Notes under the pieces: model-generated
What the model was told of the DNA's origin: nothing
Seen by the model: the letters and a program-made list of their open reading frames with translations, nothing else
Databases searched by the model: none
Made by a program: the position numbers and the translations under genes
Shown here: one piece after another, positions 1 through 64,000 of the stretch
How positions within the stretch are numbered: position 1 is the first letter of the stretch
Layout: each line of letters begins with the position of its first letter
DNA from: Nocardioides aurantiacus
GTDB lineage: Bacteria > Actinomycetota > Actinomycetes > Propionibacteriales > Nocardioidaceae
Assembly (NCBI RefSeq): GCF_003752505.1
Contig: NZ_RKHO01000001.1
Location: 3,162,001 to 3,226,000 of the forward strand
Direction of reading: 5' to 3'
Length of the DNA stretch: 64,000 nucleotides

Positions 1-1311
1 GTGCTCGTACTGCACGAAGTGCGTCGCCCACATCTGGTGCTGCCCGACGCCGGAGACGTAGACCGCCTCGGGACCGGCGATGGCCGAGAGCCGCTCGATG
101 ACGTACTGCGGGGCCAGGCCCTCCTCGGGGGTGTCGTAGCCGAGCGGGTAGCGCTCCTTGACGCCGGTCAGGAAGCTCACCCAGCCGGCGTAGTCGCCGG
201 TGCGGCCCTGCTGCTGCTCGGCGCGCAGCGCGGTGACCAGCTCGCTGATCGTCTCGCGGGCGTCGCCCACGATCGGGACGTCGGCGATGCGGTTCTTGCC
301 GATCTCCGCCGGGTCGATGTCGGCGTGGACCACCCTGGCGTTCGGGGCGAACGAGTCGAGGTTGCCGGTGACGCGGTCGTCGAAGCGGGCGCCGAGGCTG
401 ATCAGGAGGTCGCTCTTCTGCAGCGCCGCGACGGCCGCGACGGTGCCGTGCATGCCCGGCATGCCGAGGTTCTGCGGGTGGCTGTCGGGGAACGCGCCGC
501 GCGCCATCAGCGTGGTCACGACCGGCATGCCGGTCAGCTCGGCGAGCTCGAGCAGCTCGGCCGAGGCGTCCGCGCGGATCACGCCGCCCCCGACGTAGAG
601 GACCGGCTTGCGGGCCTCCAGGACGTGGCGGGTGGCCTCGCGGATCTGCTTGGCGTGCGGCTTGGTGACGGGCCGGTAGCCGGGCAGGCTCAGCTCGGTC
701 GGCCACACGAAGGTGGTCGTCGCCTGGAGCGCCGACTTGGCGACGTCGACGAGCACCGGGCCCGGACGACCGGTCGAGGCGATGTAGAACGCCTCGGCCA
801 CGACGCGCGGGATGTCGGCCGGGTCGGTGACGAGGAAGTTGTGCTTGGTGATGGGCATCGTGATGCCCCGGATGTCGGCCTCCTGGAAGGCGTCGGTGCC
901 GATCATGCTGGCGCCGACCTGACCGGTGATGGCCACGATCGGGACCGAGTCCATGTGGGCGTCGGCCAGCGCGGTCACCAGGTTGGTGGCACCGGGGCCC
1001 GAGGTCGCCATGCACACGCCGACGCGGCCGGTCGCCGCGGCGTACCCCTGGGCGGCGTGGCCGGCGCCCTGCTCGTGGCGCACCAGGATGTGGCGGATGG
1101 AGGAGTCGAAGAGCGGGTCGTACGCCGGGAGGATGGCGCCGCCGGGGATGCCGAAGATGTCGGTCACGCCCGCGTGCTCCAGCGACTTGATCAGGCTCTG
1201 GGCGCCGGTCACGGTGGGCGCCTCGGGGACCGCGGGGCCCTGCGCCACGCCCTGGGCCAGCCGCTGACCGGGGTTGGGACGTGTCGTCTGACCCGCGTGC
1301 TGCTCGCTCAT
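1..1311 (-). CDS. ilvB: Acetolactate synthase large subunit, 3' end outside window
   Basis: ThDP-dependent acetolactate synthase (acetohydroxyacid synthase), first shared step of valine, leucine and isoleucine synthesis; cytoplasmic. The 437 visible codons start with MSEQHAG and carry the ThDP-binding half ([13 protein letters not shown], then the catalytic glutamate in VRHEQGAGH), the ATSGPGATN and ITGQVG segments, and the central FAD domain with [10 protein letters not shown] and [12 protein letters not shown]. The reading frame runs off the left edge at ...[12 protein letters not shown], so the C-terminal ThDP/Mg domain is missing here. The ATG at 1311 is chosen because an in-frame stop lies three codons upstream. 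Expression is probably controlled by the leader peptide and terminator just upstream. ilvN and ilvC are expected beyond the left edge. Confidence 0.97.
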
Positions 1312-1352
1312 CTGCTCATCTCTTCGTCGGTCGTCAGGTGGTTCGGTGGCAA

Positions 1353-1387
1353 CAAAAAACCCCTCGAGCCGGTCGGCTGACGAGGGG
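1353..1387 (-). terminator. ilvB attenuator: intrinsic terminator hairpin
   Basis: Read on the minus strand, CCCCTCG pairs with CGAGGGG and an inner AGCC/GGCT extends the stem, followed at once by six U residues (1354-1359). It lies between the leader peptide stop (1419) and the ilvB start (1311), the arrangement of a transcription attenuator. It is the clearest U-tract terminator in the window. Confidence 0.85.
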
Positions 1388-1418
1388 TCGACGCGTGGCC
1401 GCGAGTCCGGCTGGGGAC

Positions 1419-1460
1419 TCAGCTCACGCGTCGCGTGCGTACGAGGAGGTCGGAACGCAT
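1419..1460 (-). CDS. ilvB leader peptide, 13 residues
   Basis: A short frame, [13 protein letters not shown], lies 31 nt before the attenuator hairpin. It has adjacent Leu-Leu-Val codons (CTC CTC GTA) and a later Val, the amino acids made by the downstream pathway. When charged tRNA-Leu or tRNA-Val is scarce the ribosome would stall there and disfavour the terminator. Leader peptides of this kind before ilvB are known from corynebacteria and streptomycetes. An overlapping alternative frame starting at 1473 lacks branched-chain codon clustering ([15 protein letters not shown]) and is less likely. Confidence 0.7.
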
Positions 1461-1504
1461 GGCTCCAGCATGCCCCCACCCCCGTCAGGGCTCAACCCAG
1501 TGTG

Positions 1505-1533
1505 ACCGGCGTCCCAAGGAGTGGGACGCCGGT
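1505..1533 (-). terminator. Hairpin between the PCD-VOC gene and the ilvB leader
   Basis: Perfect 11-bp inverted repeat, ACCGGCGTCCC and GGGACGCCGGT, with a 7-nt loop, starting about 40 nt past the stop of the upstream minus-strand gene (1571). There is no U-tract, as is common for high-GC actinobacterial terminators. It may instead be an operator of the ilvB promoter, which should lie close by. Confidence 0.5.
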
Positions 1534-1570
1534 CCCGGATGTCGGACACCCCGGCCACGGCGCACGCCGG

Positions 1571-2233
1571 TCAGTCCCGCGCCTGCCAGGTGGTGATGCA
1601 CGACCGGTTGCCCTCGGGGTCCTCGACCACCCAGAAGGCCGGTGCCCGCTCGTCGTCGACCAACCGACCGCCGGCGCCGAGCACGGCCCGCAGCCGGTCC
1701 TCGGCCTGGTCGTGGGGCACCCGGACGTCGAGGTGCCAGCACTGCCGGCCGGCCTCGGAGGAGTCGCTGTGCTGGAACCACACCGACGGCCCGCGCGAGC
1801 CCGGGTCGACCACGTCGTCGGGCGAGGACCGGTCGTAGCCGAGCAGCGCGGCGTAGAACGGCGCCACCCGGTCCTGGTCGGCGGTGTCGAGCGCGAGCTC
1901 GAGGGTGTCGGGGACCTGGCCGGGCTCGACACCGAGCTCGGTCGCCGCCGCGGCGATCGCCGCCGCCAGCCGCAGGTCCCGGCGCGTCACCGCACCGACG
2001 TCGTGGCTGCTCAGCCCCACGGTCACGTGGGGGTAGCGCAGGTCGACGTCGGGGTGGTGGTCGGCCTCGTCGGCGAGCTCGGCGACGCGCTTCACCAGCC
2101 GCGCGCCGGTGGTGAAGTCGCCGGTGGCGTAGCGCACGACCACCTGGCCGAGCAGCAGCCGCCACCCGTCGGGGAGGCCGTCGCTGACCTCCTGGGAACG
2201 CAACGGCTGCCGGTCCTGCTCGCTGATCGCCAT
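1571..2233 (-). CDS. Pterin-4a-carbinolamine dehydratase-like domain fused to a VOC domain
   Basis: 220 residues in two domains. Residues 1-105 match the 4a-hydroxytetrahydrobiopterin dehydratase (PCD/DCoH) fold: DEADHHPDVDLRY puts His59-His60-Pro61, and His77 in LSSHD, at the same spacing as the catalytic histidines of DCoH. Residues 110-220 are a glyoxalase/VOC domain (LELALDTADQDRVAPFYAALLGYD; WVVEDPEGN near the end). The PCD part could recycle pterin or bind it; the VOC part needs a metal and its substrate is unknown. The fusion occurs in other actinobacteria as far as I recall. The start at the ATG is supported by TAGGGT 7 nt upstream. It stands alone, with a hairpin after it. Confidence 0.8.
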   Translation of the reverse strand: MAISEQDRQPLRSQEVSDGLPDGWRLLLGQVVVRYATGDFTTGARLVKRVAELADEADHHPDVDLRYPHVTVGLSSHDVGAVTRRDLRLAAAIAAAATELGVEPGQVPDTLELALDTADQDRVAPFYAALLGYDRSSPDDVVDPGSRGPSVWFQHSDSSEAGRQCWHLDVRVPHDQAEDRLRAVLGAGGRLVDDERAPAFWVVEDPEGNRSCITTWQARD

Positions 2234-2240
2234 GCGAGCG

Positions 2241-2246
2241 ACCCTA
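2241..2246 (-). promoter_or_regulatory. Predicted -10 (TAGGGT), leaderless promoter
   Basis: TAGGGT on the minus strand, 7 nt before the ATG at 2233. The spacing predicts that the transcript begins at or next to the start codon. Confidence 0.6.
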
Positions 2247-2271
2247 GACCCGGCTGCGGACAGCCCGGGTC

Positions 2272-2667
2272 CTAGAGCTCCAGCTCGTCGGCGAGCGCGC
2301 GCAGCAGCTTGGCCGTCGGCTTGGCGGTGCGGGCGTCGGGGTGGCGACCGTGGCGGTAGCCCTGCTCGACACCCTCGAGCAGCCCGATCAGGTCCTCCAC
2401 GATGGTGACCATCTCGTCGGGCTTGCGGCGCTGGGCGGCGCGGCGGTTCTGGCTCACCGAGGCCGGCGCCTCGAGGACGCGCACCTGGTGGGCCTGGTCG
2501 CCCTTGCGGCCCGAGAGCACGCCGAACTCGACGCGGGTGCCGGCCTTGAGGGTCTCGACCCCCGAGGGCAGGTTGGACGAGCGGACGTAGACGTCCTCGC
2601 CGTCCTCGCGCGAGAGGAAGCCGAAGCCCTTCTCGGCGTCGTACCACTTGACCTTTCCGGTGGGCAC
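2272..2667 (-). CDS. Cold-shock domain protein with C-terminal extension
   Basis: 131 residues; the first ~65 form a cold-shock (CspA-type) OB fold that binds single-stranded nucleic acid: [19 protein letters not shown], with RNP1 KGFGFLS and an RNP2 variant VYVRSS where most Csps have VFVHxS. The extra ~65 residues ([14 protein letters not shown]..., ending ALADELEL) are charged and probably helical, seen in the longer actinobacterial Csp proteins. GTG start, preceded by GAGAGGCC as a weak ribosome site. It is separated from both neighbours by about 40-95 bp, so probably monocistronic. Confidence 0.9.
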
Positions 2668-2761
2668 CGCAGCGGCCTCTCTGTGCGTCGGGGGTGGGTC
2701 GCGGTCCTGGAGGCCGCGACGGCCCAGCGTAGTGGGTGGTCGGCCGGGGCGGCCACGCAGT

Positions 2762-4192
2762 TCAGCGCCAGCGCTCGGGGTCCGGGAGCAGCGCGTTCAT
2801 CGAGCCGGACCGGAAGCCCAGCGGGTCGACCTCGACCGCGTCGAAGCCCGCGGCCCGCACCACGTCGAGGTGGTGGGCGGCCTCGTCGACCAGGTCGCGA
2901 TCGACCTCGACCCGGGCGGTCTCCCCCAGGTCGCGCACGCGCACGTCGCGCACCGCGTGCCCGGCCGTCTCGAGCGAGGCCCGCAGGTCGGCCTCCGCGC
3001 GCTCGACCCGAGCCAGCCGCGACGGGGTGATCTCGATGCCGTAGGCCACCCGCGAGGACAGGCAGGCCGCGGCCGGCTTGTCCCAGGTCGGCAGGCCCCA
3101 CGCCCGCGAGGCGGAGCGCACCTGCTCCTTGGTGATGCCGGCGTCCAGCAGCGGCGTCACCGCGCCGCGGTCGGCCGCGGCGGCGATGCCCGGGCGGAAC
3201 CCGGCGCGGGCGTCGTCGGCGTTGGTGCCGGTGGCCACGACGGCGTACCCCTCGGCGGCGGCCAGCGGGCCGAGCACCTCGAGCAGCTCGGACTTGCAGA
3301 AGGCGCAGCGGTCGCCGGCGTTGGCGCGGTAGCCCTCGCGGTCCATCTCGTGGGTCTGCGGCGTCAGCACCCGCACCCCCAGCGACTCGGCGAAGGTGCG
3401 GGCCGGGTCGCGCTCGGAGAGCGGCAGCGAGCTGCTGTACGCCGTCGCGGCGCCGACGCGGTCGGGCCCGAGCGCGCGCACGGCGGCCGCCAGCAGGAAC
3501 GCGCTGTCGGCTCCCCCGCTGAACGCCACCAGCACCCGCTCGTGGGCGCGCAGCGACGCCGCCAGGCGCTCGAGCCGGGCCTGCAGCACGAAGTCGTCGA
3601 GCCAGGCGGGGAACCCCGACAGGTCGTCGAGCACCACGTCGGTGCCGGCGGAGCGCAGCTGCTCGGCCGTGCAGCCGCCGGTGAGCACGGAGACGCTGGG
3701 CACGCCGGCCGCCTGCGCGCCCTCGACGTCGTGGACGTGGTCGCCGACGTAGAGGTGGGCGCCGTGGCGGCGCAGCACCTCGCCCTTGGCCCCGCCCCAC
3801 ACCTCGCCCTCGACCACGTCGACGTCGAGGCCGAGGTGCTCGACGTGCAGCCGGGCGTTGGGGGTGAACTTGCCGGTGACCAGCAGCGTGCGGCCGCCGT
3901 GGCGGCGTACGGCGGCCAGGGCCTCCGCCGCGCCCGCGGTCGCCGGGGTCGGGACGACCGCGGTGCCGGGGTAGATCTCGCGGAACCGCGCGATGGCGGC
4001 CGGCACCTCGTCGGCGGGCAGGTGCGGCCCCAGCAGCAGGTCGAGGGGCGGGCCGAGGTTGCCGGTCAGCTCCGCCACCGGGAGGTCCACGCCCAGCTCG
4101 GAGCCGAGCACCTCCAGCGTCGCCGCGAAGCCGGGGACGGTGTCGATCAGCGTCATGTCGAGGTCGAACCCGACCACCAGCTGCTCGTCCAC
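2762..4192 (-). CDS. HAD phosphatase fused to LarE-type sulfur transferase
   Basis: 476 residues. Residues 1-200 are a HAD-superfamily hydrolase: DLDMTLID (motif I), a VTGK segment (motif II region) and VGDHVHD (motif IV), like phosphoglycolate phosphatases. Residues 201-476 are a PP-loop ATPase of the LarE family: SGGADS at 225-230, RCAFCK at 296-300 and [11 protein letters not shown] with Cys377. LarE supplies sulfur to the nickel-pincer nucleotide cofactor; enzymes with three cysteines placed this way are reported to hold a [4Fe-4S] cluster, while the Lactobacillus type sacrifices one cysteine. No larB, larC or larA lies in this window. GTG start backed by TAGCCT 6 nt upstream. The exact substrate of either half is inferred. 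Confidence 0.85.
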
Positions 4193-4198
4193 GACTCC

Positions 4199-4204
4199 AG
4201 GCTA
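4199..4204 (-). promoter_or_regulatory. Predicted -10 (TAGCCT) for HAD-LarE gene
   Basis: TAGCCT, 6 nt before the GTG at 4192; leaderless spacing. It shares a 65-bp divergent intergenic region with the plus-strand promoter at 4246. Confidence 0.55.
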
Positions 4205-4245
4205 CGTCCGTGTCCCGGGTCCGCGACGGGCCAGGGTCGGCCCCC

Positions 4246-4251
4246 TAGATT
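4246..4251 (+). promoter_or_regulatory. Predicted -10 (TAGATT) for membrane protein
   Basis: TAGATT, 6 nt before the GTG at 4258; leaderless spacing, near-consensus hexamer. Confidence 0.6.
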
Positions 4252-4257
4252 CGCAGT

Positions 4258-4716
4258 GTGCTGATCACCAACCACGTCCTGTCCGGCGCGCTGGTCGGCC
4301 GTGCGGCCCCCGGTCCGGTCTCGGCGTTCGCGCTGGGCGTGGCCTCGCACTTCGCGATCGACACGGTCCCCCACTGGGGCGACGACCGGATCTTCCTCCA
4401 GGTCGCGGTGCCCGACGGCCTGGTGGGCCTGGGCGCGATGGCCTGGGTGTGGCGCACCACCGAGGCGTCCGCCCGCGTGCGGGTCCTGGCCGGCATGGCG
4501 GGCGCGTGCCTGCCCGACGCCGACAAGCCCAGCACCCTGTTCTTCGGCCGTTCCCCGTTCCCGGCGGCCGTCGACGAGTGGCACCGCGGCATCCAGCGCG
4601 AGTCGGTGCGCCGGCTCCCCCAGGAGTTCGCGGTCGCGGCGCTCGGGGTGCTCGTGGTGCGGCGGCTCAGCCGCGCAGCAGGCCGTCGCGCAGCGCGACC
4701 GACGTCGTCGGGCTGA
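4258..4716 (+). CDS. Small membrane protein with HFAIDTVPH motif
   Basis: 152 residues with two or three hydrophobic segments (residues 8-30, 50-68, 76-86). SHFAIDTVPHWGDD and CLPDADKPS resemble the conserved His/Asp motifs of membrane-bound predicted metal-dependent hydrolases (YdjM/DUF457-like); this link is weak and function is unknown. GTG start is set by TAGATT just upstream. Its last 50 bp overlap the 3' end of the convergent epimerase gene, so the terminal RRLSRAAGRRAARPTSSG tail may be an accident of that overlap. Confidence 0.7.
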   Translation: MLITNHVLSGALVGRAAPGPVSAFALGVASHFAIDTVPHWGDDRIFLQVAVPDGLVGLGAMAWVWRTTEASARVRVLAGMAGACLPDADKPSTLFFGRSPFPAAVDEWHRGIQRESVRRLPQEFAVAALGVLVVRRLSRAAGRRAARPTSSG

Positions 4717-5914
4717 GCGGCAGCCGGGGCACGAGCGTGGCCCCGACGGCGTGGTAGACGTCGGGCTTGCCCGCCCAGGTAGTGGCGCTGGGCCGGTTGC
4801 CGGGGTCGAGCTCGTGGTGCCAGGAGCCGCGCTCGTGGTCGAGCAGGTGCGTCTCGGCGTACGACCACCAGGCGGCCTCGTGAGCGGCGTACGACGCCTC
4901 GCCGGTCGCCTCGTGCAGGGCCGCCGCGGCCGCGAGCGCCTCGGCGACCACCCAGTGCATCCGCTGGCGCACGACCGGGCGGCCGTCCCAGTCGACGGTG
5001 TAGACGAACCCGTCGGCGCCGTCGGCGTGCCAGCCCTCGCGGACCGCGGCGTCGAAGAGCCCGACGGCGTGGTCGAGCATCCAGGCCGGCGCGTCGGCGC
5101 CGAGCGCGGCGCGCAGGTGCAGCGTCAGCCGGGACCACTCCAGCCAGTGGCCGATGGTGGCGCCGTACGGCCGGAAGGGGTGGGCGGGCTGGTCGTGGTG
5201 GTAGTCGGGCAGCGGTGTCCAGGTGGCGTCGAAGTGCTCGGGGATCCGCCAGTCGTGGGCCGGGGCGAGGTCGTGGACGACGCGGGTGAGGATGCGCCCG
5301 GCCCGCTCGCGCAGGGTCGGGTCGTCGAGCACGTCGGCGGCCGCGAGCAGCGCCTCGACGCCGTGCATGTTGGCGTTGACGCCGCGGTAGCCGTCGAGCG
5401 CGGTCCAGGCGGCGTCCCACTCCTCCACCAGCATCCCGGCGTCGTCGTCCCAGAAGTGGTCCAGCAGCACCGCGACCGCGTCGGCCAGCAGCTCGCCGGC
5501 GCCGGGTCGACCGGCGGCGGCCGCGCTGGAGGCGGCCAGCACCACGAAGGCGTGCTCGTAGGCCGTCTTCGCGGTCGTCAACGGGCCTTCGGCGTCCACC
5601 TGCGCCCACCAGCCGCCGTGCTCGGCGTCGTGGAACCGGCCCCGGAGCCCCGCCAGCCCGACGTCGGCCAGCGTGGCCGCGCCGGGACGCCCCAGCAGGT
5701 GGCCGAGGGCGAACACGTGGGTCATCCGGCAGGTGATCCACAGCTCCAGCGGCCGGCCCGGCACCGGGCGCCCGTCGTCGTCGAGGTAGCCGAACCCGCC
5801 GTCCGGGTCGGCCGCCGCCTCGGCGAACCGCAGCAGCCGGTCGAGCTCCGCGGCCAGCCAGCGGTCGCCGCCGACCGCGCCGGCCGCGCCCGGGGTGCCG
5901 GCCCCGGTGGTCAC
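4667..5914 (-). CDS. AGE-family sugar epimerase/isomerase
   Basis: 415 residues, the usual size for N-acylglucosamine 2-epimerase/mannose isomerase-type enzymes, which have an (alpha/alpha)6 barrel and act on free sugars. Recognisable parts are LELWITCRMTHVFAL, AYEHAFVVLAASSA, GVNANMHGVEALLAA, IGHWLEWSRLTLHL, RMHWVVAEALAAAA and the closing DHERGSWHHELDPGNRP with conserved histidines. The GTG start overlaps the upstream stop by 4 nt (GTGA), so it is probably translationally coupled to the DUF885 gene. Which sugar is used cannot be told from sequence; mannose/glucose/fructose interconversion is a reasonable guess. Confidence 0.9.
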   Translation of the reverse strand: MTTGAGTPGAAGAVGGDRWLAAELDRLLRFAEAAADPDGGFGYLDDDGRPVPGRPLELWITCRMTHVFALGHLLGRPGAATLADVGLAGLRGRFHDAEHGGWWAQVDAEGPLTTAKTAYEHAFVVLAASSAAAAGRPGAGELLADAVAVLLDHFWDDDAGMLVEEWDAAWTALDGYRGVNANMHGVEALLAAADVLDDPTLRERAGRILTRVVHDLAPAHDWRIPEHFDATWTPLPDYHHDQPAHPFRPYGATIGHWLEWSRLTLHLRAALGADAPAWMLDHAVGLFDAAVREGWHADGADGFVYTVDWDGRPVVRQRMHWVVAEALAAAAALHEATGEASYAAHEAAWWSYAETHLLDHERGSWHHELDPGNRPSATTWAGKPDVYHAVGATLVPRLPLSPTTSVALRDGLLRG

Positions 5915-7581
5915 GACAGCCGGCTCCGCACCACGTCGTCGAGCACGCCGAGCGGCAGCGAGCCCGAGTCGAGCACCGCGGAGTGGAAGGCCTTGACCGA
6001 GAAGCCCTCCCCCTGCCGCGCCTGGGCCTCGGCGCGCATCCGCTGGATCTCCACGCGGCCGACCATGTAGGAGCAGGCCTGGCCGGGCGTGACGGCGTAG
6101 CGGTCGATCTCGGGACGCACCATCGACTCCCGCAGCGGCGAGTGGGCGACCATGTAGTCGATCGCCTCGCGGCGGCTCCACCCGAGCGCGTGCATGCCGG
6201 TGTCGACGACGAGCCGGCAGGCGCGCATCGAGTCGGCGGCGAGCATGCCGATCCGGTCGACGGGCCCGGAGTAGAGCCCCATCTCGTCAGCCAGCCGCTC
6301 GGTGTAGAGGCCCCAGCCCTCGGCGTACGCCGCGTTGTGGAGGTGCTTGCGGAACTCCGGCACGCCGGTGAGCTCGCCGGCGATGGTGAGCTGCAGGTGG
6401 TGGCCGGGGATGCCCTCGTGGAAGGCCATCGACTCCAGCTCGAAGGTGCCCCACGACGACGGGTCCTCGACGTTGATGAAGAACGTCCCGCCACGGCTGC
6501 CGTCGGAGGCGGGAGGGAAGTAGAACGCCTTGGCACCGGTGGTGGTGCCCTGGACGCCGCAGGGCGCCTGCGGGAGCACCTCGAACCAGTCCGGCATCGC
6601 CTCCCAGGCGCGCGCCATCGCGACCTCGGAGGCCTCCACCAGCTGCTCGCCGCGCTCGAAGTGCAGCGCCGGGTCGGTGCGCAGCGCGTCGAAGATCCCC
6701 TGGAGGTCGTCGGTCCCGACGACGTCGGGACCGAGCGCGCGGTACTCCTCGGCCAGCGCGGCCACCGTCTCCAGCCCGAGGTCGTGGATCTCCTGGGCGC
6801 TCTTGTCGGTCGTGGTGAAGTAGCGCAGTGCCGCGGCGTAGGACGCGTCGCCGCCCGGCAGGTGGGTCAGGCCGACCCGCTCGTCGGAGCGGGCGTGCTC
6901 GAGCAGCTCGTCGCGCAGCACGTCGCGGTAGGCCGCCATGCCGGGCCGGACCTCGTGCTCGACGACCTGGCGCAGCCGCGCCTTCCAGCCGTCGACGTCG
7001 AGCCCGTCCGGCGGGCGGGTGGTCAGCAGCAGGCCGTCGTCGGCCACGGGGGTGCCGAGGATCCGCTCGAGCTGCACCAGGGTGTCCTCGACCGCGAACG
7101 CGGCCGGGAGCCGGCCGGCCGCGACGCCCTCGCGGAGCCGCTGGGCGGCCTCGCGGTAGGAGCGGCCGACGCCGGCGTACTTGTCCACCAGCGCCTCGGC
7201 GACCTCCGGGGTCGGCAGCGCGAGCATCCCGGCGAGCAGCGGCATCGTGACCTGCGGCCCGAAGATCGGGTCGACCGCGATCTCGGCCAGCCGCTCCTCG
7301 AGCAGCGCCGAGCGGGAGCGGGCATCGTCGAGGAGCACGGCCCGGGTGATCCGGTCCTGCTCGTCGAGCCCGTCCGCGGGCACCGCCTCGGCGCGCTGCG
7401 CCAGGTCGCGCAGCGCCGCGACGTCGGCGTCCTCCGACGCCCGGTCGCCGCGCTCGAACTCCCCCGGCGCGCGGTAGTCGCCGATCAGGTGGGCGCTGGT
7501 CGGGTTGGTCGCGAGGTGGTGCTGCCAGTACTCCTCGGCCAGGCGGGTGACGGACTCGTGGGGGGTGGGGTCGGTGCTCAC
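5911..7581 (-). CDS. DUF885 family protein (putative zinc peptidase-like)
   Basis: 556 residues, the normal length of the DUF885 family. FHEGIPGHHLQ (HExxPGHH at 388-395) followed about 30 residues later by YAEGWGLYTERLADEMGLY is the metal-site signature of this family, related to M3-like zinc metallopeptidases. No signal peptide, so it should be cytoplasmic. Substrates of these proteins are poorly known; peptides are inferred. GTG start with TAGGTT 6 nt upstream. It heads a two-gene operon with the epimerase. Confidence 0.88.
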   Translation of the reverse strand: MSTDPTPHESVTRLAEEYWQHHLATNPTSAHLIGDYRAPGEFERGDRASEDADVAALRDLAQRAEAVPADGLDEQDRITRAVLLDDARSRSALLEERLAEIAVDPIFGPQVTMPLLAGMLALPTPEVAEALVDKYAGVGRSYREAAQRLREGVAAGRLPAAFAVEDTLVQLERILGTPVADDGLLLTTRPPDGLDVDGWKARLRQVVEHEVRPGMAAYRDVLRDELLEHARSDERVGLTHLPGGDASYAAALRYFTTTDKSAQEIHDLGLETVAALAEEYRALGPDVVGTDDLQGIFDALRTDPALHFERGEQLVEASEVAMARAWEAMPDWFEVLPQAPCGVQGTTTGAKAFYFPPASDGSRGGTFFINVEDPSSWGTFELESMAFHEGIPGHHLQLTIAGELTGVPEFRKHLHNAAYAEGWGLYTERLADEMGLYSGPVDRIGMLAADSMRACRLVVDTGMHALGWSRREAIDYMVAHSPLRESMVRPEIDRYAVTPGQACSYMVGRVEIQRMRAEAQARQGEGFSVKAFHSAVLDSGSLPLGVLDDVVRSRLS

Positions 7582-7587
7582 CGGTCC

Positions 7588-7593
7588 AACCTA
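7588..7593 (-). promoter_or_regulatory. Predicted -10 (TAGGTT) for DUF885-epimerase operon
   Basis: TAGGTT, 6 nt before the GTG at 7581, inside the tail end of the gap after the upstream membrane-protein gene (stop at 7591). Leaderless spacing. Confidence 0.55.
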
Positions 7594-8367
7594 CGAGGTC
7601 GGCTGGCCCTGCTGGTCCGGTCGGTCGGCCCGGCCCGGCGAGGGCGAGGCAGGCCCGGACCGCGCGACCAGGGACGCCGCGGCCAGCGCGAGGGCGATGA
7701 GGGCCCAGCCTCCGAGCTCGAGTCCTTCCTCGACGACGGCCTCCCACTCGTAGCCGATCTGGCCGTGGTCGAACCCGAGGGCGAAGAGTGCCGGGGAGGC
7801 CATCTCGAGCAGCACCGCCGCACCCAGGCCGAGCAGCGCCGCCACCACCAGCCGCCCCTCGGCCCGTCTCATCCTGGTGGCGAGGGCGAGCAGCACGAGG
7901 AGGACGAAGGCGAGGAGGGGGAGGTAGACGAGGGGCCAGAACGTGCGTGAGAAGTGGGCGATGGGCCCCAGCTGCGTCTTCCACTCCGAGACCCGCTCGT
8001 GCAGCTGGACCGAGTCGTCCAGCGAGAGGAAGGCGACCGCCCCCGCGACCGCCACCAGGAGCGCGGCGCGTCGGGTTGCCTGCGCTGCCAGCACCAGCAG
8101 CTGGAAGGCGACCGCGAACGTGACGACCACCGACGCCCACGAGAAGACCCCACCGTCGATGTCGAGGTTGAGGAGGTCGATCCCGAGGTCGAAGACCACC
8201 AGGTTGACGAGGTGCACGGCGCTCTGGACGAGGACGGCGAGCAGCACGAGCGGGACGCCGAACCGTCTCAGCCTCGCGGCGCCCGAGGGCTCGGGCAGGT
8301 CGTGGCCCAGGTCGGGCGCCCAGCTGCCGAGCACGCGGCCCGCAGCAGCGAGGATCCGGTCGATCAT
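7591..8367 (-). CDS. Polytopic membrane protein of unknown function
   Basis: 258 residues with about six hydrophobic segments (roughly 36-60, 75-98, 100-116, 144-165, 172-192, 218-237). Two acidic motifs sit at membrane edges: LSLDDSVQLHERVSEW and IGYEWEAVVEEGLELGGW, a pattern of Asp/Glu/His that hints at a metal- or lipid-handling enzyme. I do not recognise the family. ATG start preceded by a GGGGAG ribosome site. The stop lies only 10 bp from the next minus-strand start. Confidence 0.75.
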   Translation of the reverse strand: MIDRILAAAGRVLGSWAPDLGHDLPEPSGAARLRRFGVPLVLLAVLVQSAVHLVNLVVFDLGIDLLNLDIDGGVFSWASVVVTFAVAFQLLVLAAQATRRAALLVAVAGAVAFLSLDDSVQLHERVSEWKTQLGPIAHFSRTFWPLVYLPLLAFVLLVLLALATRMRRAEGRLVVAALLGLGAAVLLEMASPALFALGFDHGQIGYEWEAVVEEGLELGGWALIALALAAASLVARSGPASPSPGRADRPDQQGQPTS

Positions 8368-8427
8368 CTCCCCAGCATGCCGCAGATGCTCCCGACCGCC
8401 CTCCTCGGCGACGCCGGCGCGGTCGCC

Positions 8428-10062
8428 TCAGGCGTGCCCGGCGCCGAGGCCCAGCTGGCGGGTGGTCTCCTCGCGCATCTGGACCTTGCGGATCTTGCCG
8501 GTGACGGTCATCGGGAACTCCTCGACGAGCAGCACGTAGCGCGGGATCTTGTAGTGCGAGAGCCTGCCGGTGGCGAACTCCCGGACGCCGGCCGCGTCGA
8601 GCGGCGAGGCACCGGCGCGCAGCTTGACCCAGGCGCAGAGCTCCTCGCCGTACTTCTCGTCGGGGACGCCGATCACCTGGACGTCCTCGACGTCGGGGTG
8701 GGTGTAGAGGAACTCCTCGATCTCGCGGGGGTAGATGTTCTCCCCGCCGCGGATGACCATGTCCTTGATGCGGCCGACGATGTTGCAGTAGCCGTCCTCG
8801 CGCATCTCGGCGAGGTCGCCGGTGTGCATCCAGCCGTCCGCGTCGATGGCCTCGTCGGTCTTCTCCTCGTCCTGCCAGTAGCCGAGCATCACCGAGTAGC
8901 CGCGGGTGCACAGCTCGCCCGGGGTGCCCCGCTCGACGGTCTCGCCGGTGGCCGGGTCGACGACCTTGACCTCGACGTGGGGGTGGACCCGCCCGATCGT
9001 GGCCGTACGCCGCTCCAGGTCGTCGTCGGCACGGGTCTGGCACGACACCGGCGAGGTCTCGGTCATGCCGTAGGCGATCGACACCTCGGCCATGTGCATG
9101 TCGTCGATGCAGTGCTTCATCACCTCGACCGGGCAGATCGACCCGGCCATCACGCCGGTGCGCAGCCCCGACAGGTCGTGCTCGGCGAAGGTGGGGTGGT
9201 TCTGCATCGCGATGAACATCGTCGGCACGCCGTACAACGCCGTGCAGCGCTCCTCGACCACGCAGCGCAACGTCGTCTCGGGGTCGAACCCGGGCGAGGG
9301 GATCACCATCGTGGCCCCGTGGGTGGTGCAGCCGAGGTTGCCCATCACCATGCCGAAGCAGTGGTAGAAGGGCACCGGGATGCAGAGCCGGTCGGCGTCG
9401 GTGAAGTTGACCAGCTCGGTGGTGAAGAAGCCGTTGTTGAGGATGTTGGTGTGGCTCAGCGTGGCGCCCTTGGGGTAGCCCGTGGTGCCGCTCGTGTACT
9501 GGATGTTGATGGCGTCGCCGGGCGACAGCGTCGCCATCCGCTCGGCCACGGCGTCCGCGGGCAGGCCCTCCCCGTCGGCCAGCAGCGCGTCCCACTCCTC
9601 GGTGCCGATGTGCACCGTGCGCTCCAGCGAGCCGGCCTCGCCCGCGGCCACCACGTCGGTGACCATCGCGCGGTAGTCGCTGCCCTTGAAGCTCTCCGCG
9701 CTGACCAGCAGCCGCATCCCCGACTGCTGCAGCGCGTAGGACAGCTCGTGGGTGCGGTAGGCCGGGTTGACGTTGACCAGCACCGCGCCGGCCTTGGCCG
9801 AGCCGTACTGCGCGATCGTCCACTCCGCGCAGTTCGGCGCCCACACGCCGATCCGGTCGCCCTTGGCGATGCCGGCGCCGATCAGCCCGCGGGCGAAGGC
9901 GTCGACGTCGCGGTCGAGCTCGGCGTAGGTCCAGCGCCGCCCGGTGGCGTGCTCGACCAGCGCCTCGTGGTCGGGGTACGCCGCCACCGCCGCCTCGAAG
10001 TTGGCCCCGATCGTCTGCTCGATGAGCGGCGGGGTGGTCTCTCCGGCGGCGTAGGACTCCAT
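8428..10062 (-). CDS. Fatty acyl-CoA synthetase (AMP-binding)
   Basis: 544 residues, ANL superfamily. AMP-binding motif [16 protein letters not shown], then GYGMTE equivalent YGMTETSP, the TGD loop [32 protein letters not shown] hinge/A8, and the catalytic lysine in [14 protein letters not shown]. It activates a carboxylic acid to its CoA thioester through an acyl-adenylate; the close similarity to FadD-type long/medium-chain ligases makes a fatty acid the likely substrate. The ATG at 10062 (MESYAAGE) is preferred to the GTG six codons upstream because TAGGGT lies 7 nt before it. A 14-bp palindrome covers the -35 region. Confidence 0.93.
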
Positions 10063-10069
10063 GCCCGGC

Positions 10070-10099
10070 ACCCTAGCCACGCGGTGTGACCCGGGTCAC
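10070..10099 (-). promoter_or_regulatory. Promoter and palindromic operator of acyl-CoA synthetase gene
   Basis: TAGGGT (10070-10075) stands 7 nt before the ATG at 10062. Ten bases further upstream is a perfect 14-bp palindrome, GTGACCCGGGTCAC (10086-10099), covering the -35 position, where a repressor would block RNA polymerase. The regulator is not identified. Confidence 0.55.
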
Positions 10100-10114
10100 G
10101 GGTCCTCTCGCCGA

Positions 10115-10435
10115 CTACTCGGGGAGCGGACGGGCCGCCGTCTCGGGCATCCGGACGTAGACCACGAGCGAGACCAGGCACAGCGCCGCGACGTACCACC
10201 CGAACAGCCCCGGGTTCCCGAGCGTGGTGAACAGCGTCCCCACGTAGGGCGCGGTGCCACCGAACAGCGCCACCGTCAGCGGGTAGGGGAAGCCGATGCC
10301 CGCGGCGCGGACGTGGCCGGGGATCAGCTCGGCGTTGACGGCGGCGCTGACCGAGGTCCACAGGCCGACCACGACCATCCCGACCGCGCGCGTCATACGG
10401 AACGGTCGACCCGACCACCGCTCCGCATGACGCAC
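10115..10435 (-). pseudogene. C-terminal fragment of an MHS-type MFS transporter
   Basis: About 90 residues match only the last quarter of a metabolite:H+ symporter (MFS, MHS family): VNAELIPGHVRAAGIGFPYP corresponds to the conserved ExFPTRVRYTGxSLGY region, followed by FGGTAPYVGTL and a final membrane helix ending VVYVRMPETA. The other ~330 residues and the first ten membrane segments are absent; upstream sequence is out of frame and filled with palindromes and a short tandem repeat. The first ~20 residues of the frame (MRHAERWSGRPF) are probably not original protein. A remnant of a decayed gene is the best reading. Confidence 0.75.
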
Positions 10436-10485
10436 CCCGTGGCGTCATACGACGTGGTCGGCCGAGCGACGAGGACGTATGACGC
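10390..10485. repeat. Two tandem 44-bp palindromic units
   Basis: Unit 1 (10390-10433) and unit 2 (10442-10485) each begin GCGTCATACG and end in its inverse (CGCATGACGC in unit 1, CGTATGACGC in unit 2). Unit 1 is self-complementary over nearly its full length with two mismatches; unit 2 has 10-bp perfect ends. They sit at the 5' boundary of the transporter fragment, a REP/BIME-like arrangement. Confidence 0.6.
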
Positions 10486-10750
10486 TCCGCCGACCCACGG
10501 CCGGCGCCAGATGGCCACGACCAGGCCGGCGACGGCGAGGTTGGCGAGGTTGGCGAGGTTGGCGAGGTTGGCGAAGCCGACCAGGGCACGCCGAGCAGCC
10601 ACGCGGGGATCCCTCCGAGGTCGGCCATGGCGCCGACCGTCCCAGCCCGTGGGACCTCGGAAAGAAAAGTCGCCGACCGTTCAACACGGGCGGGGGCCGA
10701 GCCGTACCCACGGGTGCACGCACACTCCACCGACCCGTAGGAGCTCCACG
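10436..10750. other. Non-coding stretch with palindrome and 9-bp tandem repeat
   Basis: No convincing gene. It holds the second palindromic unit, four exact copies of GGCGAGGTT at 10534-10569 plus a decayed fifth, and a short minus-strand frame reading MADLGGIPAWLLGVPW from 10628 that breaks in the tandem repeat, possibly the decayed N-terminus of a membrane protein. GGAAAG (10659) and CGTT (10778-type spacing of 14 nt, at 10678) before the DUF4394 gene may be a weak ECF-type promoter. Confidence 0.5.
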
Positions 10751-11599
10751 ATGCACCGCACCTCCACCGTCCTCGTCGCCGGCGGCATCGCCGCCGCGCT
10801 CGTCCTGCCCCTCGGCCCCGCCGTCGCCGGCGGACGCGACTCCGACCGCTCGCACGGCCACCGCCACGGCGGCACCACCGCCGTCGGCCTCGCGGGCGAC
10901 ACCCTCGTGTCGTTCTCCACCACGAAGCCCTCCAAGCCGCGCGTCGTCGGTGAGGTCAGCGGCCTGAGCGGCGACACCCGCCTGGTCGGCATCGACCACC
11001 GCGTGCAGGACGGCAAGCTCTACGGCGTGGGCGACCGCGGCGGCGTCTACACGATCAGCGGCAGGGCCGTGGCCACCAAGGTCAGCCAGCTCACGGTCGC
11101 GCTGGCCGGCTCCACCTTCGGCGTCGACTTCAACCCCGCCGCCGACCGGCTGCGCGTCATCAGCGACACCGGCCAGAACCTGCGCCACGACGTCAACCCC
11201 GGTGGCGCGACCATCGTCGACGGCACCCTGACCTACCCGGCGACGCCGACGGCCCCCGCCGCGACCGGGACCGGCGTGACGGGTGCGGCGTACACCAACA
11301 ACGACCTGGACGGCGCCACGGCCACGACGCTGTTCGACATCGACACCGCCCTCGACCAGGTCGTCACCCAGGTCCCGGCCAACGCCGGCACCCTGTCCGC
11401 GACCGGCAAGCTGGGCGTCGACGCCGGCACCGACGCGGGCTTCGACATCGACCAGGAGAACCGCGGCTGGGCGGCGCTCAGCGTGGGCGGCGCGTACGGT
11501 CTCTACGAGGTCGACCTGCTCACCGGCGAGGCCGACCGCACGGGCTCGTTCCCGAGGTCGCTGCAGGTCAGCGACGTCTCCGTCCCGTTCCGCCGCTGA
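10751..11599 (+). CDS. Secreted DUF4394-domain protein
   Basis: 282 residues. A signal peptide (MHRTSTVLVAGGIAAALVLP, cleaved near AVAGG) is followed by a His/Arg-rich stretch and a single DUF4394 domain built of beta-propeller-like repeats: LVGIDHRVQDGKLYGVGDRGGVYTI, FGVDFNPAADRLRVISDTGQNLRHDVN, AAYTNNDLDGATATTLFDIDT, GWAALSVGGAYGLYEVDLLTG. Function of DUF4394 proteins is not established. It ends 22 bp before the ECF sigma gene on the same strand and may belong to the regulon or operon of that sigma factor. ATG start follows AGGAGCTCCACG. Confidence 0.88.
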   Translation: MHRTSTVLVAGGIAAALVLPLGPAVAGGRDSDRSHGHRHGGTTAVGLAGDTLVSFSTTKPSKPRVVGEVSGLSGDTRLVGIDHRVQDGKLYGVGDRGGVYTISGRAVATKVSQLTVALAGSTFGVDFNPAADRLRVISDTGQNLRHDVNPGGATIVDGTLTYPATPTAPAATGTGVTGAAYTNNDLDGATATTLFDIDTALDQVVTQVPANAGTLSATGKLGVDAGTDAGFDIDQENRGWAALSVGGAYGLYEVDLLTGEADRTGSFPRSLQVSDVSVPFRR

Positions 11600-11621
11600 C
11601 GCAGGGAGCCACCCCGACCCG

Positions 11622-12176
11622 ATGGCGCTGACCCGCCGCACCTCGCGCGCCCCCACCTTCTCGCGGGAGGAGGGGGTGCGCGAGGCGTACGCCGCGCACG
11701 GCGGCGAGCTCTACCGCTTCGCGCTGCGCGGGCTGGGTGACGTCGGGCTGGCGCAGGACGCGGTGCAGGAGACCTTCCTGCGGGCCTGGCGCGCCCGGGA
11801 GCGCTACGACCCCCAGGTCGCCGCGCTGCGCACCTGGCTCTTCGGGATCGCCCGCAACGTCGTGGTCGACCTGCACCGTGCCCGTGGCGCCCGGCCCTGG
11901 CTGCGCAGCCTGGCCGACCACGAGACGCTCGCGGAGTCGCCCGAGGTCGGGCCCGACGCGTGGGAGGCTCTGGTGCACCGCTGGTTGGTGGAGGAGGCGC
12001 TGCGGCGCCTGGGCCAGGACCACCGGGTGGCGCTGGAGCAGACCTACCTGCTGGACCGGTCCTACGACGAGGTGGCGGCCGAGCTGGGCATCCCGGCGAG
12101 CACGTTGCGCAGCCGGGTCTTCTACGGCCTCAAGGCGCTGCGCGTGGTGATGGAGGAGATGGAGGTGTCACCGTGA
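11622..12176 (+). CDS. ECF-type RNA polymerase sigma factor
   Basis: 184 residues. Region 2 (about residues 22-88: AYAAHGGELYRFALRGLGDVGLAQDAVQETFLRAWRA, then RTWLFGIARNVVVDLHR) and region 4 (about 125-180: ALRRLGQDHRVALEQTYLLDRSYDEVAAELGIPASTLRSRVFYGLKALR) are both present and nothing follows them, as in typical two-domain ECF factors of the SigL/SigM/SigK type. It should direct a stress- or surface-related regulon. It overlaps the anti-sigma gene by 4 nt (GTGA), so the two are translated in step. Confidence 0.93.
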   Translation: MALTRRTSRAPTFSREEGVREAYAAHGGELYRFALRGLGDVGLAQDAVQETFLRAWRARERYDPQVAALRTWLFGIARNVVVDLHRARGARPWLRSLADHETLAESPEVGPDAWEALVHRWLVEEALRRLGQDHRVALEQTYLLDRSYDEVAAELGIPASTLRSRVFYGLKALRVVMEEMEVSP

Positions 12177-12844
12177 ACGAGCACGAACGACTGCGGACCG
12201 ACCTGGGCGCCTACGTGCTGGGCCAGCTGGACGAGGCGTCCGCGGCCCGGCTGGAGCAGCACCTCGACGGGTGCGCCACCTGCACCGCCGAGCTGGGGGA
12301 GCTGACCCCCGTGGCAGCGGCGCTGGCCGACCTGCGCGTGCGCCCCGCCCCGGCGGCCGGCGACGTGCCGCCCGGCCTGGCCGACCGGGTGGTGGGCACC
12401 GTGGAGCTCGCGGCGCGGTCCGAGCGGCGTACGACGTGGGCGCGGACGGCGGGGGTCGCGGGCGTCGCGGCCGCCCTGGCCCTGGTGCTCTCCTTCGGTG
12501 TCCAGGCGCTGCGCGACGACCCCACGCCGACCACCCCCTCGGTGCCCACCGAGGCGGTCGGGATCCGCGACGAGGCGCCCGGGGTGCAGGCCTCCGCCGC
12601 CCTGGTCAACCACACCTGGGGGGTCGAGGTGAAGCTGCGCGCCAGCGGCTTCGAGGACGGCGGGCGCTACCGCGTCGACGTCCTCGGCACGGGCGGGCGG
12701 CGCTACCCGGCCGGCGAGTTCGTCGGCACCGGCGCCCGGGAGATGGACTGCAACCTCAACAGCGCGGTGCTGCGCGACCGGGCCGCCGGCTTCGAGGTCA
12801 CCGACAGCGACGGCCGGGTGGTCGCCGCCTCGACCTTCAGCTAG
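12173..12844 (+). CDS. Membrane anti-sigma factor with zinc-binding ZAS domain
   Basis: 223 residues. The N-terminal cytoplasmic part has the HxxxCxxC zinc anti-sigma motif (HLDGCATC, residues ~32-39) that clamps the sigma factor. One membrane helix follows (about residues 84-104, GVAGVAAALALVLSFGVQAL), then an extracytoplasmic beta-rich domain (VNHTWGVEVKLRASGFEDGGRYRVDV) with one Cys that may sense surface or redox signals. GTG start is fixed by overlap with the sigma stop. The last 8 nt overlap the convergent gene. Confidence 0.92.
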   Translation: MNEHERLRTDLGAYVLGQLDEASAARLEQHLDGCATCTAELGELTPVAAALADLRVRPAPAAGDVPPGLADRVVGTVELAARSERRTTWARTAGVAGVAAALALVLSFGVQALRDDPTPTTPSVPTEAVGIRDEAPGVQASAALVNHTWGVEVKLRASGFEDGGRYRVDVLGTGGRRYPAGEFVGTGAREMDCNLNSAVLRDRAAGFEVTDSDGRVVAASTFS

Positions 12845-13451
12845 GCGGCACGGTGCCGCGGACGCGGTCGACGTACGCCGCGAAGCGCGCCTCGTCCCAG
12901 CCGCGCGACTCCCGCAGCCCGGTGGCGAGCATCGCGAGGTAGTGCGGCGCCGGCTGCGTGTGCGGCACCGCGTCGATGCCGTGCGGCGAGGTGAAGACCA
13001 GCAGCGGCAGCCCCTCGAGCCGCCCCACCTCGAGCAACGTCTCGTAGCGCCCGGGCCCGACCTCGTGGCGGCCCTCGAAGCCGTCGAGGAGCACCTGCTC
13101 GACGGGATCCCCCTCGGCGGGCACGCGATGCATCTCCTGCGCCGCCACGTCGGCGAACTGCGCGGCGGTCACGAGGTAGGCGCGCGCGGCGGTCGGGCCG
13201 CGGTCGGTCGCGTCGTGGTCGTAGAACGCCACTCCCCCGCCCCACTGCGGCGACTCGCCCGCGAAGTAGAGCGCGCCCGGGAGGTCGACCGGCTCGCTCC
13301 GTCGTGGCGGGGTGGCGTCGCGGGCGCCGGGGTTGGCGCGGCGACCCCCGGCCGGGACGCCGCCGGCCAGGTAGGCCGCGAGGCGGTCGGCGGCCATGTT
13401 GGAGCCGTAGCTGACGTACCAGACCAGGGGTGCTTCGGGAGTGACGGACAT
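12837..13451 (-). CDS. YGSN-motif protein, gamma-glutamylcyclotransferase-like fold
   Basis: 204 residues. WYVSYGSNMAADRLAAYLAGG at the N-terminus has the YGSN loop of the gamma-glutamylcyclotransferase (GGCT/AIG2) fold, and YLVTAAQFADVAAQEMHR lies where the catalytic Glu region falls. Homologues in actinobacteria are often labelled histone deacetylase without support. Enzymatic cyclisation of a gamma-glutamyl compound is possible but unproven. Start ATG 13451 has TAGCCT 8 nt upstream; its promoter overlaps the divergent one for the YdeI-like gene. Confidence 0.75.
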   Translation of the reverse strand: MSVTPEAPLVWYVSYGSNMAADRLAAYLAGGVPAGGRRANPGARDATPPRRSEPVDLPGALYFAGESPQWGGGVAFYDHDATDRGPTAARAYLVTAAQFADVAAQEMHRVPAEGDPVEQVLLDGFEGRHEVGPGRYETLLEVGRLEGLPLLVFTSPHGIDAVPHTQPAPHYLAMLATGLRESRGWDEARFAAYVDRVRGTVPPS

Positions 13452-13459
13452 CGGCGTCG

Positions 13460-13465
13460 AGGCTA
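13460..13465 (-). promoter_or_regulatory. Predicted -10 (TAGCCT) for YGSN gene
   Basis: TAGCCT, 8 nt before the ATG at 13451. It shares two bases with the plus-strand -10 at 13464-13469. Confidence 0.5.
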
Positions 13466-13469
13466 GCGT
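13464..13469 (+). promoter_or_regulatory. Predicted -10 (TAGCGT) for YdeI-like gene
   Basis: TAGCGT, 6 nt before the ATG at 13476. The two genes are separated by only 24 bp, so the two promoters cannot both be occupied. Confidence 0.55.
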
Positions 13470-13475
13470 CGGGCC

Positions 13476-14048
13476 ATGGCGGTCCGGGACGGGGAGCAGC
13501 TCCACGTCGAGCGCGCGGAGCAGTGGCGCGACTGGCTCGCCGTCCACCACGACCGCGGCACCGGCGTGTGGGTGGTGTGGTGGAAGCGGTCGACGGGTCG
13601 CCCTGCCCCGTCGTACGACGACCTGGTGCTCGAGGCCCTCGCGCAGGGCTGGATCGACGCCACCTCCAAGGGCCTCGACGACGAGCGCACGATGATGTGG
13701 TTCACGCGTCGACGTCCGGGCAGCGGCTGGTCGCGGCCCAACAAGCAGCGCCTCTCCCGGTTGCACGACGAGGGCCGGATGCGCCCGGCCGGGCAGGCGG
13801 TGGTCGACGCCGCGGTCGCCGACGGCTCCTGGACGCTGCTCGACGACGTGGAGGACCTCGTCGTGCCCGACGACCTGGCCGCGGCCCTCGACCACCGCAG
13901 CGCCCGTGCGACGTGGGACGCGCTCGGTCGCTCGGCCCGCCGCGCCGCGCTGGTGCACCTCGTCGGCGCCAAGCGGCCCGCGACCCGTGCCCGCCGCGTC
14001 ACCGAGGTCGCCGACCGGACCGCGGCGGGCGAGCGCCCGGCGGGGTGA
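13476..14048 (+). CDS. YdeI/OmpD-associated family protein
   Basis: 190 residues. WRDWLAVHHDRGTGVWVVWWKRSTG, SYDDLVLEALAQGWIDATSKGLDDERTMMWFTRRRPGSGWSRPNKQRLSRLHDEGRM and the C-terminal helices (VPDDLAAALDHRSARATWDAL) are the family pattern. Members are called bacteriocin-protection or OmpD-associated from one E. coli/Salmonella study; the molecular role is unknown. Soluble, no signal peptide. A dispersed palindromic element begins immediately after its stop. Confidence 0.85.
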   Translation: MAVRDGEQLHVERAEQWRDWLAVHHDRGTGVWVVWWKRSTGRPAPSYDDLVLEALAQGWIDATSKGLDDERTMMWFTRRRPGSGWSRPNKQRLSRLHDEGRMRPAGQAVVDAAVADGSWTLLDDVEDLVVPDDLAAALDHRSARATWDALGRSARRAALVHLVGAKRPATRARRVTEVADRTAAGERPAG

Positions 14049-14049
14049 T

Positions 14050-14161
14050 CCGGTTTCCCAGGTGATGAAGGGAAGCTGCCTCCTCGCACGCAGAACTGCC
14101 TCTCCACACACGACGTGCCGTGTGCGGAGAGGCAGCTCGGGTTCATCACCTGGGAAACCGG
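14050..14161. repeat. Palindromic element family 1, copy 1 (112 bp)
   Basis: Perfect 19-bp terminal inverted repeats, CGGTTTCCCAGGTGATGAA (14051-14069) and its inverse (14142-14160), plus one more base each side. Inside is a strong hairpin: CTGCCTCTCC (14096) pairs with GGAGAGGCAG (14126-14135), with CACACG/CGTGTG next to the loop, and a second, unpaired copy of the CTGCCTCCTC motif at 14076. It fills the gap between convergent genes ending at 14048 and 14183. A second copy lies at 45151-45241. Confidence 0.85.
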
Positions 14162-14182
14162 CAGGCCCGGCCCCCGGACGGA

Positions 14183-15550
14183 TCAGTCGTGCGCACCCCG
14201 CACCACGCGGTCGTGGCGCAGCGAGGTGTTGCGGGTCTCCTTGGCGGCCAGCACGGCAATGATCGTCAGCACGGAGGTGACGGTGATGTAGAGGCCGACC
14301 GCGAAGGTGTTGGACTCCTCGACCGAGCCGAGCAGCTTCAGCGCCACGATCGGGGCGATGGCGCCGGCCAGGATCGAGGCGAGCTGGTAGCCCACCGAGG
14401 CGCCGGTGTAGCGCACCGAGGTGCCGAACAGCTCGGAGAAGAACGCCGCCTGCGGGGCGTACATCAGCCCGTGCAGCATCAGGCCGACGACCACGGCGAT
14501 GATCAGGTTGCCCTGGGTGCCGCTCTCGACCAGCGGGAAGAAGAAGAACAGCGTCCACACGGCGACGCCGACGGCACCGGCCAGGTAGAGCGGCTTGCGG
14601 CCGACCACGTCGGACACCGCGCCGACGATCGGGATCCACACGAAGTGCACGACCGAGCCGATCAGCAGCGCCTGCAGGATCGGGCCACGCTCCTGTCCGT
14701 CGTACGTCGTGACGAAGGTGATGACGATGATCGTGAAGATGTAGTAGCTGGTGTTCTCGGCCAGGCGCATGCCCATCGCGGAGAAGACCTCGCGGGGGTA
14801 GTTCTTGAAGACCTCCAGGATCGGGATGTGGTTGGCCTCCTGCTTCTTCTCCACGATCTCGGCGTGGGCCTCCTTGAAGACCGGGGACTCCTCGATCGAC
14901 AGGCGCACCCACAGGCCGATCAGCACGAGCACGGCGGAGAGCAGGAACGGGATCCGCCAGCCCCACGCCTCGAAGGCGGCGTCGCTCTGGAAGGCCGCGA
15001 GCACGAATAGCACGCCGGTGGCGAGCAGGTTGCCCAGCGCCACGCCGGCCTGCGGCCACGACGACCAGAAGCCGCGCTGGCTGTCCTTGCCGTGCTCGGC
15101 CGCCATCAGGACCGCGCCGCCCCACTCGCCGCCGACGGCGAAGCCCTGCACCAGCCGGCAGACCAGCAGCAGGATCGGCGCCGCGATGCCGATGGTGGCG
15201 TACGTCGGCAGCAGGCCGATCGCGAAGGTCGCGATGCCCATCATCAGCAGCGAGGTGACGAGCATCTTCTTGCGGCCGACCCGGTCGCCGAAGTGGCCGA
15301 ACACGACGCCGCCGAGCGGTCGGGCGACGAAGCCCAGGGCGTAGGTGCCGAACGCGAGCAGGGTGCCGGTGACCTCGTCGCCCTCGGGGAAGAACAGCAC
15401 CCCGAAGACGAGAGCCGCGGCGGAGCCGTAGAGGAAGAAGTCGTACCACTCGACGGCGGTGCCGATCAGGCTGGCGAAGACGACCTTGACGATGCCCGGT
15501 CCGGGCTTCTCGGTCTGGGGGCTGGTGGCCCCGGTGGTGGGTGCTGACAT
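14183..15550 (-). CDS. MHS-family MFS transporter (metabolite:H+ symporter)
   Basis: 455 residues with twelve membrane segments. Family marks: GTAVEWYDFFLYGSAAAL at the start, RPLGGVVFGHFGDRVGRKKML (the MFS loop 2-3 motif), GFAVGGEWGGAVLMAAEH, and FFSELFGTSVRYTGASVGYQ. MHS proteins import organic acids or osmolytes with protons. Because it follows 3-hydroxybutyrate dehydrogenase, uptake of 3-hydroxybutyrate or a related acid is the likely job (inference). ATG start with AGGAG 8 nt upstream. Same strand as the dehydrogenase, 86 bp away. Confidence 0.92.
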   Translation of the reverse strand: MSAPTTGATSPQTEKPGPGIVKVVFASLIGTAVEWYDFFLYGSAAALVFGVLFFPEGDEVTGTLLAFGTYALGFVARPLGGVVFGHFGDRVGRKKMLVTSLLMMGIATFAIGLLPTYATIGIAAPILLLVCRLVQGFAVGGEWGGAVLMAAEHGKDSQRGFWSSWPQAGVALGNLLATGVLFVLAAFQSDAAFEAWGWRIPFLLSAVLVLIGLWVRLSIEESPVFKEAHAEIVEKKQEANHIPILEVFKNYPREVFSAMGMRLAENTSYYIFTIIVITFVTTYDGQERGPILQALLIGSVVHFVWIPIVGAVSDVVGRKPLYLAGAVGVAVWTLFFFFPLVESGTQGNLIIAVVVGLMLHGLMYAPQAAFFSELFGTSVRYTGASVGYQLASILAGAIAPIVALKLLGSVEESNTFAVGLYITVTSVLTIIAVLAAKETRNTSLRHDRVVRGAHD

Positions 15551-15636
15551 GGGTGGATCTCCTGTGGTGTGGGCGGTGGTGCGGTGCAGACGGGTGGTGC
15601 GTGGTGGTGCGGGGGCTGTGGTGGGGACGGCCGGCG

Positions 15637-16413
15637 CTACTGCGCGGTCCAGCCGCCGTCCATGAGGAAGGAGGAGCCGTTGACCGACTGCGAGCCGGGG
15701 CCGCAGAGGTAGGCGACGGTGCGGGCGACCTCGTCGGGCTCGACGAGCCGCTTCACCGGCGTACGGGCGAGCAGGACGGTGTCGAGGACCTCGTCCTCGG
15801 GGATGCCGTGGCTGCGCGCCTGGTCCGCGATCTGGCCCTCCACGAGCGGGGTGCGCACGTAGCCGGGGCAGACGGTGTTGCTGGTGACGCCCTTCGCGGC
15901 GCCCTCGAGGGCGAGGACCTTGGACAGGCCCTCGAGCCCGTGCTTGGCGCTGACGTAGGCCGACTTGTACGCCGAGGCACGGTGGCCGTGCACCGAGGAG
16001 ACGTGGACCAGCCGACCCCACCCCGCGGCGTACATCCCGGGCAGGACGGCGCGGGCGAGCAGGAACGGCGCCTGCAGCATGATCCGGTGGATCAGCGCGA
16101 ACCGGTCGGGGTCGAACTCCTCGACGGGGGCGACGTGCTGGATGCCGGCGTTGTTGACGAGCACGTCGATGCCGCGCGAGCCGAGCCCGAGCGCGTCGAT
16201 CGCGGCCGGGTCGGACAGGTCGGCCACGAGGGCCTCGCCGCCGACGGCCCGGGCGGCCTCGGTGGCCCGGTCGCCGTCGACGTCGAGCGCGAGCACGGTG
16301 GCGCCCCGGTCGGCCAGGGTCTCGGCCACGGCGCGGCCGATGCCGCTGCCCGCGCCGGTGACGAGGGCGGTCCGGCCGGCGAGCTCGGGCGCACCGGGTG
16401 TGAGGGAGGTCAT
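15637..16413 (-). CDS. 3-hydroxybutyrate dehydrogenase (SDR)
   Basis: 258 residues, classical short-chain dehydrogenase. NAD-binding TGAGSGIG (19-26), NNAG (87-90), catalytic Ser140, Tyr153 and Lys157 in the stretch KSAYVSAKHG that is typical of D-3-hydroxybutyrate dehydrogenases, as is IQHVAPVEEF. It would oxidise D-3-hydroxybutyrate to acetoacetate with NAD+, feeding C4 units to acetyl-CoA. It sits between a PucR-type regulator and an MHS transporter on the same strand. Some other secondary-alcohol SDR is possible but less likely. Confidence 0.87.
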   Translation of the reverse strand: MTSLTPGAPELAGRTALVTGAGSGIGRAVAETLADRGATVLALDVDGDRATEAARAVGGEALVADLSDPAAIDALGLGSRGIDVLVNNAGIQHVAPVEEFDPDRFALIHRIMLQAPFLLARAVLPGMYAAGWGRLVHVSSVHGHRASAYKSAYVSAKHGLEGLSKVLALEGAAKGVTSNTVCPGYVRTPLVEGQIADQARSHGIPEDEVLDTVLLARTPVKRLVEPDEVARTVAYLCGPGSQSVNGSSFLMDGGWTAQ

Positions 16414-16421
16414 GCCCCGGG

Positions 16422-16427
16422 ACGCTA
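16422..16427 (-). promoter_or_regulatory. Predicted -10 (TAGCGT) for 3-hydroxybutyrate dehydrogenase gene
   Basis: TAGCGT, 8 nt before the ATG at 16413. About 55 bp further upstream, 16484-16496, is GTGCCCGGGTCAC, an imperfect relative of the palindrome before the acyl-CoA synthetase gene. Confidence 0.4.
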
Positions 16428-16492
16428 CGGCGGGTCACCGCCGCGTGGCCATGTGACGGGGACCACCATCCAGCGGGATGTGTGTGCCCGGG

Positions 16493-18334
16493 TCACATGA
16501 GGTCGCGGAGACGGTGCGTCTGCACCGCCAGGTGCACGTCGAGCCGCCGGGCGCCCTGGCGCCAGTCGGGGCCGAGCAGCCGGCCCACCCGGTCCAGCCG
16601 CTGGGTGACGGTGTTGGGATGCACGTGCAGCCGCTCCGCGGTGTCGCGCAGGCCGCCGCTGGCGTCGAGCCAGACCGCGAGCGTCTCGACCAACCGGGTG
16701 TCGCGCTCGGCGTCGTAGCGCAGCAGCGGGCCGATGGTGCGGTCGACGAACTCCTCGACCTCCGCGGGCCCGTTGTCGCCGAGCAGCAACCGGGCCAGCC
16801 CCAGCGCTGCGGGGTCACCCACCTCGCCGGTGCGGCCCAGGCGGTAGAGCACCCCCAGGGTCCGGCGGGCCTCCCGCCACGCGGCGGCCACCCCGGTGAG
16901 CCCGCCCTCGACGTGGCTGACCCCGACGGTGGCACCGCCCAGCCGGTCGCGGAGCTGCTCCCCCAGCGCCACCGGCTCGGCGCGCGCGACCAGCACCACC
17001 TGGCCCTCGTGGACCGTCCCGAGCCCGCGCAGCTCGCGCGCCAGGCTGCCGACGACGCGCTGCCCGGCGCGCTCGGAGGCGTGCCGGGCGACGGCCACGG
17101 CCAGGTCGCCGTCCACGTCGGCCCCCTGCTGCCGCGCCCGCACCCGCAGCCGCTCCGGGTCCTGCGACCGGGCGGCCAGCAGGTCGGCCACCAGCTCGCC
17201 GCGCACCCGGCTCTCGGCCTCGGCCTCGCTGCGGCCGAAGAGCAGCACCATCGCCGTCACGAGCGCGGCCCGCTCCAGGGTGCGCCGCTCGGGCAGCCCC
17301 ATCGGGCCGTCGGTGCGCAGCACCAGGGTGGCGAGGTGCTCGTCGCCCGCGGTGGCCGCGGCGACCCAGACCCCCGCGTCGGTGCGGGTGCAACGTCCCG
17401 AGGTCCGGGCCCGGGCGACGGCGTCGGCCAGACCGTCCGGCGGCGCGGCCGGCTGCCCGGCGAGCTGGCGGTCGTCCTCGTCGTACGCCTCGACGTGGCC
17501 GCCGAGCACCTCGGCCAGCACCTGTCCGACCTCGACCACGCCGCCGCGGTGCAGCAACACGTCGGTCAGCAGGTCGTGGGCGTGCGCGGCGCGCTCCGTG
17601 GCCGCGGCGCGAGCCCGCAGCTCGGCGCTCGCCGCGTCCGCCGCGGCCGCGGCGTCGCGCGCTTGCTGGAACAGCCGCGCGTTCTCCAGCGCCACCGCGG
17701 CGTGGGCCGCGAAGGAGGTCAGCAGCGTCACCTCGTCGGCCGGGAACGGCCGCACCCGGCGGTGCACCGCGAGCAGCGCCCCGATCACGGTGCCCTCGAC
17801 CTCCAGCGGCACCCCGAGGATGGCCCGGATCTGCTCGCCGTCGACGGCGGTGTCGATGTACTCGCGGTGCACGAAGCGCTCGTCGGCCTGGTAGTCCTCG
17901 GTGAAGTACGGCGCCCCCGCCTGCGCCACCAGCCCGAGCAGCCCGGTGCCGAACGGCAGCCGCAGCGTGCGGAACTCGGGGGTGAGCGCCCCGTCGGTCA
18001 CCTTCATGTACGACGCCCCGTCGGCCTCGTCGTTGAGCGAGAGGTAGGTCATGTCGGCGCCCAGCAGCTGGCGCGCCCGTCGCACGATCGCGGCCAGGAT
18101 CTCGTCGAGGTCCCGGATCGCGGTGAGGTCGCGGGCGGTCTCGTAGAGACCCGACAGCTCCGCCTCACGGCTGCGCTGGCGCTCCATCTGGTCCCGCACC
18201 CGGGCGGCGAGGTCGCGCACCCGCGCCAGCTCGCGCGGCTCGACCTCCCGCTCGGCGCGGGCGAGGGTGGCCTCGAGCTCCTCGCGGCCGGCGCCGGCGA
18301 GCAGCTGCTCCAGGATGTCGCCGGCCACGTCCAC
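16493..18334 (-). CDS. GAF-domain PucR-family transcriptional regulator
   Basis: 613 residues. N-terminal coiled region (LARAEREVEPRELARVRDLAARV), a GAF domain at about 80-235 (YETARDLTAIRDLDEILAAIVRRARQLL ... FPADEVTLLTSFAAHAAVALENARLFQQA), a central GGDEF-like PucR domain, and a C-terminal PucR helix-turn-helix (GLRDTAERLHVHPNTVTQRLDRVGRLLG). Such proteins activate adjacent catabolic genes; the target is probably the dehydrogenase and transporter downstream. The GTG at 18334 is a best guess; GTG 18328 is also possible. Upstream the next gene is divergent with 67 bp between. Confidence 0.88.
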   Translation of the reverse strand: MDVAGDILEQLLAGAGREELEATLARAEREVEPRELARVRDLAARVRDQMERQRSREAELSGLYETARDLTAIRDLDEILAAIVRRARQLLGADMTYLSLNDEADGASYMKVTDGALTPEFRTLRLPFGTGLLGLVAQAGAPYFTEDYQADERFVHREYIDTAVDGEQIRAILGVPLEVEGTVIGALLAVHRRVRPFPADEVTLLTSFAAHAAVALENARLFQQARDAAAAADAASAELRARAAATERAAHAHDLLTDVLLHRGGVVEVGQVLAEVLGGHVEAYDEDDRQLAGQPAAPPDGLADAVARARTSGRCTRTDAGVWVAAATAGDEHLATLVLRTDGPMGLPERRTLERAALVTAMVLLFGRSEAEAESRVRGELVADLLAARSQDPERLRVRARQQGADVDGDLAVAVARHASERAGQRVVGSLARELRGLGTVHEGQVVLVARAEPVALGEQLRDRLGGATVGVSHVEGGLTGVAAAWREARRTLGVLYRLGRTGEVGDPAALGLARLLLGDNGPAEVEEFVDRTIGPLLRYDAERDTRLVETLAVWLDASGGLRDTAERLHVHPNTVTQRLDRVGRLLGPDWRQGARRLDVHLAVQTHRLRDLM

Positions 18335-18388
18335 GACCCCGATCCTGCCAGCGACGCTCGCGGGGCGACGACCCCACGAGCGGGCCCG

Positions 18389-18394
18389 TAGAAT
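18389..18394 (+). promoter_or_regulatory. Predicted -10 (TAGAAT) for helicase-associated protein gene
   Basis: TAGAAT, 7 nt before the ATG at 18402; leaderless spacing and one of the best matches to consensus here. Confidence 0.6.
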
Positions 18395-18401
18395 TCGACG
18401 G

Positions 18402-20564
18402 ATGTCCACCGCCGCCCCCCGCTCCCTCGCCGACCAGCTCCGCGGCTGGCCCGACGAGCGGCTGGCGGCGCTCCTCCTCGCCCGTCCCGACCTCGCCACC
18501 CCGGCGCCGCACGACTCCTCGCAGCTCGCCGCGCGGGTGGTGGTCCGCAGCTCGGTGCTGCGCGCGCTCGACGGCCTCGACCTGCTCGAGCTGACCGTGC
18601 TGCAGGCGCTGGTGCAGCAGACCGACCCCCACGACCTGCCGGCGGCCGCCGGGTCGGTCGACGCGGCGCTCGACCGGCTCGACCTGCTGGCGCTGGTGTG
18701 GGGCACCCCCTCGCGGCCGGTCAGCGTGGTCACCGACCTGCTCGCCGTGCCCCCCGGTCCCGACGCCGCGCGCGTCCCCGACCTGCTCGCGGGCCTCGAC
18801 CCGCAGGCCCGGGCCATCCTCGACCACCTCGTGACCACCCTGGCCGACGGCCGCTGGGGCGGGCGCCCCGGCCCGACCGCCGACCTCGTCGCCGCGGGCC
18901 TGCTGGCCCGGCGCGACGAGCGCCACGTCGTGGTGCCGTGGACCGTCCGGCTCGGGTGGTACGCCGCCGCCGAGCACCCGCTCGACGCCCCGCCCGCCCT
19001 GGCCACCTCCGACCGGGGCGCGGCGCTCGTCGACCGGGCCGCCGCCGGCGCCGCCTTCGAGGCCGTACGACGCACCGAGCTGCTCCTCGACCGCTGGGGC
19101 ACCCACGCCCCACCGGCGCTCAAGGGCGGCGGCCTCGGCGTCCGCGAGCTGAAGGCGACCACCGGGCTGCTCCACGTCGAGAGCGACGTCGCCGCCCTGG
19201 TCGTCGAGACCGCCGCCGCCGCCGGGTTGCTCGCCCAGGGCATGACCGACGACCTCGACGGGGCCTGGCTGCCGACCGAGGCGTACGACGCGTGGCTGGT
19301 CGGCGACGCCGCCCACCGCTGGCTGCGGCTGGCGCGGGCCTGGCTCGACTCGCCGCGCCTGGTCTCGCTCGTCGGCGCCCGCGTGGCCGACAAGCCCGTC
19401 AACGCCCTCTCCCCCGACCTCGAGCGCAGCTGGCTGCGCGACCTGCGCCACGACGTGCTCGCCGAGCTGGCGACGCTGCCGCCGGGCGAGGTGCTGGCCC
19501 CGGTCACCGGTGTCCCGTCGCTCGTCGAGCGGCTGCGCTGGCGTCGCCCCCGCCGGCCCGCGTCGCGCTGGCAGCAGGTCGCCCCGCTGCTCGCCCAGGC
19601 CGCGCTGCTGGGGCTCACCGGGCTCGACGGCCCGCCCGACCACGCGCGCCGCCTGCTCGCCGGCGACGAGCAGGGCGAGGTCGTCGACGCCCTCGCCGCG
19701 CTGCTGCCGACCCCCGTCGACCAGGTGCTGCTCCAGGCCGACCTCACCGCCGTCGCCCCGGGTCCGCTCGAGCACGACGTCGCGCGGCGGCTGGCGATGG
19801 TGGCCGACGTCGAGTCGCGCGGCGGCGCCACCGTCTACCGCTTCGCCGGCTCCTCGGTGCGACGCGCCTTCGACGCGGGCTGGTCCGCGGCCGAGGTCCA
19901 CGACTTCGTCGGCAGCGTCTCGCGCACCCCCGTGCCGCAGTCGCTGACCTACCTCGTCGACGACGTCTCGCGCCGGTTCGGCACGCTGCGCGCCGGCCGC
20001 GCCGAGTCGTTCCTGCGCAGCGACGACGAGACCGCGCTGACCGAGCTGCTCCACGCCCCCGGCGCGGCCACGCTGCGGCTGCGCCGGCTCGCCCCGACGG
20101 TGCTGGTCTCCGACGTCGCGCTCGGCACGCTCCTGCCCCGGCTCCGCGAGCTCGGCCTCGCGCCCGTCGTCGAGGCCGCCGACGGCACCGTCCAGGTCGC
20201 CCGCCCCGACGTCTTCCGGGCCCGCGCCCCGCGACGCGGCTCCCCGCCGGCGGTCCGCACCGCCGCCCGCACCGGCGCCGTGGTCGCAGCCGTCCGCTCC
20301 GGCGACCGCACCACCCGCACCCGGACCGGGCGCACCCTGAGCGCCTCCACCCCCGCCGACGTGATCGCCCTGCTCCGCGAGGCCGTCGAGACCCGCGGCG
20401 AGCTGGTCATCGGCTACGTCGGCAACGACGGCACCGTCGCCGAGCGCGTCGTGACGCCCGTCCGCGTCGAGGGCGGCCAGCTCACGGCGTACGACGAGCG
20501 CAGCGACGCCGACCGCACCTTCGCCGTCCACCGCATCACCGCCGTCACCCGCCAGCCGGGGTAG
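18402..20564 (+). CDS. Helicase-associated (XPB/Ssl2-like) domain protein with WYL-like C-terminus
   Basis: 720 residues, no Walker motifs. The body is a set of winged-helix and helical repeats (LDLLELTVLQALV; GGLGVRELKATTGLLHVESDVAALVVETAAAAGLL; LPTPVDQVLLQADLTAVAPGPLEHDVARRLAMVADVESRGGATVYRF), matching the actinobacterial helicase-associated/XPB-Ssl2-like family. The last ~60 residues (RGELVIGYVGNDGTVAERVV ... AYDERSDADRTFAVHRITAV) look like a WYL ligand-sensing fold. It lies directly before the XPB helicase, a conserved pairing in actinobacteria as I recall, so it is probably its partner or regulator in DNA repair. Confidence 0.85.
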   Translation: MSTAAPRSLADQLRGWPDERLAALLLARPDLATPAPHDSSQLAARVVVRSSVLRALDGLDLLELTVLQALVQQTDPHDLPAAAGSVDAALDRLDLLALVWGTPSRPVSVVTDLLAVPPGPDAARVPDLLAGLDPQARAILDHLVTTLADGRWGGRPGPTADLVAAGLLARRDERHVVVPWTVRLGWYAAAEHPLDAPPALATSDRGAALVDRAAAGAAFEAVRRTELLLDRWGTHAPPALKGGGLGVRELKATTGLLHVESDVAALVVETAAAAGLLAQGMTDDLDGAWLPTEAYDAWLVGDAAHRWLRLARAWLDSPRLVSLVGARVADKPVNALSPDLERSWLRDLRHDVLAELATLPPGEVLAPVTGVPSLVERLRWRRPRRPASRWQQVAPLLAQAALLGLTGLDGPPDHARRLLAGDEQGEVVDALAALLPTPVDQVLLQADLTAVAPGPLEHDVARRLAMVADVESRGGATVYRFAGSSVRRAFDAGWSAAEVHDFVGSVSRTPVPQSLTYLVDDVSRRFGTLRAGRAESFLRSDDETALTELLHAPGAATLRLRRLAPTVLVSDVALGTLLPRLRELGLAPVVEAADGTVQVARPDVFRARAPRRGSPPAVRTAARTGAVVAAVRSGDRTTRTRTGRTLSASTPADVIALLREAVETRGELVIGYVGNDGTVAERVVTPVRVEGGQLTAYDERSDADRTFAVHRITAVTRQPG

Positions 20565-20569
20565 CCGCT

Positions 20570-20634
20570 CCCGATCACCCGGACGTCCGGGTGATCGGGG
20601 ACATGTCCGCTGTCGTGACGGCGGACATGTCCCC
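20570..20634. promoter_or_regulatory. Two strong palindromes between helicase-associated gene and XPB
   Basis: 20570-20599 is a perfect 30-bp palindrome (half-site CCCGATCACCCGGAC). It abuts an inverted repeat GGGGACATGTCCGC (20597-20610) and its inverse (20621-20634), each containing the 10-bp palindrome GGACATGTCC. The set starts 6 bp past the stop of the first gene and ends 49 bp before the -10 of XPB, so it could end the first transcript or bind a regulator of the second. Confidence 0.6.
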
Positions 20635-20682
20635 AGGACGGCTGACAGGTCACCGATGAGTACGCCCCGCACGCCCCCTCCG

Positions 20683-20688
20683 TAGGCT
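20683..20688 (+). promoter_or_regulatory. Predicted -10 (TAGGCT) for XPB
   Basis: TAGGCT, 6 nt before the GTG at 20695. Leaderless spacing; palindromes lie immediately upstream. Confidence 0.55.
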
Positions 20689-20694
20689 CGAGCG

Positions 20695-22344
20695 GTGAAC
20701 GACGGCCCCCTCATCGTCCAGTCGGACAAGACCCTCCTCCTCGAGGTCGACCACGAGCAGGCCGACGCCGCCCGCAAGGCGATCGCGCCGTTCGCCGAGC
20801 TCGAGCGCAGCCCCGAGCACATCCACACCTACCGGCTCACCCCGCTCGGGCTGTGGAACGCCCGCGCCGCGGGCCACGACGCCGAGCAGGTCGTCAACGT
20901 GCTGCTCACCTTCAGCCGCTACGCCGTGCCCCACGCGCTGCTGGTCGACGTCGCCGAGACGATGGACCGCTACGGCAGGATCCGCCTCGACAAGCACCCC
21001 GTCCACGGCCTGGTGCTCTCCAGCTCCGACCGCGCGGTGTTCGAGGAGGTGATCCGCTCCAAGAAGGTCTCCGGCATGCTCGGCGAGCGGCTGGACCCGG
21101 AGAACGTCGCCGTCCACCCCAGCCAGCGCGGCAACCTCAAACAGGCGCTGCTCAAGCTCGGCTGGCCCGCCGAGGACTTCGCGGGGTACGTCGACGGCGA
21201 GGCCCACCCGATCGAGCTCGACCAGGCCGACTGGCAGCTGCGCCCCTACCAGCGCGAGGCGGCCGAGTCGTTCTGGCACGGCGGCTCCGGCGTCGTGGTG
21301 CTGCCCTGCGGCGCCGGCAAGACCCTCGTCGGTGCGGCCGCGATGGCCCAGGCCAAGGCGACCACGCTGATCCTGGTCACCAACACCGTCAGTGCCCGGC
21401 AGTGGAAGAGCGAGCTGGTGCGCCGCACGTCGCTCACCGAGGACGAGATCGGCGAGTACTCCGGCGCCAAGAAGGAGGTCAAGCCGGTCACCATCGCGAC
21501 GTACCAGGTGCTCACGATGCGTCGCAAGGGCGTCTACCCCCACCTCGAGCTGCTCGACGCCAAGGACTGGGGCCTGATCGTCTACGACGAGGTCCACCTG
21601 CTGCCCGCCCCGATCTTCCGGATGACCGCCGACCTCCAGGCCCGTCGCCGCGTCGGCCTCACCGCCACCCTGGTGCGCGAGGACGGCCGTGAGGGCGACG
21701 TGTTCAGCCTGATCGGCCCGAAGCGCTACGACGCCCCCTGGAAGGACATCGAGAGCCAGGGCTGGATCGCTCCCGCTGACTGCGTCGAGGTGCGGGTGAC
21801 GCTGCCCGACTCCGAGCGGCTGGCCTACGCCACCGCCGAGCCCGAGGAGCGCTACCGCCTCGCCAGCTGCACCCACGAGAAGGTCAAGGTCGCCGAGCAC
21901 CTCGTCTCCCAGCACCCGGGCGAGCCGACGCTGGTGATCGGCCAGTACCTCGACCAGCTCGACGAGCTCGCCGCCCACCTCGATGCCCCCGTGATCAAGG
22001 GCGAGACGAGCGTGAAGGAGCGCGAGCGGCTCTTCGAGGGCTTCCGCCACGGGGAGATCCCGCTGCTGGTCGTCTCCAAGGTCGCCAACTTCTCCGTCGA
22101 CCTCCCCGGTGCCGCCGTCGCGATCCAGGTCAGCGGCTCCTTCGGCTCCCGCCAAGAGGAGGCCCAGCGCCTCGGCCGGCTGCTGCGCCCCAAGGCCAAG
22201 GGCGCCGACGGCACCCAGAAGCCTGCCCGGTTCTACACGATCGTGTCCCGCGACACCGTCGACGCCGACTTCGCCCAGAACCGCCAGCGCTTCCTCGCCG
22301 AGCAGGGCTACGCCTACCGGATCCTCGACGCCGGCGACCTCTGA
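20695..22344 (+). CDS. XPB-type DNA repair helicase
   Basis: 549 residues, superfamily 2 helicase close to archaeal/bacterial XPB. N-terminal damage-recognition domain (about 1-170), Walker A GAGKT at 206-210, DEVH box at 298-301, the XPB-specific RED motif Arg328-Glu329-Asp330 (TLVREDGREGD), and helicase C-terminal motifs VSKVANFSVDLP and QRLGRLLRP. It unwinds DNA 3'-5' and in bacteria is thought to act in excision repair, usually with Bax1-like nuclease, which is not seen here. GTG start is set by TAGGCT upstream. Confidence 0.95.
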   Translation: MNDGPLIVQSDKTLLLEVDHEQADAARKAIAPFAELERSPEHIHTYRLTPLGLWNARAAGHDAEQVVNVLLTFSRYAVPHALLVDVAETMDRYGRIRLDKHPVHGLVLSSSDRAVFEEVIRSKKVSGMLGERLDPENVAVHPSQRGNLKQALLKLGWPAEDFAGYVDGEAHPIELDQADWQLRPYQREAAESFWHGGSGVVVLPCGAGKTLVGAAAMAQAKATTLILVTNTVSARQWKSELVRRTSLTEDEIGEYSGAKKEVKPVTIATYQVLTMRRKGVYPHLELLDAKDWGLIVYDEVHLLPAPIFRMTADLQARRRVGLTATLVREDGREGDVFSLIGPKRYDAPWKDIESQGWIAPADCVEVRVTLPDSERLAYATAEPEERYRLASCTHEKVKVAEHLVSQHPGEPTLVIGQYLDQLDELAAHLDAPVIKGETSVKERERLFEGFRHGEIPLLVVSKVANFSVDLPGAAVAIQVSGSFGSRQEEAQRLGRLLRPKAKGADGTQKPARFYTIVSRDTVDADFAQNRQRFLAEQGYAYRILDAGDL

Positions 22345-22373
22345 GGCGGCTGGGTACGTCGGGCCGGTCCGAG

Positions 22374-22496
22374 CCCGGTGATCTGCACGGATGAGTACCC
22401 AACTCATCCACCTAGCCGGCAGAGTCGGACGAACCCGGACACGAACCAGGCGGGTTGGCGGCTTGGGTACGCATCCGTGCAGGAGGCGCCACCGGG
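22374..22496. other. Large cruciform/structured leader upstream of serA
   Basis: The 278-bp gap between XPB and serA holds a 123-nt fold: outer CCCGGTG (22374)/CACCGGG (22490), then 20-nt arms CTGCACGGATGAGTACCCAA (22383-22402) and 22463-22482, complementary with one mismatch, and an inner AACCCG/CGGGTT. The remaining ~125 bp to the serA start holds only the serA -10. Possible transcript terminator for XPB, structured RNA or mobile palindrome; no coding. Confidence 0.65.
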
Positions 22497-22609
22497 CGCC
22501 CGCACCACCGCCACTCGGGCCGGACCAGGACCGCGACGAGTCCGCCGGTCACCGGTCGCACCCCCACTCCCACACCCTGGACCCGGTCGGGAGAGATCCT
22601 CGACGGCCG

Positions 22610-22615
22610 TAAACT
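22610..22615 (+). promoter_or_regulatory. Predicted -10 (TAAACT) for serA
   Basis: TAAACT, 7 nt before the GTG at 22623; leaderless spacing. If used, the cruciform upstream is not part of the serA mRNA. Confidence 0.55.
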
Positions 22616-22622
22616 CGGGGCC

Positions 22623-23831
22623 GTGACCAAGCCCGAAGTCCTCCTGCTCGAGAACATCCACCCCGTCGCGACCGAGGTGTTCGAGCGCAACGACGTGCTG
22701 GTGCACACCCGCGCCGGTTCGTTGGGCGAGGACGACCTGATCGAGGCGCTGCAGGGCAAGACCATGGTGGGGATCCGGTCCAACACCAAGGTCACCGAGC
22801 GCGTGCTGGACGCCTGCCCCGACCTGCGGGCGATCGGCGCGTTCTGCATCGGCACCAACCAGATCGACCTGGCGGCCGCGGCGGCTCGCGGCGTGGCGGC
22901 GTTCAACGCGCCGTACTCCAACACGCGCAGCGTCGTGGAGCTGGTGATCGGCGAGATCATCGCGCTGGCCCGCCGGCTCCCGGAGAAGACCGAGAAGATG
23001 CACGCCGGCGTCTGGGACAAGTCGGCGCAGGGCAGCCACGAGGTCCGCGGCCGCACGCTCGGCATCATCGGCTACGGCAACATCGGCACCCAGCTGTCCA
23101 ACCTCGCGGAGTCGATGGGCCTGCGGGTGATCTTCTTCGACACCGCCGACCGGCTCGCCCACGGCAACGCCCGCCGCGTCTCCACCATGGAGCAGCTGCT
23201 CGAGGAGGCCGACGTGGTCTCGCTGCACGTCGACGGGCGCCCGGGCAACGCCGGCATGTTCGGCGCCGCGCAGTTCGCGCAGATGAAGCCGCGCTCGCTG
23301 TTCATCAACGCCGCCCGCGGCATGGTCGTCGACGACGTCGCGCTGCGCGAGCACATCCTCTCGGGCCACATCGCCGGCGCCGCGCTCGACGTGTTCCCGG
23401 TCGAGCCCAAGGCGCAGGGCGACGAGTTCGAGTCGGCGCTGCGCGGGCTGCCCAACGTCATCCTCACCCCCCACGTCGGCGGGTCGACGCAGGAGGCGCA
23501 GGAGGAGATCGGCTACTTCGTCTCCGGCAAGCTCTCGCGCTACCACGCCGGCGGCAGCACCGAGCTGTCGGTCAACCTGCCCGAGGTGCCGGTCCCCGCG
23601 CTCACGCACGGCTCACGGATCGCGCTGCTGCACCACAACATCCCCGGCGTCCTCGCCTCGGTCAACCAGGTCCTGGCCGAGCAGCAGGCCAACGTGACCG
23701 CGCAGTACCTCGCCACGCGCGGCGAGCAGGGCTACGTCGTCACCGACGTCGAGACGGCGCTGTCGGACGCCGCTATCGCCGGCCTGCGCGACGCGGCGTC
23801 GACGATCTGGTTGCGCACCCACCACGCCTGA
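22623..23831 (+). CDS. serA: D-3-phosphoglycerate dehydrogenase
   Basis: 402 residues, the E. coli-size SerA with one C-terminal ACT domain, not the ~530-residue mycobacterial form. VGIRSNTKVT and FCIGTNQIDL open the substrate domain; GIIGYGNIGTQLSNLAESMG is the NAD fold; RGMVVDD and the His-Glu relay (FPVEPKAQGDEFESALRGLPNVILTPHVGGST) follow. The ACT domain (LLHHNIPGVLASVNQVLAEQQANV) should bind L-serine for feedback inhibition. First committed step of serine synthesis. GTG start set by the -10 upstream. Confidence 0.95.
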   Translation: MTKPEVLLLENIHPVATEVFERNDVLVHTRAGSLGEDDLIEALQGKTMVGIRSNTKVTERVLDACPDLRAIGAFCIGTNQIDLAAAAARGVAAFNAPYSNTRSVVELVIGEIIALARRLPEKTEKMHAGVWDKSAQGSHEVRGRTLGIIGYGNIGTQLSNLAESMGLRVIFFDTADRLAHGNARRVSTMEQLLEEADVVSLHVDGRPGNAGMFGAAQFAQMKPRSLFINAARGMVVDDVALREHILSGHIAGAALDVFPVEPKAQGDEFESALRGLPNVILTPHVGGSTQEAQEEIGYFVSGKLSRYHAGGSTELSVNLPEVPVPALTHGSRIALLHHNIPGVLASVNQVLAEQQANVTAQYLATRGEQGYVVTDVETALSDAAIAGLRDAASTIWLRTHHA

Positions 23832-23876
23832 GCCGTACGCCGCCCGCGACCGCCCTCGGTGCGGCACCATGTCCGG

Positions 23877-24443
23877 GTGAGCGGTCCCCACCTCCGTGCC
23901 TCCGAGCAACCCGAGCCCCTGCTCGTGAGGTCGCCGCTCGGCCAGGACCTGGTCGCAGCCGTGGTGGGGCTCGCGACCGCCGCCGGACTGGTCTGGCTGG
24001 TCGCCGGTGGCTGGTTGACCGCGACCGGCAGCCCGCGGGCGGGTGCGGGTGTGGTCGCTGCCGTGGTCGCCGCTGCCCTCGCCGGCCCGGCCGGCGCCTG
24101 GTTCCTGGTGCGGGCGCTGCTGCGGCTGCCGCTGCTCCGGGTCGACGAGCGCGGCATCACCACGACCTGGACCTGGGACGCCACCGGCCTCGTCCCGTGG
24201 GAGGAGGTGACCCGGATCAGGCTCGGCAGCGAGCACGTCGTCGTCCGGGTGCGCGACCCCGAGGCGGTCCTGCGGCGGGTGCCGTCCCACCGACGCGGCT
24301 CGCTGCGCCTTCGGCAGCGACGCCACGGCAGCCCGGTGACGCTCCAGCTCGGGCCGCTGCGACCACGGGTCAGCCAGACCGTGGCCCTGCTGCACCACTG
24401 GCGCAGCCACGCCGCCTGGGCCCGCCGCAGTCGGTCGGGCTGA
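23877..24443 (+). CDS. Small membrane protein, PH-like tail
   Basis: 188 residues. Two membrane segments (about 24-46 AAVVGLATAAGLVWLVAGGWL and 56-78 VVAAVVAAALAGPAGAWFLV) are followed by a basic cytoplasmic region with beta-rich LLRVDERGITTTWTWDATGLVPWEEVTRIRLG, the pattern of bacterial PH-like membrane proteins. Not assigned a function. The GTG at 23877 is preferred to a GTG six codons upstream because it follows the normal spacing from CACCAT, but both are possible. It ends 1 bp from the convergent CutC-like gene. Confidence 0.65.
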   Translation: MSGPHLRASEQPEPLLVRSPLGQDLVAAVVGLATAAGLVWLVAGGWLTATGSPRAGAGVVAAVVAAALAGPAGAWFLVRALLRLPLLRVDERGITTTWTWDATGLVPWEEVTRIRLGSEHVVVRVRDPEAVLRRVPSHRRGSLRLRQRRHGSPVTLQLGPLRPRVSQTVALLHHWRSHAAWARRSRSG

Positions 24444-24444
24444 C

Positions 24445-25176
24445 CTAGCCGGCCGGCACGCCCAGCGCGAGGTCCACGGCGTCGTCGAGCAGCATCCGCC
24501 AGGTGCGTACCCGGGTGGCGTCGACCGACGCGCGGTTCCACGAGCCGCCCTCACGGGCCGAGGCCCCGACGGCGAAGCGGCGTACGCCGGCACGCGCGAG
24601 CCACGGCACCAGCGCCGGCGTCAGGCCGCCACCGGCGACCACGAGCGGGGCGAGCGAGGGGTCGGTGTGGAGCCGGGCCAGCAGCTCCTCGGCGCCGTGG
24701 TCGAGCCCGCGGGTGGACCCGGCGGTGACCACGCCGTCGAGCCCGGGCAGGTGGCGCACGTCGCGCCAGGCGGTGCGCTGCTCCAGGGTCGCGTCGAAGC
24801 CGTCGAACAGCCACGGCACGTGGCCGAGCTCGCGCGACATCTCCGCACAGGAGGCACCGTCGACCTCGAGGTCACGGTCGAGGAAGCCGAAGGCGAGGCC
24901 GGCGGCCCCGAGCTCGAGGTACGTCGCCCCGAGCGCCACCAACCGGTGGAAGGGCAGCTCGTCGTGGCGCAGCACCACCCACACGGGCAGGTCGGTCTCG
25001 CGCACGACGGTCGAGAGCAGGGCCGGCTCGGGCGAGTGGTGGCCCTGGTCAGGGGCCCCGCCAGGGAACGAGCCGAGCAGCAGCCGGTCGGCGCCACCGG
25101 CCTGGGCGGGCGCCGCGTCGCGTCCGCGCGTGACGACGACGTCGAGGCGTGCGGGGTCAGGGGTCACAATGGTCAT
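24445..25176 (-). CDS. CutC-like TIM-barrel protein
   Basis: 243 residues, normal CutC length. ARDAAPAQAGGADRLLLGSFPGG, a VVRETDLPVWVVLRHDE segment, LGATYLELGAAGLAFGFLDRDLEVD and GLDGVVTAGSTRGLDHGAEELLARLH ... VVAGGGLTPALVPWLARAGVRRFAVGASARE follow the CutC barrel order, but the usual CSRP/IRPR metal-site sequence is altered, so this is a divergent member. The copper role of CutC is itself disputed. ATG start at 25176 overlaps, head to head, the start of the plus-strand gene. Confidence 0.75.
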   Translation of the reverse strand: MTIVTPDPARLDVVVTRGRDAAPAQAGGADRLLLGSFPGGAPDQGHHSPEPALLSTVVRETDLPVWVVLRHDELPFHRLVALGATYLELGAAGLAFGFLDRDLEVDGASCAEMSRELGHVPWLFDGFDATLEQRTAWRDVRHLPGLDGVVTAGSTRGLDHGAEELLARLHTDPSLAPLVVAGGGLTPALVPWLARAGVRRFAVGASAREGGSWNRASVDATRVRTWRMLLDDAVDLALGVPAG

Positions 25177-25540
25177 CGTGACATCCCCCGACCCCGTCAT
25201 GGCGGCACGCGCCCTGGTGTTGCACGACCTGGAGGCCAGCGGGGTGGCCGACGCGGCCTCGGTGTCTCTCCTCGAGTCCGCCCTCGCCGACCGGGGGTGG
25301 TGGCTCGAGCAGTGGGCCGAGGGCCGCGACTTCGTCGTCGGCCTGGTGGCGCAGGACGTGCAGGACGCGCTGCTCGACTCCCGCGGCCGGTGGCCGCTGT
25401 GCCACTGGTGCGACCACGCCGACCCCCACCCGGTCCACGTGCAGCCCGACCTCGGCGGCCCCGAGCCGACCTGGGTCTGCGAGGTCTCCCAGACCGCCGT
25501 GGCCCCCGTGGGCGAGCTGCCCACGACCCGGGCGGGCTAG
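25169..25540 (+). CDS. Small conserved-looking protein with CxxC motif, function unknown
   Basis: About 123 residues from the ATG at 25169, or 120 from the GTG at 25178. The N-terminal half is helical (MAARALVLHDLEASGVADAASVSLLESALADRGWWLEQWAEGRDFVVGLVAQDVQDALL); the C-terminal half has LCHWCDHADPHPVHVQPDLGG and a later WVCE, so three cysteines and several histidines that could bind zinc. I do not recognise it. Its first bases lie within the divergent CutC-like gene. A dispersed repeat begins 24 bp past its stop. Confidence 0.7.
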   Translation: MVIVTSPDPVMAARALVLHDLEASGVADAASVSLLESALADRGWWLEQWAEGRDFVVGLVAQDVQDALLDSRGRWPLCHWCDHADPHPVHVQPDLGGPEPTWVCEVSQTAVAPVGELPTTRAG

Positions 25541-25563
25541 CGCGAGGCGGGTCGGGTTCCCCC

Positions 25564-25773
25564 TTGTAAATCGGGGTTATGGACGCTCATCAGGCGTTGA
25601 TCCGGCACGAAGGAGTCCACAGACCCGCGGTAGATCCTGTTCAGAGGCGCGGGCGGGCCACGCGCATCCTGCGGACCCCGCGGCGTACCCAGCATGGGTC
25701 TTGGCGAGGGTTGTGGACGGTTCGGGACCGGCACAGCCCGTGGAGCGTCCATCACCCGATCTACATGCCGTAC
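25564..25773 (+). repeat. Dispersed ~200-bp element family 2, copy A
   Basis: Left end TTGTAAATCGGGGTTATGG (25564) and right end AGCGTCCATCACCCGATC (25744) are near-inverse of each other. Internal blocks GTCCACAGACCCGCGGTAG (25615-25633) and GAGGGTTGTGGACGGTT (25706-25722) are identical in copy B at 35274-35466, which is in opposite orientation. It lies between convergent gene ends (25540 and 25802). No coding capacity. Confidence 0.85.
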
Positions 25774-25801
25774 GACGCGCCGCCGCGCCCCCCGCCGCCT
25801 C

Positions 25802-26542
25802 TCAGCGCAGGTGCTCGGGCCGGAGCACCGGCACCCACAGCGTGTAGCGGTCGGCGCGGTAGACGCTGCGCGTCACCTCGACGACGTTCTCGCGGCAGAA
25901 CGCCCGCCGTGAGATGTGCAGCACCGGCGCGCCGGGCTCGAGCTCGAGGTGCTCGGTCTCGTCCTCGGTGGCGATGCCCGCCAGCACCGAGTCCTCGCCC
26001 CAGGTGGGCATCAGGTCGCGCATGGCGAACCAGAAGTAGAGGCTGCTGGGCAGGGCCTCGTCGAGGAAGGTCGGGAACAGGTCGAGCGAGAGGTAGACGT
26101 GCTGGATCGCCATCGGCACGCCGTCGGCGAGGCGGAGCCGCTGCCAGTGGACGATCGAGGACCCCTCCTCGATCTCCAGCGCGCGGGCCACGCCGGGGCC
26201 GGCGCTCTCGCGCCGGGCGAGGAGGGTCTTGGACTCCGGCTTCTTGCCGCGCCGCTCCATCTCCTCGGTGTACGCCGAGAGCCGCATCTGCATGTCGATC
26301 AGCGGCTTGGTCACGAAGGTGCCGCGGCCGGCCACCCGCTCGAGCAGCCCCTGGGCCACGAGCGCGTCGATGGCGTGCCGCACGGTCATCCGGGCGACCC
26401 CGAACTGCTCGGCCAGGTCGCGCTCCGAGGGGGCGGGCGTGCCCGGCTCGGCGCTGACGATCACCGACCTGACGTACTCGCGGACGAGCACGTGCTTGCG
26501 GCCACGACGGCCCCCGCCGCGCGTCGAGCGCTCCTCTGTCAC
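25802..26542 (-). CDS. GntR-family (HutC/UTRA) transcriptional regulator
   Basis: 246 residues. A basic N-terminal tail (RGGGRRGRKH), winged helix-turn-helix at about 20-90 (APSERDLAEQFGVARMTVRHAIDALVAQGLLERVAGRGTFV) and a UTRA ligand domain (MERRGKKPESKTLLARRE ... IVHWQRLRLADGVPMAIQHVYL ... ISRRAFCRENVVEVTRSVYRADRYTLWV). UTRA domains bind small sugars, amines or phosphonates. No obvious target operon: neighbours are a dispersed repeat and, 119 bp upstream, the ABC permease end. Confidence 0.92.
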   Translation of the reverse strand: MTEERSTRGGGRRGRKHVLVREYVRSVIVSAEPGTPAPSERDLAEQFGVARMTVRHAIDALVAQGLLERVAGRGTFVTKPLIDMQMRLSAYTEEMERRGKKPESKTLLARRESAGPGVARALEIEEGSSIVHWQRLRLADGVPMAIQHVYLSLDLFPTFLDEALPSSLYFWFAMRDLMPTWGEDSVLAGIATEDETEHLELEPGAPVLHISRRAFCRENVVEVTRSVYRADRYTLWVPVLRPEHLR

Positions 26543-26660
26543 GTCGGTGACTCCTTCTCCGGGTCGGTCCAGCGTGCCACCCGAGCAACCTAGCCGGGGT
26601 CGGTGCCGCCGTGGGCGCTCGGGCCCGAAAATCTTGGTCCGGACGGGGTGATCGGCGTCA

Positions 26661-29198
26661 TCACTCGTGGGACACCGCGTCGAGGACGTCCAGCCGCGCG
26701 GCCCGGCGGGCCGGCAGCACCGCGGCGACCAGGCCGATGACGACCGCGGCGAGCAGGTAGCCCGCCAGGCTCCACCAGGGCACCCGGGTCACCTCCAGGC
26801 CCTCGTCGCGCAGCGACTGCATCAGCGCCAGCCCGAAGACCAGGCCGAGGCCCAGCCCGAGGAGCGCCCCCAGCACCGCGATCGCCACCGACTCCAGCCC
26901 GATCATCCGCCGCAGCTGCCGACGGTCGACACCGATGGCGCGCAGCAGGCCGATCTCGCGGGTGCGCTCGACCACCGACAGGCCCAGGGTGTTCACGACC
27001 CCCAGCACGGCGATCACCAGCGCCAGGCCGAGCAGGGCGTAGATCATCAGCACCAGCCGGTCGATCGGCTCGCGCTGCTCCGCGGCGTACTCCACCTGGT
27101 CCTTGACGGTGAGGATCGGCAGGTCGGCGGTGACGTCCTCGATGCCGGTCTTGACGGCGGCGGCGTCCGCTCCCGGGGCGACGGCGACCAGCAGCGCGGA
27201 GTCCTCCGGCGGGTAGCCGCCCTCGCGCAGCACCTGCAGCGTCGTCAGGTAGCCCGCGACGGTCGCGTCGTGGATGCCCACGACCCGGAGCTCGCGCGGG
27301 CCGCTGGGGAAGCGGAAGGTGACCTCGTCGCCGACCGCCAGGCCCTCCTCGCGCGCCCTCTCCTCGCCCACCAGCAGGGTGTCGCCGCGCAGGTCCGCGA
27401 GCGACCCGGCGACCAGGTCGAGCCGCAGCACGTCGGGCAGCGTGCGCGGGTCGGCGGCGGTCAGGAAGGCGCGGCCCTCGTCGGTGCGGCTCTCCGCGGT
27501 CCGCAGCCGGGTCACCGACCCGACGCCCTCGACCCCCTCGACGCGCGAGGCCACCTCGGCGCTGAACGGCTGGCCCACCGCGTTGCTGACCACGACGTCG
27601 CCGAGGAAGCTGCGGGCCACGGTGCGGTCGACGCTGGCCCCGGCCGAGCTGCCCGCCACCGACATCGTGGTGACCAGGGTCAGCCCGATCATCAGCGCCG
27701 ACGCGGTGGCGGCGGTGCGGCGCGGGTTGCGCAGCGCGTTCTCGCCGGCCAGGCGACCGACCGTCCCGAAGCCCCGGGTGTACGCCGCGCCCACGACGCG
27801 CAGGAACGGCCGGGCGAGCACCGGGCTGGCCGCGGCGACCCCGAGGATCGCCAGCAGCGCCCCGACCCCGACCCAGTAGCCGGGCTGCGACACCGCGGCC
27901 AGCAGGCCGACCGCCCCGAGGGCCGCTCCGGCCAGCACCAGCAGCAGCCCGGCCCAGCCGCGCAGCCGCAGCGTCGACTCCGGCATCGCCACGTCGTCGC
28001 GCAGTGCGGCGACCGGGGCGATCCGCGCCGAGCGACGGGCGGGGAGGTACGCCGCGACGACGGTGACCAGCACCCCGACGCCGAGGGCGGCGACCGGCGT
28101 ACGCGTCTCCACGACCAGGGGCTGCGAGCTGAGGTCGAGCCCCAGCCGGGAGAACAGCGCCTGGATGCCGAGCGCCAGGAGCACGCCGAGACCCAGCCCC
28201 ACCGCGCTGCCGAGCAGCCCGACCACCAGCGCCTCGAAGAGCACCGACCGGGTGACCTGGCCGCGCGAGGCGCCCAGGGCGCGCAGCAGCGCCAGCTCGC
28301 GGCTGCGCTGCGCCACCAGCATCGAGAAGGTGTTGACGATGAGGAACGAGCCGACCACCAGCGCGATCCCGGCGAAGACGAGCAGGAACACCGTGAGGAA
28401 CGAGATCGCCTCCAGCAGCCCGCTGGCGGAGGCGGCCGCGGCCCTCTCCCCGGTCTGGGCGGTGAGCCCGTCGGGGAGCACCCGCGCCACCTGCGCGCGC
28501 AGCTCGTCCTGGCTCACCCCGGGACGTGCGGTGACCCATACGCTGGTGAAGACGTCGCGGTCCTCGAGGAAGAGCCGCTGGGTGGTCGCCGTGTCGAACA
28601 GGGCCACGCTGGCCCCGTTGAGCGAACCACCGTCGGGGAAGCCGGCCAGCCCGACCAGCGTCGGGGTGAGCAGCGCCCGCTCGCCGACGCTGACCAGCCG
28701 GACGCGGTCGCCGAGCGCGTAGCCGGCCCGGCGGGCGGTAGCGGTGTCGACGGCCACCTCCTGCTCCCCGCGGGGGGAGCGTCCCCGGAGCACCTGCAGC
28801 GGCTCGACGCCGCCGGCGGCCGGGGCCGTGGAGTCGTTGCGCCAGATGCCGGGGGCGCCCTGGCCGCCGACCACCCGGCCGTTGGCGCCGACCACGAAGA
28901 CGCCCGAGCCCGAGGCCCGGCCGTCGGCGCGGGCGGCCCCCGGGAGCGCGGCCAGGTCGGCGACCACGCCGGCGGGCACGGTGAGCGTCGTACGGTCCGA
29001 GCCGCTGCTGGCCGCGCCGGTGGGCTGCACGACGACGTCGCCGACCGAGCTGTCGAAGATGGAGGTGAAGCTGCGGTCGAGGGTGTCGGTGAAGATCAGC
29101 GTGCCGGCGACGAAGGCGACGCCGAGCACGATGGCGAGCGTGCTGGTCAGCAGCCGGAGCCGGCGTCCGAGCAGGCTCCGCCACGCGGCGCGCAGCAC
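26661..29198 (-). CDS. ABC transporter permease, two FtsX domains (MacB/LolC-like)
   Basis: 845 residues. Membrane helix at ~12-35, then a large extracellular MacB-type periplasmic core domain, an FtsX domain (about 270-395, GIALVVGSFLIVNTFSMLVAQRSRELALLRALGASR), more helices, a second core domain and a second FtsX domain near the C-terminus (VIAVLGVVNTLGLSVVERTREIGLLRAIGVDR ... VLPARRAARLDVLDAVSHE). Works with the upstream ATPase as a mechanotransmission exporter; the substrate (lipid, peptide or drug) is unknown. GTG start overlaps the ATPase stop region by spacing of 2 bp. Confidence 0.92.
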   Translation of the reverse strand: MLRAAWRSLLGRRLRLLTSTLAIVLGVAFVAGTLIFTDTLDRSFTSIFDSSVGDVVVQPTGAASSGSDRTTLTVPAGVVADLAALPGAARADGRASGSGVFVVGANGRVVGGQGAPGIWRNDSTAPAAGGVEPLQVLRGRSPRGEQEVAVDTATARRAGYALGDRVRLVSVGERALLTPTLVGLAGFPDGGSLNGASVALFDTATTQRLFLEDRDVFTSVWVTARPGVSQDELRAQVARVLPDGLTAQTGERAAAASASGLLEAISFLTVFLLVFAGIALVVGSFLIVNTFSMLVAQRSRELALLRALGASRGQVTRSVLFEALVVGLLGSAVGLGLGVLLALGIQALFSRLGLDLSSQPLVVETRTPVAALGVGVLVTVVAAYLPARRSARIAPVAALRDDVAMPESTLRLRGWAGLLLVLAGAALGAVGLLAAVSQPGYWVGVGALLAILGVAAASPVLARPFLRVVGAAYTRGFGTVGRLAGENALRNPRRTAATASALMIGLTLVTTMSVAGSSAGASVDRTVARSFLGDVVVSNAVGQPFSAEVASRVEGVEGVGSVTRLRTAESRTDEGRAFLTAADPRTLPDVLRLDLVAGSLADLRGDTLLVGEERAREEGLAVGDEVTFRFPSGPRELRVVGIHDATVAGYLTTLQVLREGGYPPEDSALLVAVAPGADAAAVKTGIEDVTADLPILTVKDQVEYAAEQREPIDRLVLMIYALLGLALVIAVLGVVNTLGLSVVERTREIGLLRAIGVDRRQLRRMIGLESVAIAVLGALLGLGLGLVFGLALMQSLRDEGLEVTRVPWWSLAGYLLAAVVIGLVAAVLPARRAARLDVLDAVSHE

Positions 29199-29200
29199 GG

Positions 29201-29971
29201 TCAGGCGCCCCGCTCGTGGTCGGCCATCCGCGCCAGCACCGTCTCGCGCGTGGGCGAGCGCAGCTCGCCGGCGACGCGGCCGTCGGCGAGGAAGACCACC
29301 CGGTCGGTCCACGCGGCGGCGACCGGGTCGTGGGTGACCATGACGATCGACTGGCCGAACTCGTCGACGGCCCGCCGCAGCAGGGCCAGCACCTCCGCGC
29401 CCGACCGGGAGTCCAGGTTGCCGGTCGGCTCGTCGGCGAACACCACGGTGGGCCGGCTCATCAGCGCCCGGGCCACGGCCACCCGCTGCTGCTGGCCGCC
29501 GGAGAGCTGCTGCGGCCGGTGGGAGAGCCGGTCGGCGATCCCGACGGCGTCGACCACGAGGTCCCACCAGGCGGGGTCGGGACGACGGCCCGCGATGGCG
29601 AGGGGCAGCGCGACGTTCTCCTCGGCCGACAGCGTCGGGACCAGGTTGAAGGACTGGAACACGAAGCCGATCCGGTCGCGGCGCAACCGCGTCAGGCGGG
29701 CGTCGTCGAGCCGCGCGAGGTCGTCGTCGCCCAGCAGCACCTGGCCCGACGTGGGGGTGTCCAGCGCCGCGCAGCAGTGCATCAGGGTCGACTTGCCCGA
29801 GCCGGAGGGACCCATCACGGCCGTGAACTCGGCCCCACCGAGGTCCAGGCTCACCCCGTCGAGCGCACGGACCTCGCCGGCGCCCGTGCCGTAGACCTTG
29901 GTCAGGTCGCGGACCACCACCACCGGCGCCACCGGACCCGCCCGGACCGCGCCCACCTCCCCCGCCACCAT
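29201..29971 (-). CDS. ABC transporter ATP-binding protein (MacB/LolD type)
   Basis: 256 residues. Walker A GPSGSGKST, Q-loop FQSFNLVPTLSAEENV, signature LSGGQQQR, Walker B VVFADEPTG and the switch His in VTHD are all intact; the NLVPTLSA segment is typical of MacB/LolD ATPases that pair with FtsX permeases. The ATG at 29971 (MVAGEVG) is taken over a GTG nine codons upstream. It is the first gene of a two-gene operon and is divergent from idi with 137 bp between. Confidence 0.94.
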   Translation of the reverse strand: MVAGEVGAVRAGPVAPVVVVRDLTKVYGTGAGEVRALDGVSLDLGGAEFTAVMGPSGSGKSTLMHCCAALDTPTSGQVLLGDDDLARLDDARLTRLRRDRIGFVFQSFNLVPTLSAEENVALPLAIAGRRPDPAWWDLVVDAVGIADRLSHRPQQLSGGQQQRVAVARALMSRPTVVFADEPTGNLDSRSGAEVLALLRRAVDEFGQSIVMVTHDPVAAAWTDRVVFLADGRVAGELRSPTRETVLARMADHERGA

Positions 29972-30067
29972 GCGGTCCAGTCTGCCCCGGTGCGCCACGC
30001 CGGGCCCGGGGCGTGTCCCGCGCGTGGCCCCGCAGGCGCGCGGGTGCGCCCGGGTTGGGTCGCTGGC

Positions 30068-30073
30068 TAGGGT
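30068..30073 (+). promoter_or_regulatory. Possible -10 (TAGGGT) for the idi-crtE-crtI-crtB operon
   Basis: TAGGGT, 35 nt before the idi GTG at 30109. Unlike most promoters here the transcript would have a leader, and a CAGGAG ribosome site is present at the right place. Confidence 0.4.
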
Positions 30074-30108
30074 CGGGGTAGCCGCATCCCACCCAGGAGC
30101 TCTGCCCC

Positions 30109-30702
30109 GTGACCGTGCGACCCGCGTCCACCTCGACGGCCGTCCCCGACGACGTCGTCCTGCTCGACGACGACGGCACCCCCACCGGCACCGCGCCCCG
30201 GCTGGCCGTGCACGACACCGACACGCCGCTGCACCTCGCCTTCTCGCTGCACCTGCTCGACCCCGAGGGCCGCACGCTGCTCACCCGGCGCGCGCTGCCC
30301 AAGCGCACCTGGCCCGGCGTCTGGACCAACTCCTGCTGCGGCCACCCCCGGCCCGGCGAGTCCCCCGCGGCCGCGTCCCGCCGCCGCGTCGCCGAGGAGC
30401 TCGGCGTCGACGTGGGCGAGCCGACGCTGGTGCTGCCCGACTTCCGCTACCGCGCCGTCGACGCCGGCGGCGTGGTGGAGAACGAGATCTGCCCGGTCCA
30501 CGCCGTGGCCGTCGAGCCCGACCTCGCGCTGCGGCCCGACCCGGCCGAGGTGGCCGAGACCGCCTGGGTGCCGTGGGCCGACCTGCACGAGGCCGTGACC
30601 CGCACCCCGATGGTCTTCAGCCCCTGGATGGTGCTGCAGGTCCGCGCCCTGGGTCCCGACCTCCCGCTGCCCGCGACCCGCGAGGGCGGCCCGCGACCGT
30701 GA
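30109..30702 (+). CDS. idi: Isopentenyl-diphosphate delta-isomerase, type 1
   Basis: 197 residues, Nudix-fold type 1 isomerase. TNSCCGHPRPGE (74-84) holds the catalytic cysteine and metal-binding His, EELGV the Nudix Glu, and ENEIC (124-128) the catalytic Glu. It interconverts isopentenyl and dimethylallyl diphosphate, balancing precursors for the carotenoid genes that follow. GTG start with CAGGAG 9 nt before. It overlaps crtE by 4 nt (GTGA), opening the operon. Confidence 0.95.
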   Translation: MTVRPASTSTAVPDDVVLLDDDGTPTGTAPRLAVHDTDTPLHLAFSLHLLDPEGRTLLTRRALPKRTWPGVWTNSCCGHPRPGESPAAASRRRVAEELGVDVGEPTLVLPDFRYRAVDAGGVVENEICPVHAVAVEPDLALRPDPAEVAETAWVPWADLHEAVTRTPMVFSPWMVLQVRALGPDLPLPATREGGPRP

Positions 30703-31802
30703 ACGCCGCCCTGGCGCCCGTCCCGCAGCCGGTCCACGACGCGGAGGCCTCGCTGCAGGCCGTCGAGACGCTGCTCCACCAGCGGCTGGCGGCGCTGCGC
30801 GAGGAGTGGCACGCCGGCGCGGAGGCACGCGACACGGTGCTCGGCGACCACGACGTGCCCGACCTGCTGAGCGACCTGGTGGTGGCCGGCGGCAAGCGGT
30901 TCCGGCCGCTGCTGTGCCACTGGGGCTGGGTGGCCGTGCCCGAGGCCGCACCGGGCACCCACGACGACATGGTCGCGGTGGGCGCGGCGCTGGAGCTGCT
31001 GCACGCCTTCGCCCTGGCGCAGGACGACGTGATGGACCGGTCGGGCACCCGGCGCGGCCGCCCGGCGGTCCATGTGCTCGCCACCGAGCGCCACCGGGCG
31101 GCGCACGGCCACGACGACGCCGAGCGCTACGGCGACTCGATCGCGGTGCTGGCGGGCGACCTCGGTCACGCGGAGGCCGACGACCTCGTGGGCGAGCTGC
31201 CGTCCGACGTACGCCGGCTGTGGCGACGCACCTGCGTGGAGCTGGTGCGCGGCCAGGCCCGTGACCTCGCCGACGCCGCCCGCGGCGGCGACGGCGACGC
31301 GCTGCGCCGGGCGCTCGAGGTGGCCCGCGCCAAGTCCGGCGCCTACACGATCCAGCGGCCCGTCGAGCTCGGCGCCACCGTCGCCGGCGCCGATGCCGCG
31401 ACCCTGGAGCCGCTGGGCGACTACGGCCGCCACCTCGGCGAGGCGTTCGCGCTGCGCGACGACCTGCTCGGCGTCTGGGGCAGCCCCGAGGCCACCGGCA
31501 AGCCGGTCGGCGACGACCTGCGCCTGGGCAAGTCCACCGTCCTGCTCGCCCTCGCCGAGCAGCGCCTCGGCGGCACCGGAGCCGCCGCACTGCGACGCGT
31601 GCGCCGCCAGACCCACGACGAGGCCGACGTCGTCACCCTCGCCGAGGCGATGGTGGCGGACGGCGTCCGCGACGAGGTGGAGGAGATGGTCGAGCAGCGC
31701 GTCGACCGCTCCCTCGCCGCCCTCGACCACCACCGGCTCAGCGACGAGGGTGTCGCCGGGCTGGCCGAGGTCGCCCGCCGTGTCGCCTGGCGACAGCGGT
31801 GA
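30699..31802 (+). CDS. crtE: Geranylgeranyl diphosphate synthase-type polyprenyl synthase
   Basis: 367 residues, trans-prenyltransferase. GGKRFRP, first Asp-rich motif DDVMD at 109-113, KSGAYTIQRPVELGA, and the second Asp-rich motif RDDLLGVWG. Extends farnesyl or dimethylallyl diphosphate with isopentenyl diphosphate; with the next genes the product should be C20 geranylgeranyl diphosphate. Bulk residues before DDVMD (LELLHAFALAQ) are the chain-length region. GTG start is fixed by overlap with idi. Confidence 0.93.
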   Translation: MNAALAPVPQPVHDAEASLQAVETLLHQRLAALREEWHAGAEARDTVLGDHDVPDLLSDLVVAGGKRFRPLLCHWGWVAVPEAAPGTHDDMVAVGAALELLHAFALAQDDVMDRSGTRRGRPAVHVLATERHRAAHGHDDAERYGDSIAVLAGDLGHAEADDLVGELPSDVRRLWRRTCVELVRGQARDLADAARGGDGDALRRALEVARAKSGAYTIQRPVELGATVAGADAATLEPLGDYGRHLGEAFALRDDLLGVWGSPEATGKPVGDDLRLGKSTVLLALAEQRLGGTGAAALRRVRRQTHDEADVVTLAEAMVADGVRDEVEEMVEQRVDRSLAALDHHRLSDEGVAGLAEVARRVAWRQR

Positions 31803-31833
31803 GCGCCACCCCCCACCCCCCTGAGGACTCCCC

Positions 31834-33336
31834 ATGAGCACTGTCGTCGTCATCGGAGCCGGTCTCGCCGGACTCGCCACCGCCTGCCACCTCGTCGGCA
31901 GCGGCCACGAGGTCGTCGTCGTCGAGCGCGGCACCATCCCGGGCGGTCGCGCCGGCCGCATCGAGCGCGACGGCTTCACCTTCGACACCGGCCCGACCGT
32001 GATGACCATGCCCGGGCTGCTCGAGGACGCCACCCGTGCCGCCGGCAGCGACCTGTCCGACGTGATCACGCTGCGCCAGCTCGACCCGGCGTACCGTGCC
32101 CGCTTCGCCGACGGCAGCGAGATCCACGTCCGCGCCGGCCACGAGGCGATGCGCGCCGAGATCGAGCGCACCTGCGGCAGCAAGGACGCCGTGGCCTTCG
32201 ACGGCTTCGTCGACTGGCTGCAGCGGCTCTACGCGATCGAGATGCCGCACTTCATCGACACCAACTTCGACTCCCCGCTCGACCTGCTGCGCAACCCCGG
32301 CGCGGCGGCGCGCCTGGTCGCGATGGGCGGCTTCGGCAAGCTCGGCCCGGCCGTGCGCCGGCGCTTCTCCGACGAGCGGCTGCGACGGCTGTTCACGTTC
32401 CAGGCGATGTACGCCGGCCTGCCGCCCAGCTCCGCGCTGAGCCTGTACGCCGTGATCACCTACATGGACTGCATCGAGGGCGTCTACTTCCCCGAGGGCG
32501 GCATGAGCGAGGTGCCGCGCTCGCTGGAGCGGGCCGCCACCCGCGGCGGCGTCGACCTGCGCTACGGGCAGACCGTGACCCGGATCCTGCGCCGCGGCGT
32601 CGACGGCGGCGTGGCCGGTGTGGAGGTCGACGGGGGTGAGCAGCTGCGCGCCGACGCCGTGGTCTGCACGCTCGACCTGCCCGTCGCCTACGAGCGGCTG
32701 CTGCCCGACCTGCGCCCGGGGCGCGTCGTGCGGGGCGGCACCTACTCCCCCTCCGCGGTGGTCTGGCACGTCGGCGCCCGCGGCCAGGTCGCGCCCGGCA
32801 CCGACCACCACAACATCCACTTCGGCGAGGCCTGGGACAGCTCCTTCGACGCGCTGATCAACCAGGGCCGGCTGATGCCCGACCCGTCACGGCTGGTCAC
32901 GGTGCCCTCGCTCAGCGACCCCTCGCTGGCCGCGCCCGGCGGCACCACGATGTACGTCCTGGAGCCGGTGCCCAACCTCGCCGGCAAGGTCGACTGGTCG
33001 GCGCAGCGGGCGCCGATGCGCGACTCGCTGCTGCGCTTCCTGGAGACCGAGGGCTACCCCACCGACATCGTGGCCGAGGAGCTCGTCGACCCGCTCGACT
33101 GGCAGGCCGACGGCATGGCCCAGGGCACGCCGTTCGCGCTGGCCCACACCTTCGCCCAGACCGGCCCGTTCCGGCCGCCCAACGTGGAGAAGCGGGTGCC
33201 CGGGCTGTTCTTCGCCGGCTCCGGCACCACCCCCGGGGTGGGCGTCCCGATGGTGCTGGTCTCGGGCAAGCTCGCGGCGCAGCGCGCCACGGCGTACCTC
33301 CCGACGACGCGGCGCCAGGCGGTGGTGGCCTCGTGA
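31834..33336 (+). CDS. crtI: Phytoene desaturase
   Basis: 500 residues, CrtI-type FAD enzyme. N-terminal dinucleotide site VVVIGAGLAGLATACHL, then GGRAGRIERDGFTFDTGPTV, a middle AMYAGLPPSSALSLYAVITYMDCIEG segment and the C-terminal FAD clamp PGLFFAGSGTTPGVGVPMVLVSGKLA. It introduces four double bonds into phytoene to give lycopene at the membrane. ATG start with GAGGA before it, 31 bp after crtE; its stop overlaps the crtB start by 4 nt. Confidence 0.95.
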   Translation: MSTVVVIGAGLAGLATACHLVGSGHEVVVVERGTIPGGRAGRIERDGFTFDTGPTVMTMPGLLEDATRAAGSDLSDVITLRQLDPAYRARFADGSEIHVRAGHEAMRAEIERTCGSKDAVAFDGFVDWLQRLYAIEMPHFIDTNFDSPLDLLRNPGAAARLVAMGGFGKLGPAVRRRFSDERLRRLFTFQAMYAGLPPSSALSLYAVITYMDCIEGVYFPEGGMSEVPRSLERAATRGGVDLRYGQTVTRILRRGVDGGVAGVEVDGGEQLRADAVVCTLDLPVAYERLLPDLRPGRVVRGGTYSPSAVVWHVGARGQVAPGTDHHNIHFGEAWDSSFDALINQGRLMPDPSRLVTVPSLSDPSLAAPGGTTMYVLEPVPNLAGKVDWSAQRAPMRDSLLRFLETEGYPTDIVAEELVDPLDWQADGMAQGTPFALAHTFAQTGPFRPPNVEKRVPGLFFAGSGTTPGVGVPMVLVSGKLAAQRATAYLPTTRRQAVVAS

Positions 33337-35219
33337 CCCTGCTCGACCCGACGCTCGAGGTCGGCTACCGCCAGGCGGCCGACCTGACCCGCAAGCACGG
33401 CACGACGTACTTCTGGGGCGCGGCGCTGCTGCCCGCCGCCCAGCGCCGCCACGTGCACGCCGTCTACGCGCTGTGCCGGCTCGCCGACGACATCGTCGAC
33501 GACGCCGTGGCGCTGGGCCGCGACACCGCGCAGACCCGCGCCGAGCTGGCGTCCTTCCGGGCCCGCTTCACCGAGGCCGTGGCCACCGGCGGCAGCCCCG
33601 ACCCGGTGCTGGCCGCGGTGGCCCGCAGCGTCGAGGAGTGCGGCATCGACCCCGGCTGCTTCGACCGGTTCTTCGACGCCATGGCGCAGGACCTCGACAC
33701 CAGCAGCTACCGCAGCTGGGAGGACCTGCTCGGCTACATGGACGGCTCGGCGGCCGTCATCGGCGAGATGATGCTCCCGGTGCTGCAGCCGCGCAGCACG
33801 GCGGCCTTCGAGCCCGCCCGCGCTCTGGGCCTGGCCTTCCAGCTCACCAACTTCCTGCGCGACGTCGCCGAGGACCTCGACCGCGGCCGGGTCTACCTGC
33901 CCCAGGAGGACCTCGAGCGGTTCGGCGCCGACCCCGCCGCCCGCACCGTCACCGAGGACTGGCGCCGGCTGATGCGCTTCGAGATCGAGCGCAACCGCGA
34001 GCTGTACGTCGAGGCCGACCGCGGCCTGGCCCACCTCACCGGTGCCGCCGAGCGCTGCGTGCGCACCGCCCGGGTCCTCTACTCCGGCATCCTCGACAAG
34101 ATCGAGGAGTCCGACTACGACGTGTTCAGCCAGCGGGCCCGGGTGCCCACCTGGCGCAAGGCCGGCACCGCCGCGCGCACCGTCGTCGCCCGGCGCCCCG
34201 CGGCGCCGGCGCCCTCCCCCGCAGCACCCGCGGCCCCGGCGGCCCCGGCGCGGTCGCGGGTGCCGGTCGAGCTGCGCCGGATGCCGCCGCGCGACCGGCT
34301 GGCCCCCAGCTGGCGCGACGCGTCCCCGCGGCGCATCGCTCGCTCGCTCGACGCCGCGCTCGCCCGGGACCCCGGCGGCTGGTACGTCGTCGGCGCCAGC
34401 GACGACCTGCACGACCGCTCGATCGTGCGCATGCTCGGCGGGCGCGAGGTCACCCTGTGGCGCTCCTCGACCGGGGTCGTCGCCGGCCCCGGCAGCTGCC
34501 CCCACCTCGGCGCGCTGCTGGAGGACTGCGAGGTGCTCGGCGACCAGCTGCACTGCCGGTGGCACGGCCTGGCGATCGGTGCCGACGGGGCGCCCGGCTG
34601 GACGCCGTACACCGCCCACGACGACGGCGTGCTGCTCTGGGTCCGGCTGCCGACCCAGGGCGAGACCCCGCTGCCCCGACCGCGCCTGACCGCGCGCCCC
34701 GAGACCTTCGACTCGGTCGCCGCCGTGATCGAGGTCGAGGGCGTCTGCGAGCCGCGCGACATCATCGCCAACCGGCTCGACCCCTGGCACGGCTCGTGGT
34801 TCCACCCCTACTCCTTCAGCCACCTCGCGGTGGTCGAGGAGCTCAGCGACGACCATGTGCTGACCGTCGACGTCACCTTCCGGCTCAGCCGCACCTGGGG
34901 GGTGCCGGTCCGCGCGGAGTTCGCCTGCCCCGACGCCCGCACCATCGTCATGACCATCACCGAGGGCGAGGGCGCCGGCAGCGTGGTCGAGACCCACGCG
35001 ACCCCGCTCGGCCCGGGCCCCGACGGCCGGCCGCGCACGATGATGACCGAGGCCACCATCGCCACCTCCGACCGCGCTGGCTTCGCCGTCGCCCGCCACC
35101 TCGCCCCGGCGCTGCGCCCCGCGATGCGCAAGGTCGCCCGACGCCTCTGGGTCGACGACCTCACCTACGCCGAGCGCTCCTACGAGCTGCGTCGTCGCGG
35201 CGAGCACTACGGCATCTGA
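33333..35219 (+). CDS. crtB: Phytoene synthase fused to a Rieske non-haem iron oxygenase
   Basis: 628 residues in one frame. Residues 1-280 are phytoene synthase: YALCRLADDIVDD (first Asp-rich motif, 46-57), AFQLTNFLRDVAEDLDRGRVYLP (second, 168-190). A Pro/Ala linker (289-307) leads to a Rieske domain with Cys389-His391 and Cys408-His411 (CPHLG...CRWHGL), then a catalytic domain with Asn480, Asp483, His486 and His491 in NRLDPWHGSWFH, the NxxDxxHx4H mononuclear iron motif of Rieske oxygenases; the C-terminus resembles DUF5914. The first half joins two geranylgeranyl diphosphates to phytoene; the second half probably oxidises a carotenoid or its ring, unproven. Start overlaps crtI by 4 nt. Confidence 0.92.
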   Translation: MTLLDPTLEVGYRQAADLTRKHGTTYFWGAALLPAAQRRHVHAVYALCRLADDIVDDAVALGRDTAQTRAELASFRARFTEAVATGGSPDPVLAAVARSVEECGIDPGCFDRFFDAMAQDLDTSSYRSWEDLLGYMDGSAAVIGEMMLPVLQPRSTAAFEPARALGLAFQLTNFLRDVAEDLDRGRVYLPQEDLERFGADPAARTVTEDWRRLMRFEIERNRELYVEADRGLAHLTGAAERCVRTARVLYSGILDKIEESDYDVFSQRARVPTWRKAGTAARTVVARRPAAPAPSPAAPAAPAAPARSRVPVELRRMPPRDRLAPSWRDASPRRIARSLDAALARDPGGWYVVGASDDLHDRSIVRMLGGREVTLWRSSTGVVAGPGSCPHLGALLEDCEVLGDQLHCRWHGLAIGADGAPGWTPYTAHDDGVLLWVRLPTQGETPLPRPRLTARPETFDSVAAVIEVEGVCEPRDIIANRLDPWHGSWFHPYSFSHLAVVEELSDDHVLTVDVTFRLSRTWGVPVRAEFACPDARTIVMTITEGEGAGSVVETHATPLGPGPDGRPRTMMTEATIATSDRAGFAVARHLAPALRPAMRKVARRLWVDDLTYAERSYELRRRGEHYGI

Positions 35220-35273
35220 CCCGCGGCTCGGGTCGTTGTGGCTTGCGGTCGGGAGCCGGTCATCGGGCGCGGT

Positions 35274-35466
35274 GTACGGCATGTAAATCGGGGTTATGGA
35301 CGCTCCACACGGGTCCTGACAGCGTGAAACCGTCCACAACCCTCCCCCAGAGCTTCACGGCGTACGCCGCGGGCCAACCGACGGCCCGACCGCGACTACC
35401 GCGGGTCTGTGGACGCTCCGGGGCCGGAACAGCGCTTGTCCAGCGTCCATAACGCCGATTTACAAG
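35274..35466 (-). repeat. Dispersed ~200-bp element family 2, copy B
   Basis: Ends TGTAAATCGGGGTTATGGAC (35282) and AGCGTCCATAACGCCGATTT (35442) are inverse to each other over about 23 bp. Reverse-complemented, it aligns with copy A over its full length with exact matches at 35396-35414 and 35328-35344. It fills the gap between the convergent halves of the carotenoid locus (stops at 35219 and 35490). No coding capacity. Confidence 0.85.
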
Positions 35467-35489
35467 CGGGCCCGGGCCCGCCCGCCCAC

Positions 35490-37043
35490 CTACCCCCGGC
35501 GGTCGAGCAGCCGGGCGAGGGCGGGGACGACGCGGTGGCGGTGGGAGGTGGGCACGGTCCAGACACCGTGGCCCGTGACGCCGTACGACGCCAGCAACCG
35601 GTCGGCCGCCTGGAAGCCGGTCGTGGCCGCCCGCTCCATCAGCGCCACCGGGAGCTCACAGCGCACCCCGTCACCGGCCAGCACCACCCGTGGGTCGGGG
35701 GTGACGACGCCGGGTCGGGAGGCCCACGGCTCGGTGCCCACGAGCGGGCAGTCGTCGCGCCAGAGCCACTCCTCGTGGCGGATCCGGGCGCCGTCGAGCT
35801 CGGGGTGCAGCACCAGCAGCTCGCGCCAGAGCCGTTCCCGCAGCGCCTGCACGTCGGCGCCCGCGTCGACGGCGTAGGCGTGCAGCTCCACCACCGAGCC
35901 GTCGTGCTCGCCCGTCCAGCGCGCGGCGCCCTCCTCGAGCAGCTCGAGGACCGAGACGTTGTCGAGGGGGCCGAACCCGCTGGTGGCGCGGAACGGTGCC
36001 GAGCCGGGCGCGACGCGGCGGTCGAGCCACAGCCGCCAGACCGCGAAGGGCGGCGCCGAGCGCTGCGCGGCCAGGGAGGCGCGCCAGGCGTCGTCGCCGA
36101 GGCCGGGCGAGGCCGCGACCAGCTGCTGGAGCGGCGTGCGGTCGAGCGCGAGGACGACCCCGTCGACGCGGGTCGAGCCGGCGCCGGTGAGCACGTCGAG
36201 GGCGCCGTCGCCGGCCGAGGTGACCGACTCGACGGCCTCGCCGGTGCGGACCTCGGCGCCGTGCGCGTCGAGGTGACGACCCAGCGGCGCCCACAGCGCG
36301 GTGTCGTAGTCGTCGACCGGCACGTCGAAGAGCAGCCCCTCGGCCGAGCCGAGGAAGTAGGAGTGGAACATCGCGACCAGCTCGCCGGCCGAGAAGTCCC
36401 GGGCGTCGGCGAAGAAGCTCCGGGCGAACACCTCGAGCGCCAGGTGACGGGCCTGGTCGGGGAACCGCAGCCGGTCGAGGTACGCCGCGGCGCTGACGCC
36501 GTCGTAGCGCTCGAACGTCGCCGGGAAGTCGACGTCGAGCAGCTCCATCGCCGCGCCCACGTCGACGGCCGCGAGGTCTCGGAGCCGGAAGGTCGGCGAG
36601 CGCAGCACGAAGGACATGATGTTCAGCGGCGGCGTCAGCGCGATGCCGGTGAAGGAGTCGGTGGGGCCGCCCTTGAGCGAGAGCGGGTAGTCCTCGACGG
36701 CGTGCAGCCGCTCCAGCGCGGGGTCGGTGCGGCGCAGCAGCGAGCGCAGGTTGTAGTACTGCCGGAAGAAGGCGTGGAACCCGCGGCTCATCGCCGTCGT
36801 GGTGCCGTCCACCGTGACCGGCCACGAGGCCACCCGGCCGCCCAGGCGGTCACCGCGCTCGAGCAGGGTCACCCGGACCCCGCGCTCCGCCAGCGCGGTG
36901 GCGGCGGTCAGGCCGGCGATGCCCCCGCCGACGACCGCGACGTGGTGGCGCTGCCCGTCGTGGCTCGCCCCGCCCGCAGGGGCGTGCCACTCGGCACGAC
37001 GGTCCCGGCCGGGGCGCCAGCCGGGTCCGGCGGCTCCGCTCAC
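35490..37043 (-). CDS. crtU: Carotene desaturase/methyltransferase (isorenieratene synthase type)
   Basis: 517 residues, CrtI-related FAD protein. VAVVGGGIAGLTAATALAERG is the FAD site; SRGFHAFFRQYYNLRSLLRR, SLKGGPTDSFTGI, FARSFFADARDFSAGELVAMFHSYFLGSAEGLLFDVP and the closing WLWRDDCPLVGT are CrtU hallmarks. These enzymes desaturate beta-rings and shift a methyl group, turning beta-carotene into the aromatic isorenieratene. The GTG at 37043 is chosen because it overlaps the methyltransferase stop by 4 nt. Last gene of the minus-strand carotenoid block. Confidence 0.92.
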   Translation of the reverse strand: MSGAAGPGWRPGRDRRAEWHAPAGGASHDGQRHHVAVVGGGIAGLTAATALAERGVRVTLLERGDRLGGRVASWPVTVDGTTTAMSRGFHAFFRQYYNLRSLLRRTDPALERLHAVEDYPLSLKGGPTDSFTGIALTPPLNIMSFVLRSPTFRLRDLAAVDVGAAMELLDVDFPATFERYDGVSAAAYLDRLRFPDQARHLALEVFARSFFADARDFSAGELVAMFHSYFLGSAEGLLFDVPVDDYDTALWAPLGRHLDAHGAEVRTGEAVESVTSAGDGALDVLTGAGSTRVDGVVLALDRTPLQQLVAASPGLGDDAWRASLAAQRSAPPFAVWRLWLDRRVAPGSAPFRATSGFGPLDNVSVLELLEEGAARWTGEHDGSVVELHAYAVDAGADVQALRERLWRELLVLHPELDGARIRHEEWLWRDDCPLVGTEPWASRPGVVTPDPRVVLAGDGVRCELPVALMERAATTGFQAADRLLASYGVTGHGVWTVPTSHRHRVVPALARLLDRRG

Positions 37044-37795
37044 GCGGGCCGGCGTCCGACGAACGTGTGCAGCACGCCACGCTGCCAGCCGCCGAAGCTG
37101 CGGCTGCGCACGTCGACGAGGCCGGCGGCGACCATCCGGCTGCGCAGCAGGTGCGTGCTGTCGAAGTCGACCACGCTGCGCCACAGGTAGCGGTAGATGG
37201 GGCTGCGCGGCGCCGTCAGCAGGCCCAGCGGCACCACCACGCCCCACGAGACGGCGTCCCAGACCCGCCGGCCGACGCGGCTCTCGGCGACGCTGTACTC
37301 GTGGACCACCACGGCCCCGCCGGGCACGAGCAGCCGCACGATCCCGGCCAGCAGCGCGTCGCGAGCGGTCACGTTGCGCACGAGGTACGCCGCGAACACC
37401 CCGTCCACGGTGCCCTCGCCGTCGAGGTGCGAGCGGCCCCACGTGCCGGGGTCGAGGTGCTCGGCGTCGTCCTGCACGAAGTGCACCGGGCTCGTCCACG
37501 TCTTGCGCCGGGCCTGCTCGAGCATCCCGGCGGAGCCGTCGACGCCGACGATCTCGTGCGGCACCCCGGCGGCCTGGAGCGCGGCCTCGAGGGCCCGCGT
37601 CGAGGCGCCCGAGCCGCACCCGAGGTCGACGACCCGGACCGGTCGGTCGGCGGGCCGCGGCAGCGCGGCCACGAGCACCTCGGCGGACCGGCGCAGCTGG
37701 GCGTGGTAGCCGGGGTTGAGGGCGACCATCAGGTCGTACGTCGGGGCCACCCCGTCGAAGGTCTCGGGGACGCTGGGGGCGGTGGCGGTGGTCAT
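37040..37795 (-). CDS. SAM-dependent methyltransferase of the carotenoid cluster (CrtT-like)
   Basis: 251 residues, class I methyltransferase. TFDGVAPTYDLMVALNPGYHAQLRRSAEVL is a UbiE/CrtT-like lead-in; VVDLGCGSGAS (motif I) binds SAM, IVGVDGSAGMLEQAR is motif Post I, and a LVRNVTARDALLAGIVRLLVPGG segment matches motif III. It lies between the lycopene cyclase and crtU genes with 4-nt overlaps both sides, the place crtT occupies in Streptomyces. The target, a carotenoid or a quinone-like compound, is not known. Confidence 0.85.
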   Translation of the reverse strand: MTTATAPSVPETFDGVAPTYDLMVALNPGYHAQLRRSAEVLVAALPRPADRPVRVVDLGCGSGASTRALEAALQAAGVPHEIVGVDGSAGMLEQARRKTWTSPVHFVQDDAEHLDPGTWGRSHLDGEGTVDGVFAAYLVRNVTARDALLAGIVRLLVPGGAVVVHEYSVAESRVGRRVWDAVSWGVVVPLGLLTAPRSPIYRYLWRSVVDFDSTHLLRSRMVAAGLVDVRSRSFGGWQRGVLHTFVGRRPA

Positions 37796-38139
37796 GGGGT
37801 CCTCTGCTCGGACGTGGTGGTGGTGGACGTGGGGTCAGGGCGGTGACCCAGGCGCAGCCAGAGCAGCAGCGTCAGGGTGACCATGCTGAAGCCGAAGGCG
37901 AAGTCCTCGACGGGGATGTCCCAGGGGATCCGCCACCCGGTCATCTCGCGCTCCTCGTAGAGCACGATCGGGTCGGAGAGCTTGGTCAGCCAGCCGTCGA
38001 CGGGCACCTGGAAGCCCATCACGATCGCCATCGCGAGCCAGTACTGCAGCGAGCGGAAGACGCCGGTGCGGAACCACAGCAGCTCCAGCGCGACCACGAC
38101 CACGACCGACAGCACGGCGAAGACGGTGTACTCCAGCAT
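37792..38139 (-). CDS. crtYd: Lycopene cyclase subunit d
   Basis: 115 residues, about three membrane helices (3-24, 35-52, 78-98). IPVEDFAFGFSMVTLTLLLW holds the conserved PxE(D/E) motif of CrtYd/CarR-type cyclase halves. With CrtYc it forms a heterodimeric membrane enzyme; a beta-cyclase is expected because CrtU needs beta-carotene. The start codon overlaps the upstream stop (TGATG) and the 3' end overlaps the methyltransferase start by 4 nt. The Thr-rich tail is variable in this family. Confidence 0.88.
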   Translation of the reverse strand: MLEYTVFAVLSVVVVVALELLWFRTGVFRSLQYWLAMAIVMGFQVPVDGWLTKLSDPIVLYEEREMTGWRIPWDIPVEDFAFGFSMVTLTLLLWLRLGHRPDPTSTTTTSEQRTP

Positions 38140-38501
38140 CAGGCACCCCGCTCGGCCGGCGCCGTCGCGGTCGTACGCCGCCGGGCTCGCCACCAGCCCA
38201 GGGTGTTGCCGACCGCCTCGTAGGTCAGCAGCCCGCAGATGGGGATGACGACGAAGAAGACGAGCTCCTCCAGCGGCATCTCGAAGGGCAGCAGGACGCC
38301 GGTGGTGTAGCGCTCGCTGTAGTCCCAGGTGCCGCGGGCGATGGCCACGACGTCCCAGACGCCGTAGACGACCACGACGGGGAGCAGCGCGAGCAGCAGG
38401 CGGCGCGGCCGGCGCCACACCCGCGCCCCGAGCACGAGCTCGAGGGGAAGGGTGAGCAGCAGGCAGCCCGCCATCAGCAGGAGGTACTGGTACTGGTCCA
38501 C
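38139..38501 (-). CDS. crtYc: Lycopene cyclase subunit c
   Basis: 120 residues, three membrane helices (5-22, 34-55, 80-97). MPLEELVFFVVIPICGLLTYEAV is the CrtYc signature with the PxEE motif, and RGTWDYSERYTTGVLLPFEMP precedes it. First gene of the minus-strand carotenoid operon; GTG start with TAGGCT 7 nt upstream, so the message should be leaderless. The pair CrtYc/CrtYd replaces the single-chain CrtY found in some relatives. Confidence 0.9.
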   Translation of the reverse strand: MDQYQYLLLMAGCLLLTLPLELVLGARVWRRPRRLLLALLPVVVVYGVWDVVAIARGTWDYSERYTTGVLLPFEMPLEELVFFVVIPICGLLTYEAVGNTLGWWRARRRTTATAPAERGA

Positions 38502-38508
38502 CGCGGAC

Positions 38509-38514
38509 AGCCTA
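38509..38514 (-). promoter_or_regulatory. Predicted -10 (TAGGCT) for crtYc-crtYd-methyltransferase-crtU operon
   Basis: TAGGCT, 7 nt before the GTG at 38501. It begins directly after the cox terminator hairpin, whose stem would occupy the -15 to -35 region of this promoter. Confidence 0.55.
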
Positions 38515-38517
38515 GGA

Positions 38518-38541
38518 GGCGGGTGGTCGTGACCACCCGCC
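38518..38541 (-). terminator. Terminator of the cox operon
   Basis: Near-perfect palindrome GGCGGGTGGTC/GACCACCCGCC, starting 8 nt past the coxG stop (38550). No U-tract. It separates the cox genes from the crtYc promoter immediately downstream. Confidence 0.6.
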
Positions 38542-38549
38542 CCCCGTGA

Positions 38550-39323
38550 CTAGGACGACCGGCGGCCCAGCAGCTTGGACAGGACCCACAGCACGACGAG
38601 CCCGCCGAGGGCCTGCCTCCAGTAGAGCTTGGCCAGCACCGGGAGCACGGTGGCCCCCAGGTCGAGGGCGTCGTCGTTGCTGCCCGAGCCGCCCGACGCT
38701 GCCGCCGGAGCCGCCTGGCGACCCGTCGAGGAGGGCGCGGAGCCGCCCCCGTCGGTGGAGGCCAGCCGCCGGACGTTGCCGGCGCCCTCCTCGGTGGCCC
38801 GGCCGGCGTCCGCCGGTGTGGCCGGGGCCGGGTCGGCCGCTCCCGCCGGCGGCTCCGGCTCGGAGACCGGGCCGGCGGGGGCGCCCACCTTCTGCTCGAG
38901 GCAGGCGGTGAACTGGCCGAGCAGCTTGTCGCTGACGTCCTGGATGACGCCGCGACCGAACTGCGCGGGCTTGCCGGTGATGTTGAGGTCGGTGGTGACC
39001 TCCACCCGCGTGGACCCGCCGCCCACGTCGCTCATCCGGGCCAGCACGTCGGCGCCGGCGGTGCCGTTGCCGCGCTTGTCCTTGCCCTTGGCCTCGATCT
39101 TCATCGTGCGCGCCGACTCGTCCTTCTCCAGGAACGTGCCGGTGCCGCTGTAGACCAGGGCGATCGGGCCGAGCTTGACCTTGACCGTGCCCTTGAACGT
39201 GTCACCTTCGACCGAGGTCACCTGCGCGCCGGGGAAGCACTCCCCCACGCTGGCGATGTCGTTGAAGGCGTCCCACGTCTCCTGGAGCGTGGCCGGGACC
39301 GTGAACTCGTGCTTGAGGTCCAT
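38550..39323 (-). CDS. CoxG-like SRPBCC protein with C-terminal membrane anchor
   Basis: 257 residues. Residues 1-150 are an SRPBCC/CoxG lipid-binding-like domain (MDLKHEFTVPATLQETWDAFNDIASVGECFPGAQV; KVKLGPIALVYSGTGTF; IQDVSDKLLGQFTACLE). A long Ala/Pro/Gly-rich linker follows, then a single C-terminal membrane helix (about 232-250, LYWRQALGGLVVLWVLSKLL). CoxG in Oligotropha recruits CO dehydrogenase to the membrane and hands electrons to quinone, which fits the tail anchor here. Last gene of the cox operon, 1 bp after coxM. Confidence 0.88.
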   Translation of the reverse strand: MDLKHEFTVPATLQETWDAFNDIASVGECFPGAQVTSVEGDTFKGTVKVKLGPIALVYSGTGTFLEKDESARTMKIEAKGKDKRGNGTAGADVLARMSDVGGGSTRVEVTTDLNITGKPAQFGRGVIQDVSDKLLGQFTACLEQKVGAPAGPVSEPEPPAGAADPAPATPADAGRATEEGAGNVRRLASTDGGGSAPSSTGRQAAPAAASGGSGSNDDALDLGATVLPVLAKLYWRQALGGLVVLWVLSKLLGRRSS

Positions 39324-39324
39324 G

Positions 39325-40182
39325 TCAGCTCGAGCCTGCCGCCTTGAGCACCGCGCGCCGGGTCAGCACCGTGGCGAGGTGCGAGCGGTACGCCGCGTCG
39401 CCGTTGAGGTCCGAGGGCGGGTTGGTGCCCTGGGCCGCCAGGTCGCACGCGGCGCGGACGCCGTCCTCGGTGGCCTGCTGGCCGACCAGCGCCTGCTCGG
39501 TCGCGGTGGCCCGCAGGGCGGTGGAGCCCATGTTGACCAGGCCGATCCGGGCCTCGCTGATGGTGCCGCCGTCGACCTTGACCGCGGCGGCCACCGACAC
39601 GATCGGCCACTGGTGGGCGACGCGCACGAACTTCTCGTAGTGCGAGCCCCAGCCGTCGTGCTTGCGGAACCGGACCGCGGTGAGGATCTCGTCCTCGCCG
39701 ACGGCGGTGGTGAAGAGGTCCTCGAAGAAGTCCGTCGCCGCCACCGTGCGCTCCCCGCCCGGGCCCTGGATGACCAGGTCGGCCTCCAGCGCCAGGGTCG
39801 GCGCCCCGCAGTCGCCCGCGGGGTCGGCGTGCACGAGCGCGCCGCCCAGGGTGCCGCGGTGCCGGATCTGCGGGTCGGCGACCTCGGTGATCGCCTTGTG
39901 CAGCAGGCTCAGGCTGTCCCGGATGCCGGCGTCGCCCAGGATCTGGGCGTACGTCGCCATCGCGCCGATGCTGATCGAGTCGCCCTCGTCGCGGATCTCC
40001 CGCAGCGAGTCGATCTTCCCGATGTCGATGACCACCTCGGGGGCGTTGAGGCGCATCCGCAGCACGGGGAGCAGCGACTGCCCCCCGGCCAGGATCTTGG
40101 CCTCGTCACCGTGCTCGGCCAGCGCCGCGAGGGCCTCCTCGACCGACGTGGGTGCCACGTAGGCGAACTGGGTGGGGATCAC
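39325..40182 (-). CDS. FAD-binding subunit of molybdenum hydroxylase (CoxM-like)
   Basis: 285 residues, the CoxM/FAD subunit size. AKILAGGQSLLPVLRMRL is the FAD pyrophosphate loop; RHRGTLGGALVHADPAGDCGAPTLALEAD is the second FAD motif; a C-terminal CO-dehydrogenase FAD domain follows. It moves electrons from the iron-sulfur subunit to the acceptor. The GTG at 40182 overlaps the coxL stop by 4 nt. Confidence 0.92.
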   Translation of the reverse strand: MIPTQFAYVAPTSVEEALAALAEHGDEAKILAGGQSLLPVLRMRLNAPEVVIDIGKIDSLREIRDEGDSISIGAMATYAQILGDAGIRDSLSLLHKAITEVADPQIRHRGTLGGALVHADPAGDCGAPTLALEADLVIQGPGGERTVAATDFFEDLFTTAVGEDEILTAVRFRKHDGWGSHYEKFVRVAHQWPIVSVAAAVKVDGGTISEARIGLVNMGSTALRATATEQALVGQQATEDGVRAACDLAAQGTNPPSDLNGDAAYRSHLATVLTRRAVLKAAGSS

Positions 40183-42683
40183 TGACCTGCTCCTTCGCTG
40201 CTGTTGCCGTCGTGGCGCTGGGACTGGCCCTCGCCGTCGGTGGCGGGGTCGAAGTGGGCGGCCGCGGCCCCCACGGTGTCCTCGGTGGCGCCGGCGGTGC
40301 CCTGCTGGATGGCCTTCCACACCCGCTCGGGCGTGCAGGGCATCTGGATGTCCTTGACGCCGAACTGCCGGATCGCGTCGAGCACGGAGTTGACCACGGC
40401 CGGCGTCGAGGCGATGGTGCCCGCCTCGCCGACGCCCTTGGTGCCGAGCGTGTTGGTCAGCGACGGCGTGGTGTTGTGGCCCACGTCGTAGTTGATCGTG
40501 TCGGCGGCCGTCGGGACCAGGTAGTCCACGAACGAGGCCGACACCAGGGTCCCGGAGTCGTCGTACACCGCCTCCTCCCACAGCGCCTGGGCGATGCCCT
40601 GGACGAGGCCACCGTGGACCTGGCCCTCGACGATGAGGGGGTTGATGACGTTGCCGATGTCGTCCACGCAGGTGTACTTGCGCATCTTGACCTGACCGGT
40701 CTCGGTGTCCACCTCCATGGCGCACAGGTGCGTGCCGTGGGGGTAGTTGAAGTTGATCGGGTCGTAGGTCGCGTCGGAGTCCAGCGAGGGCTCCATGCCG
40801 TCGGGCAGGTTGTGCGCGACGAACACCGCGCCCGCGACGTCCTGGATCGAGACCGCGGCGTCGGTGCCGCGGACCCCGAAGCTGCCGGCCTTGAACTCGA
40901 TGTCCTCGACGTTGGCCTCGAGGAGGTGGGCGGCGACCGGCTTGGCCTTCTCGACCACCTTGTCGGTGGCCTTGACCAACGCCTCGCCGCCGACGACGAG
41001 CGAGCGCGAGCCGTAGGTGTCCAGGCCCTTGGCAGCCACCTGGGTGTCCCCGTGCAGCACCTCGACGTCCTCGAAGGGCACGCCGAGCCGGTCGGCGACG
41101 ATCTGGCTGAACGCCGTCTCGTGGCCCTGGCCGTGCGCGCTGGCGCCGGTGACGATCTCGACCTTGCCGGTCGCGAGCATCCGCACCGAGGCGTGCTCCC
41201 AGCCGCCGGCGCCGTAGTCGAGCGACCCGAGCACCCGGCTGGGGGCGAGGCCACACATCTCGGTGAAGGTCGAGACGCCGATGCCGAGCTGGACCTTGTC
41301 GCCGGACTCGCGACGCTGCTTCTGCTCGGCGCGGAGCTCGTCGTAGCCGAACATCTCCTTGGCCTTGGCGGTCGCGGCCTCGTAGTTGCCGGAGTCGTAC
41401 TCCAGGCCGGCCACCGTGGTGAAGGGAAACTCCTCGGCCTTGATCCAGTTCTTCTCGCGGACCTCGAGCGGGTCCACGCCGAGCTCGAGGGCGAGCTCGT
41501 CCATGATCCGCTCGATGCCGAACGTGGCCTCGGGCCGGCCGGCGCCGCGGTAGGCGTCGGTCCAGGTCTTGTTGGTGAGCACCGTCTGGCAGGCGAAGTG
41601 ATAGGCCGGGAACTTGTAGATCGCGTTGAACATGAACGCGCCCAGCACCGGGACGCCGCCGCCGACGAGGCTGACGTAGGAGCCGAGGTCGGCGAGGAGC
41701 TCGACCTTGAGGCCGGTGACGGTGCCGTCCTTCTCGGCGGCCAGGGTCAGCTTCTGCCACTGGTCACGACCGTGGTGGGCCGACATCAGCGACTCCGACC
41801 GGGTCTCGGTGAACTTCACCGGCTTGCCCGTGCGGCGGGCCACCGCGACGGTGATCCACTCCTCGGGGGTGGTCTGCAGCTTGCCGCCGAACCCGCCGCC
41901 CACGTCGGGGGCGATCACGCGGATCTTCGACTCCGGCATGCCGGTGGTCGCGGCGAGCGCGAAGCGCAGGATGTGCGGGATCTGGGTCGCCGACCACATC
42001 GTCAGCTGCTCGCCGGTGGGGTCGACCACGGTGGAGCGGGGCTCCATGAAGGCGGGGATCAGGCGCTGCTGACGGAACTCGCGCTCGACGACGACACCGC
42101 TCTCGCGGGCCTTGCTGATCGCCTCCTCGACGTCGCCGCCCGTGCCGGCCTCGGCCGAGTCGAACTTCCACAGCGCCGACTTGTTGGTGCCGAGGTCGGG
42201 GTGGGCGAGGACCGTGTCGGCGGCCGCCTCCTTGAGGTCGAGCGCCGCGGGCAGCTCCTCGTAGTCGACGTCCACGAGCTCGGCGGCGTCGCGGGCCTCG
42301 GCCTGCGAGCGCGCCACGACCACCGCGACGATCTCTCCGGCGAAGCTGACCCGGTCGGCCGGGACCGGCAGGTGGGTCGGGGTGACCTGGTCGGGCGTGA
42401 TGGGCCAGGCGTTGATGAGCACGCCCTGGGTCTCGGCCAGGTCGGCGCCGGTGAGCACGTCGACCACGTTGCGCGAGGCCTTGGCCTCTGAGACGTCGAT
42501 GTTGGTGATCTTGGCGTGGGCGAAGGGGCTGCGCACCATCGCGAGGTGCAGCATGCCGTTGATCTGGATGTTGTCGGTCCACTTGGTGCGGCCGGTGATG
42601 AGGCGCTGGTCCTCCTTGCGGCGGCGGTCGCGACCGATCTCGAGGCGGGGCTCGGTGGTGGGGGCGTCCTGGGTGGCGGTCAT
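40179..42683 (-). CDS. Molybdopterin-binding large subunit, form II CoxL type
   Basis: 834 residues, xanthine oxidase family. The active-site loop reads AYRGAGR (377-383), the form II signature; form I CO dehydrogenases have a Cys in AYxCSFR. VGGGFGGK (261-268) and a C-terminal GVGEAG with the catalytic Glu (about residue 750) are intact. Form I oxidises CO; form II enzymes may act on other small carbonyl or N-heterocyclic compounds and CO use is doubtful. Gene order is coxS-coxL-coxM-coxG with tight spacing. Confidence 0.92.
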   Translation of the reverse strand: MTATQDAPTTEPRLEIGRDRRRKEDQRLITGRTKWTDNIQINGMLHLAMVRSPFAHAKITNIDVSEAKASRNVVDVLTGADLAETQGVLINAWPITPDQVTPTHLPVPADRVSFAGEIVAVVVARSQAEARDAAELVDVDYEELPAALDLKEAAADTVLAHPDLGTNKSALWKFDSAEAGTGGDVEEAISKARESGVVVEREFRQQRLIPAFMEPRSTVVDPTGEQLTMWSATQIPHILRFALAATTGMPESKIRVIAPDVGGGFGGKLQTTPEEWITVAVARRTGKPVKFTETRSESLMSAHHGRDQWQKLTLAAEKDGTVTGLKVELLADLGSYVSLVGGGVPVLGAFMFNAIYKFPAYHFACQTVLTNKTWTDAYRGAGRPEATFGIERIMDELALELGVDPLEVREKNWIKAEEFPFTTVAGLEYDSGNYEAATAKAKEMFGYDELRAEQKQRRESGDKVQLGIGVSTFTEMCGLAPSRVLGSLDYGAGGWEHASVRMLATGKVEIVTGASAHGQGHETAFSQIVADRLGVPFEDVEVLHGDTQVAAKGLDTYGSRSLVVGGEALVKATDKVVEKAKPVAAHLLEANVEDIEFKAGSFGVRGTDAAVSIQDVAGAVFVAHNLPDGMEPSLDSDATYDPINFNYPHGTHLCAMEVDTETGQVKMRKYTCVDDIGNVINPLIVEGQVHGGLVQGIAQALWEEAVYDDSGTLVSASFVDYLVPTAADTINYDVGHNTTPSLTNTLGTKGVGEAGTIASTPAVVNSVLDAIRQFGVKDIQMPCTPERVWKAIQQGTAGATEDTVGAAAAHFDPATDGEGQSQRHDGNSSEGAGQ

Positions 42684-42684
42684 C

Positions 42685-43155
42685 TCAGGCCTCCGTCTTC
42701 TGGCCGGCCGCGGTCTGCACGGCCTTGACGATGTTGTGGTAGCCGGTGCAGCGACACAGGTTGCCCTCGATGCCGACCCGGATCTCCGCCTCGGAGGGGT
42801 TCGGGTTGTCCTTGAGCAGGTCCACGGACTGCATGATCATGCCGGGGGTGCAGAAGCCGCACTGGAGCGCGTGGCACTCGTGGAACGCGGCCTGCACGGG
42901 GTGCAGCTCGCCGTCCGTGGCGAGGCCCTCGATGGTGGTCACCTCGGCGCCGTCGGCCTGCACGGCGAGCACGTTGCAGGACTTCACGCTGCGGCCGTCG
43001 AGGTGCACGGTGCAGGCACCGCAGTTGCTGGTGTCGCACCCGATGACGGTGCCGGTCTTGCCGAGCTTCTCGCGGAGGTACTGCACCAGCAGCATCCGCG
43101 GCTCGACGTCGTCGGAGACGGTCGCGCCGTCGACCTTGAGTTCGATCCTGGTCAT
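42685..43155 (-). CDS. [2Fe-2S] subunit of molybdenum hydroxylase (CoxS-like)
   Basis: 156 residues. Plant-type cluster ligands Cys40, Cys45, Cys48 and Cys60 ([11 protein letters not shown]) and the second cluster Cys99, Cys102, Cys134, Cys136 ([14 protein letters not shown]) are all present. Transfers electrons from Mo centre to FAD. The ATG at 43155 has AGGAGTCC upstream and is preferred to an ATG/GTG ten codons earlier. First gene of the operon, one base from coxL. Confidence 0.94.
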
Positions 43156-43223
43156 GTGTGAGGACTCCTCGGGACAGGTGAGCACAGACGTCGTGTGACG
43201 CCGCTCACGCTAGGTCTCCGTGG

Positions 43224-43251
43224 TTGGACAAAGGTTGGTGGCCGGTAGCCT
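43224..43251 (+). promoter_or_regulatory. Predicted -35/-10 promoter of dapD
   Basis: TTGGAC (43224-43229), 16-bp spacer, TAGCCT (43246-43251), then 7 nt to the ATG at 43259. One of few sites here with a readable -35; leaderless spacing. Confidence 0.6.
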
Positions 43252-43258
43252 GGCGCGC

Positions 43259-44254
43259 ATGTCCCAGCACCCCGCCGACAGCCCCGAGGACCACACCGAC
43301 GGACCCGCCGACGACGCCACCCGGGCCTGGGGCCACGGGGTCGCGACGATCGCCGCGGACGGCACCGTCCTGGACACCTGGTACCCCTCCCCCGCCCTGG
43401 GCCGGGCGCCCGCCGACGCCGCCACCGAGGTGCCGGCCGGGCTGGCCGCGCTGGCCGGGGAGCACCCCGAGCGCCGGGTCCGGACCGAGGTCGTCACCAC
43501 CGACATCGAGCTCGCCGCCGCCCCCGCCGACGCCGCCGACGCCTACCTGCGGCTCCACCTGCTCTCCCACCGCCTCGTGCGCCCCCACGGGCTGTCCTTC
43601 GAGGGCGTCTTCGGCACGCTCGCCAACGTGGTGTGGACCAGTGCCGGTCCCTGCGCCGTCGAGGGCTTCGAGGACGTCCGGGTCGGCCTGCGCGCCTTCG
43701 GCCACGTCCAGGTGTTCGGGATCGACAAGTTCCCCCGGATGACCGACTACGTCGTGCCGAGCGGCGTACGCATCGCCGACGCCGACCGCGTCCGGCTCGG
43801 GGCCCACCTCGCTCCCGGCACCACCGTGATGCACGAGGGCTTCGTGAACTACAACGCCGGCACGCTCGGGTCCTCGATGGTCGAGGGCCGCATCAGCGCC
43901 GGCGTCGTGGTCGGCGACGGCTCCGACGTCGGGGGCGGCGCCTCGATCATGGGCACGCTCTCGGGCGGCGGCACCCAGGTGATCTCGCTGGGCGAGCGCT
44001 GCCTGCTCGGCGCCAACGCCGGCATCGGCATCTCGCTCGGCGACGACTGCGTCGTCGAGGCCGGCTGCTACGTCACCGCCGGCACCAAGGTCACGCTGGT
44101 CCGACCCGGCGAGGAGCCGACGGTCGTCAAGGCGCTGGAGCTCTCGGGCAGCGACGGCGTGCTGTTCCGGCGCAACTCGGTCACCGGCGCCGTCGAGGCG
44201 GTGCCGCGCTCCGGGCACGGCATCACGCTCAACGACGCCCTGCACGCCAACTAG
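43259..44254 (+). CDS. dapD: Tetrahydrodipicolinate N-succinyltransferase
   Basis: 331 residues, actinobacterial DapD. N-terminal helical domain, a left-handed beta-helix of hexapeptide repeats (about 175-265: [88 protein letters not shown]) and a C-terminal tail. Succinylates tetrahydrodipicolinate in the diaminopimelate route to lysine and peptidoglycan. The next pathway enzyme, DapC, is 1 kb away on the other strand. ATG start after a TTGGAC/TAGCCT promoter. Confidence 0.95.
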
Positions 44255-44271
44255 CGACCCGCTGCTCCGTC

Positions 44272-45114
44272 GTGCGCCTGCCCACCCTCGTCCTCCTCGT
44301 GGTGCTCGCCCTCGTCGTGGGCGTCGGCGTCGCCACCTGGCGCGGGTCCGGGCCCCTGCCCGACCCCGAGGGATGCGCGGCCGAGCTCGACGGCCTGCGG
44401 GTCGAGCTCTCCCCGGAGCAGGCCCGCAACGCCACGCTGATCGCGGCGGTCGGCGTACGCCGCGGCCTCCCCGCCCGCGCGGTGTCGATCGCCCTGGCCA
44501 CGGCCTACCAGGAGAGCAAGATCGTCAACATCGACTACGGCGACCGCGACTCCCTCGGGCTGTTCCAGCAGCGACCCTCGCAGGGCTGGGGCACCGCCGA
44601 GCAGGTGCAGGACGAGTACTACGCGACCAACGCGTTCTACGACGCCCTGGAGAAGATCGACGGCTACCAGGGCATGCGGATCACCGAGGCGGCGCAGCTC
44701 GTGCAGCGCTCGGGCTTCCCCGAGGCCTACCAGGACCACGCCGCCGACGCCCGGGCGCTCGCCTCGGTGCTGACCGGCTACAGCGGCGGGGGCCGGTTCA
44801 GCTGCGTGGTGCGCGAGCCCGACTCCCCCGGTCGCGCCCCGCGGGTGGTGCGCACGCTGGAGCGCGCCTTCGGTCCGCTCGACACCTCCGTCGGGCCGCG
44901 TCGCGACGTGACCGTGCGGGTGGCCGGCGACGAGGCCGGCTCCCGGCGGGGCTGGGCGGTGGCCCAGTTCGTGCTGGCCCACGCCGCCGACCTGGGACCG
45001 GCGGCCGTGGAGCACGACGGTCGCCGGTGGCGCACCGGCGACGACTCCGAGGCCGGCTGGGTCACGGCCGACGGGGTCGCCGGCCCGCGCTCGGTCGCCG
45101 TACGGCTGGGGTAG
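44272..45114 (+). CDS. Membrane-anchored lysozyme/transglycosylase-like protein
   Basis: 280 residues. A membrane or signal segment (LPTLVLLVVLALVVGVGVATW) precedes a domain with RGLPARAVSIALATAYQESKI, DSLGLFQQRPSQGWGT and YYATNAFYDALEKI, the arrangement of lysozyme-like/transglycosylase enzymes with a Glu in QES as likely acid. Databases sometimes call this family heavy-metal transporter, without support. It follows dapD by 17 bp, fitting a cell-wall role. GTG start 44272. Confidence 0.8.
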   Translation: MRLPTLVLLVVLALVVGVGVATWRGSGPLPDPEGCAAELDGLRVELSPEQARNATLIAAVGVRRGLPARAVSIALATAYQESKIVNIDYGDRDSLGLFQQRPSQGWGTAEQVQDEYYATNAFYDALEKIDGYQGMRITEAAQLVQRSGFPEAYQDHAADARALASVLTGYSGGGRFSCVVREPDSPGRAPRVVRTLERAFGPLDTSVGPRRDVTVRVAGDEAGSRRGWAVAQFVLAHAADLGPAAVEHDGRRWRTGDDSEAGWVTADGVAGPRSVAVRLG

Positions 45115-45150
45115 CTGCGGCGTACGCCTGGGGCGGGGGTCCGCGTGGGT

Positions 45151-45241
45151 CCGGTTTCCCAGGTGATGAACCCGATCTGCCTCCTCACACACGACGCACG
45201 GTGTGTGAGGACCCGGTCTGGGTTCATCACCTGGGAAACCG
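45151..45241. repeat. Palindromic element family 1, copy 2 (91 bp)
   Basis: Ends CGGTTTCCCAGGTGATGAA (45152-45170) and its inverse (45223-45241) are identical to copy 1; pairing continues through CCC/GGG to 22 bp. Inside, CCTCACACAC (45182-45191) pairs with GTGTGTGAGG (45201-45210). Compared with copy 1 it lacks ~20 bp (the extra CTGCC motif). It fills the gap between convergent stops at 45114 and 45251. Confidence 0.88.
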
Positions 45242-45250
45242 CCGCCGGCG

Positions 45251-46357
45251 TCAGGCCCGGGCCAGCCTCTCGGCGGCCGCGGCGACGCGCTCGTCTGTGG
45301 CGGTGAAGGCGACGCGGACGTGCTGCTCGCCGGCGCGGCCGTAGAAGGACCCGGGGGCGACCAGGATGCCGCGCTCGGCCAGCGAGGCGACGGTGTCCCA
45401 GCAGGACTCGGCGCGGGTGGCCCAGAGGTAGAGCGAGGCCTCGGAGTGGCTGATCGCGAAGCCCGCGCCCTCCAGCGCCTCCCTCAGCACGCCGCGGCGC
45501 GCGGCGTAGTGGGCGTGCTGCTCCCGGGCGTGGTCGTCGTCGTCGAGGGCGGCCACCATGGCGCGCTGCTGCGGGCCGGGCATCATCAGGCCGAGGTTCT
45601 TGCGCACGGCCAGCAGCTCGGCGACGACGACGGGGTCACCGGCCACGAAGGCACAGCGGTAGCCGGCGAGGTTGGACCGCTTGGACAGCGAGTGCACCGC
45701 CAGCAGCCCCTCGTGGGAGCCGCCGCTGATGTCGGGGTGGAGGACCGAGAGCGCCTCGCCCTCCCAGGTGCACTCGAGGTAGCACTCGTCGCTGACCAGC
45801 AGCACACCGCGCTCGCGGCACCACTGCACCACCTTGCGCAGGTGGTCGGGCGGCAGCACGCGACCGGTCGGGTTGGACGGGGAGTTCAGCCACAGCAGCG
45901 CGGGGGTGCGCGGCCCGATCGCGGTCAGCGAGTCGGTGGCGAGCGTCTCGGCCCCGACCAGCGCGGCGCCGACCTCGTAGGTCGGGTAGGCGACCTCGGG
46001 CAGCACCACGAGGTCGCCGGGACCCACGCCGAGGTGGGTCGGCAACCCGGCGATCAGCTCCTTGGAGCCGACCACGGGGAGCACGCCGTCCAGGCCGAGC
46101 CCCGTCACGCCGTGGGAGCGGGCCAGCCAGTCGACCGCCGCCTGACGGGTCGCGGGCAGCCCGAGCGTCGTCGGGTAGCCCGGCGAGTCCGCCGCGTCAC
46201 GCAGGGCCTGCTGCACCACCTCGGGCGTCGGGTCGACCGGCGTGCCGATGGAGAGGTCGACGACCCCGTCCGGGTGGGCACGGGCCGTCGCGGCGTACGG
46301 CAGCAGCTGGTCCCAGGGGAAGTCCGGGAGCCGGCGGGAGACGGGGGTGCGCGTCAC
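45251..46357 (-). CDS. dapC: N-succinyldiaminopimelate aminotransferase
   Basis: 368 residues, fold-type I PLP aminotransferase. LSIGTPVDPTPEVVQQAL, YPTTLGLPATRQAAVDWL, LNSPSNPTGRVL and the PLP lysine in HSLSKRSNLAGYR; closing RVAFTATDERV. The subfamily (DapC of actinobacteria) is usually directly after fdxA, as here. Makes N-succinyl-diaminopimelate from the keto compound. GTG start overlaps the ferredoxin stop by 4 nt. Confidence 0.93.
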   Translation of the reverse strand: MTRTPVSRRLPDFPWDQLLPYAATARAHPDGVVDLSIGTPVDPTPEVVQQALRDAADSPGYPTTLGLPATRQAAVDWLARSHGVTGLGLDGVLPVVGSKELIAGLPTHLGVGPGDLVVLPEVAYPTYEVGAALVGAETLATDSLTAIGPRTPALLWLNSPSNPTGRVLPPDHLRKVVQWCRERGVLLVSDECYLECTWEGEALSVLHPDISGGSHEGLLAVHSLSKRSNLAGYRCAFVAGDPVVVAELLAVRKNLGLMMPGPQQRAMVAALDDDDHAREQHAHYAARRGVLREALEGAGFAISHSEASLYLWATRAESCWDTVASLAERGILVAPGSFYGRAGEQHVRVAFTATDERVAAAAERLARA

Positions 46358-46677
46358 TCCTGGTTCTGGGGCGGCAGCGCGGCGACCAGGGCGTGGTCCT
46401 TGTCGATCTCACCCATCTTGGCCGCACCACCGGGAGAGCCGAGGTCGTCGAAGAAGTGGACGTTGGCGTCGTAGTACTCCTTCCACTCCTCCGGGGTGTC
46501 GTCCTCGTAGTAGATGGCCTCGACCGGGCACACCGGCTCGCAGGCACCGCAGTCGACACACTCGTCGGGGTGGATGTAGAGCATCCGCTTGCCCTCGTAG
46601 ATGCAGTCGACGGGGCACTCGTCGACGCACGCACGGTCCTTCAGGTCCACACAGGGCTGGGCGATGACGTAGGTCAC
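46354..46677 (-). CDS. fdxA: 7Fe ferredoxin
   Basis: 107 residues. CVDLKDRACVDECPVDCIYEG and CVDCGACEPVCPVEAIYYEDD carry the ligands of one [3Fe-4S] and one [4Fe-4S] cluster, as in mycobacterial FdxA. Short-chain electron carrier, for example for cytochromes P450 or oxidoreductases. GTG start with AGGAGG 8 nt before; the longer reading upstream (from 46719) is not used because it bypasses this site. Coupled to dapC. Confidence 0.95.
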   Translation of the reverse strand: MTYVIAQPCVDLKDRACVDECPVDCIYEGKRMLYIHPDECVDCGACEPVCPVEAIYYEDDTPEEWKEYYDANVHFFDDLGSPGGAAKMGEIDKDHALVAALPPQNQE

Positions 46678-46727
46678 CTGGATCCTCCTACACGCAGATG
46701 GGGTCCGGGAGCGGACCATGCTGAGCC

Positions 46728-46733
46728 TAGTAT
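46728..46733 (+). promoter_or_regulatory. Predicted -10 (TAGTAT) for GNAT gene
   Basis: TAGTAT, 6 nt before the GTG at 46740; leaderless spacing, good match to TANNNT. Confidence 0.6.
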
Positions 46734-46739
46734 CCCCTC

Positions 46740-47747
46740 GTGCCTGGCTCGGACGGACCCTCTTGCAACACGGCGGACGATCCCGTCGGCGCCCACACCC
46801 TGGGACCCCACGTGGTCGGGACCCGCGTCGTCGTGCGGCGGCTGGTGCGTGGCGAGACCGGCCCCTCGGGAGGCCCCGCGATGACCGACGTCCTCGGCGA
46901 GTGCGTGGCGTGGGCCGACGGTGTCGTGGCCGTGCGCCGGGAGAACGGCGACGTCGTGCGGATCCCGCTCGCCGACCTCGTCGCCGGCAAGCCGGTGCCG
47001 CCGCGCCCCTCGGTCCACCACCGCCTCGACCCCGGCCGCGCCGACCGGCTGGCCGCCCCCGGCTGGCCGGCGGCGGAGCAGGAGCGCCTCGACGACTGGC
47101 TGCTGCGCGCGTCGGGAGGCTTCTCCTCGCGGGCCAACTCGGTGCTCGCCGTCGGCGACCCCGACCGTCCCCTCGACGACGCGGTGGCCCACGTCGAGGA
47201 GTGGTACGCCGCCCGCTCGCTGCGCCCCCGGGCGCACGTGCTGCCCGGCAGCGCGCAGATGCACGCCTTCGAGGACGCCGCGTGGGCGCCGTACGAGACG
47301 ACCTCGCTGATGCTCGCCTCCCTCTCCCGCGTCGTACGCCGCCTCGAGGCGCCGGACGTCGTGGTCACCGAGCACCGCCACCTCGACGACGGCTGGCTCG
47401 CGACCGACGAGCGCGCCGCCCGCTTCGGCGGGGCCGCCCGGGCCGTGATGGAGGCGGGCGAGGTCACCCTGGCGACCGTCCGCGACGAGGAGGGCCGGGT
47501 GCTGGCCCGGGGCCGCGGCACGGTGCACGGCGACTGGTGCGGCGTCTCCGGGCTCTGGACCCGCGAGGACCGGCGCGGCCAGGGCCTGTCGCGGGCCGTG
47601 CTCGCCGCCCTGCTGGAGCGGGGCGCCGAGGCGGGCGCAACCACGGCGTACCTCCAGGTGGTGGAGTCCAACGAGACCGCGCGCGGGCTCTACGAGACGC
47701 TCGGCTGGGCCGAGCACCACCAGTACGTCTACCTCGCCGCTCCCTGA
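46740..47747 (+). CDS. GNAT-family N-acetyltransferase with N-terminal extension
   Basis: 335 residues. The first ~90 form a small beta-barrel-like domain (LGPHVVGTRVVVRRLV ... ENGDVVRIPLADLVAGKPVPP); the rest is a GNAT fold with WCGVSGLWTREDRRGQGLSRAVLAALLERG (acetyl-CoA loop RRGQGL) and YLQVVESNETARGLYETLGW. The acceptor is unknown. GTG start is set by the -10 upstream. Its last bases overlap the end of the frameshifted membrane-protein gene on the other strand. Confidence 0.9.
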   Translation: MPGSDGPSCNTADDPVGAHTLGPHVVGTRVVVRRLVRGETGPSGGPAMTDVLGECVAWADGVVAVRRENGDVVRIPLADLVAGKPVPPRPSVHHRLDPGRADRLAAPGWPAAEQERLDDWLLRASGGFSSRANSVLAVGDPDRPLDDAVAHVEEWYAARSLRPRAHVLPGSAQMHAFEDAAWAPYETTSLMLASLSRVVRRLEAPDVVVTEHRHLDDGWLATDERAARFGGAARAVMEAGEVTLATVRDEEGRVLARGRGTVHGDWCGVSGLWTREDRRGQGLSRAVLAALLERGAEAGATTAYLQVVESNETARGLYETLGWAEHHQYVYLAAP

Positions 47748-48080
47748 GGGCCCGCACCTCCGCGCCCGGCGTCACCCAGCACCGCCACGGCGATCAGACG
47801 GATCACCGTCAGCACCACGAGCATGACAAGAGCCATGCCGGTCATCAGCCACCGGTACCCGGCCGGCTGCGCCAGCCAGCCCGGCGTGCCCGCCAGGGTG
47901 GGACAGGTGACCCGGACCCCTGCCTCGGTGGACCCGAGGTGCGCGACGACGTGGGGCGATGCCGAACCCCAGGACCATCACGGCCAGGAACACCGCGGCG
48001 ACGGGGTAACCGGCGCGCGCGAAGCCCGCCGGGTCGGAGGGCACGCCGTCGGGCCTGCCCGACCCCGAGCGGCCGCTCAC
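47729..48080 (-). pseudogene. Small two-helix membrane protein with an apparent frameshift
   Basis: From a GTG at 48080 (GTGA overlap with the lipase stop) the frame reads ...GYPVAAVFLAVMVLGFGIAP, one membrane helix; the protein continues only after skipping one base at about 47951, giving VVAHLGSTEAGVRVTCPTLAG, then WLMTGMALVMLVVLTVIRLIAV (second helix) and a stop at 47729. Length is 117 codons plus one base. The coupling and both helices argue it was a real gene; a sequencing error is possible. Function unknown. Confidence 0.6.
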
Positions 48081-48913
48081 GGCAGGCACGACGGCCGGTA
48101 CGTCGGACTGGCCGGCCCACGACGGGCCAGCGCGTGCAGCACCACCCGGACTGCCACCCCGTCGGAGGGCAGCAGCAGGTGGCCCGGGAGGTGCACCCGG
48201 CACTTCTGCTGCACCACGACGTTGGTGGCGCCGTCGAGGAAGCCGGACGTGTACGGCACCACCACCTCGTCGAGGCGGGTGACCACGGTGGTGTAGCTGA
48301 CCGGGCCCGGCGTCTCGTCGCCCGCGTTAAGCCGCTGCAGGAACGCCGACCCGGCGGCCTGCTGCCGGCAGGCGGGGCAGAGCACCGACAACCCCGGGGC
48401 GAGCAGCAGCGGGGTCCGGGTGCCGTGGTTGGACGGGGCCAGCCCGACGAGGTCGTCGACCTTGGCCGCACCGCCGAGGAAGCGCAGGTAGTAGCGCGGC
48501 ATCATGCCGCCCTGGGAGTGACCCACCAGCGAGACCTTGCGGGCGCCGGTGGCGGCCAGCACCCGGTCGACGACGTCCCGCAGCTCGGCCGCGGACCCCT
48601 CGATCGGTGCGGTGGCCCGCCGGCCGTAGTCGATCGAGAACACGCAGTACCCCGCCGCCAGGAGCGAGCCGCGGAGCCGCCGCAGCAGGGTGGCGCCGTC
48701 ACCGAACGTGCCGTGGACGACCACCACCGGCGTCGGCCGGGCGGCCGTCGGCCGGCAGGACCAGTCGTTGACGGCGGCGACGCGGACGGGCAGCGCGGTC
48801 GGCGCGGCCGCGGTGGCCGGCGCCGCGGGAGGCACGACGAGCATCCCGGCGAGGGCGACCGCCACGACCAGCAGGCCGCGGACCGCCCTGCTCGGGTCAG
48901 AGGGTCGGCGCAC
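48077..48913 (-). CDS. Secreted triacylglycerol lipase/esterase (alpha/beta hydrolase)
   Basis: 278 residues. Signal peptide (GLLVVAVALAGMLVVPPAAPATA), then VVVVHGTFGDGATLLRRL (oxyanion region), VSLVGHSQGGMMPRYY with the nucleophilic Ser in GHSQGG, and VDDLVGLAPSNHGT as in actinobacterial secreted lipases. Four Cys in the mature protein (including LCPACRQ) may form disulfides. Cleaves acyl esters outside the cell. GTG start; coupled to the small membrane protein after it. Confidence 0.9.
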   Translation of the reverse strand: MRRPSDPSRAVRGLLVVAVALAGMLVVPPAAPATAAAPTALPVRVAAVNDWSCRPTAARPTPVVVVHGTFGDGATLLRRLRGSLLAAGYCVFSIDYGRRATAPIEGSAAELRDVVDRVLAATGARKVSLVGHSQGGMMPRYYLRFLGGAAKVDDLVGLAPSNHGTRTPLLLAPGLSVLCPACRQQAAGSAFLQRLNAGDETPGPVSYTTVVTRLDEVVVPYTSGFLDGATNVVVQQKCRVHLPGHLLLPSDGVAVRVVLHALARRGPASPTYRPSCLP

Positions 48914-48929
48914 GGCGGCCTCCAGGGTC

Positions 48930-50660
48930 TCAGCCCGGCGGCTCGCAGACGACCGTGTCGGCCGGGATGTAGTCGGTGTGGAACTTCTCGGTCCTCAGCA
49001 CCTTGGCAGAACCGGGCCGCTTGAAGTCGCGGAACACGTCGACGCTGAACCCGCCGGTGCCGGTCGCGGCTTCGCAGTCCTCGTCGTCCAGGGTGCGTGT
49101 CGCCGGCGAGGTGAAGGCGTAGCGGTCGCTCGTGCGCGACTCGACGTCCCACCGCTTGGTCGACCACATCTCCACCGTCGCGGCGCCCTGGGTGCCCGGG
49201 GTCGAGGGCGTGACCGAGGCCGTGACCAACACCCCGTGCGGGCTGTCGTTCTTGAACGACATGTCGAGCGTCGGCCAGGCCACCGTCGCCTCGCGCCCCT
49301 CGGGGTAGCGGTCGATGTAGACCGAGTGGGGCTTGTGCTCGACGTCCTGCAGCCCGGCGAAGAACATCGCGTTGAAGGTCGTGGTCGCGATCTGCGAGAC
49401 ACCGCCGCCGAGGTCCTTGCGGAAGATGCCGTCGCTGACGACGTAGCCCTCGGTGAAGCCGTTCTCGGCCGTCCGCTCCCCCACGATCCCGTTGAGGCTG
49501 AAGGTCTCGCCGGGCAGCAGCAGGGTGCCGTCGATCAGCTCGGCGGCCCGGGAGAGGTTGACGTTGCGGTACTCGGCGTACGGGAAGTTGGTGGTGAAGC
49601 TGCTGACCTTCTCGCGCACGCCCAGCTCACGGGCCTCGCCCGTGGTGAGGTCGGGTCGGGCGCGGCGGCCGTCCACCTGCAGCCGACGCTTCTCCCCGGA
49701 TGCCGTGGCGGCCTCGACGAAGCCCTCCTCCAGCTCGGCGGGGTCGAGCTCCAGCCCCGGCCGGGAGGGTACGACGCGCGGCCGGCCGTCGCGGATCTCG
49801 ACCGTCGCGTCCACCGGTGCCCGACCGACCTGCGCGACCACCGGGGCGAGCGCCTCGATCATGCGTTCGCCGTCGACCTCGGGGACGAGGTCGCCGTCGC
49901 GCTCGACCATCCGCAGGCCGCGACCGAACAGCCGCGGCGGAGCCTGCAGCTCGCGGCCCTCGAGCACCAGCGCGACCGGTCCCGACATCGCCGGCCGCGC
50001 GACGTCGCGCATCGCGGCCCGCACCTCGGCCTCGGACACGTCGGGCTCCACCTCGACGACCGGCAGCGGCACCCGGCCCCCGCGCAGGAAGCGGTCCTGC
50101 AGCAGCTGCTCGGTGGCGTCGCGGTCGACGGCGGCGCCGGCCCGCCCGATCACGGGACGCGCCTCGCCGTCGCGGAAGCGCACGGTGCCCTCGACGGCGG
50201 GACGGCGCAGCCCGTCGGTCAGGGTGTCGAGCGTGGCGTCGAGGCGGGCGCTGTCGAAGCGCACCGTGGGAGCGAGCTGGTCGCCCCCGGCGACCAGCGC
50301 CCACACGCGGGCCGGCGCGAACCGGGCACCGCCCGAGGCGCGGTCGAGGGTGTCCTCGAGGTCGAGCCGCCCACCCGCCTCACGGAGGTCGACGGGCTCG
50401 ACGCGACCGTCGGCGTAGGTGAGCCGGACCTGGCGCGCGGCCCGCTCACCCAGCTCGGACTCCAGCCGGGCCTGCGCCCGGTCACGGTCGAGGCCGCCGA
50501 CGGCGACCCCGCCCACCGAGGTGCCGCGGGGCATCCGGTCGCCGCCCCACAGCCCCACGCCGAGCCACACCAGGGCGACCAGACCGACCAGACCGACGCC
50601 GCCGAGCGCGGCGCGGCGACGCCGAGCGGGTCCACGCGACGTCGGGTGCTCCTCGGCCAC
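48930..50660 (-). CDS. VanW-family membrane-anchored protein
   Basis: 576 residues. One N-terminal membrane helix (about 18-38), two YoaR-like putative peptidoglycan-binding domains (about 45-330), and a VanW domain (about 345-480: NVNLSRAAELIDGTLLLPGETFSLNGIVG ... LGGGVSQIATTTFNAMFFAGL), ending in a G5-like tail. VanW proteins are linked to glycopeptide resistance clusters but their role is not known; a cell-wall function is likely. GTG start; mshB ends 3 bp upstream, suggesting co-transcription. Confidence 0.92.
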   Translation of the reverse strand: MAEEHPTSRGPARRRRAALGGVGLVGLVALVWLGVGLWGGDRMPRGTSVGGVAVGGLDRDRAQARLESELGERAARQVRLTYADGRVEPVDLREAGGRLDLEDTLDRASGGARFAPARVWALVAGGDQLAPTVRFDSARLDATLDTLTDGLRRPAVEGTVRFRDGEARPVIGRAGAAVDRDATEQLLQDRFLRGGRVPLPVVEVEPDVSEAEVRAAMRDVARPAMSGPVALVLEGRELQAPPRLFGRGLRMVERDGDLVPEVDGERMIEALAPVVAQVGRAPVDATVEIRDGRPRVVPSRPGLELDPAELEEGFVEAATASGEKRRLQVDGRRARPDLTTGEARELGVREKVSSFTTNFPYAEYRNVNLSRAAELIDGTLLLPGETFSLNGIVGERTAENGFTEGYVVSDGIFRKDLGGGVSQIATTTFNAMFFAGLQDVEHKPHSVYIDRYPEGREATVAWPTLDMSFKNDSPHGVLVTASVTPSTPGTQGAATVEMWSTKRWDVESRTSDRYAFTSPATRTLDDEDCEAATGTGGFSVDVFRDFKRPGSAKVLRTEKFHTDYIPADTVVCEPPG

Positions 50661-50662
50661 GC

Positions 50663-51568
50663 TCAGACCAGCCCGGCGAAGAGGTCGTCCTCGAGCGCGT
50701 CGCCCTCGGTCGGTGCGGGGACTCCCTTGGCGATGCGGAAGTACTCCGTGCCCCAGATGTTGGCGCCCTGGTTGTTCGACAGCGCGAAGAACGGGCCGTC
50801 CACGGCGATCTGGGTGCGGTGGGCCTTGAGCGCCTCGGTCTTGGCGGCGGCGTAGTCGGTCGCGTCGACGGCCGCAGTCAGCGCCGCGTCGGGGACCATG
50901 AACGCCGGCAGGTCACCGTCGGGCTCCATGCCCTCGAAGGTGGTGGTGTCGCCCGCGTCGCGCAGCGCGCGCAGGCCCTCGCGGACCTTCTCGGCCGACA
51001 TCGCGCCCCAGTAGACCTTGGCCACGTCGTGGTGCTCGCCGAGGTCGGGGCGGTAGGAGGGCACGGCGGCGAGGGCCACGGCGTACGTCGCGACGCGGTG
51101 GGCCTGCACGTGGTCGGGGTGGCCGTAGCCGCCGAACTCGTCGTAGGTGACCAGCACCTGCGGTCGCACCTCGCGGATCACCTCGACCAGCAGCGTGGCC
51201 GCCTCGGTCAGGTCGGCGTGCCAGAACGCGTTGGCGGGCACGTCGTCGGCGGCCACCGCGTGGCCGTCGGCGTGCCACTGCATGCCGGAGTCGCGGAACC
51301 GGCCGAAGCCGCCGAGGTAGCGGTGGTCGGTGACGCCCAGGGCCTTCATCGCGTTGGCCAGCTCACCGCGGCGGTGCTCGCCGAGGCCGTCGTCACGGTC
51401 GGCGGCGAGGTGCTCGAGCTCGGGCACCAGGATCTCGCCCATCTCGCCGCCGGTGCAGGTCACCAGGGTGACGCCGACCCCCTCGGCGACGTAGCGGGCC
51501 ATGGTCGCGCCCTGCCCGATGCTCTCGTCGTCGGGGTGGGCGTGCACGAGAAGCAGGTGCTTGTCCAT
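50663..51568 (-). CDS. mshB: Mycothiol deacetylase (GlcNAc-inositol deacetylase)
   Basis: 301 residues. AHPDDES (His11, Asp14) and GGYGHPDHVQAH (150-153) are the zinc ligands and catalytic motif of MshB. It removes the acetyl group from GlcNAc-Ins in mycothiol synthesis, the main low-molecular thiol of actinobacteria. ATG start with TAGGCT 6 nt upstream, although that -10 lies at the very end of the previous minus-strand gene. Confidence 0.95.
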   Translation of the reverse strand: MDKHLLLVHAHPDDESIGQGATMARYVAEGVGVTLVTCTGGEMGEILVPELEHLAADRDDGLGEHRRGELANAMKALGVTDHRYLGGFGRFRDSGMQWHADGHAVAADDVPANAFWHADLTEAATLLVEVIREVRPQVLVTYDEFGGYGHPDHVQAHRVATYAVALAAVPSYRPDLGEHHDVAKVYWGAMSAEKVREGLRALRDAGDTTTFEGMEPDGDLPAFMVPDAALTAAVDATDYAAAKTEALKAHRTQIAVDGPFFALSNNQGANIWGTEYFRIAKGVPAPTEGDALEDDLFAGLV

Positions 51569-51572
51569 GCCC

Positions 51573-51884
51573 TCAGCCTAGGCGTGGGTCCCGACGGTCC
51601 CCCGGGGTGTCGCGGTGCAGCCGCCTCGGCGCCTGCGGCAGCACGAGCGGCGCGGGCGGCGGTGGGGCCGCCTCCTCCTCGAGCCAGCCCTCGTGGGCCT
51701 CCACCAGCAGCTCCAGCATCACCGCCGGGGCATCGGTCACGACCACCCACGGGTGGTCCTCGTCGTCGTCCTCGCCGGCCAGCGGCTGGCGGGCGACCTC
51801 GGCCTCGAAGCCGTCGCGGCGCAGCCGCTCGGCGGCCCGGCGGGCGTCGTCGCCGTCGAAGAAGACGCCCCGCACCCCGGCCAC
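51573..51884 (-). CDS. Short acidic protein, function unknown
   Basis: 103 residues: VFFDGDDARRAAERLRRDGFEAEV then HPWVVVTDAPAVMLELLVEAHEGWLEEE and a Pro-rich basic tail. The alternation of helix and strand resembles the RraB/RNase E inhibitor-like fold, weakly. GTG start abuts the Nudix gene stop (0-bp gap), so it is part of a Nudix-this-mshB run. Confidence 0.6.
   Translation of the reverse strand: MAGVRGVFFDGDDARRAAERLRRDGFEAEVARQPLAGEDDDEDHPWVVVTDAPAVMLELLVEAHEGWLEEEAAPPPPAPLVLPQAPRRLHRDTPGDRRDPRLG
51575..51580 (-). promoter_or_regulatory. Predicted -10 (TAGGCT) for mshB
   Basis: TAGGCT, 6 nt before the ATG at 51568 and inside the last codons of the upstream gene. Confidence 0.5.
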
Positions 51885-52259
51885 CTAGAGCCACCCCCGC
51901 ACGAGGTCCAGGAACGGTCGGTCGCCCTCGAGCCAGCCGACCTCCTCGAGCTGGTCGGCCGCCAGCCAGCGCACGGCGTCGTGCTCCTGCGGCACCGGCT
52001 CGCCGTCGACGAGGTCGGCGACCACGACGTGCAGCACCAGCGGCCACGCGAGCGGCACCTGGCGCGGGAGCACGCCGACGCAGCGGACCTCGCAGCCGAG
52101 CTCCTCGCGCACCTCGCGGACGCCGGCCTGCTCGAGGGTCTCGCCCGGGGCGACCTTGCCGCCGGGGAGCTCCCAGCGGCCGGCCAACGCCACGGGTGCC
52201 GTACGCCGCGCCGCCAGGACCCGCCCCCCGGCGCGCACCGCCACTCCCACCACGCTCAC
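51885..52259 (-). CDS. MutT-type Nudix hydrolase
   Basis: 124 residues. GGKVAPGETLEQAGVREVREELG fits the Nudix box Gx5Ex7REUxEExGU with all Glu residues present; RWELPGG before it and the short C-terminal helix match 8-oxo-dGTP pyrophosphatases. Probably cleans oxidised nucleotides; the exact substrate is not determinable. GTG start with TACGAT 7 nt upstream; shares a 35-bp divergent gap with the plus-strand gene. Confidence 0.9.
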   Translation of the reverse strand: MSVVGVAVRAGGRVLAARRTAPVALAGRWELPGGKVAPGETLEQAGVREVREELGCEVRCVGVLPRQVPLAWPLVLHVVVADLVDGEPVPQEHDAVRWLAADQLEEVGWLEGDRPFLDLVRGWL

Positions 52260-52266
52260 GACGACG

Positions 52267-52272
52267 ATCGTA
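52267..52272 (-). promoter_or_regulatory. Predicted -10 (TACGAT) for Nudix gene
   Basis: TACGAT, 7 nt before the GTG at 52259; leaderless spacing. Confidence 0.5.
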
Positions 52273-52282
52273 GGCGGGCTCC

Positions 52283-52288
52283 TAGATT
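52283..52288 (+). promoter_or_regulatory. Predicted -10 (TAGATT) for 52295 gene
   Basis: TAGATT, 6 nt before the GTG at 52295; near-consensus, leaderless spacing. Confidence 0.6.
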
Positions 52289-52294
52289 GGGGCC

Positions 52295-53326
52295 GTGACC
52301 ATCCACCTGCGCCGCACCGACGAGAACGTCGACGAGATCGAGGCCGTCGCCTCCCAGCTCGGCCGTCGCGTGGGGGTGGCCGGGCTGCTGCCGCACCTCA
52401 ACCGGCAGGCCGAGCTCGCCCGCGTCCCCGGGCGGGCCGTGGAGTGGGGCTGGACCTGGCAGCCCAGCGACGTGCGCAACCGCCGCTGGTGGCCGCAGGG
52501 CATCACCACCTCCGCCGACGCCGACGACCCCGCCGTCACCGCGGGCAGCCGGCTCGTGGTGGTCAGCTGGTACGCCCACGAGGTCGACGGGCAGCACCAC
52601 GGCAGCAGGATCACGGTCGTGGACCTCGACACGCTGCGCTACCGCCACGTGCTCCTGGTCGAGCCGGTCGTGGACCGTCACGGCCGGGCACGGTTGAGGC
52701 CGGTGCAGGTGCACGCGGGCGGACTGGTGTGGTGGGGCCCCTACCTGCACGTGGCCGGCACGCGGCGCGGCCTGGTCAGCTGCCGCCTCGACGACCTGGT
52801 GCGGGTCGACGACGTCGAGGACGCGCTCGGCTACCGCTACGTGCTCCCGGTGCGCTTCGCCTACCGGGCCGAGCACGACGACGACACCGAGGAGATGCGC
52901 TACTCCTTCTGCTCGCTGGACCGCGGCGCCGACCCGCCGCAGCTGCTGGCCGGCGAGTACGCCCACGGCAGCGACCAGACCCGGCGCATCGCGCACTTCC
53001 CCCTCGACCCCGAGACGCACCTGCTCAGCACCACCGAGGACGGTCGCTGCTCGGCGCTGCAGCTGCACGACAGCGGCCTGGGCCAGATGCAGGGCGCCGC
53101 AGTGGTCGGCGACACCTACTACGTCACCAGCAGCCGGGGCCGGTTCCGCCACGGCACGTTGTACGTCGGCCGGCCGGGCCGCTTCCGGGGCTTCCCGGGC
53201 GCCCTGCCGATCGGGCCCGAGGACATCGCCTACTGGCCCGAGCTCGACCTGCTGTGGTCGGTCACCGAGCACCCGGGGCGGCGCTTCGTGTTCGCGATGC
53301 GCCGCGGCACGGTCGACATGGGCTGA
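52295..53326 (+). CDS. Predicted beta-propeller-like protein, unrecognised
   Basis: 343 residues, no signal peptide or membrane helix. Blade-like repeats are visible: WWPQGITTSADADD, RLVVVSWYAHEVDGQHHGSRITVVDLDTLRYRHVLLV, VHAGGLVWWGPYLHVAGTRRGLVSCRLDDLV, QGAAVVGDTYYVTSSRG and PEDIAYWPELDLLWSVTEHPGRRFVFA. Trp-rich and rich in His/Asp. I cannot name the family; a cytoplasmic propeller is an inference from the strand pattern. GTG start is well fixed by TAGATT. Confidence 0.75.
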   Translation: MTIHLRRTDENVDEIEAVASQLGRRVGVAGLLPHLNRQAELARVPGRAVEWGWTWQPSDVRNRRWWPQGITTSADADDPAVTAGSRLVVVSWYAHEVDGQHHGSRITVVDLDTLRYRHVLLVEPVVDRHGRARLRPVQVHAGGLVWWGPYLHVAGTRRGLVSCRLDDLVRVDDVEDALGYRYVLPVRFAYRAEHDDDTEEMRYSFCSLDRGADPPQLLAGEYAHGSDQTRRIAHFPLDPETHLLSTTEDGRCSALQLHDSGLGQMQGAAVVGDTYYVTSSRGRFRHGTLYVGRPGRFRGFPGALPIGPEDIAYWPELDLLWSVTEHPGRRFVFAMRRGTVDMG

Positions 53327-53342
53327 CCGGCCCGGCCCCGAG

Positions 53343-53358
53343 GGGACCGGTCGGTCCC
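53343..53358. terminator. Small hairpin between convergent genes
   Basis: GGGACC and GGTCCC with a 4-nt loop, 17 bp past the plus-strand stop and 3 bp past the minus-strand stop. It could serve both directions; no U-tract. Confidence 0.35.
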
Positions 53359-53360
53359 GG

Positions 53361-54776
53361 TCAGGCCGCGGGGGTGCCCTGGCAGAGCTGCTCGAGCCTC
53401 ACCAGGGTCCCGTCGGGGAGCACCACGGTGCCCTCGGCCTCGCCCAGCGTGAGCTGCGGGTGGGTGGCCGCGTCGACCGGCGCGGGCTCCGGCAGCGCCG
53501 GGTCGGGCTCCACGCACACCGGCAGGTCGGCGAGCGCCGGGACCGCCGGGGCCGGCGTCGGCTCCGGGTCGGGCGTCGGCGTCGGGTCGGGAGTGGGCTT
53601 CGGGTCGGGGGTCGGCGTCGGGCTGCCGGGCTCGGTGGGCGCCGGGCCGGCCGGGTCGCTCGGGGACGGCGTGCCGCCCGGGGTCGCCGGGGTCGTCGGG
53701 GTGGCCGGGGTGCTCGGCGAGGTGCCCGGGGTCGCCGGGTCGCTCGGGGTGGTGCCGGGCGTGCTCGGGGTGGTGCCGGGGGCGCTCGGGGAGGTGCCGG
53801 GGGCGCTCGGGGTCGCGCCGGGGGTGCCGGGCGAGGCCGGGCCGGAGGGCGTCGGCCGCGAGGGCGTGCCGACGGCGCTGCCGCTGCCGGTGCTGCCGGA
53901 GGTCCTCGTGCTCGTGGGGCGCGACTCGCGGGCCCCGACCGGGACGGGACGGACGGCCTCGGCGACGTCGACGCGCGACGCCTCGACCGGGGTCGAGACG
54001 GCCCAGGACGAGAAGGCCGGCATCGAGGTCAGCTGGTCGAGCTCGGCGGCGTCGAAGGTGGTCTTCCAGCGCAGCACCTGGGAGAGGTAGGCCTGCGAGC
54101 GGTTGTAGGAGAGCACCGCGTCGCGGAGGTCGGCGTCCTGGGCCAGGTCGCGGCCCTCGCCGCACAGGTAGACCATGGCGCCGCCGGCGGCGTCGTAGAT
54201 GCTCTGCGGGTCGCGGGTGCCGTCGGCGTCGAGGTCGACGCCCACCGAGCGCCAGGTCGAGGGCAGGAACTGCAGCGGCCCGAGGGCCCGGTCGAACTTC
54301 CGGTCGCCGTCGAGCTGGCCCTTGTCGGTGTCGGCCACGGCCGTGAACGCGCCGCCGTCCAGGCGCGGGCCGACGAGGGCGGGGGTGACCCGGTGGCCCT
54401 CGTCCATCGCCCGGCCGACGAGGTTGCCGCTCTCGACCTGGCCGATGGCGGCGAGCAGCGGGACGGTCAGGTGGCAGCGCTCGGGGGCGAGCGCGGCGGC
54501 GCGGGTGTAGGCGTCCAGGACGACCGAGGAGAGCCGGTCGGGGGCGACCCCGGTGGGGGCGGCCCCGGACGCCCAGGAGCGAGCACCGGTGGCGGCGGGG
54601 ACGACCACGGCGTCGGGGAGCGGGACGTCCGTGGTGGCGGTCGAGGTGGCGGTGGGGACGGTCTCGGCGGCGGCCTGCTCGGGCTGCAGCGCGGTGGGGC
54701 CCTGGCTGGAGGACGCCACGGGAGCGGCGAGCAGCGCGCATCCCAGCAGTCCGGCCACGGTCGTTCGACGGCTCAT
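53361..54776 (-). CDS. Secreted transglycosylase with Pro/Thr repeat region
   Basis: 471 residues. Signal peptide (TTVAGLLGCALLAAPVASSS), then a lytic transglycosylase domain at about 85-265: IGQVESGNLVGRA with the catalytic Glu, LGPLQFLPSTWRSVGVDLDADG and DAAGGAMVYLCGEGRDL. Residues ~315-415 are degenerate PGTTPS/PTPDP repeats, a flexible wall-spanning stalk, followed by a short conserved tail. Cuts peptidoglycan glycan strands. ATG 54776 preferred; a GTG five codons earlier is possible. Confidence 0.9.
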   Translation of the reverse strand: MSRRTTVAGLLGCALLAAPVASSSQGPTALQPEQAAAETVPTATSTATTDVPLPDAVVVPAATGARSWASGAAPTGVAPDRLSSVVLDAYTRAAALAPERCHLTVPLLAAIGQVESGNLVGRAMDEGHRVTPALVGPRLDGGAFTAVADTDKGQLDGDRKFDRALGPLQFLPSTWRSVGVDLDADGTRDPQSIYDAAGGAMVYLCGEGRDLAQDADLRDAVLSYNRSQAYLSQVLRWKTTFDAAELDQLTSMPAFSSWAVSTPVEASRVDVAEAVRPVPVGARESRPTSTRTSGSTGSGSAVGTPSRPTPSGPASPGTPGATPSAPGTSPSAPGTTPSTPGTTPSDPATPGTSPSTPATPTTPATPGGTPSPSDPAGPAPTEPGSPTPTPDPKPTPDPTPTPDPEPTPAPAVPALADLPVCVEPDPALPEPAPVDAATHPQLTLGEAEGTVVLPDGTLVRLEQLCQGTPAA

Positions 54777-54948
54777 GCCCCGAGTCTCCACCTTTGTCCT
54801 GATTTACGGGCCTTTTTGCCCGGGTTCGAGCCTCTATCTTGCGGTGCTCCGGGTCACAGCGGAACACCCACAGGGCCAACACGCGGCAAACAGGCACCGG
54901 ATCGTGACGGGCGACTAGACCGGCCCCGGGACGCATGTGACGCGTGGG

Positions 54949-55812
54949 TCAGGAAGGGGTCCGAGGGGCGCGTGGGAGGAGCGCCAGCTGCCGCGCCTGG
55001 GCGACGAGATGGCCCGCCTCGTCCCAGATCTCGCAGTCCTCCTCGAAGCTCCCACCGGCGACGGTCCGGGTCGCGTGGCGCACCCGCAGCCAGCCGTCCA
55101 CCGGACGCTGCCGCACGTGCACGGTGAGCTCCACCGTGGGGGCCCACCCGGGCAGGCCCAGGTCGAAGCTCACCGGCGGCAGGGCGTCGGCGACGACGAG
55201 CAGCGACCAGGGGTCGGGCGGGCGGTGGTCGGCCAGACGCAGCCAGCCCTGGACCACGCCGGCCCGGCTGGGTCGCCCGACCGCCCAACCGGCGTACGCC
55301 GGGTCGAGGCGGAGGTCCAGCCGCTGCATCAGGGGCGGCGCGAGGCGGGCGCCGTCAGGGTCGTCGGCGGCACTGACGCACTCCTCGACCGGTGGCAGGT
55401 CGACGGGCGCAGGCTCGCGGCGTACGGCCTCGAGGGCCGCGTCGGACGCCGGGGCGCCGCCCGCCTCGACCGTGCCCAGGACCGCCAGCACCGTCAGTCG
55501 GTCGACCTCGACGCCGTCCTGCTCCTGGCTCAGCGTCGCCGCCACCGTCGAACGACGGCCGCCGGTGCGCAGCACACGGGTGCGGACCGTGGCCGGGCCG
55601 GGCACGCTGGGCGAGAGGTAGTAGCCGCTCGTGCTCACCGGGTCGAGGTGGCCGACCCCGGCGAGCTCGGCGCGCAGCGCGGCGGTCGCCACGGCCAGCA
55701 CGTAGCCACCGTTGACCCCGCCGCCGACGACCCAGCCGGGGTCGAGGTGGGCGGCGTACGCGCCCGCGCCGAGGGACGTGACGGCGGCGGTGCGATCGAG
55801 CTCGTGGGTCAT
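54949..55812 (-). CDS. Acyl-CoA thioesterase-like protein (double hotdog)
   Basis: 287 residues, TesB-like acyl-CoA thioesterase II fold: VGGGVNGGYVLAVATAAL in the first hotdog, VSTSGYYLSPSVPGPATVRT, and a second hotdog with WLRLADHRPPDPWSLLVVADALPPVSF ... VELTVHVRQRPVDGWLRVRHATRTVAGGSFEEDCEIWDEAG. Would hydrolyse acyl-CoA, chain length unknown. ATG start with TAGCCT 7 nt upstream. The 172 bp between it and the transglycosylase gene hold only a 5-bp hairpin CGGGC/GCCCG around AAAAAG at about 54810. Confidence 0.88.
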   Translation of the reverse strand: MTHELDRTAAVTSLGAGAYAAHLDPGWVVGGGVNGGYVLAVATAALRAELAGVGHLDPVSTSGYYLSPSVPGPATVRTRVLRTGGRRSTVAATLSQEQDGVEVDRLTVLAVLGTVEAGGAPASDAALEAVRREPAPVDLPPVEECVSAADDPDGARLAPPLMQRLDLRLDPAYAGWAVGRPSRAGVVQGWLRLADHRPPDPWSLLVVADALPPVSFDLGLPGWAPTVELTVHVRQRPVDGWLRVRHATRTVAGGSFEEDCEIWDEAGHLVAQARQLALLPRAPRTPS

Positions 55813-55819
55813 GGCCGCA

Positions 55820-55825
55820 AGGCTA
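55820..55825 (-). promoter_or_regulatory. Predicted -10 (TAGCCT) for thioesterase gene
   Basis: TAGCCT, 7 nt before the ATG at 55812; leaderless spacing. Confidence 0.5.
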
Positions 55826-55885
55826 GAGGCGCCCGTGGTGGGGGCAGCGGTCGGTCGACCCCTTCACCTGGGGCCCCGGCCCGCC

Positions 55886-55891
55886 TAGATT
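55886..55891 (+). promoter_or_regulatory. Possible -10 (TAGATT) for histidine kinase gene
   Basis: TAGATT 48 nt before the GTG at 55940, so here the message would have a leader of about 40 nt with a GGAGAGG ribosome site. Confidence 0.4.
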
Positions 55892-55939
55892 GGGAGGGCT
55901 GGCCACCGGGCATCGCGACGGGGCCACGGGGGTGGAGAG

Positions 55940-57136
55940 GTGACGGCGATGGATTCCTCCGGGGCTGCACCGGCAGCGGTCGACGACGTCCTCCGCGTCC
56001 TCGCGGGGCCCGACGACGTCGACCTGCAGGACCTGCTGCGGCTCGCGGCCGTGCTGTGCGACGCCGAGGCCGCGGGAATGACCATCCGCCGCCAGGACTG
56101 CTTCCACGTCCCGCTGACCTTCGGCATCGAGCCCTTCGTCTGTCCCGCCGACGACACCTTCTGCGCCACGGTGATGGACCGCGACGAGGTGGTCGTGGTC
56201 CCCGACGCGCAGGAGCGCGCCGAGTTCCGCACCATCAGCTGGGTCGACGGCACCCGGGCCAGCACCCGCTTCTACGCCTCCGCCCCGCTGCACTCCCCCG
56301 ACGGCGGCTCGCTGGGACGGCTGTGCGTCATCGACCCGCGCCCGCACGACCTCGGACCGTTGCAGCGCCGGTCGCTCGGGACCCTGGCCGCGAGCGTGAC
56401 CCAGCTGATCGAGCTGCGGCTGCGTCGCGAGACCGACCTGGGCACGAGCCGCCCCGAGGGCGAGGCCGCCACCACGGTCGTCAGCCAGATCGCCGCCGAG
56501 CTCAGCCACGACATGCGGGTCCCCCTCGCGGCGCTGACCGCGGGGGTGGAGCTGTTGGAGGACCAGCTGGCCGACCACCGGACCCCGACCGTCGACACCC
56601 TCCTGGAGCGGATGCGCAGCTCGGCCGGCCGGCTGCTGCGGATGCTCGAGCAGAACCTCGACCTCGACCCCGCCGAGACCCGGCGCACGAGCACCGACGT
56701 CGACCTCGGCCGCGTGGTGGAGCGGCTCGTCGCCGACTCCGCCCACGTGCTGGACCCCGTCGGCGCGGTCGTGGAGACCCGGAACCTGCCGGTCGTCCGG
56801 GCCGACCCCGACGCGATGTACGCCGTCCTCCAGAACCTGCTGGGCAACGCCGTGAAGTTCGCCCGTCCCGACGTGGCGCCCTGGATCCGCGTGACCGCGC
56901 GGCGCCGCCCCGGGGGCTACCGGATCGCGGTGCGCGACAACGGCGTCGGCATCCCCGACGAGCGGCGGGCGCAGGCGTTCGCGCTGTTCCAGCGGGGCGA
57001 CCACGACGTCGAGGGCCACGGCATCGGGCTGGCCACGGTCTCGCGGCTGGTCCGGGCCCACAGGGGCGACGTCGGCATCGACGCGGTGCCCGAGGGCGGC
57101 ACCGAGGTGTGGTTCGAGCTGCCCGACGAGCCCTGA
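55940..57136 (+). CDS. Soluble sensor histidine kinase with GAF domain
   Basis: 398 residues, no membrane helix. GAF domain at about 20-160 (LLRLAAVLCDAEAAGMTIRRQD ... YASAPLHSPDGGSLGRLCVIDPRP), H-box AELSHDMRVPLAAL with phospho-acceptor His near 190, N-box NLLGNAVKFARPD, G1 DNGVGIPDERRAQAF and G2 GHGIGLATVSRL. No response regulator neighbours it, so it is an orphan kinase. GTG start. Signal unknown; Cys and His within the GAF domain could bind a cofactor. Confidence 0.9.
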   Translation: MTAMDSSGAAPAAVDDVLRVLAGPDDVDLQDLLRLAAVLCDAEAAGMTIRRQDCFHVPLTFGIEPFVCPADDTFCATVMDRDEVVVVPDAQERAEFRTISWVDGTRASTRFYASAPLHSPDGGSLGRLCVIDPRPHDLGPLQRRSLGTLAASVTQLIELRLRRETDLGTSRPEGEAATTVVSQIAAELSHDMRVPLAALTAGVELLEDQLADHRTPTVDTLLERMRSSAGRLLRMLEQNLDLDPAETRRTSTDVDLGRVVERLVADSAHVLDPVGAVVETRNLPVVRADPDAMYAVLQNLLGNAVKFARPDVAPWIRVTARRRPGGYRIAVRDNGVGIPDERRAQAFALFQRGDHDVEGHGIGLATVSRLVRAHRGDVGIDAVPEGGTEVWFELPDEP

Positions 57137-57173
57137 GGACCACACCCGACCGACGGCCTCGCGCCCGGCTGGC

Positions 57174-57179
57174 TACCGT
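57174..57179 (+). promoter_or_regulatory. Predicted -10 (TACCGT) for aldo/keto reductase
   Basis: TACCGT, 6 nt before the ATG at 57186; leaderless spacing. Confidence 0.45.
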
Positions 57180-57185
57180 CGCGGC

Positions 57186-58058
57186 ATGACGAACTCCGAC
57201 CTGGGCTCCCTCGGCTCCCTGCCCGTCCACCGCAGGGGGTACGGCGCGATGCAGCTCCCCGGCCCCGGCGTGATGGGCCCGCCCCGCGACCGCGACGAGG
57301 CGCTCGGCGTGCTCCGCCGGGCCGTCGAGCTGGGCGTCGACCACGTCGACACCTCGCAGTTCTACGGGCCCGACGTCGCCAACGAGCTGATCCACGACGC
57401 ACTGCACCCCTACCCGGAGTCGCTGGTGCTGGTCTCCAAGGTCGGCGCCCGGCGCGACGCCGAGGGCGCCTGGCTCCCCGCGCAGCGGCCCGAGGAGCTG
57501 CGGAGCGGGGTCGAGGACAACCTGCGCACGCTCGACGTCGAACGGCTCGGCGCGGTCAACCTGCGGCTGATGGACGCCGGCCACGACGTGCCGGCCGACC
57601 AGCTCGTGCCCCTGGAGGACCAGCTCGCCGAGATGGTGGCGCTGCGCGAGGAGGGCAAGATCGGCGGTGTCGGGCTGTCCAACGTGACGCTCGAGCAGGT
57701 GCGCGCGGCCGTGGAGACGACCGAGGTCGTCTGCGTCCAGAACCCGTTCAGCCTCGTCGACCAGCACGACCTCGACGTGCTCGACCTGTGCGCCGGGCTC
57801 GGCATCGCCTACGTGCCGTTCTTCCCGCTCGGCTCGGCCTTCCCGGGCATGCCCAAGGTCAGCGACGACCCGCGGGTCGTGGCGGTGGCGAGGCGCCGCG
57901 GCATCACCCCCGCCCAGGTCGGCCTGGCCTGGCTGCTTGCGCTCCGCGACAACGTGCTCCTCATCCCGGGCACCTCGCGGGTGGCCCACCTCGAGGAGAA
58001 CCTCGCCGTGCGCGGCGTCGAGCTCACCGAGGACGACCTGGCCGAGCTCGCCGGCTGA
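57186..58058 (+). CDS. Aldo/keto reductase
   Basis: 290 residues, TIM-barrel AKR. GVDHVDTSQFYGPDVANELI holds catalytic Asp and Tyr, SLVLVSKVGARR the Lys, and NLRLMDAG takes the place of the usual His (Leu/Arg here, a change from the common YxxH). EGKIGGVGLSNVTLEQV and the NADPH loop IPGTSRVAHLEENL follow. Reduces carbonyls with NADPH; substrate unknown. It ends 4 bp from the convergent prfC gene. ATG start. Confidence 0.9.
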   Translation: MTNSDLGSLGSLPVHRRGYGAMQLPGPGVMGPPRDRDEALGVLRRAVELGVDHVDTSQFYGPDVANELIHDALHPYPESLVLVSKVGARRDAEGAWLPAQRPEELRSGVEDNLRTLDVERLGAVNLRLMDAGHDVPADQLVPLEDQLAEMVALREEGKIGGVGLSNVTLEQVRAAVETTEVVCVQNPFSLVDQHDLDVLDLCAGLGIAYVPFFPLGSAFPGMPKVSDDPRVVAVARRRGITPAQVGLAWLLALRDNVLLIPGTSRVAHLEENLAVRGVELTEDDLAELAG

Positions 58059-58062
58059 GGGC

Positions 58063-59718
58063 TCAGCGCTCCCCGGCGAGCAGCGGCTCGAGGGTGAGGT
58101 CGGGGTGGTCGCGCTCCATCACGCTCATCCGCCACTTGTCGGGCGCGAGCACCAGCAGGGTGCCGTCGTTGCGCTCGAGCACCTCCACCCCGCGGACGCC
58201 GGCGAAGGTGGGTGCCGAGGCGGCATCGGTGCGGCGGGCCTGGCTGTAGCCCAGCGTCTCCAGGCGGATCGCCGCACCGAACTCGTCGGCCATCCGCGCC
58301 GAGGCGACCTCGAACTGCATCGGGCCGACCGCGGCGAGCACCGGCGACTGGTTGCCCCGCAGGTCCGAGCGCAGCACCTGCACCACGCCCTCGCCGTCGA
58401 GCTGGTCGATCCCACGCTGGAACTGCTTGAACCGACCGCGGTCGACGGCGGTCGCCACGGCGAAGTGCTCGGGGGCGAAGGTCGCGATCGGCGGGAACTG
58501 CACCGGCTCGTCGACGTAGATGGTGTCGCCGATCTTGAGGGCGTTGGCGTTGACCAGGCCCACGATGTCGCCGGGGTACGCCGTGTCGAGGACCGCTCGG
58601 TCGCGACCGAAGACGCTCTGGGCGTACTTGGTCGCGAACGGCCGGCCGCTCTGCGCGTGCACCACGACCATGCCGCGCTCGAAGACGCCGGAGCAGACCC
58701 GGGCGAAGGCCAGCCGGTCGCGGTGGTTGGTGTCCATCCCCGCCTGGACCTTGAAGACGAAGGCGCTGAACGGCGCGGTCACCTCCCGTACCTCGGCGGG
58801 CCGGCCGTCGGCGTCCTCCGTGCCGTGGTGGAACGGCGCCGCCGGGGGCGCCAGCTCGACCAGCGTCTCCAGGATGGTGGCGACGCCGAAGTTGAGGATC
58901 GCCGAGGCGAACAGCACGGGTGTGGTGAACCCGGACAGGAAGAGGTCCTGGTCGTGGTCGGCGCCGTCGGCCGCGAGCAGCTCGGACTCCTCGACGCTGG
59001 TCGTCCAGACGTCGCCCTCGCGCTGCTCGGCCGCGCCGGCGTCCAGCCGCTCCTCCGGAGCGCGGGTCGCACCGCCCGCGGTGCGGGTGTAGGCGACGTA
59101 GCCGCCGGTGCGGCGGTCGAGCACACCGCGGAAGTCGCCCGCGATGCCGACCGGCCAGGTCAGCGGCGTCGGCACCAGCCCGATCTGGTCCTGGATCTCC
59201 TCCATCAGCGCCAGCGGGTCCAGGCCCGGACGGTCCCACTTGTTGATGACGGTGATGACCGGGATGCCGCGGGCCTTGCAGACCCGGAACAGCTTGAGCG
59301 TCTGCGGCTCCAGCCCCTTGGCCGCGTCGACCAGCATCACGGCCGCGTCGACGGCCGAGAGCACGCGGTAGGTGTCCTCGGAGAAGTCGGAGTGACCGGG
59401 GGTGTCGACCAGGTTGACGACGTGCTCGCCGTAGGCGAACTGCAGCGCCGCCGAGGTGATGGAGATGCCGCGGGCCTTCTCCATGTCCATCCAGTCCGAG
59501 ACGGTCGCGCGGCGGCCGGCCTTGCCGTGCACGGCACCCGCCTCGTTGATGACCTGGGCGTGCAGCGCCAGCGCCTCGGTCAGCGTCGACTTGCCGGCGT
59601 CGGGGTGGCTGATGACGGCGAACGTGCGGCGGCGCAGCGCCTCCCGGCGTACGTCGTCGGTGGCGTGCTGCGAGGCGGACTGCGAGGCGGGCGGCCTGGC
59701 GTCGGTGGGCGTGGGGAT
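58063..59718 (-). CDS. prfC: Peptide chain release factor 3, non-standard start codon
   Basis: 551 residues if started at ATC 59718. GTPase P-loop SHPDAGKST (37-45), DTPGHSDF, NKWDRPG, RF3 domains II/III with AVGPMQFEVASARM. RF3 ejects RF1/RF2 after termination. No ATG, GTG or TTG lies in frame upstream of the P-loop before the TAG at 59758: the first standard start, GTG 59532, would delete it. ATC at 59718 has AGGA six bases upstream; CTG 59748 is the alternative. This echoes the ATT/ATC starts of infC. A sequencing error is also possible. Confidence 0.88.
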   Translation of the reverse strand: MPTPTDARPPASQSASQHATDDVRREALRRRTFAVISHPDAGKSTLTEALALHAQVINEAGAVHGKAGRRATVSDWMDMEKARGISITSAALQFAYGEHVVNLVDTPGHSDFSEDTYRVLSAVDAAVMLVDAAKGLEPQTLKLFRVCKARGIPVITVINKWDRPGLDPLALMEEIQDQIGLVPTPLTWPVGIAGDFRGVLDRRTGGYVAYTRTAGGATRAPEERLDAGAAEQREGDVWTTSVEESELLAADGADHDQDLFLSGFTTPVLFASAILNFGVATILETLVELAPPAAPFHHGTEDADGRPAEVREVTAPFSAFVFKVQAGMDTNHRDRLAFARVCSGVFERGMVVVHAQSGRPFATKYAQSVFGRDRAVLDTAYPGDIVGLVNANALKIGDTIYVDEPVQFPPIATFAPEHFAVATAVDRGRFKQFQRGIDQLDGEGVVQVLRSDLRGNQSPVLAAVGPMQFEVASARMADEFGAAIRLETLGYSQARRTDAASAPTFAGVRGVEVLERNDGTLLVLAPDKWRMSVMERDHPDLTLEPLLAGER

Positions 59719-59774
59719 GACGGGTCCTGGGTTCTCGTGGGCGGGCAGCCTCCCATGCTACGTCGGCGGGCGGC

Positions 59775-61208
59775 TCACCCCGCCGGGCAGCGGGGGTAGA
59801 GCGCCCGGGTGGGGAACAGCCCCGGCGAGGCGTACGCCGCGGGGTCGGTGAAGCGGCAGCCGTACGTCGGGGAGGCGACCGTCGACGCGGTCAGCACGTC
59901 GTCGCCGGCCGGGCGTGCGACCGGGCGGCCCTTCGCGAGCCCGCGGCCCGGGCCGCGCGACTCCACCCAGCGGGTCAGGTCGTCCCAGGCCCGGCCGACC
60001 TCGGTCGGCGTGAACTCGCAGTGGCCGGCGGCGCGGACGGCGCGCTGGACCAGCAGGTCGGAGCGTCCCTGGCGGGCGACCTCGCGGCGGTAGACCTGCT
60101 CCATCGAGAACGGCACGAACAGGTCGCCGAGGCCGTGCAGCGTCATCACCGGCACGCGCGGGCGGCCCTCGATGCGCGGCACCTGGGTGAGCCGGTGGGT
60201 GCGGCGCGACACCGGGTCGGTCGGCGCCACCCGCTGCACGCTGGCGTTCACGTCGACCGGGGCGTTGGGCGCGTAGGTGGTGCGCAGGTTCTGCGCCAGC
60301 CGGCCGGCGTTCTGCGACAGCGGGCCGCCGTTGTCGGGCGTGTAGAGCGTGAACAGGAAGTCCTTCCAGACCGCGAAGGCCTGGTCGGCGCCCGGACGCG
60401 GACCGCCGGAGAGGTTGGTGGTGACCGCGCGCAGCTGCTTGCCCAGCGCGTTGGTGGTGTCCGGCCCGCCCGGCCGCAGCCCGGCCAGCCCCAGCCGCTG
60501 CTGGATCACGGGCACGTCGGCGGTCAGGTAGTCCGCGGGCGGCGGGTAGACCTGGCGGTCGGCGAGGTCCTGGGCCACCAGGTTGTAGCCCAGGAAGTAG
60601 TCGAACAGCTCCTGGTCGCCGAGCACGCCGCACATCGGCAGCGCCCCGTCGTACGCCGTGGGGTACTGCTCGAGCGAGCGGCCGATGACGTGGCCGCCCA
60701 TGGAGACCCCGGCGAGGTAGGTGCGCCGCGGCTCCCGACCGAGCGTCCTCGCGGCGAGGTCGGCCAGGCCCTTGGTGGTGGTGACGCCGGTGCGGACGTC
60801 GTAGTCGTTCTCGGCGTAGCTCGACGCCGCCCAGGCGTAGCCCTGGCGCAGCAGCCGCTCGCGCAGCCCGAACTGCGGCGGGTCGACGGTGAGCACCCGG
60901 CCGGTGCCGCGGTAGCCGTGGGCCCACATCACCAGCTCGCCGTTCCAGCGGGCCGGCACCTCGATGTCGTACGCCGCGTGCTGGTGCACGCCCTGGACCA
61001 CCCGCGTCGGGCGGCCGTCGACGACCAGCGGCGCGAGCGGCGGGTTGACGATCGTGTAGCCCGGCAGCGGCTGGTCGCCCGGGACGGCTGCGGGACGCCC
61101 GGCCTGCCGGACCTCGGCGACGCCGGTGCCCGGCACGAGCGCGAGGGTGGTGGCCGCGGTGACGGCGGCGAGCGCGCCCGCGAGGGCGCGGCGGTGACGG
61201 ACCAGCAT
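59775..61208 (-). CDS. Secreted alpha/beta-hydrolase (esterase/peptidase-like)
   Basis: 477 residues. Signal peptide (ALAGALAAVTAATTLALVPG), then a WNGELVMWAHGYRGTG oxyanion segment, nucleophile GVSMGGH, and the Asp/His part MTLHGLGDLFVPFSMEQVYR ... GHCEFTPTE. Resembles secreted tannase/feruloyl-type or prolyl-peptidase-like hydrolases of actinobacteria. Two Cys near the end (YGCRFTD ... YPRCPAG) may form a disulfide. ATG start with GGAGG before it; TAGGGT at 61259-61264 may be its -10, giving a leader of about 45 nt. Confidence 0.88.
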   Translation of the reverse strand: MLVRHRRALAGALAAVTAATTLALVPGTGVAEVRQAGRPAAVPGDQPLPGYTIVNPPLAPLVVDGRPTRVVQGVHQHAAYDIEVPARWNGELVMWAHGYRGTGRVLTVDPPQFGLRERLLRQGYAWAASSYAENDYDVRTGVTTTKGLADLAARTLGREPRRTYLAGVSMGGHVIGRSLEQYPTAYDGALPMCGVLGDQELFDYFLGYNLVAQDLADRQVYPPPADYLTADVPVIQQRLGLAGLRPGGPDTTNALGKQLRAVTTNLSGGPRPGADQAFAVWKDFLFTLYTPDNGGPLSQNAGRLAQNLRTTYAPNAPVDVNASVQRVAPTDPVSRRTHRLTQVPRIEGRPRVPVMTLHGLGDLFVPFSMEQVYRREVARQGRSDLLVQRAVRAAGHCEFTPTEVGRAWDDLTRWVESRGPGRGLAKGRPVARPAGDDVLTASTVASPTYGCRFTDPAAYASPGLFPTRALYPRCPAG

Positions 61209-61300
61209 GACGACCTCCGAGCAGGACGTGACGGGCGTCACAGTGGCGCCCGGCGCCCACCCTAGACCCGATCCCCACCCGTGGCGCCCCCTGTCGCCGG

Positions 61301-61306
61301 TAGCGT
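61301..61306 (+). promoter_or_regulatory. Predicted -10 (TAGCGT) for membrane protein
   Basis: TAGCGT, 7 nt before the GTG at 61314; leaderless spacing. Confidence 0.5.
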
Positions 61307-61313
61307 CCGCCGT

Positions 61314-62021
61314 GTGAACCGCAGCTGGGCCCTCTCCCCGTGGTTGCAGCTGCCGGTCGGGCTCGTGCTGCTCGCGGCCGGCCTCTACGCCCCCTGGCTC
61401 TTCGACGAGGACCGGCAGCGGGCCGAGGTCGTGGCCTCCGACCGGGTCTGTGCCACCGGCACGGCCGTCGGCGCCGACGACTGCCTGGTGCCGGTGCCCG
61501 GGAGCCTCACCGACCGCCGTGGCCGCACCTCCCAGCGCTACCACTTCGAGCCGGACGACCCGGCGGTCGACGACGCCTGGGTGCGCTTCTCGGGTGACGA
61601 GACCAGCCGGGGCGGGGCGATGCCCACGCTGCTGGCGGGGGCTCCCGTCACGGCGCTGTACGCCGGCGACACGGTCGTCGCGTTCGACGTCGACGGCGAG
61701 CGGGTGGTCGAGATGTCGGGCGAGCCCGGCAGCGACCGGACCACCCTGTGGGCGGGCCTCTGGCTCGGCTCGCTCGGCGCGATGATGCTGCTCGGCGTCT
61801 GGCACCGCCGCACCTCCTGGGACGACTTCCCCCGGCGGGGGCGGACCGGCCTCGTCGGCGCGACCCTGACCACCGTCATGCTCGGGTCGCTCTGCGCTTT
61901 CTTCGCCGGCTCGCTGCGCGCCGAGCTCGTCACGTTCGGCGTGGTCGCCGGTCCGGTGGCGCTGCTCCTGCTCTGGGGCCGGTGGCGGACGCGTCGCCGG
62001 ACGCAGCGGTGGCCCGCCTAG
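61314..62021 (+). CDS. Membrane protein of unknown function
   Basis: 235 residues with an N-terminal helix (WLQLPVGLVLLAAGLYAPWLF), a ~105-residue extracytoplasmic region containing two Cys (VCATGTAVGADDC), then three helices near the end (TLWAGLWLGSLGAMMLLGVW; GLVGATLTTVMLGSLCAFFAG; FGVVAGPVALLLLWG). Not recognised. GTG start fixed by TAGCGT upstream; 3' end overlaps the convergent permease by 4 bp. Confidence 0.72.
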   Translation: MNRSWALSPWLQLPVGLVLLAAGLYAPWLFDEDRQRAEVVASDRVCATGTAVGADDCLVPVPGSLTDRRGRTSQRYHFEPDDPAVDDAWVRFSGDETSRGGAMPTLLAGAPVTALYAGDTVVAFDVDGERVVEMSGEPGSDRTTLWAGLWLGSLGAMMLLGVWHRRTSWDDFPRRGRTGLVGATLTTVMLGSLCAFFAGSLRAELVTFGVVAGPVALLLLWGRWRTRRRTQRWPA

Positions 62022-62800
62022 CGCGGGAAGACTCCCGCCAGGTCGCGCCGCACGATCCGGGCGCGGGTCATCAGGCGCAGCATCACGGCGTTGGTGACGG
62101 CCTGCCCCGCCATCAGCCCGACCAGCACCAGCACCTGGGCCGAGGCCGCCTCCAGGGGCGTACCGCCGCCGAGCAGCACGCCGATGAAGGCGCCGGGCAG
62201 CGTCACCAGGCCGACGGTGCGGGTCTGGTCGATGCCGGGCACCAGTGCCTCCCGGGCCGAGGGCTCGACCACCAGGAAGGCCGCCTCGTGCTGCGGCAGC
62301 CCGAGGGCGAGGGCGGCCTCGTAGCGTCCGTGCTGCTGCGCCAGCTCGTCCGACGTACGCCGCCCGGTCAGCGTCGCCGCCGTCATCGTCCCACCGACGA
62401 CGATGCCGGCCACCGGCACGATCCCGGCCCCGGAGAACGGGACCACGCCCGACCCGAGGCTGAGCACCAGCACCGGGAGCGCGCCCGCGGCCACGGCCAG
62501 GCCGACCCACCCGGCCTGGCGCGCCGGCACGTCGACCCGCCTCGTGGCGGTGGCCACCGCCACGGCGTACATCCCGAGGACGACCAGCAGCGACCACCAG
62601 ACCGACGAGAGCGCGGCCGCGATGACCAGCGAGACGGCCGCGAGCTGCACCACCGCCCGCACCGCCGCGACGAGCTGCTCGCGGGCGACGCCGGTGCGGG
62701 CCAGGAGCGAGACGCCGACCGCCAGCGCGACGAGCAGAACCAGCACCACGCCCAGCCGCCAGTCCGGTGCCGGCGCGACCGACCCCGCGAGCAGGATCAT
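62018..62800 (-). CDS. FetB-like ABC permease
   Basis: 260 residues, seven or so membrane helices, UPF0014/FetB family: VPVAGIVVGGTMTAATLTGRRTSDEL, DQTRTVGLVTLPGAFIGVLLGGGTPLEAASAQVLVLVGLMAGQAVTNAVMLRLM. FetB pairs with the ATPase FetA in iron export in E. coli; no ATPase lies here. ATG start overlaps the upstream acetyltransferase stop by 4 nt. Confidence 0.88.
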   Translation of the reverse strand: MILLAGSVAPAPDWRLGVVLVLLVALAVGVSLLARTGVAREQLVAAVRAVVQLAAVSLVIAAALSSVWWSLLVVLGMYAVAVATATRRVDVPARQAGWVGLAVAAGALPVLVLSLGSGVVPFSGAGIVPVAGIVVGGTMTAATLTGRRTSDELAQQHGRYEAALALGLPQHEAAFLVVEPSAREALVPGIDQTRTVGLVTLPGAFIGVLLGGGTPLEAASAQVLVLVGLMAGQAVTNAVMLRLMTRARIVRRDLAGVFPR

Positions 62801-63294
62801 GAGCGCAGACCCAGGACGACCGCGGCGCGGCCGTGGACCACGGCCTCCTGCTCGACCCGCAGCCCGACCTTCTCCGCGACCCGGCGCGAGGGCGCGTTGT
62901 CCGGGACGACGATCGCGACCACGCGCGACTCCCCCACGGCACCGAGGGCCAGCTCCACACAGGCTCGGGCGGCCTCGGTGGCGTACCCGCGCCCCTGCAG
63001 TGCCGCCACCACGTGGTAGCCGACCTCGAGCACCTGCGCCCCGCCCACCGGTTGCCAGGTCAGCCCGCAGTCACCGACGAACTCACCCTCGTGGGTCTCC
63101 AGGACCCACAGCCCGTGGCCGTGCTCCGCGTAGCCGCGCCGGCTCCAGCGGATCCACTCCAGCGCCTCGTCGCGGGTCTTGGGCGCCGGGTAGAAGCGCA
63201 TCACCTCGGGGTCGCCGAGCAGCGCGGCCATCGCGTCGAGGTCGGCCTCCTCCATCTCGCGGAAGCGCAGACGTTCCGTCGGGGCCGGGATCAC
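62797..63294 (-). CDS. GNAT acetyltransferase, RimJ/RimL type
   Basis: 165 residues. TERLRFREMEEADLDAMAALLGDPEVMRFYP is the RimJ/RimL opening, VGYHVVAALQGRGYATEAARACVELALGAVGESRVVAIVVPDNAPSRRVAEKVGL the acetyl-CoA fold. Acceptor unknown. GTG start with TAGCCT 6 nt upstream; first gene of a two-gene operon with the FetB-like permease. Confidence 0.92.
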   Translation of the reverse strand: MIPAPTERLRFREMEEADLDAMAALLGDPEVMRFYPAPKTRDEALEWIRWSRRGYAEHGHGLWVLETHEGEFVGDCGLTWQPVGGAQVLEVGYHVVAALQGRGYATEAARACVELALGAVGESRVVAIVVPDNAPSRRVAEKVGLRVEQEAVVHGRAAVVLGLRS

Positions 63295-63300
63295 GCGGTC

Positions 63301-63306
63301 AGGCTA
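63301..63306 (-). promoter_or_regulatory. Predicted -10 (TAGCCT) for GNAT-FetB operon
   Basis: TAGCCT, 6 nt before the GTG at 63294, just past the ychF terminator. Confidence 0.5.
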
Positions 63307-63325
63307 GGCGGAGACGCCCCTCCCC

Positions 63326-63377
63326 CGAGTCGTGTGGTCCAGCGGGCGCGCTGGCGCCCCCTCACCCACACGACTCG
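63326..63377 (-). terminator. Terminator hairpin after ychF
   Basis: Perfect 12-bp arms, CGAGTCGTGTGG (63326-63337) and CCACACGACTCG (63366-63377), with a GC-rich loop that contains a smaller hairpin (CAGCG/CGCTG). It lies 16 nt past the ychF stop. No U-tract. Confidence 0.55.
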
Positions 63378-63392
63378 CTCGCCGCGGACGCC

Positions 63393-64000
63393 TCAGACGT
63401 TGAAGCGGAACTCCACGACGTCGCCGTCGGCCATGACGTAGTCCTTGCCCTCCATGCGCACCTTGCCGGCGCTCTTGGCGGCGGCCATGGAGCCGGCCTC
63501 GACGAGGTCGTCGAAGGAGACGATCTCGGCCTTGATGAAGCCCTTCTGGAAGTCGGTGTGGATGACGCCGGCGGCCTCGGGCGCGGTGGCGCCCTTGCGG
63601 ACCGTCCAGGCGCGCGACTCCTTGGGGCCGGCGGTGAGGTAGGTCTGCAGGCCGAGGGTGTCGAAGCCGACCCGGGCCAGGACGTCGAGCCCGGGCTCGT
63701 CGACCCCGGTCTCGGCGAGCATCTCGCGCGCCTCCTCGTCGTCGCCGAGCTCGACCAGCTCGGCCTCGAACTTCGCGTCGAGGAAGATCGCCTCGGCCGG
63801 CGCGACGATGTCGCGCATCCGCTGCTTGAGCTCCTCGTCGCCGAGCTCGTCGGCGTCGCAGTTGAAGACGTAGATGTAGGGCTTGGCGGTCAGCAGCGAC
63901 AGCTCGCGGACGAGGTCCCGGTCGATCTTCGTCGAGCTGATCGGCGTACCGGCCTCGAGTGCCTCCAGCGCCTCGCGGGCGGCGGCGAGGTTGGCCGCCT
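63393..64000 (-). CDS. ychF: Redox-regulated ATPase YchF/Ola1, 5' end outside window
   Basis: The last ~202 residues of an Obg-like GTPase/ATPase. AKPYIYVFNCDADELGDEE matches the NxxE variant motif 4 that makes this family prefer ATP; a helical coiled arm precedes and the TGS domain (GLQTYLTAGPKESRAWTVRKGATAPEAAGVIHTDFQKGFIKAEIV ... VRMEGKDYVMADGDVVEFRFNV) closes it. It runs off the right edge; P-loop is outside. Linked to ribosome and oxidative-stress response. Confidence 0.95.
   Translation of the reverse strand, partial: AANLAAAREALEALEAGTPISSTKIDRDLVRELSLLTAKPYIYVFNCDADELGDEELKQRMRDIVAPAEAIFLDAKFEAELVELGDDEEAREMLAETGVDEPGLDVLARVGFDTLGLQTYLTAGPKESRAWTVRKGATAPEAAGVIHTDFQKGFIKAEIVSFDDLVEAGSMAAAKSAGKVRMEGKDYVMADGDVVEFRFNV

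Follow-up and report, generated by a model that had tools for sequence, protein, structure and literature searches.

A HAD phosphatase fused to the only LarE of Nocardioides aurantiacus: two enzymes that probably share a gene rather than a substrate

Introduction

In the genome of the soil actinobacterium Nocardioides aurantiacus, a HAD phosphatase and a LarE-type sulfur transferase are encoded as one polypeptide, and the question raised by this locus is whether the two halves act on the same molecule or are joined for another reason. We approach it through the domains and motifs of the protein, the distribution of the gene and its parts among relatives, the synteny of the locus, a deletion observed in one relative, and the conservation of both halves.

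Results

The window, that is, the whole stretch of DNA that was analysed, comprises 64,000 nucleotides (C1:3162001-3226000) of a complete, one-contig genome of 4.06 Mb. The features needed here are listed in window coordinates.

2762..4192, minus strand: HAD-LarE fusion gene, 476 residues, GTG start; open for 476 codons, with Pfam and NCBIfam matches
3584..4192, minus strand: HAD phosphatase half, residues 1-203 (approximately), COG0546/Gph-like with an alpha-helical cap (Pfam, fold comparison)
4157..4165, minus strand: HAD motif I, DLD; the nucleophile is D10 and the acid/base D12, both kept in at least 95% of 92 HAD sequences and invariant in a 27-sequence subset
3869..3877, minus strand: HAD motifs II and III, TGK, with T106 and K108; K108 without exception, position 106 either Thr or Ser in 92/92
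3728..3742, minus strand: HAD motif IV, GDHVHD, with D151 and D155; invariant in 92
3548..3622, minus strand: predicted continuous helix linking the domains, residues 191-215 (AlphaFold2 model)
2762..3583, minus strand: LarE half, residues 204-476 (TIGR00268, 267 bits; fold of solved LarEs)
3503..3520, minus strand: PP-loop SGGADS, residues 225-230
3305..3307, minus strand: C296, first predicted cluster cysteine (CxxC), in 84/84 LarE sequences
3296..3298, minus strand: C299, second predicted cluster cysteine (CxxC), in 84/84 LarE sequences
3062..3064, minus strand: C377, third predicted cluster cysteine, in 84/84 LarE sequences
2272..2667, minus strand: cold-shock-domain gene, 131 residues, a synteny landmark that in most relatives lies downstream of whichever form is present (HAD, LarE or the fusion)

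Pfam HAD models match residues 7-192 (HAD_2, 41 bits against a cut-off of 23.8), and the NCBIfam LarE model TIGR00268 matches residues 207-466 (cut-off 150); the cysteines of the protein are C174, in the HAD half, and C296, C299 and C377, so that the preliminary description of a single protein holding both domains and the three-cysteine pattern is borne out. An AlphaFold2 model of the fusion (55 relatives; mean pLDDT 92, pTM 0.85) predicts that residues 191-215 form a single helix, which closes the HAD half and opens the LarE half. A frameshift or misassembly as the origin of the fusion is ruled out by its wide recurrence: a single open reading frame encodes both domains in 57 of 198 family genomes and in 35 genomes listed from other families of the class. 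The HAD-LarE fusion gives a known enzyme a new domain architecture; no description of it was found in the open-access papers searched.

The fusion is the sole LarE above cut-off in this genome, and neither a second LarE nor a hidden lar operon was found near the window. A profile search of the genome placed LarB at C1:14927-15550 (268 bits) and LarC, 29 bases from it, at C1:15580-16734 (414 bits); this pair (C1:14927-16734) lies 3.15 Mb from the fusion gene. There is one LarA-family racemase gene, at C1:3840626 (194 bits). The earlier remark that larB, larC and larA are missing near the fusion therefore holds for the 64-kb window, and the search for them elsewhere in the genome, which the preliminary description had recommended, recovered all three. 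Since the genome encodes LarB, LarC and a LarA-family protein but no other LarE, the fusion is the one candidate for the sulfur step of nickel-pincer-nucleotide (NPN) synthesis, and its LarE is the predicted NPN sulfur insertase of this genome. Reading by eye around the LarA-family gene (L009, 6976-8307, minus strand) revealed MoxR/VWA-like genes and a pair of genes similar to iron-containing alcohol dehydrogenases, of which one resembles an NDMA-type methanol dehydrogenase.

The LarE half has the fold of the solved enzymes, with Z 27.5 and an rmsd of 2.4 over 250 residues to the solved [4Fe-4S] LarE 8cnz_C (8cnz/8cp4), and Z 27.5 also to LarE of Lactobacillus plantarum (5udq series). In Thermotoga maritima LarE, the CxxC-C cysteines bind a [4Fe-4S] cluster on which the sulfur is carried, whereas the sacrificial L. 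plantarum enzyme uses a single Cys176, located one residue away from the third cysteine of the Thermotoga protein (PMC9283937). The fusion shares fold, PP-loop and substrate-binding residues with the L. plantarum enzyme, but differs from it in having a CxxC pair and a third cysteine offset by one residue from Cys176, as in Thermotoga LarE. The proposed P2CMN phosphate ligands of the L. plantarum enzyme, Ser180, Arg212 and Arg214 (PMC9283937), correspond to S380, R418 and R420, which are found in 84, 84 and 80 of 84 LarE sequences, respectively. The PP-loop (SGGxDS in the [4Fe-4S] LarEs), whose loss in relatives was to count against the earlier reading, is kept in 82-83 of the 84. From the CxxC-C pattern with the same one-residue shift and the retained phosphate ligands, it would follow by analogy that the LarE half operates like the Thermotoga enzyme. 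The two also resemble each other in that their genomes encode LarB and LarC partners; unlike Thermotoga LarE, the fusion carries an N-terminal HAD phosphatase, and its gene stands far from the other lar genes and before a cold-shock gene.

Among the 198 family genomes, many of which are fragmented assemblies, 57 have the fusion (two partial at contig ends, one frameshifted), 11 have LarE alone (including G446, which also has a separate HAD), 78 have HAD without LarE, and 52 have neither. The frameshifted case, G340 (L102), is broken near residue 138, where a frameshift or a sequencing error leaves a pair of overlapping frames. In G446, another member of the Nocardioidaceae (L098, L099), the standalone LarE adjoins LarC with LarA close by, and HAD stands alone beside the cold-shock gene. 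Fused and unfused LarE, whose distributions the preliminary description had suggested comparing, both follow LarC: it is present in 56 of the 57 fusion genomes, the exception being an assembly that is 82% complete, and in all 11 LarE-only genomes, which makes 67 of 68 LarE-bearing genomes in the family. Conversely, none of the 78 HAD-only genomes has LarC, and three family genomes have LarC without LarE. One genome counted as HAD-only, G470, holds a LarC-like remnant of 54 residues (G470:C22:49022-49186), which was left out of the LarC count and is consistent with a past loss of the pathway.

The same pattern is seen outside the family, where counts come from the matches listed (395 genomes of the class) and genomes are non-independent samples: the fusion occurs in 35 genomes, 31 of them with LarC, and a separate LarE in 40, 39 of them with LarC (LarC in 70 of the 75 LarE-bearing genomes), while HAD without LarE is accompanied by LarC in none of 47. 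At least six other actinobacterial families have the fusion, and coarser sampling across the phylum revealed no further one. Its carriers include Nocardioides, Marmoricola, Actinopolymorpha, Parafrankia soli and Streptomyces sp. SID3343; the closest named relative found is Marmoricola sp. Leaf446, with 95% identity across the fusion. One genome, G352 (L121, L122), has two different HAD-LarE fusions, each followed by a cold-shock gene.

In 26 family genomes with fusion and LarC, LarA was not detected by PF09861. The LarA_C model PF21113 recovered fewer genomes still, so that model sensitivity may account in part for the lack of LarA, which affects about half of the fusion genomes; either LarA is too divergent in these genomes, or the cofactor serves another enzyme.

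In most relatives, the counterpart of the cold-shock gene follows HAD, LarE or the fusion, and fused, split, HAD-only and LarE-only states are all seen at this one syntenic site. In three genomes (L154, L155, L158), HAD and LarE are encoded by two separate adjoining genes with 18-63 nt between them. The HAD tree requires 15 changes between fused and HAD-only states, at least four of them forced by well-supported branches, and the LarE tree requires 12 state changes, at least three of them forced; both are single-gene trees from short searches over 203-276 columns, with modest support. In the LarE tree, LarE-only genomes of another family (f86, L165) are nested among the fused ones.

One of these changes can be followed at the level of nucleotides. 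A Nocardioides genome, G476 (L071), has flanks 84% and 91% identical to those of the fused locus in G488 (L069), and about 839 bases, with LarE, are missing between them; the new tail of its HAD extends into the former 3' untranslated stretch. This points to a clean deletion of about 0.84 kb by which G476 lost LarE, the direction of the event being read from its position in the tree, inside the fused G488 and G475. The opposite loss is suggested by one case: the LarE-only protein of G346 (L096) starts with PEPVVGFDLGVTL, similar to HAD motif I, and might thus have lost HAD by an in-frame internal deletion of a fusion. The fusion is old and common among relatives, and either half is discarded freely.

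The HAD half matches the folds of 3mc1 (Z 23.9) and 2ah5 (Z 23.8). With the COG0546 Gph-like HADs (3mc1, PtkA 6f2x, phosphoglycolate phosphatase 2nyv, AlnB 4ex6 and the Bacteroides thetaiotaomicron pyrophosphatase, 3qu2 series) it shares motifs I-IV (DxDxT, T/S, K, GDxxxD) and the alpha-helical cap, with Z of 20-24 for those compared by structure, but identity is 14-26%, and none of them is joined to LarE. Assignment as a phosphoglycolate phosphatase was rejected, as TIGR01449 gave 51 bits, far under its cut-off of 180. A much closer relative is the standalone actinobacterial HAD beside the cold-shock gene, in the same family and in the Streptomyces-like f3: this orthologue is 45-72% identical, occupies the same locus in most cases, has all catalytic residues, and differs in having neither a LarE half nor LarC in its genome.

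Across the set of 92 sequences, which covers fused, split and HAD-only forms, the catalytic residues are common to fused and HAD-only proteins. HAD columns strongly specific to the fusion, which might betray a substrate related to the cofactor, were looked for, and none was found within the family; columns 25, 82 and 143 are the only ones that differ weakly between fused and HAD-only proteins, and none is catalytic. By a simple Nei-Gojobori estimate, dN/dS of HAD falls between 0.10 and 0.29, whether or not the pairs compared have LarE, and is about 0.1 for the HAD of G476 after the deletion.

Discussion

The preliminary description had proposed that HAD hydrolysis is coupled to sulfur insertion. 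This is weakened by the 125 listed genomes (78 in the family and 47 others) that keep a HAD with the same catalytic residues in the absence of LarE and LarC, and by the many genomes that keep LarE without HAD. Because HAD keeps its catalytic residues and remains subject to purifying selection in genomes that lack the pathway, and because LarE could be deleted cleanly in G476, such coupling is unlikely to be the main job of HAD; its persistence, unchanged as far as its sequence tells, in cells lacking LarE and LarC likewise makes a cofactor intermediate unlikely as its main substrate. Since either half is discarded freely in evolution, the two probably share a gene rather than act on the same molecule.

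A direct service of HAD to the cofactor pathway, such as hydrolysis of a by-product (pyrophosphate, AMP) or of a damaged or excess nucleotide intermediate near the LarE active site, would fit the single polypeptide with its modelled rigid helical joint, the recurrence of the fusion in 57 family genomes and 35 listed others, and the presence of a pyrophosphatase and the phosphatase AlnB among the solved HAD relatives; we nevertheless consider it unlikely, given the HADs in genomes without the pathway, the LarE proteins without HAD, some nested among fusions, and the continued purifying selection on HAD after LarE deletion. We give a similarly small chance to a second role of the fused HAD in the metabolism of the nickel-pincer cofactor, such as the removal of AMP or pyrophosphate, or the dephosphorylation of pyridinium nucleotides that are damaged or in excess; if true, this would add to the pathway an accessory step not described before. 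Nocardioides and Parafrankia are aerobic, and repeated retention of the fusion in such organisms might suggest that it is functionally neutral but ensures stoichiometric co-expression or stability, with HAD helping to express an oxygen-labile iron-sulfur LarE or to keep it soluble. We regard this as very improbable, as LarE stands alone in comparable aerobes such as Glycomyces and Nocardioides luteus, and the conserved catalytic residues argue that HAD is more than a carrier.

Marginally less probable still is that the LarE half is a LarE relative whose thiolation target is not the NPN precursor, in line with the earlier suggestion of another thiolation pathway. The gene is indeed unlinked to the other lar genes, and LarA is not detected by PF09861 in the 26 genomes with fusion and LarC. 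However, this is the only LarE in a genome that holds LarB, LarC and a LarA-family protein, the LarE half occurs almost exactly where LarC does across the 198 family genomes, and the P2CMN phosphate ligands are kept; moreover, LarBCE without LarA is already known from other bacteria and for about 15% of genomes (PMC11796402).

We therefore favor, as the likely account as a whole, that the protein combines the genome's only LarE with an independent HAD phosphatase, merged through gene adjacency. In this account, every step of catalysis, the cluster and a HAD substrate independent of the cofactor are what we infer, whereas domains, motifs, gene distribution, synteny, the deletion and conservation are observed. 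The C-terminal half would be the LarE of this cell, whose product P2TMN would be supplied with nickel by LarC; the nickel-pincer nucleotide so completed would pass to the LarA-family protein, whose gene lies elsewhere. The N-terminal half would be a catalytically active HAD phosphatase of the magnesium type, acting on a small phosphorylated compound of its own that has no relation to the cofactor. We propose that the HAD and LarE genes became one protein because they lay head to tail before the cold-shock gene, the joint between the halves being a shared, presumably rigid, helix, and that lineages abandoning the cofactor shed the LarE half. Against this account, retention of the fusion in most LarC-positive Nocardioidaceae and in several other families could reflect some benefit of linkage, and in LarE-only genomes another phosphatase could take the place of HAD.

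LarE of many actinobacteria is thus part of a HAD fusion, and the locus represents a natural experiment on domain fusion, with four states at one syntenic site and each half lost separately, depending on whether the nickel-pincer pathway is kept. This cautions against inferring function from fusion alone ("Rosetta stone" inference). At the same time, the locus offers a test of whether an oxygen-labile iron-sulfur LarE benefits from a phosphatase partner in aerobes.
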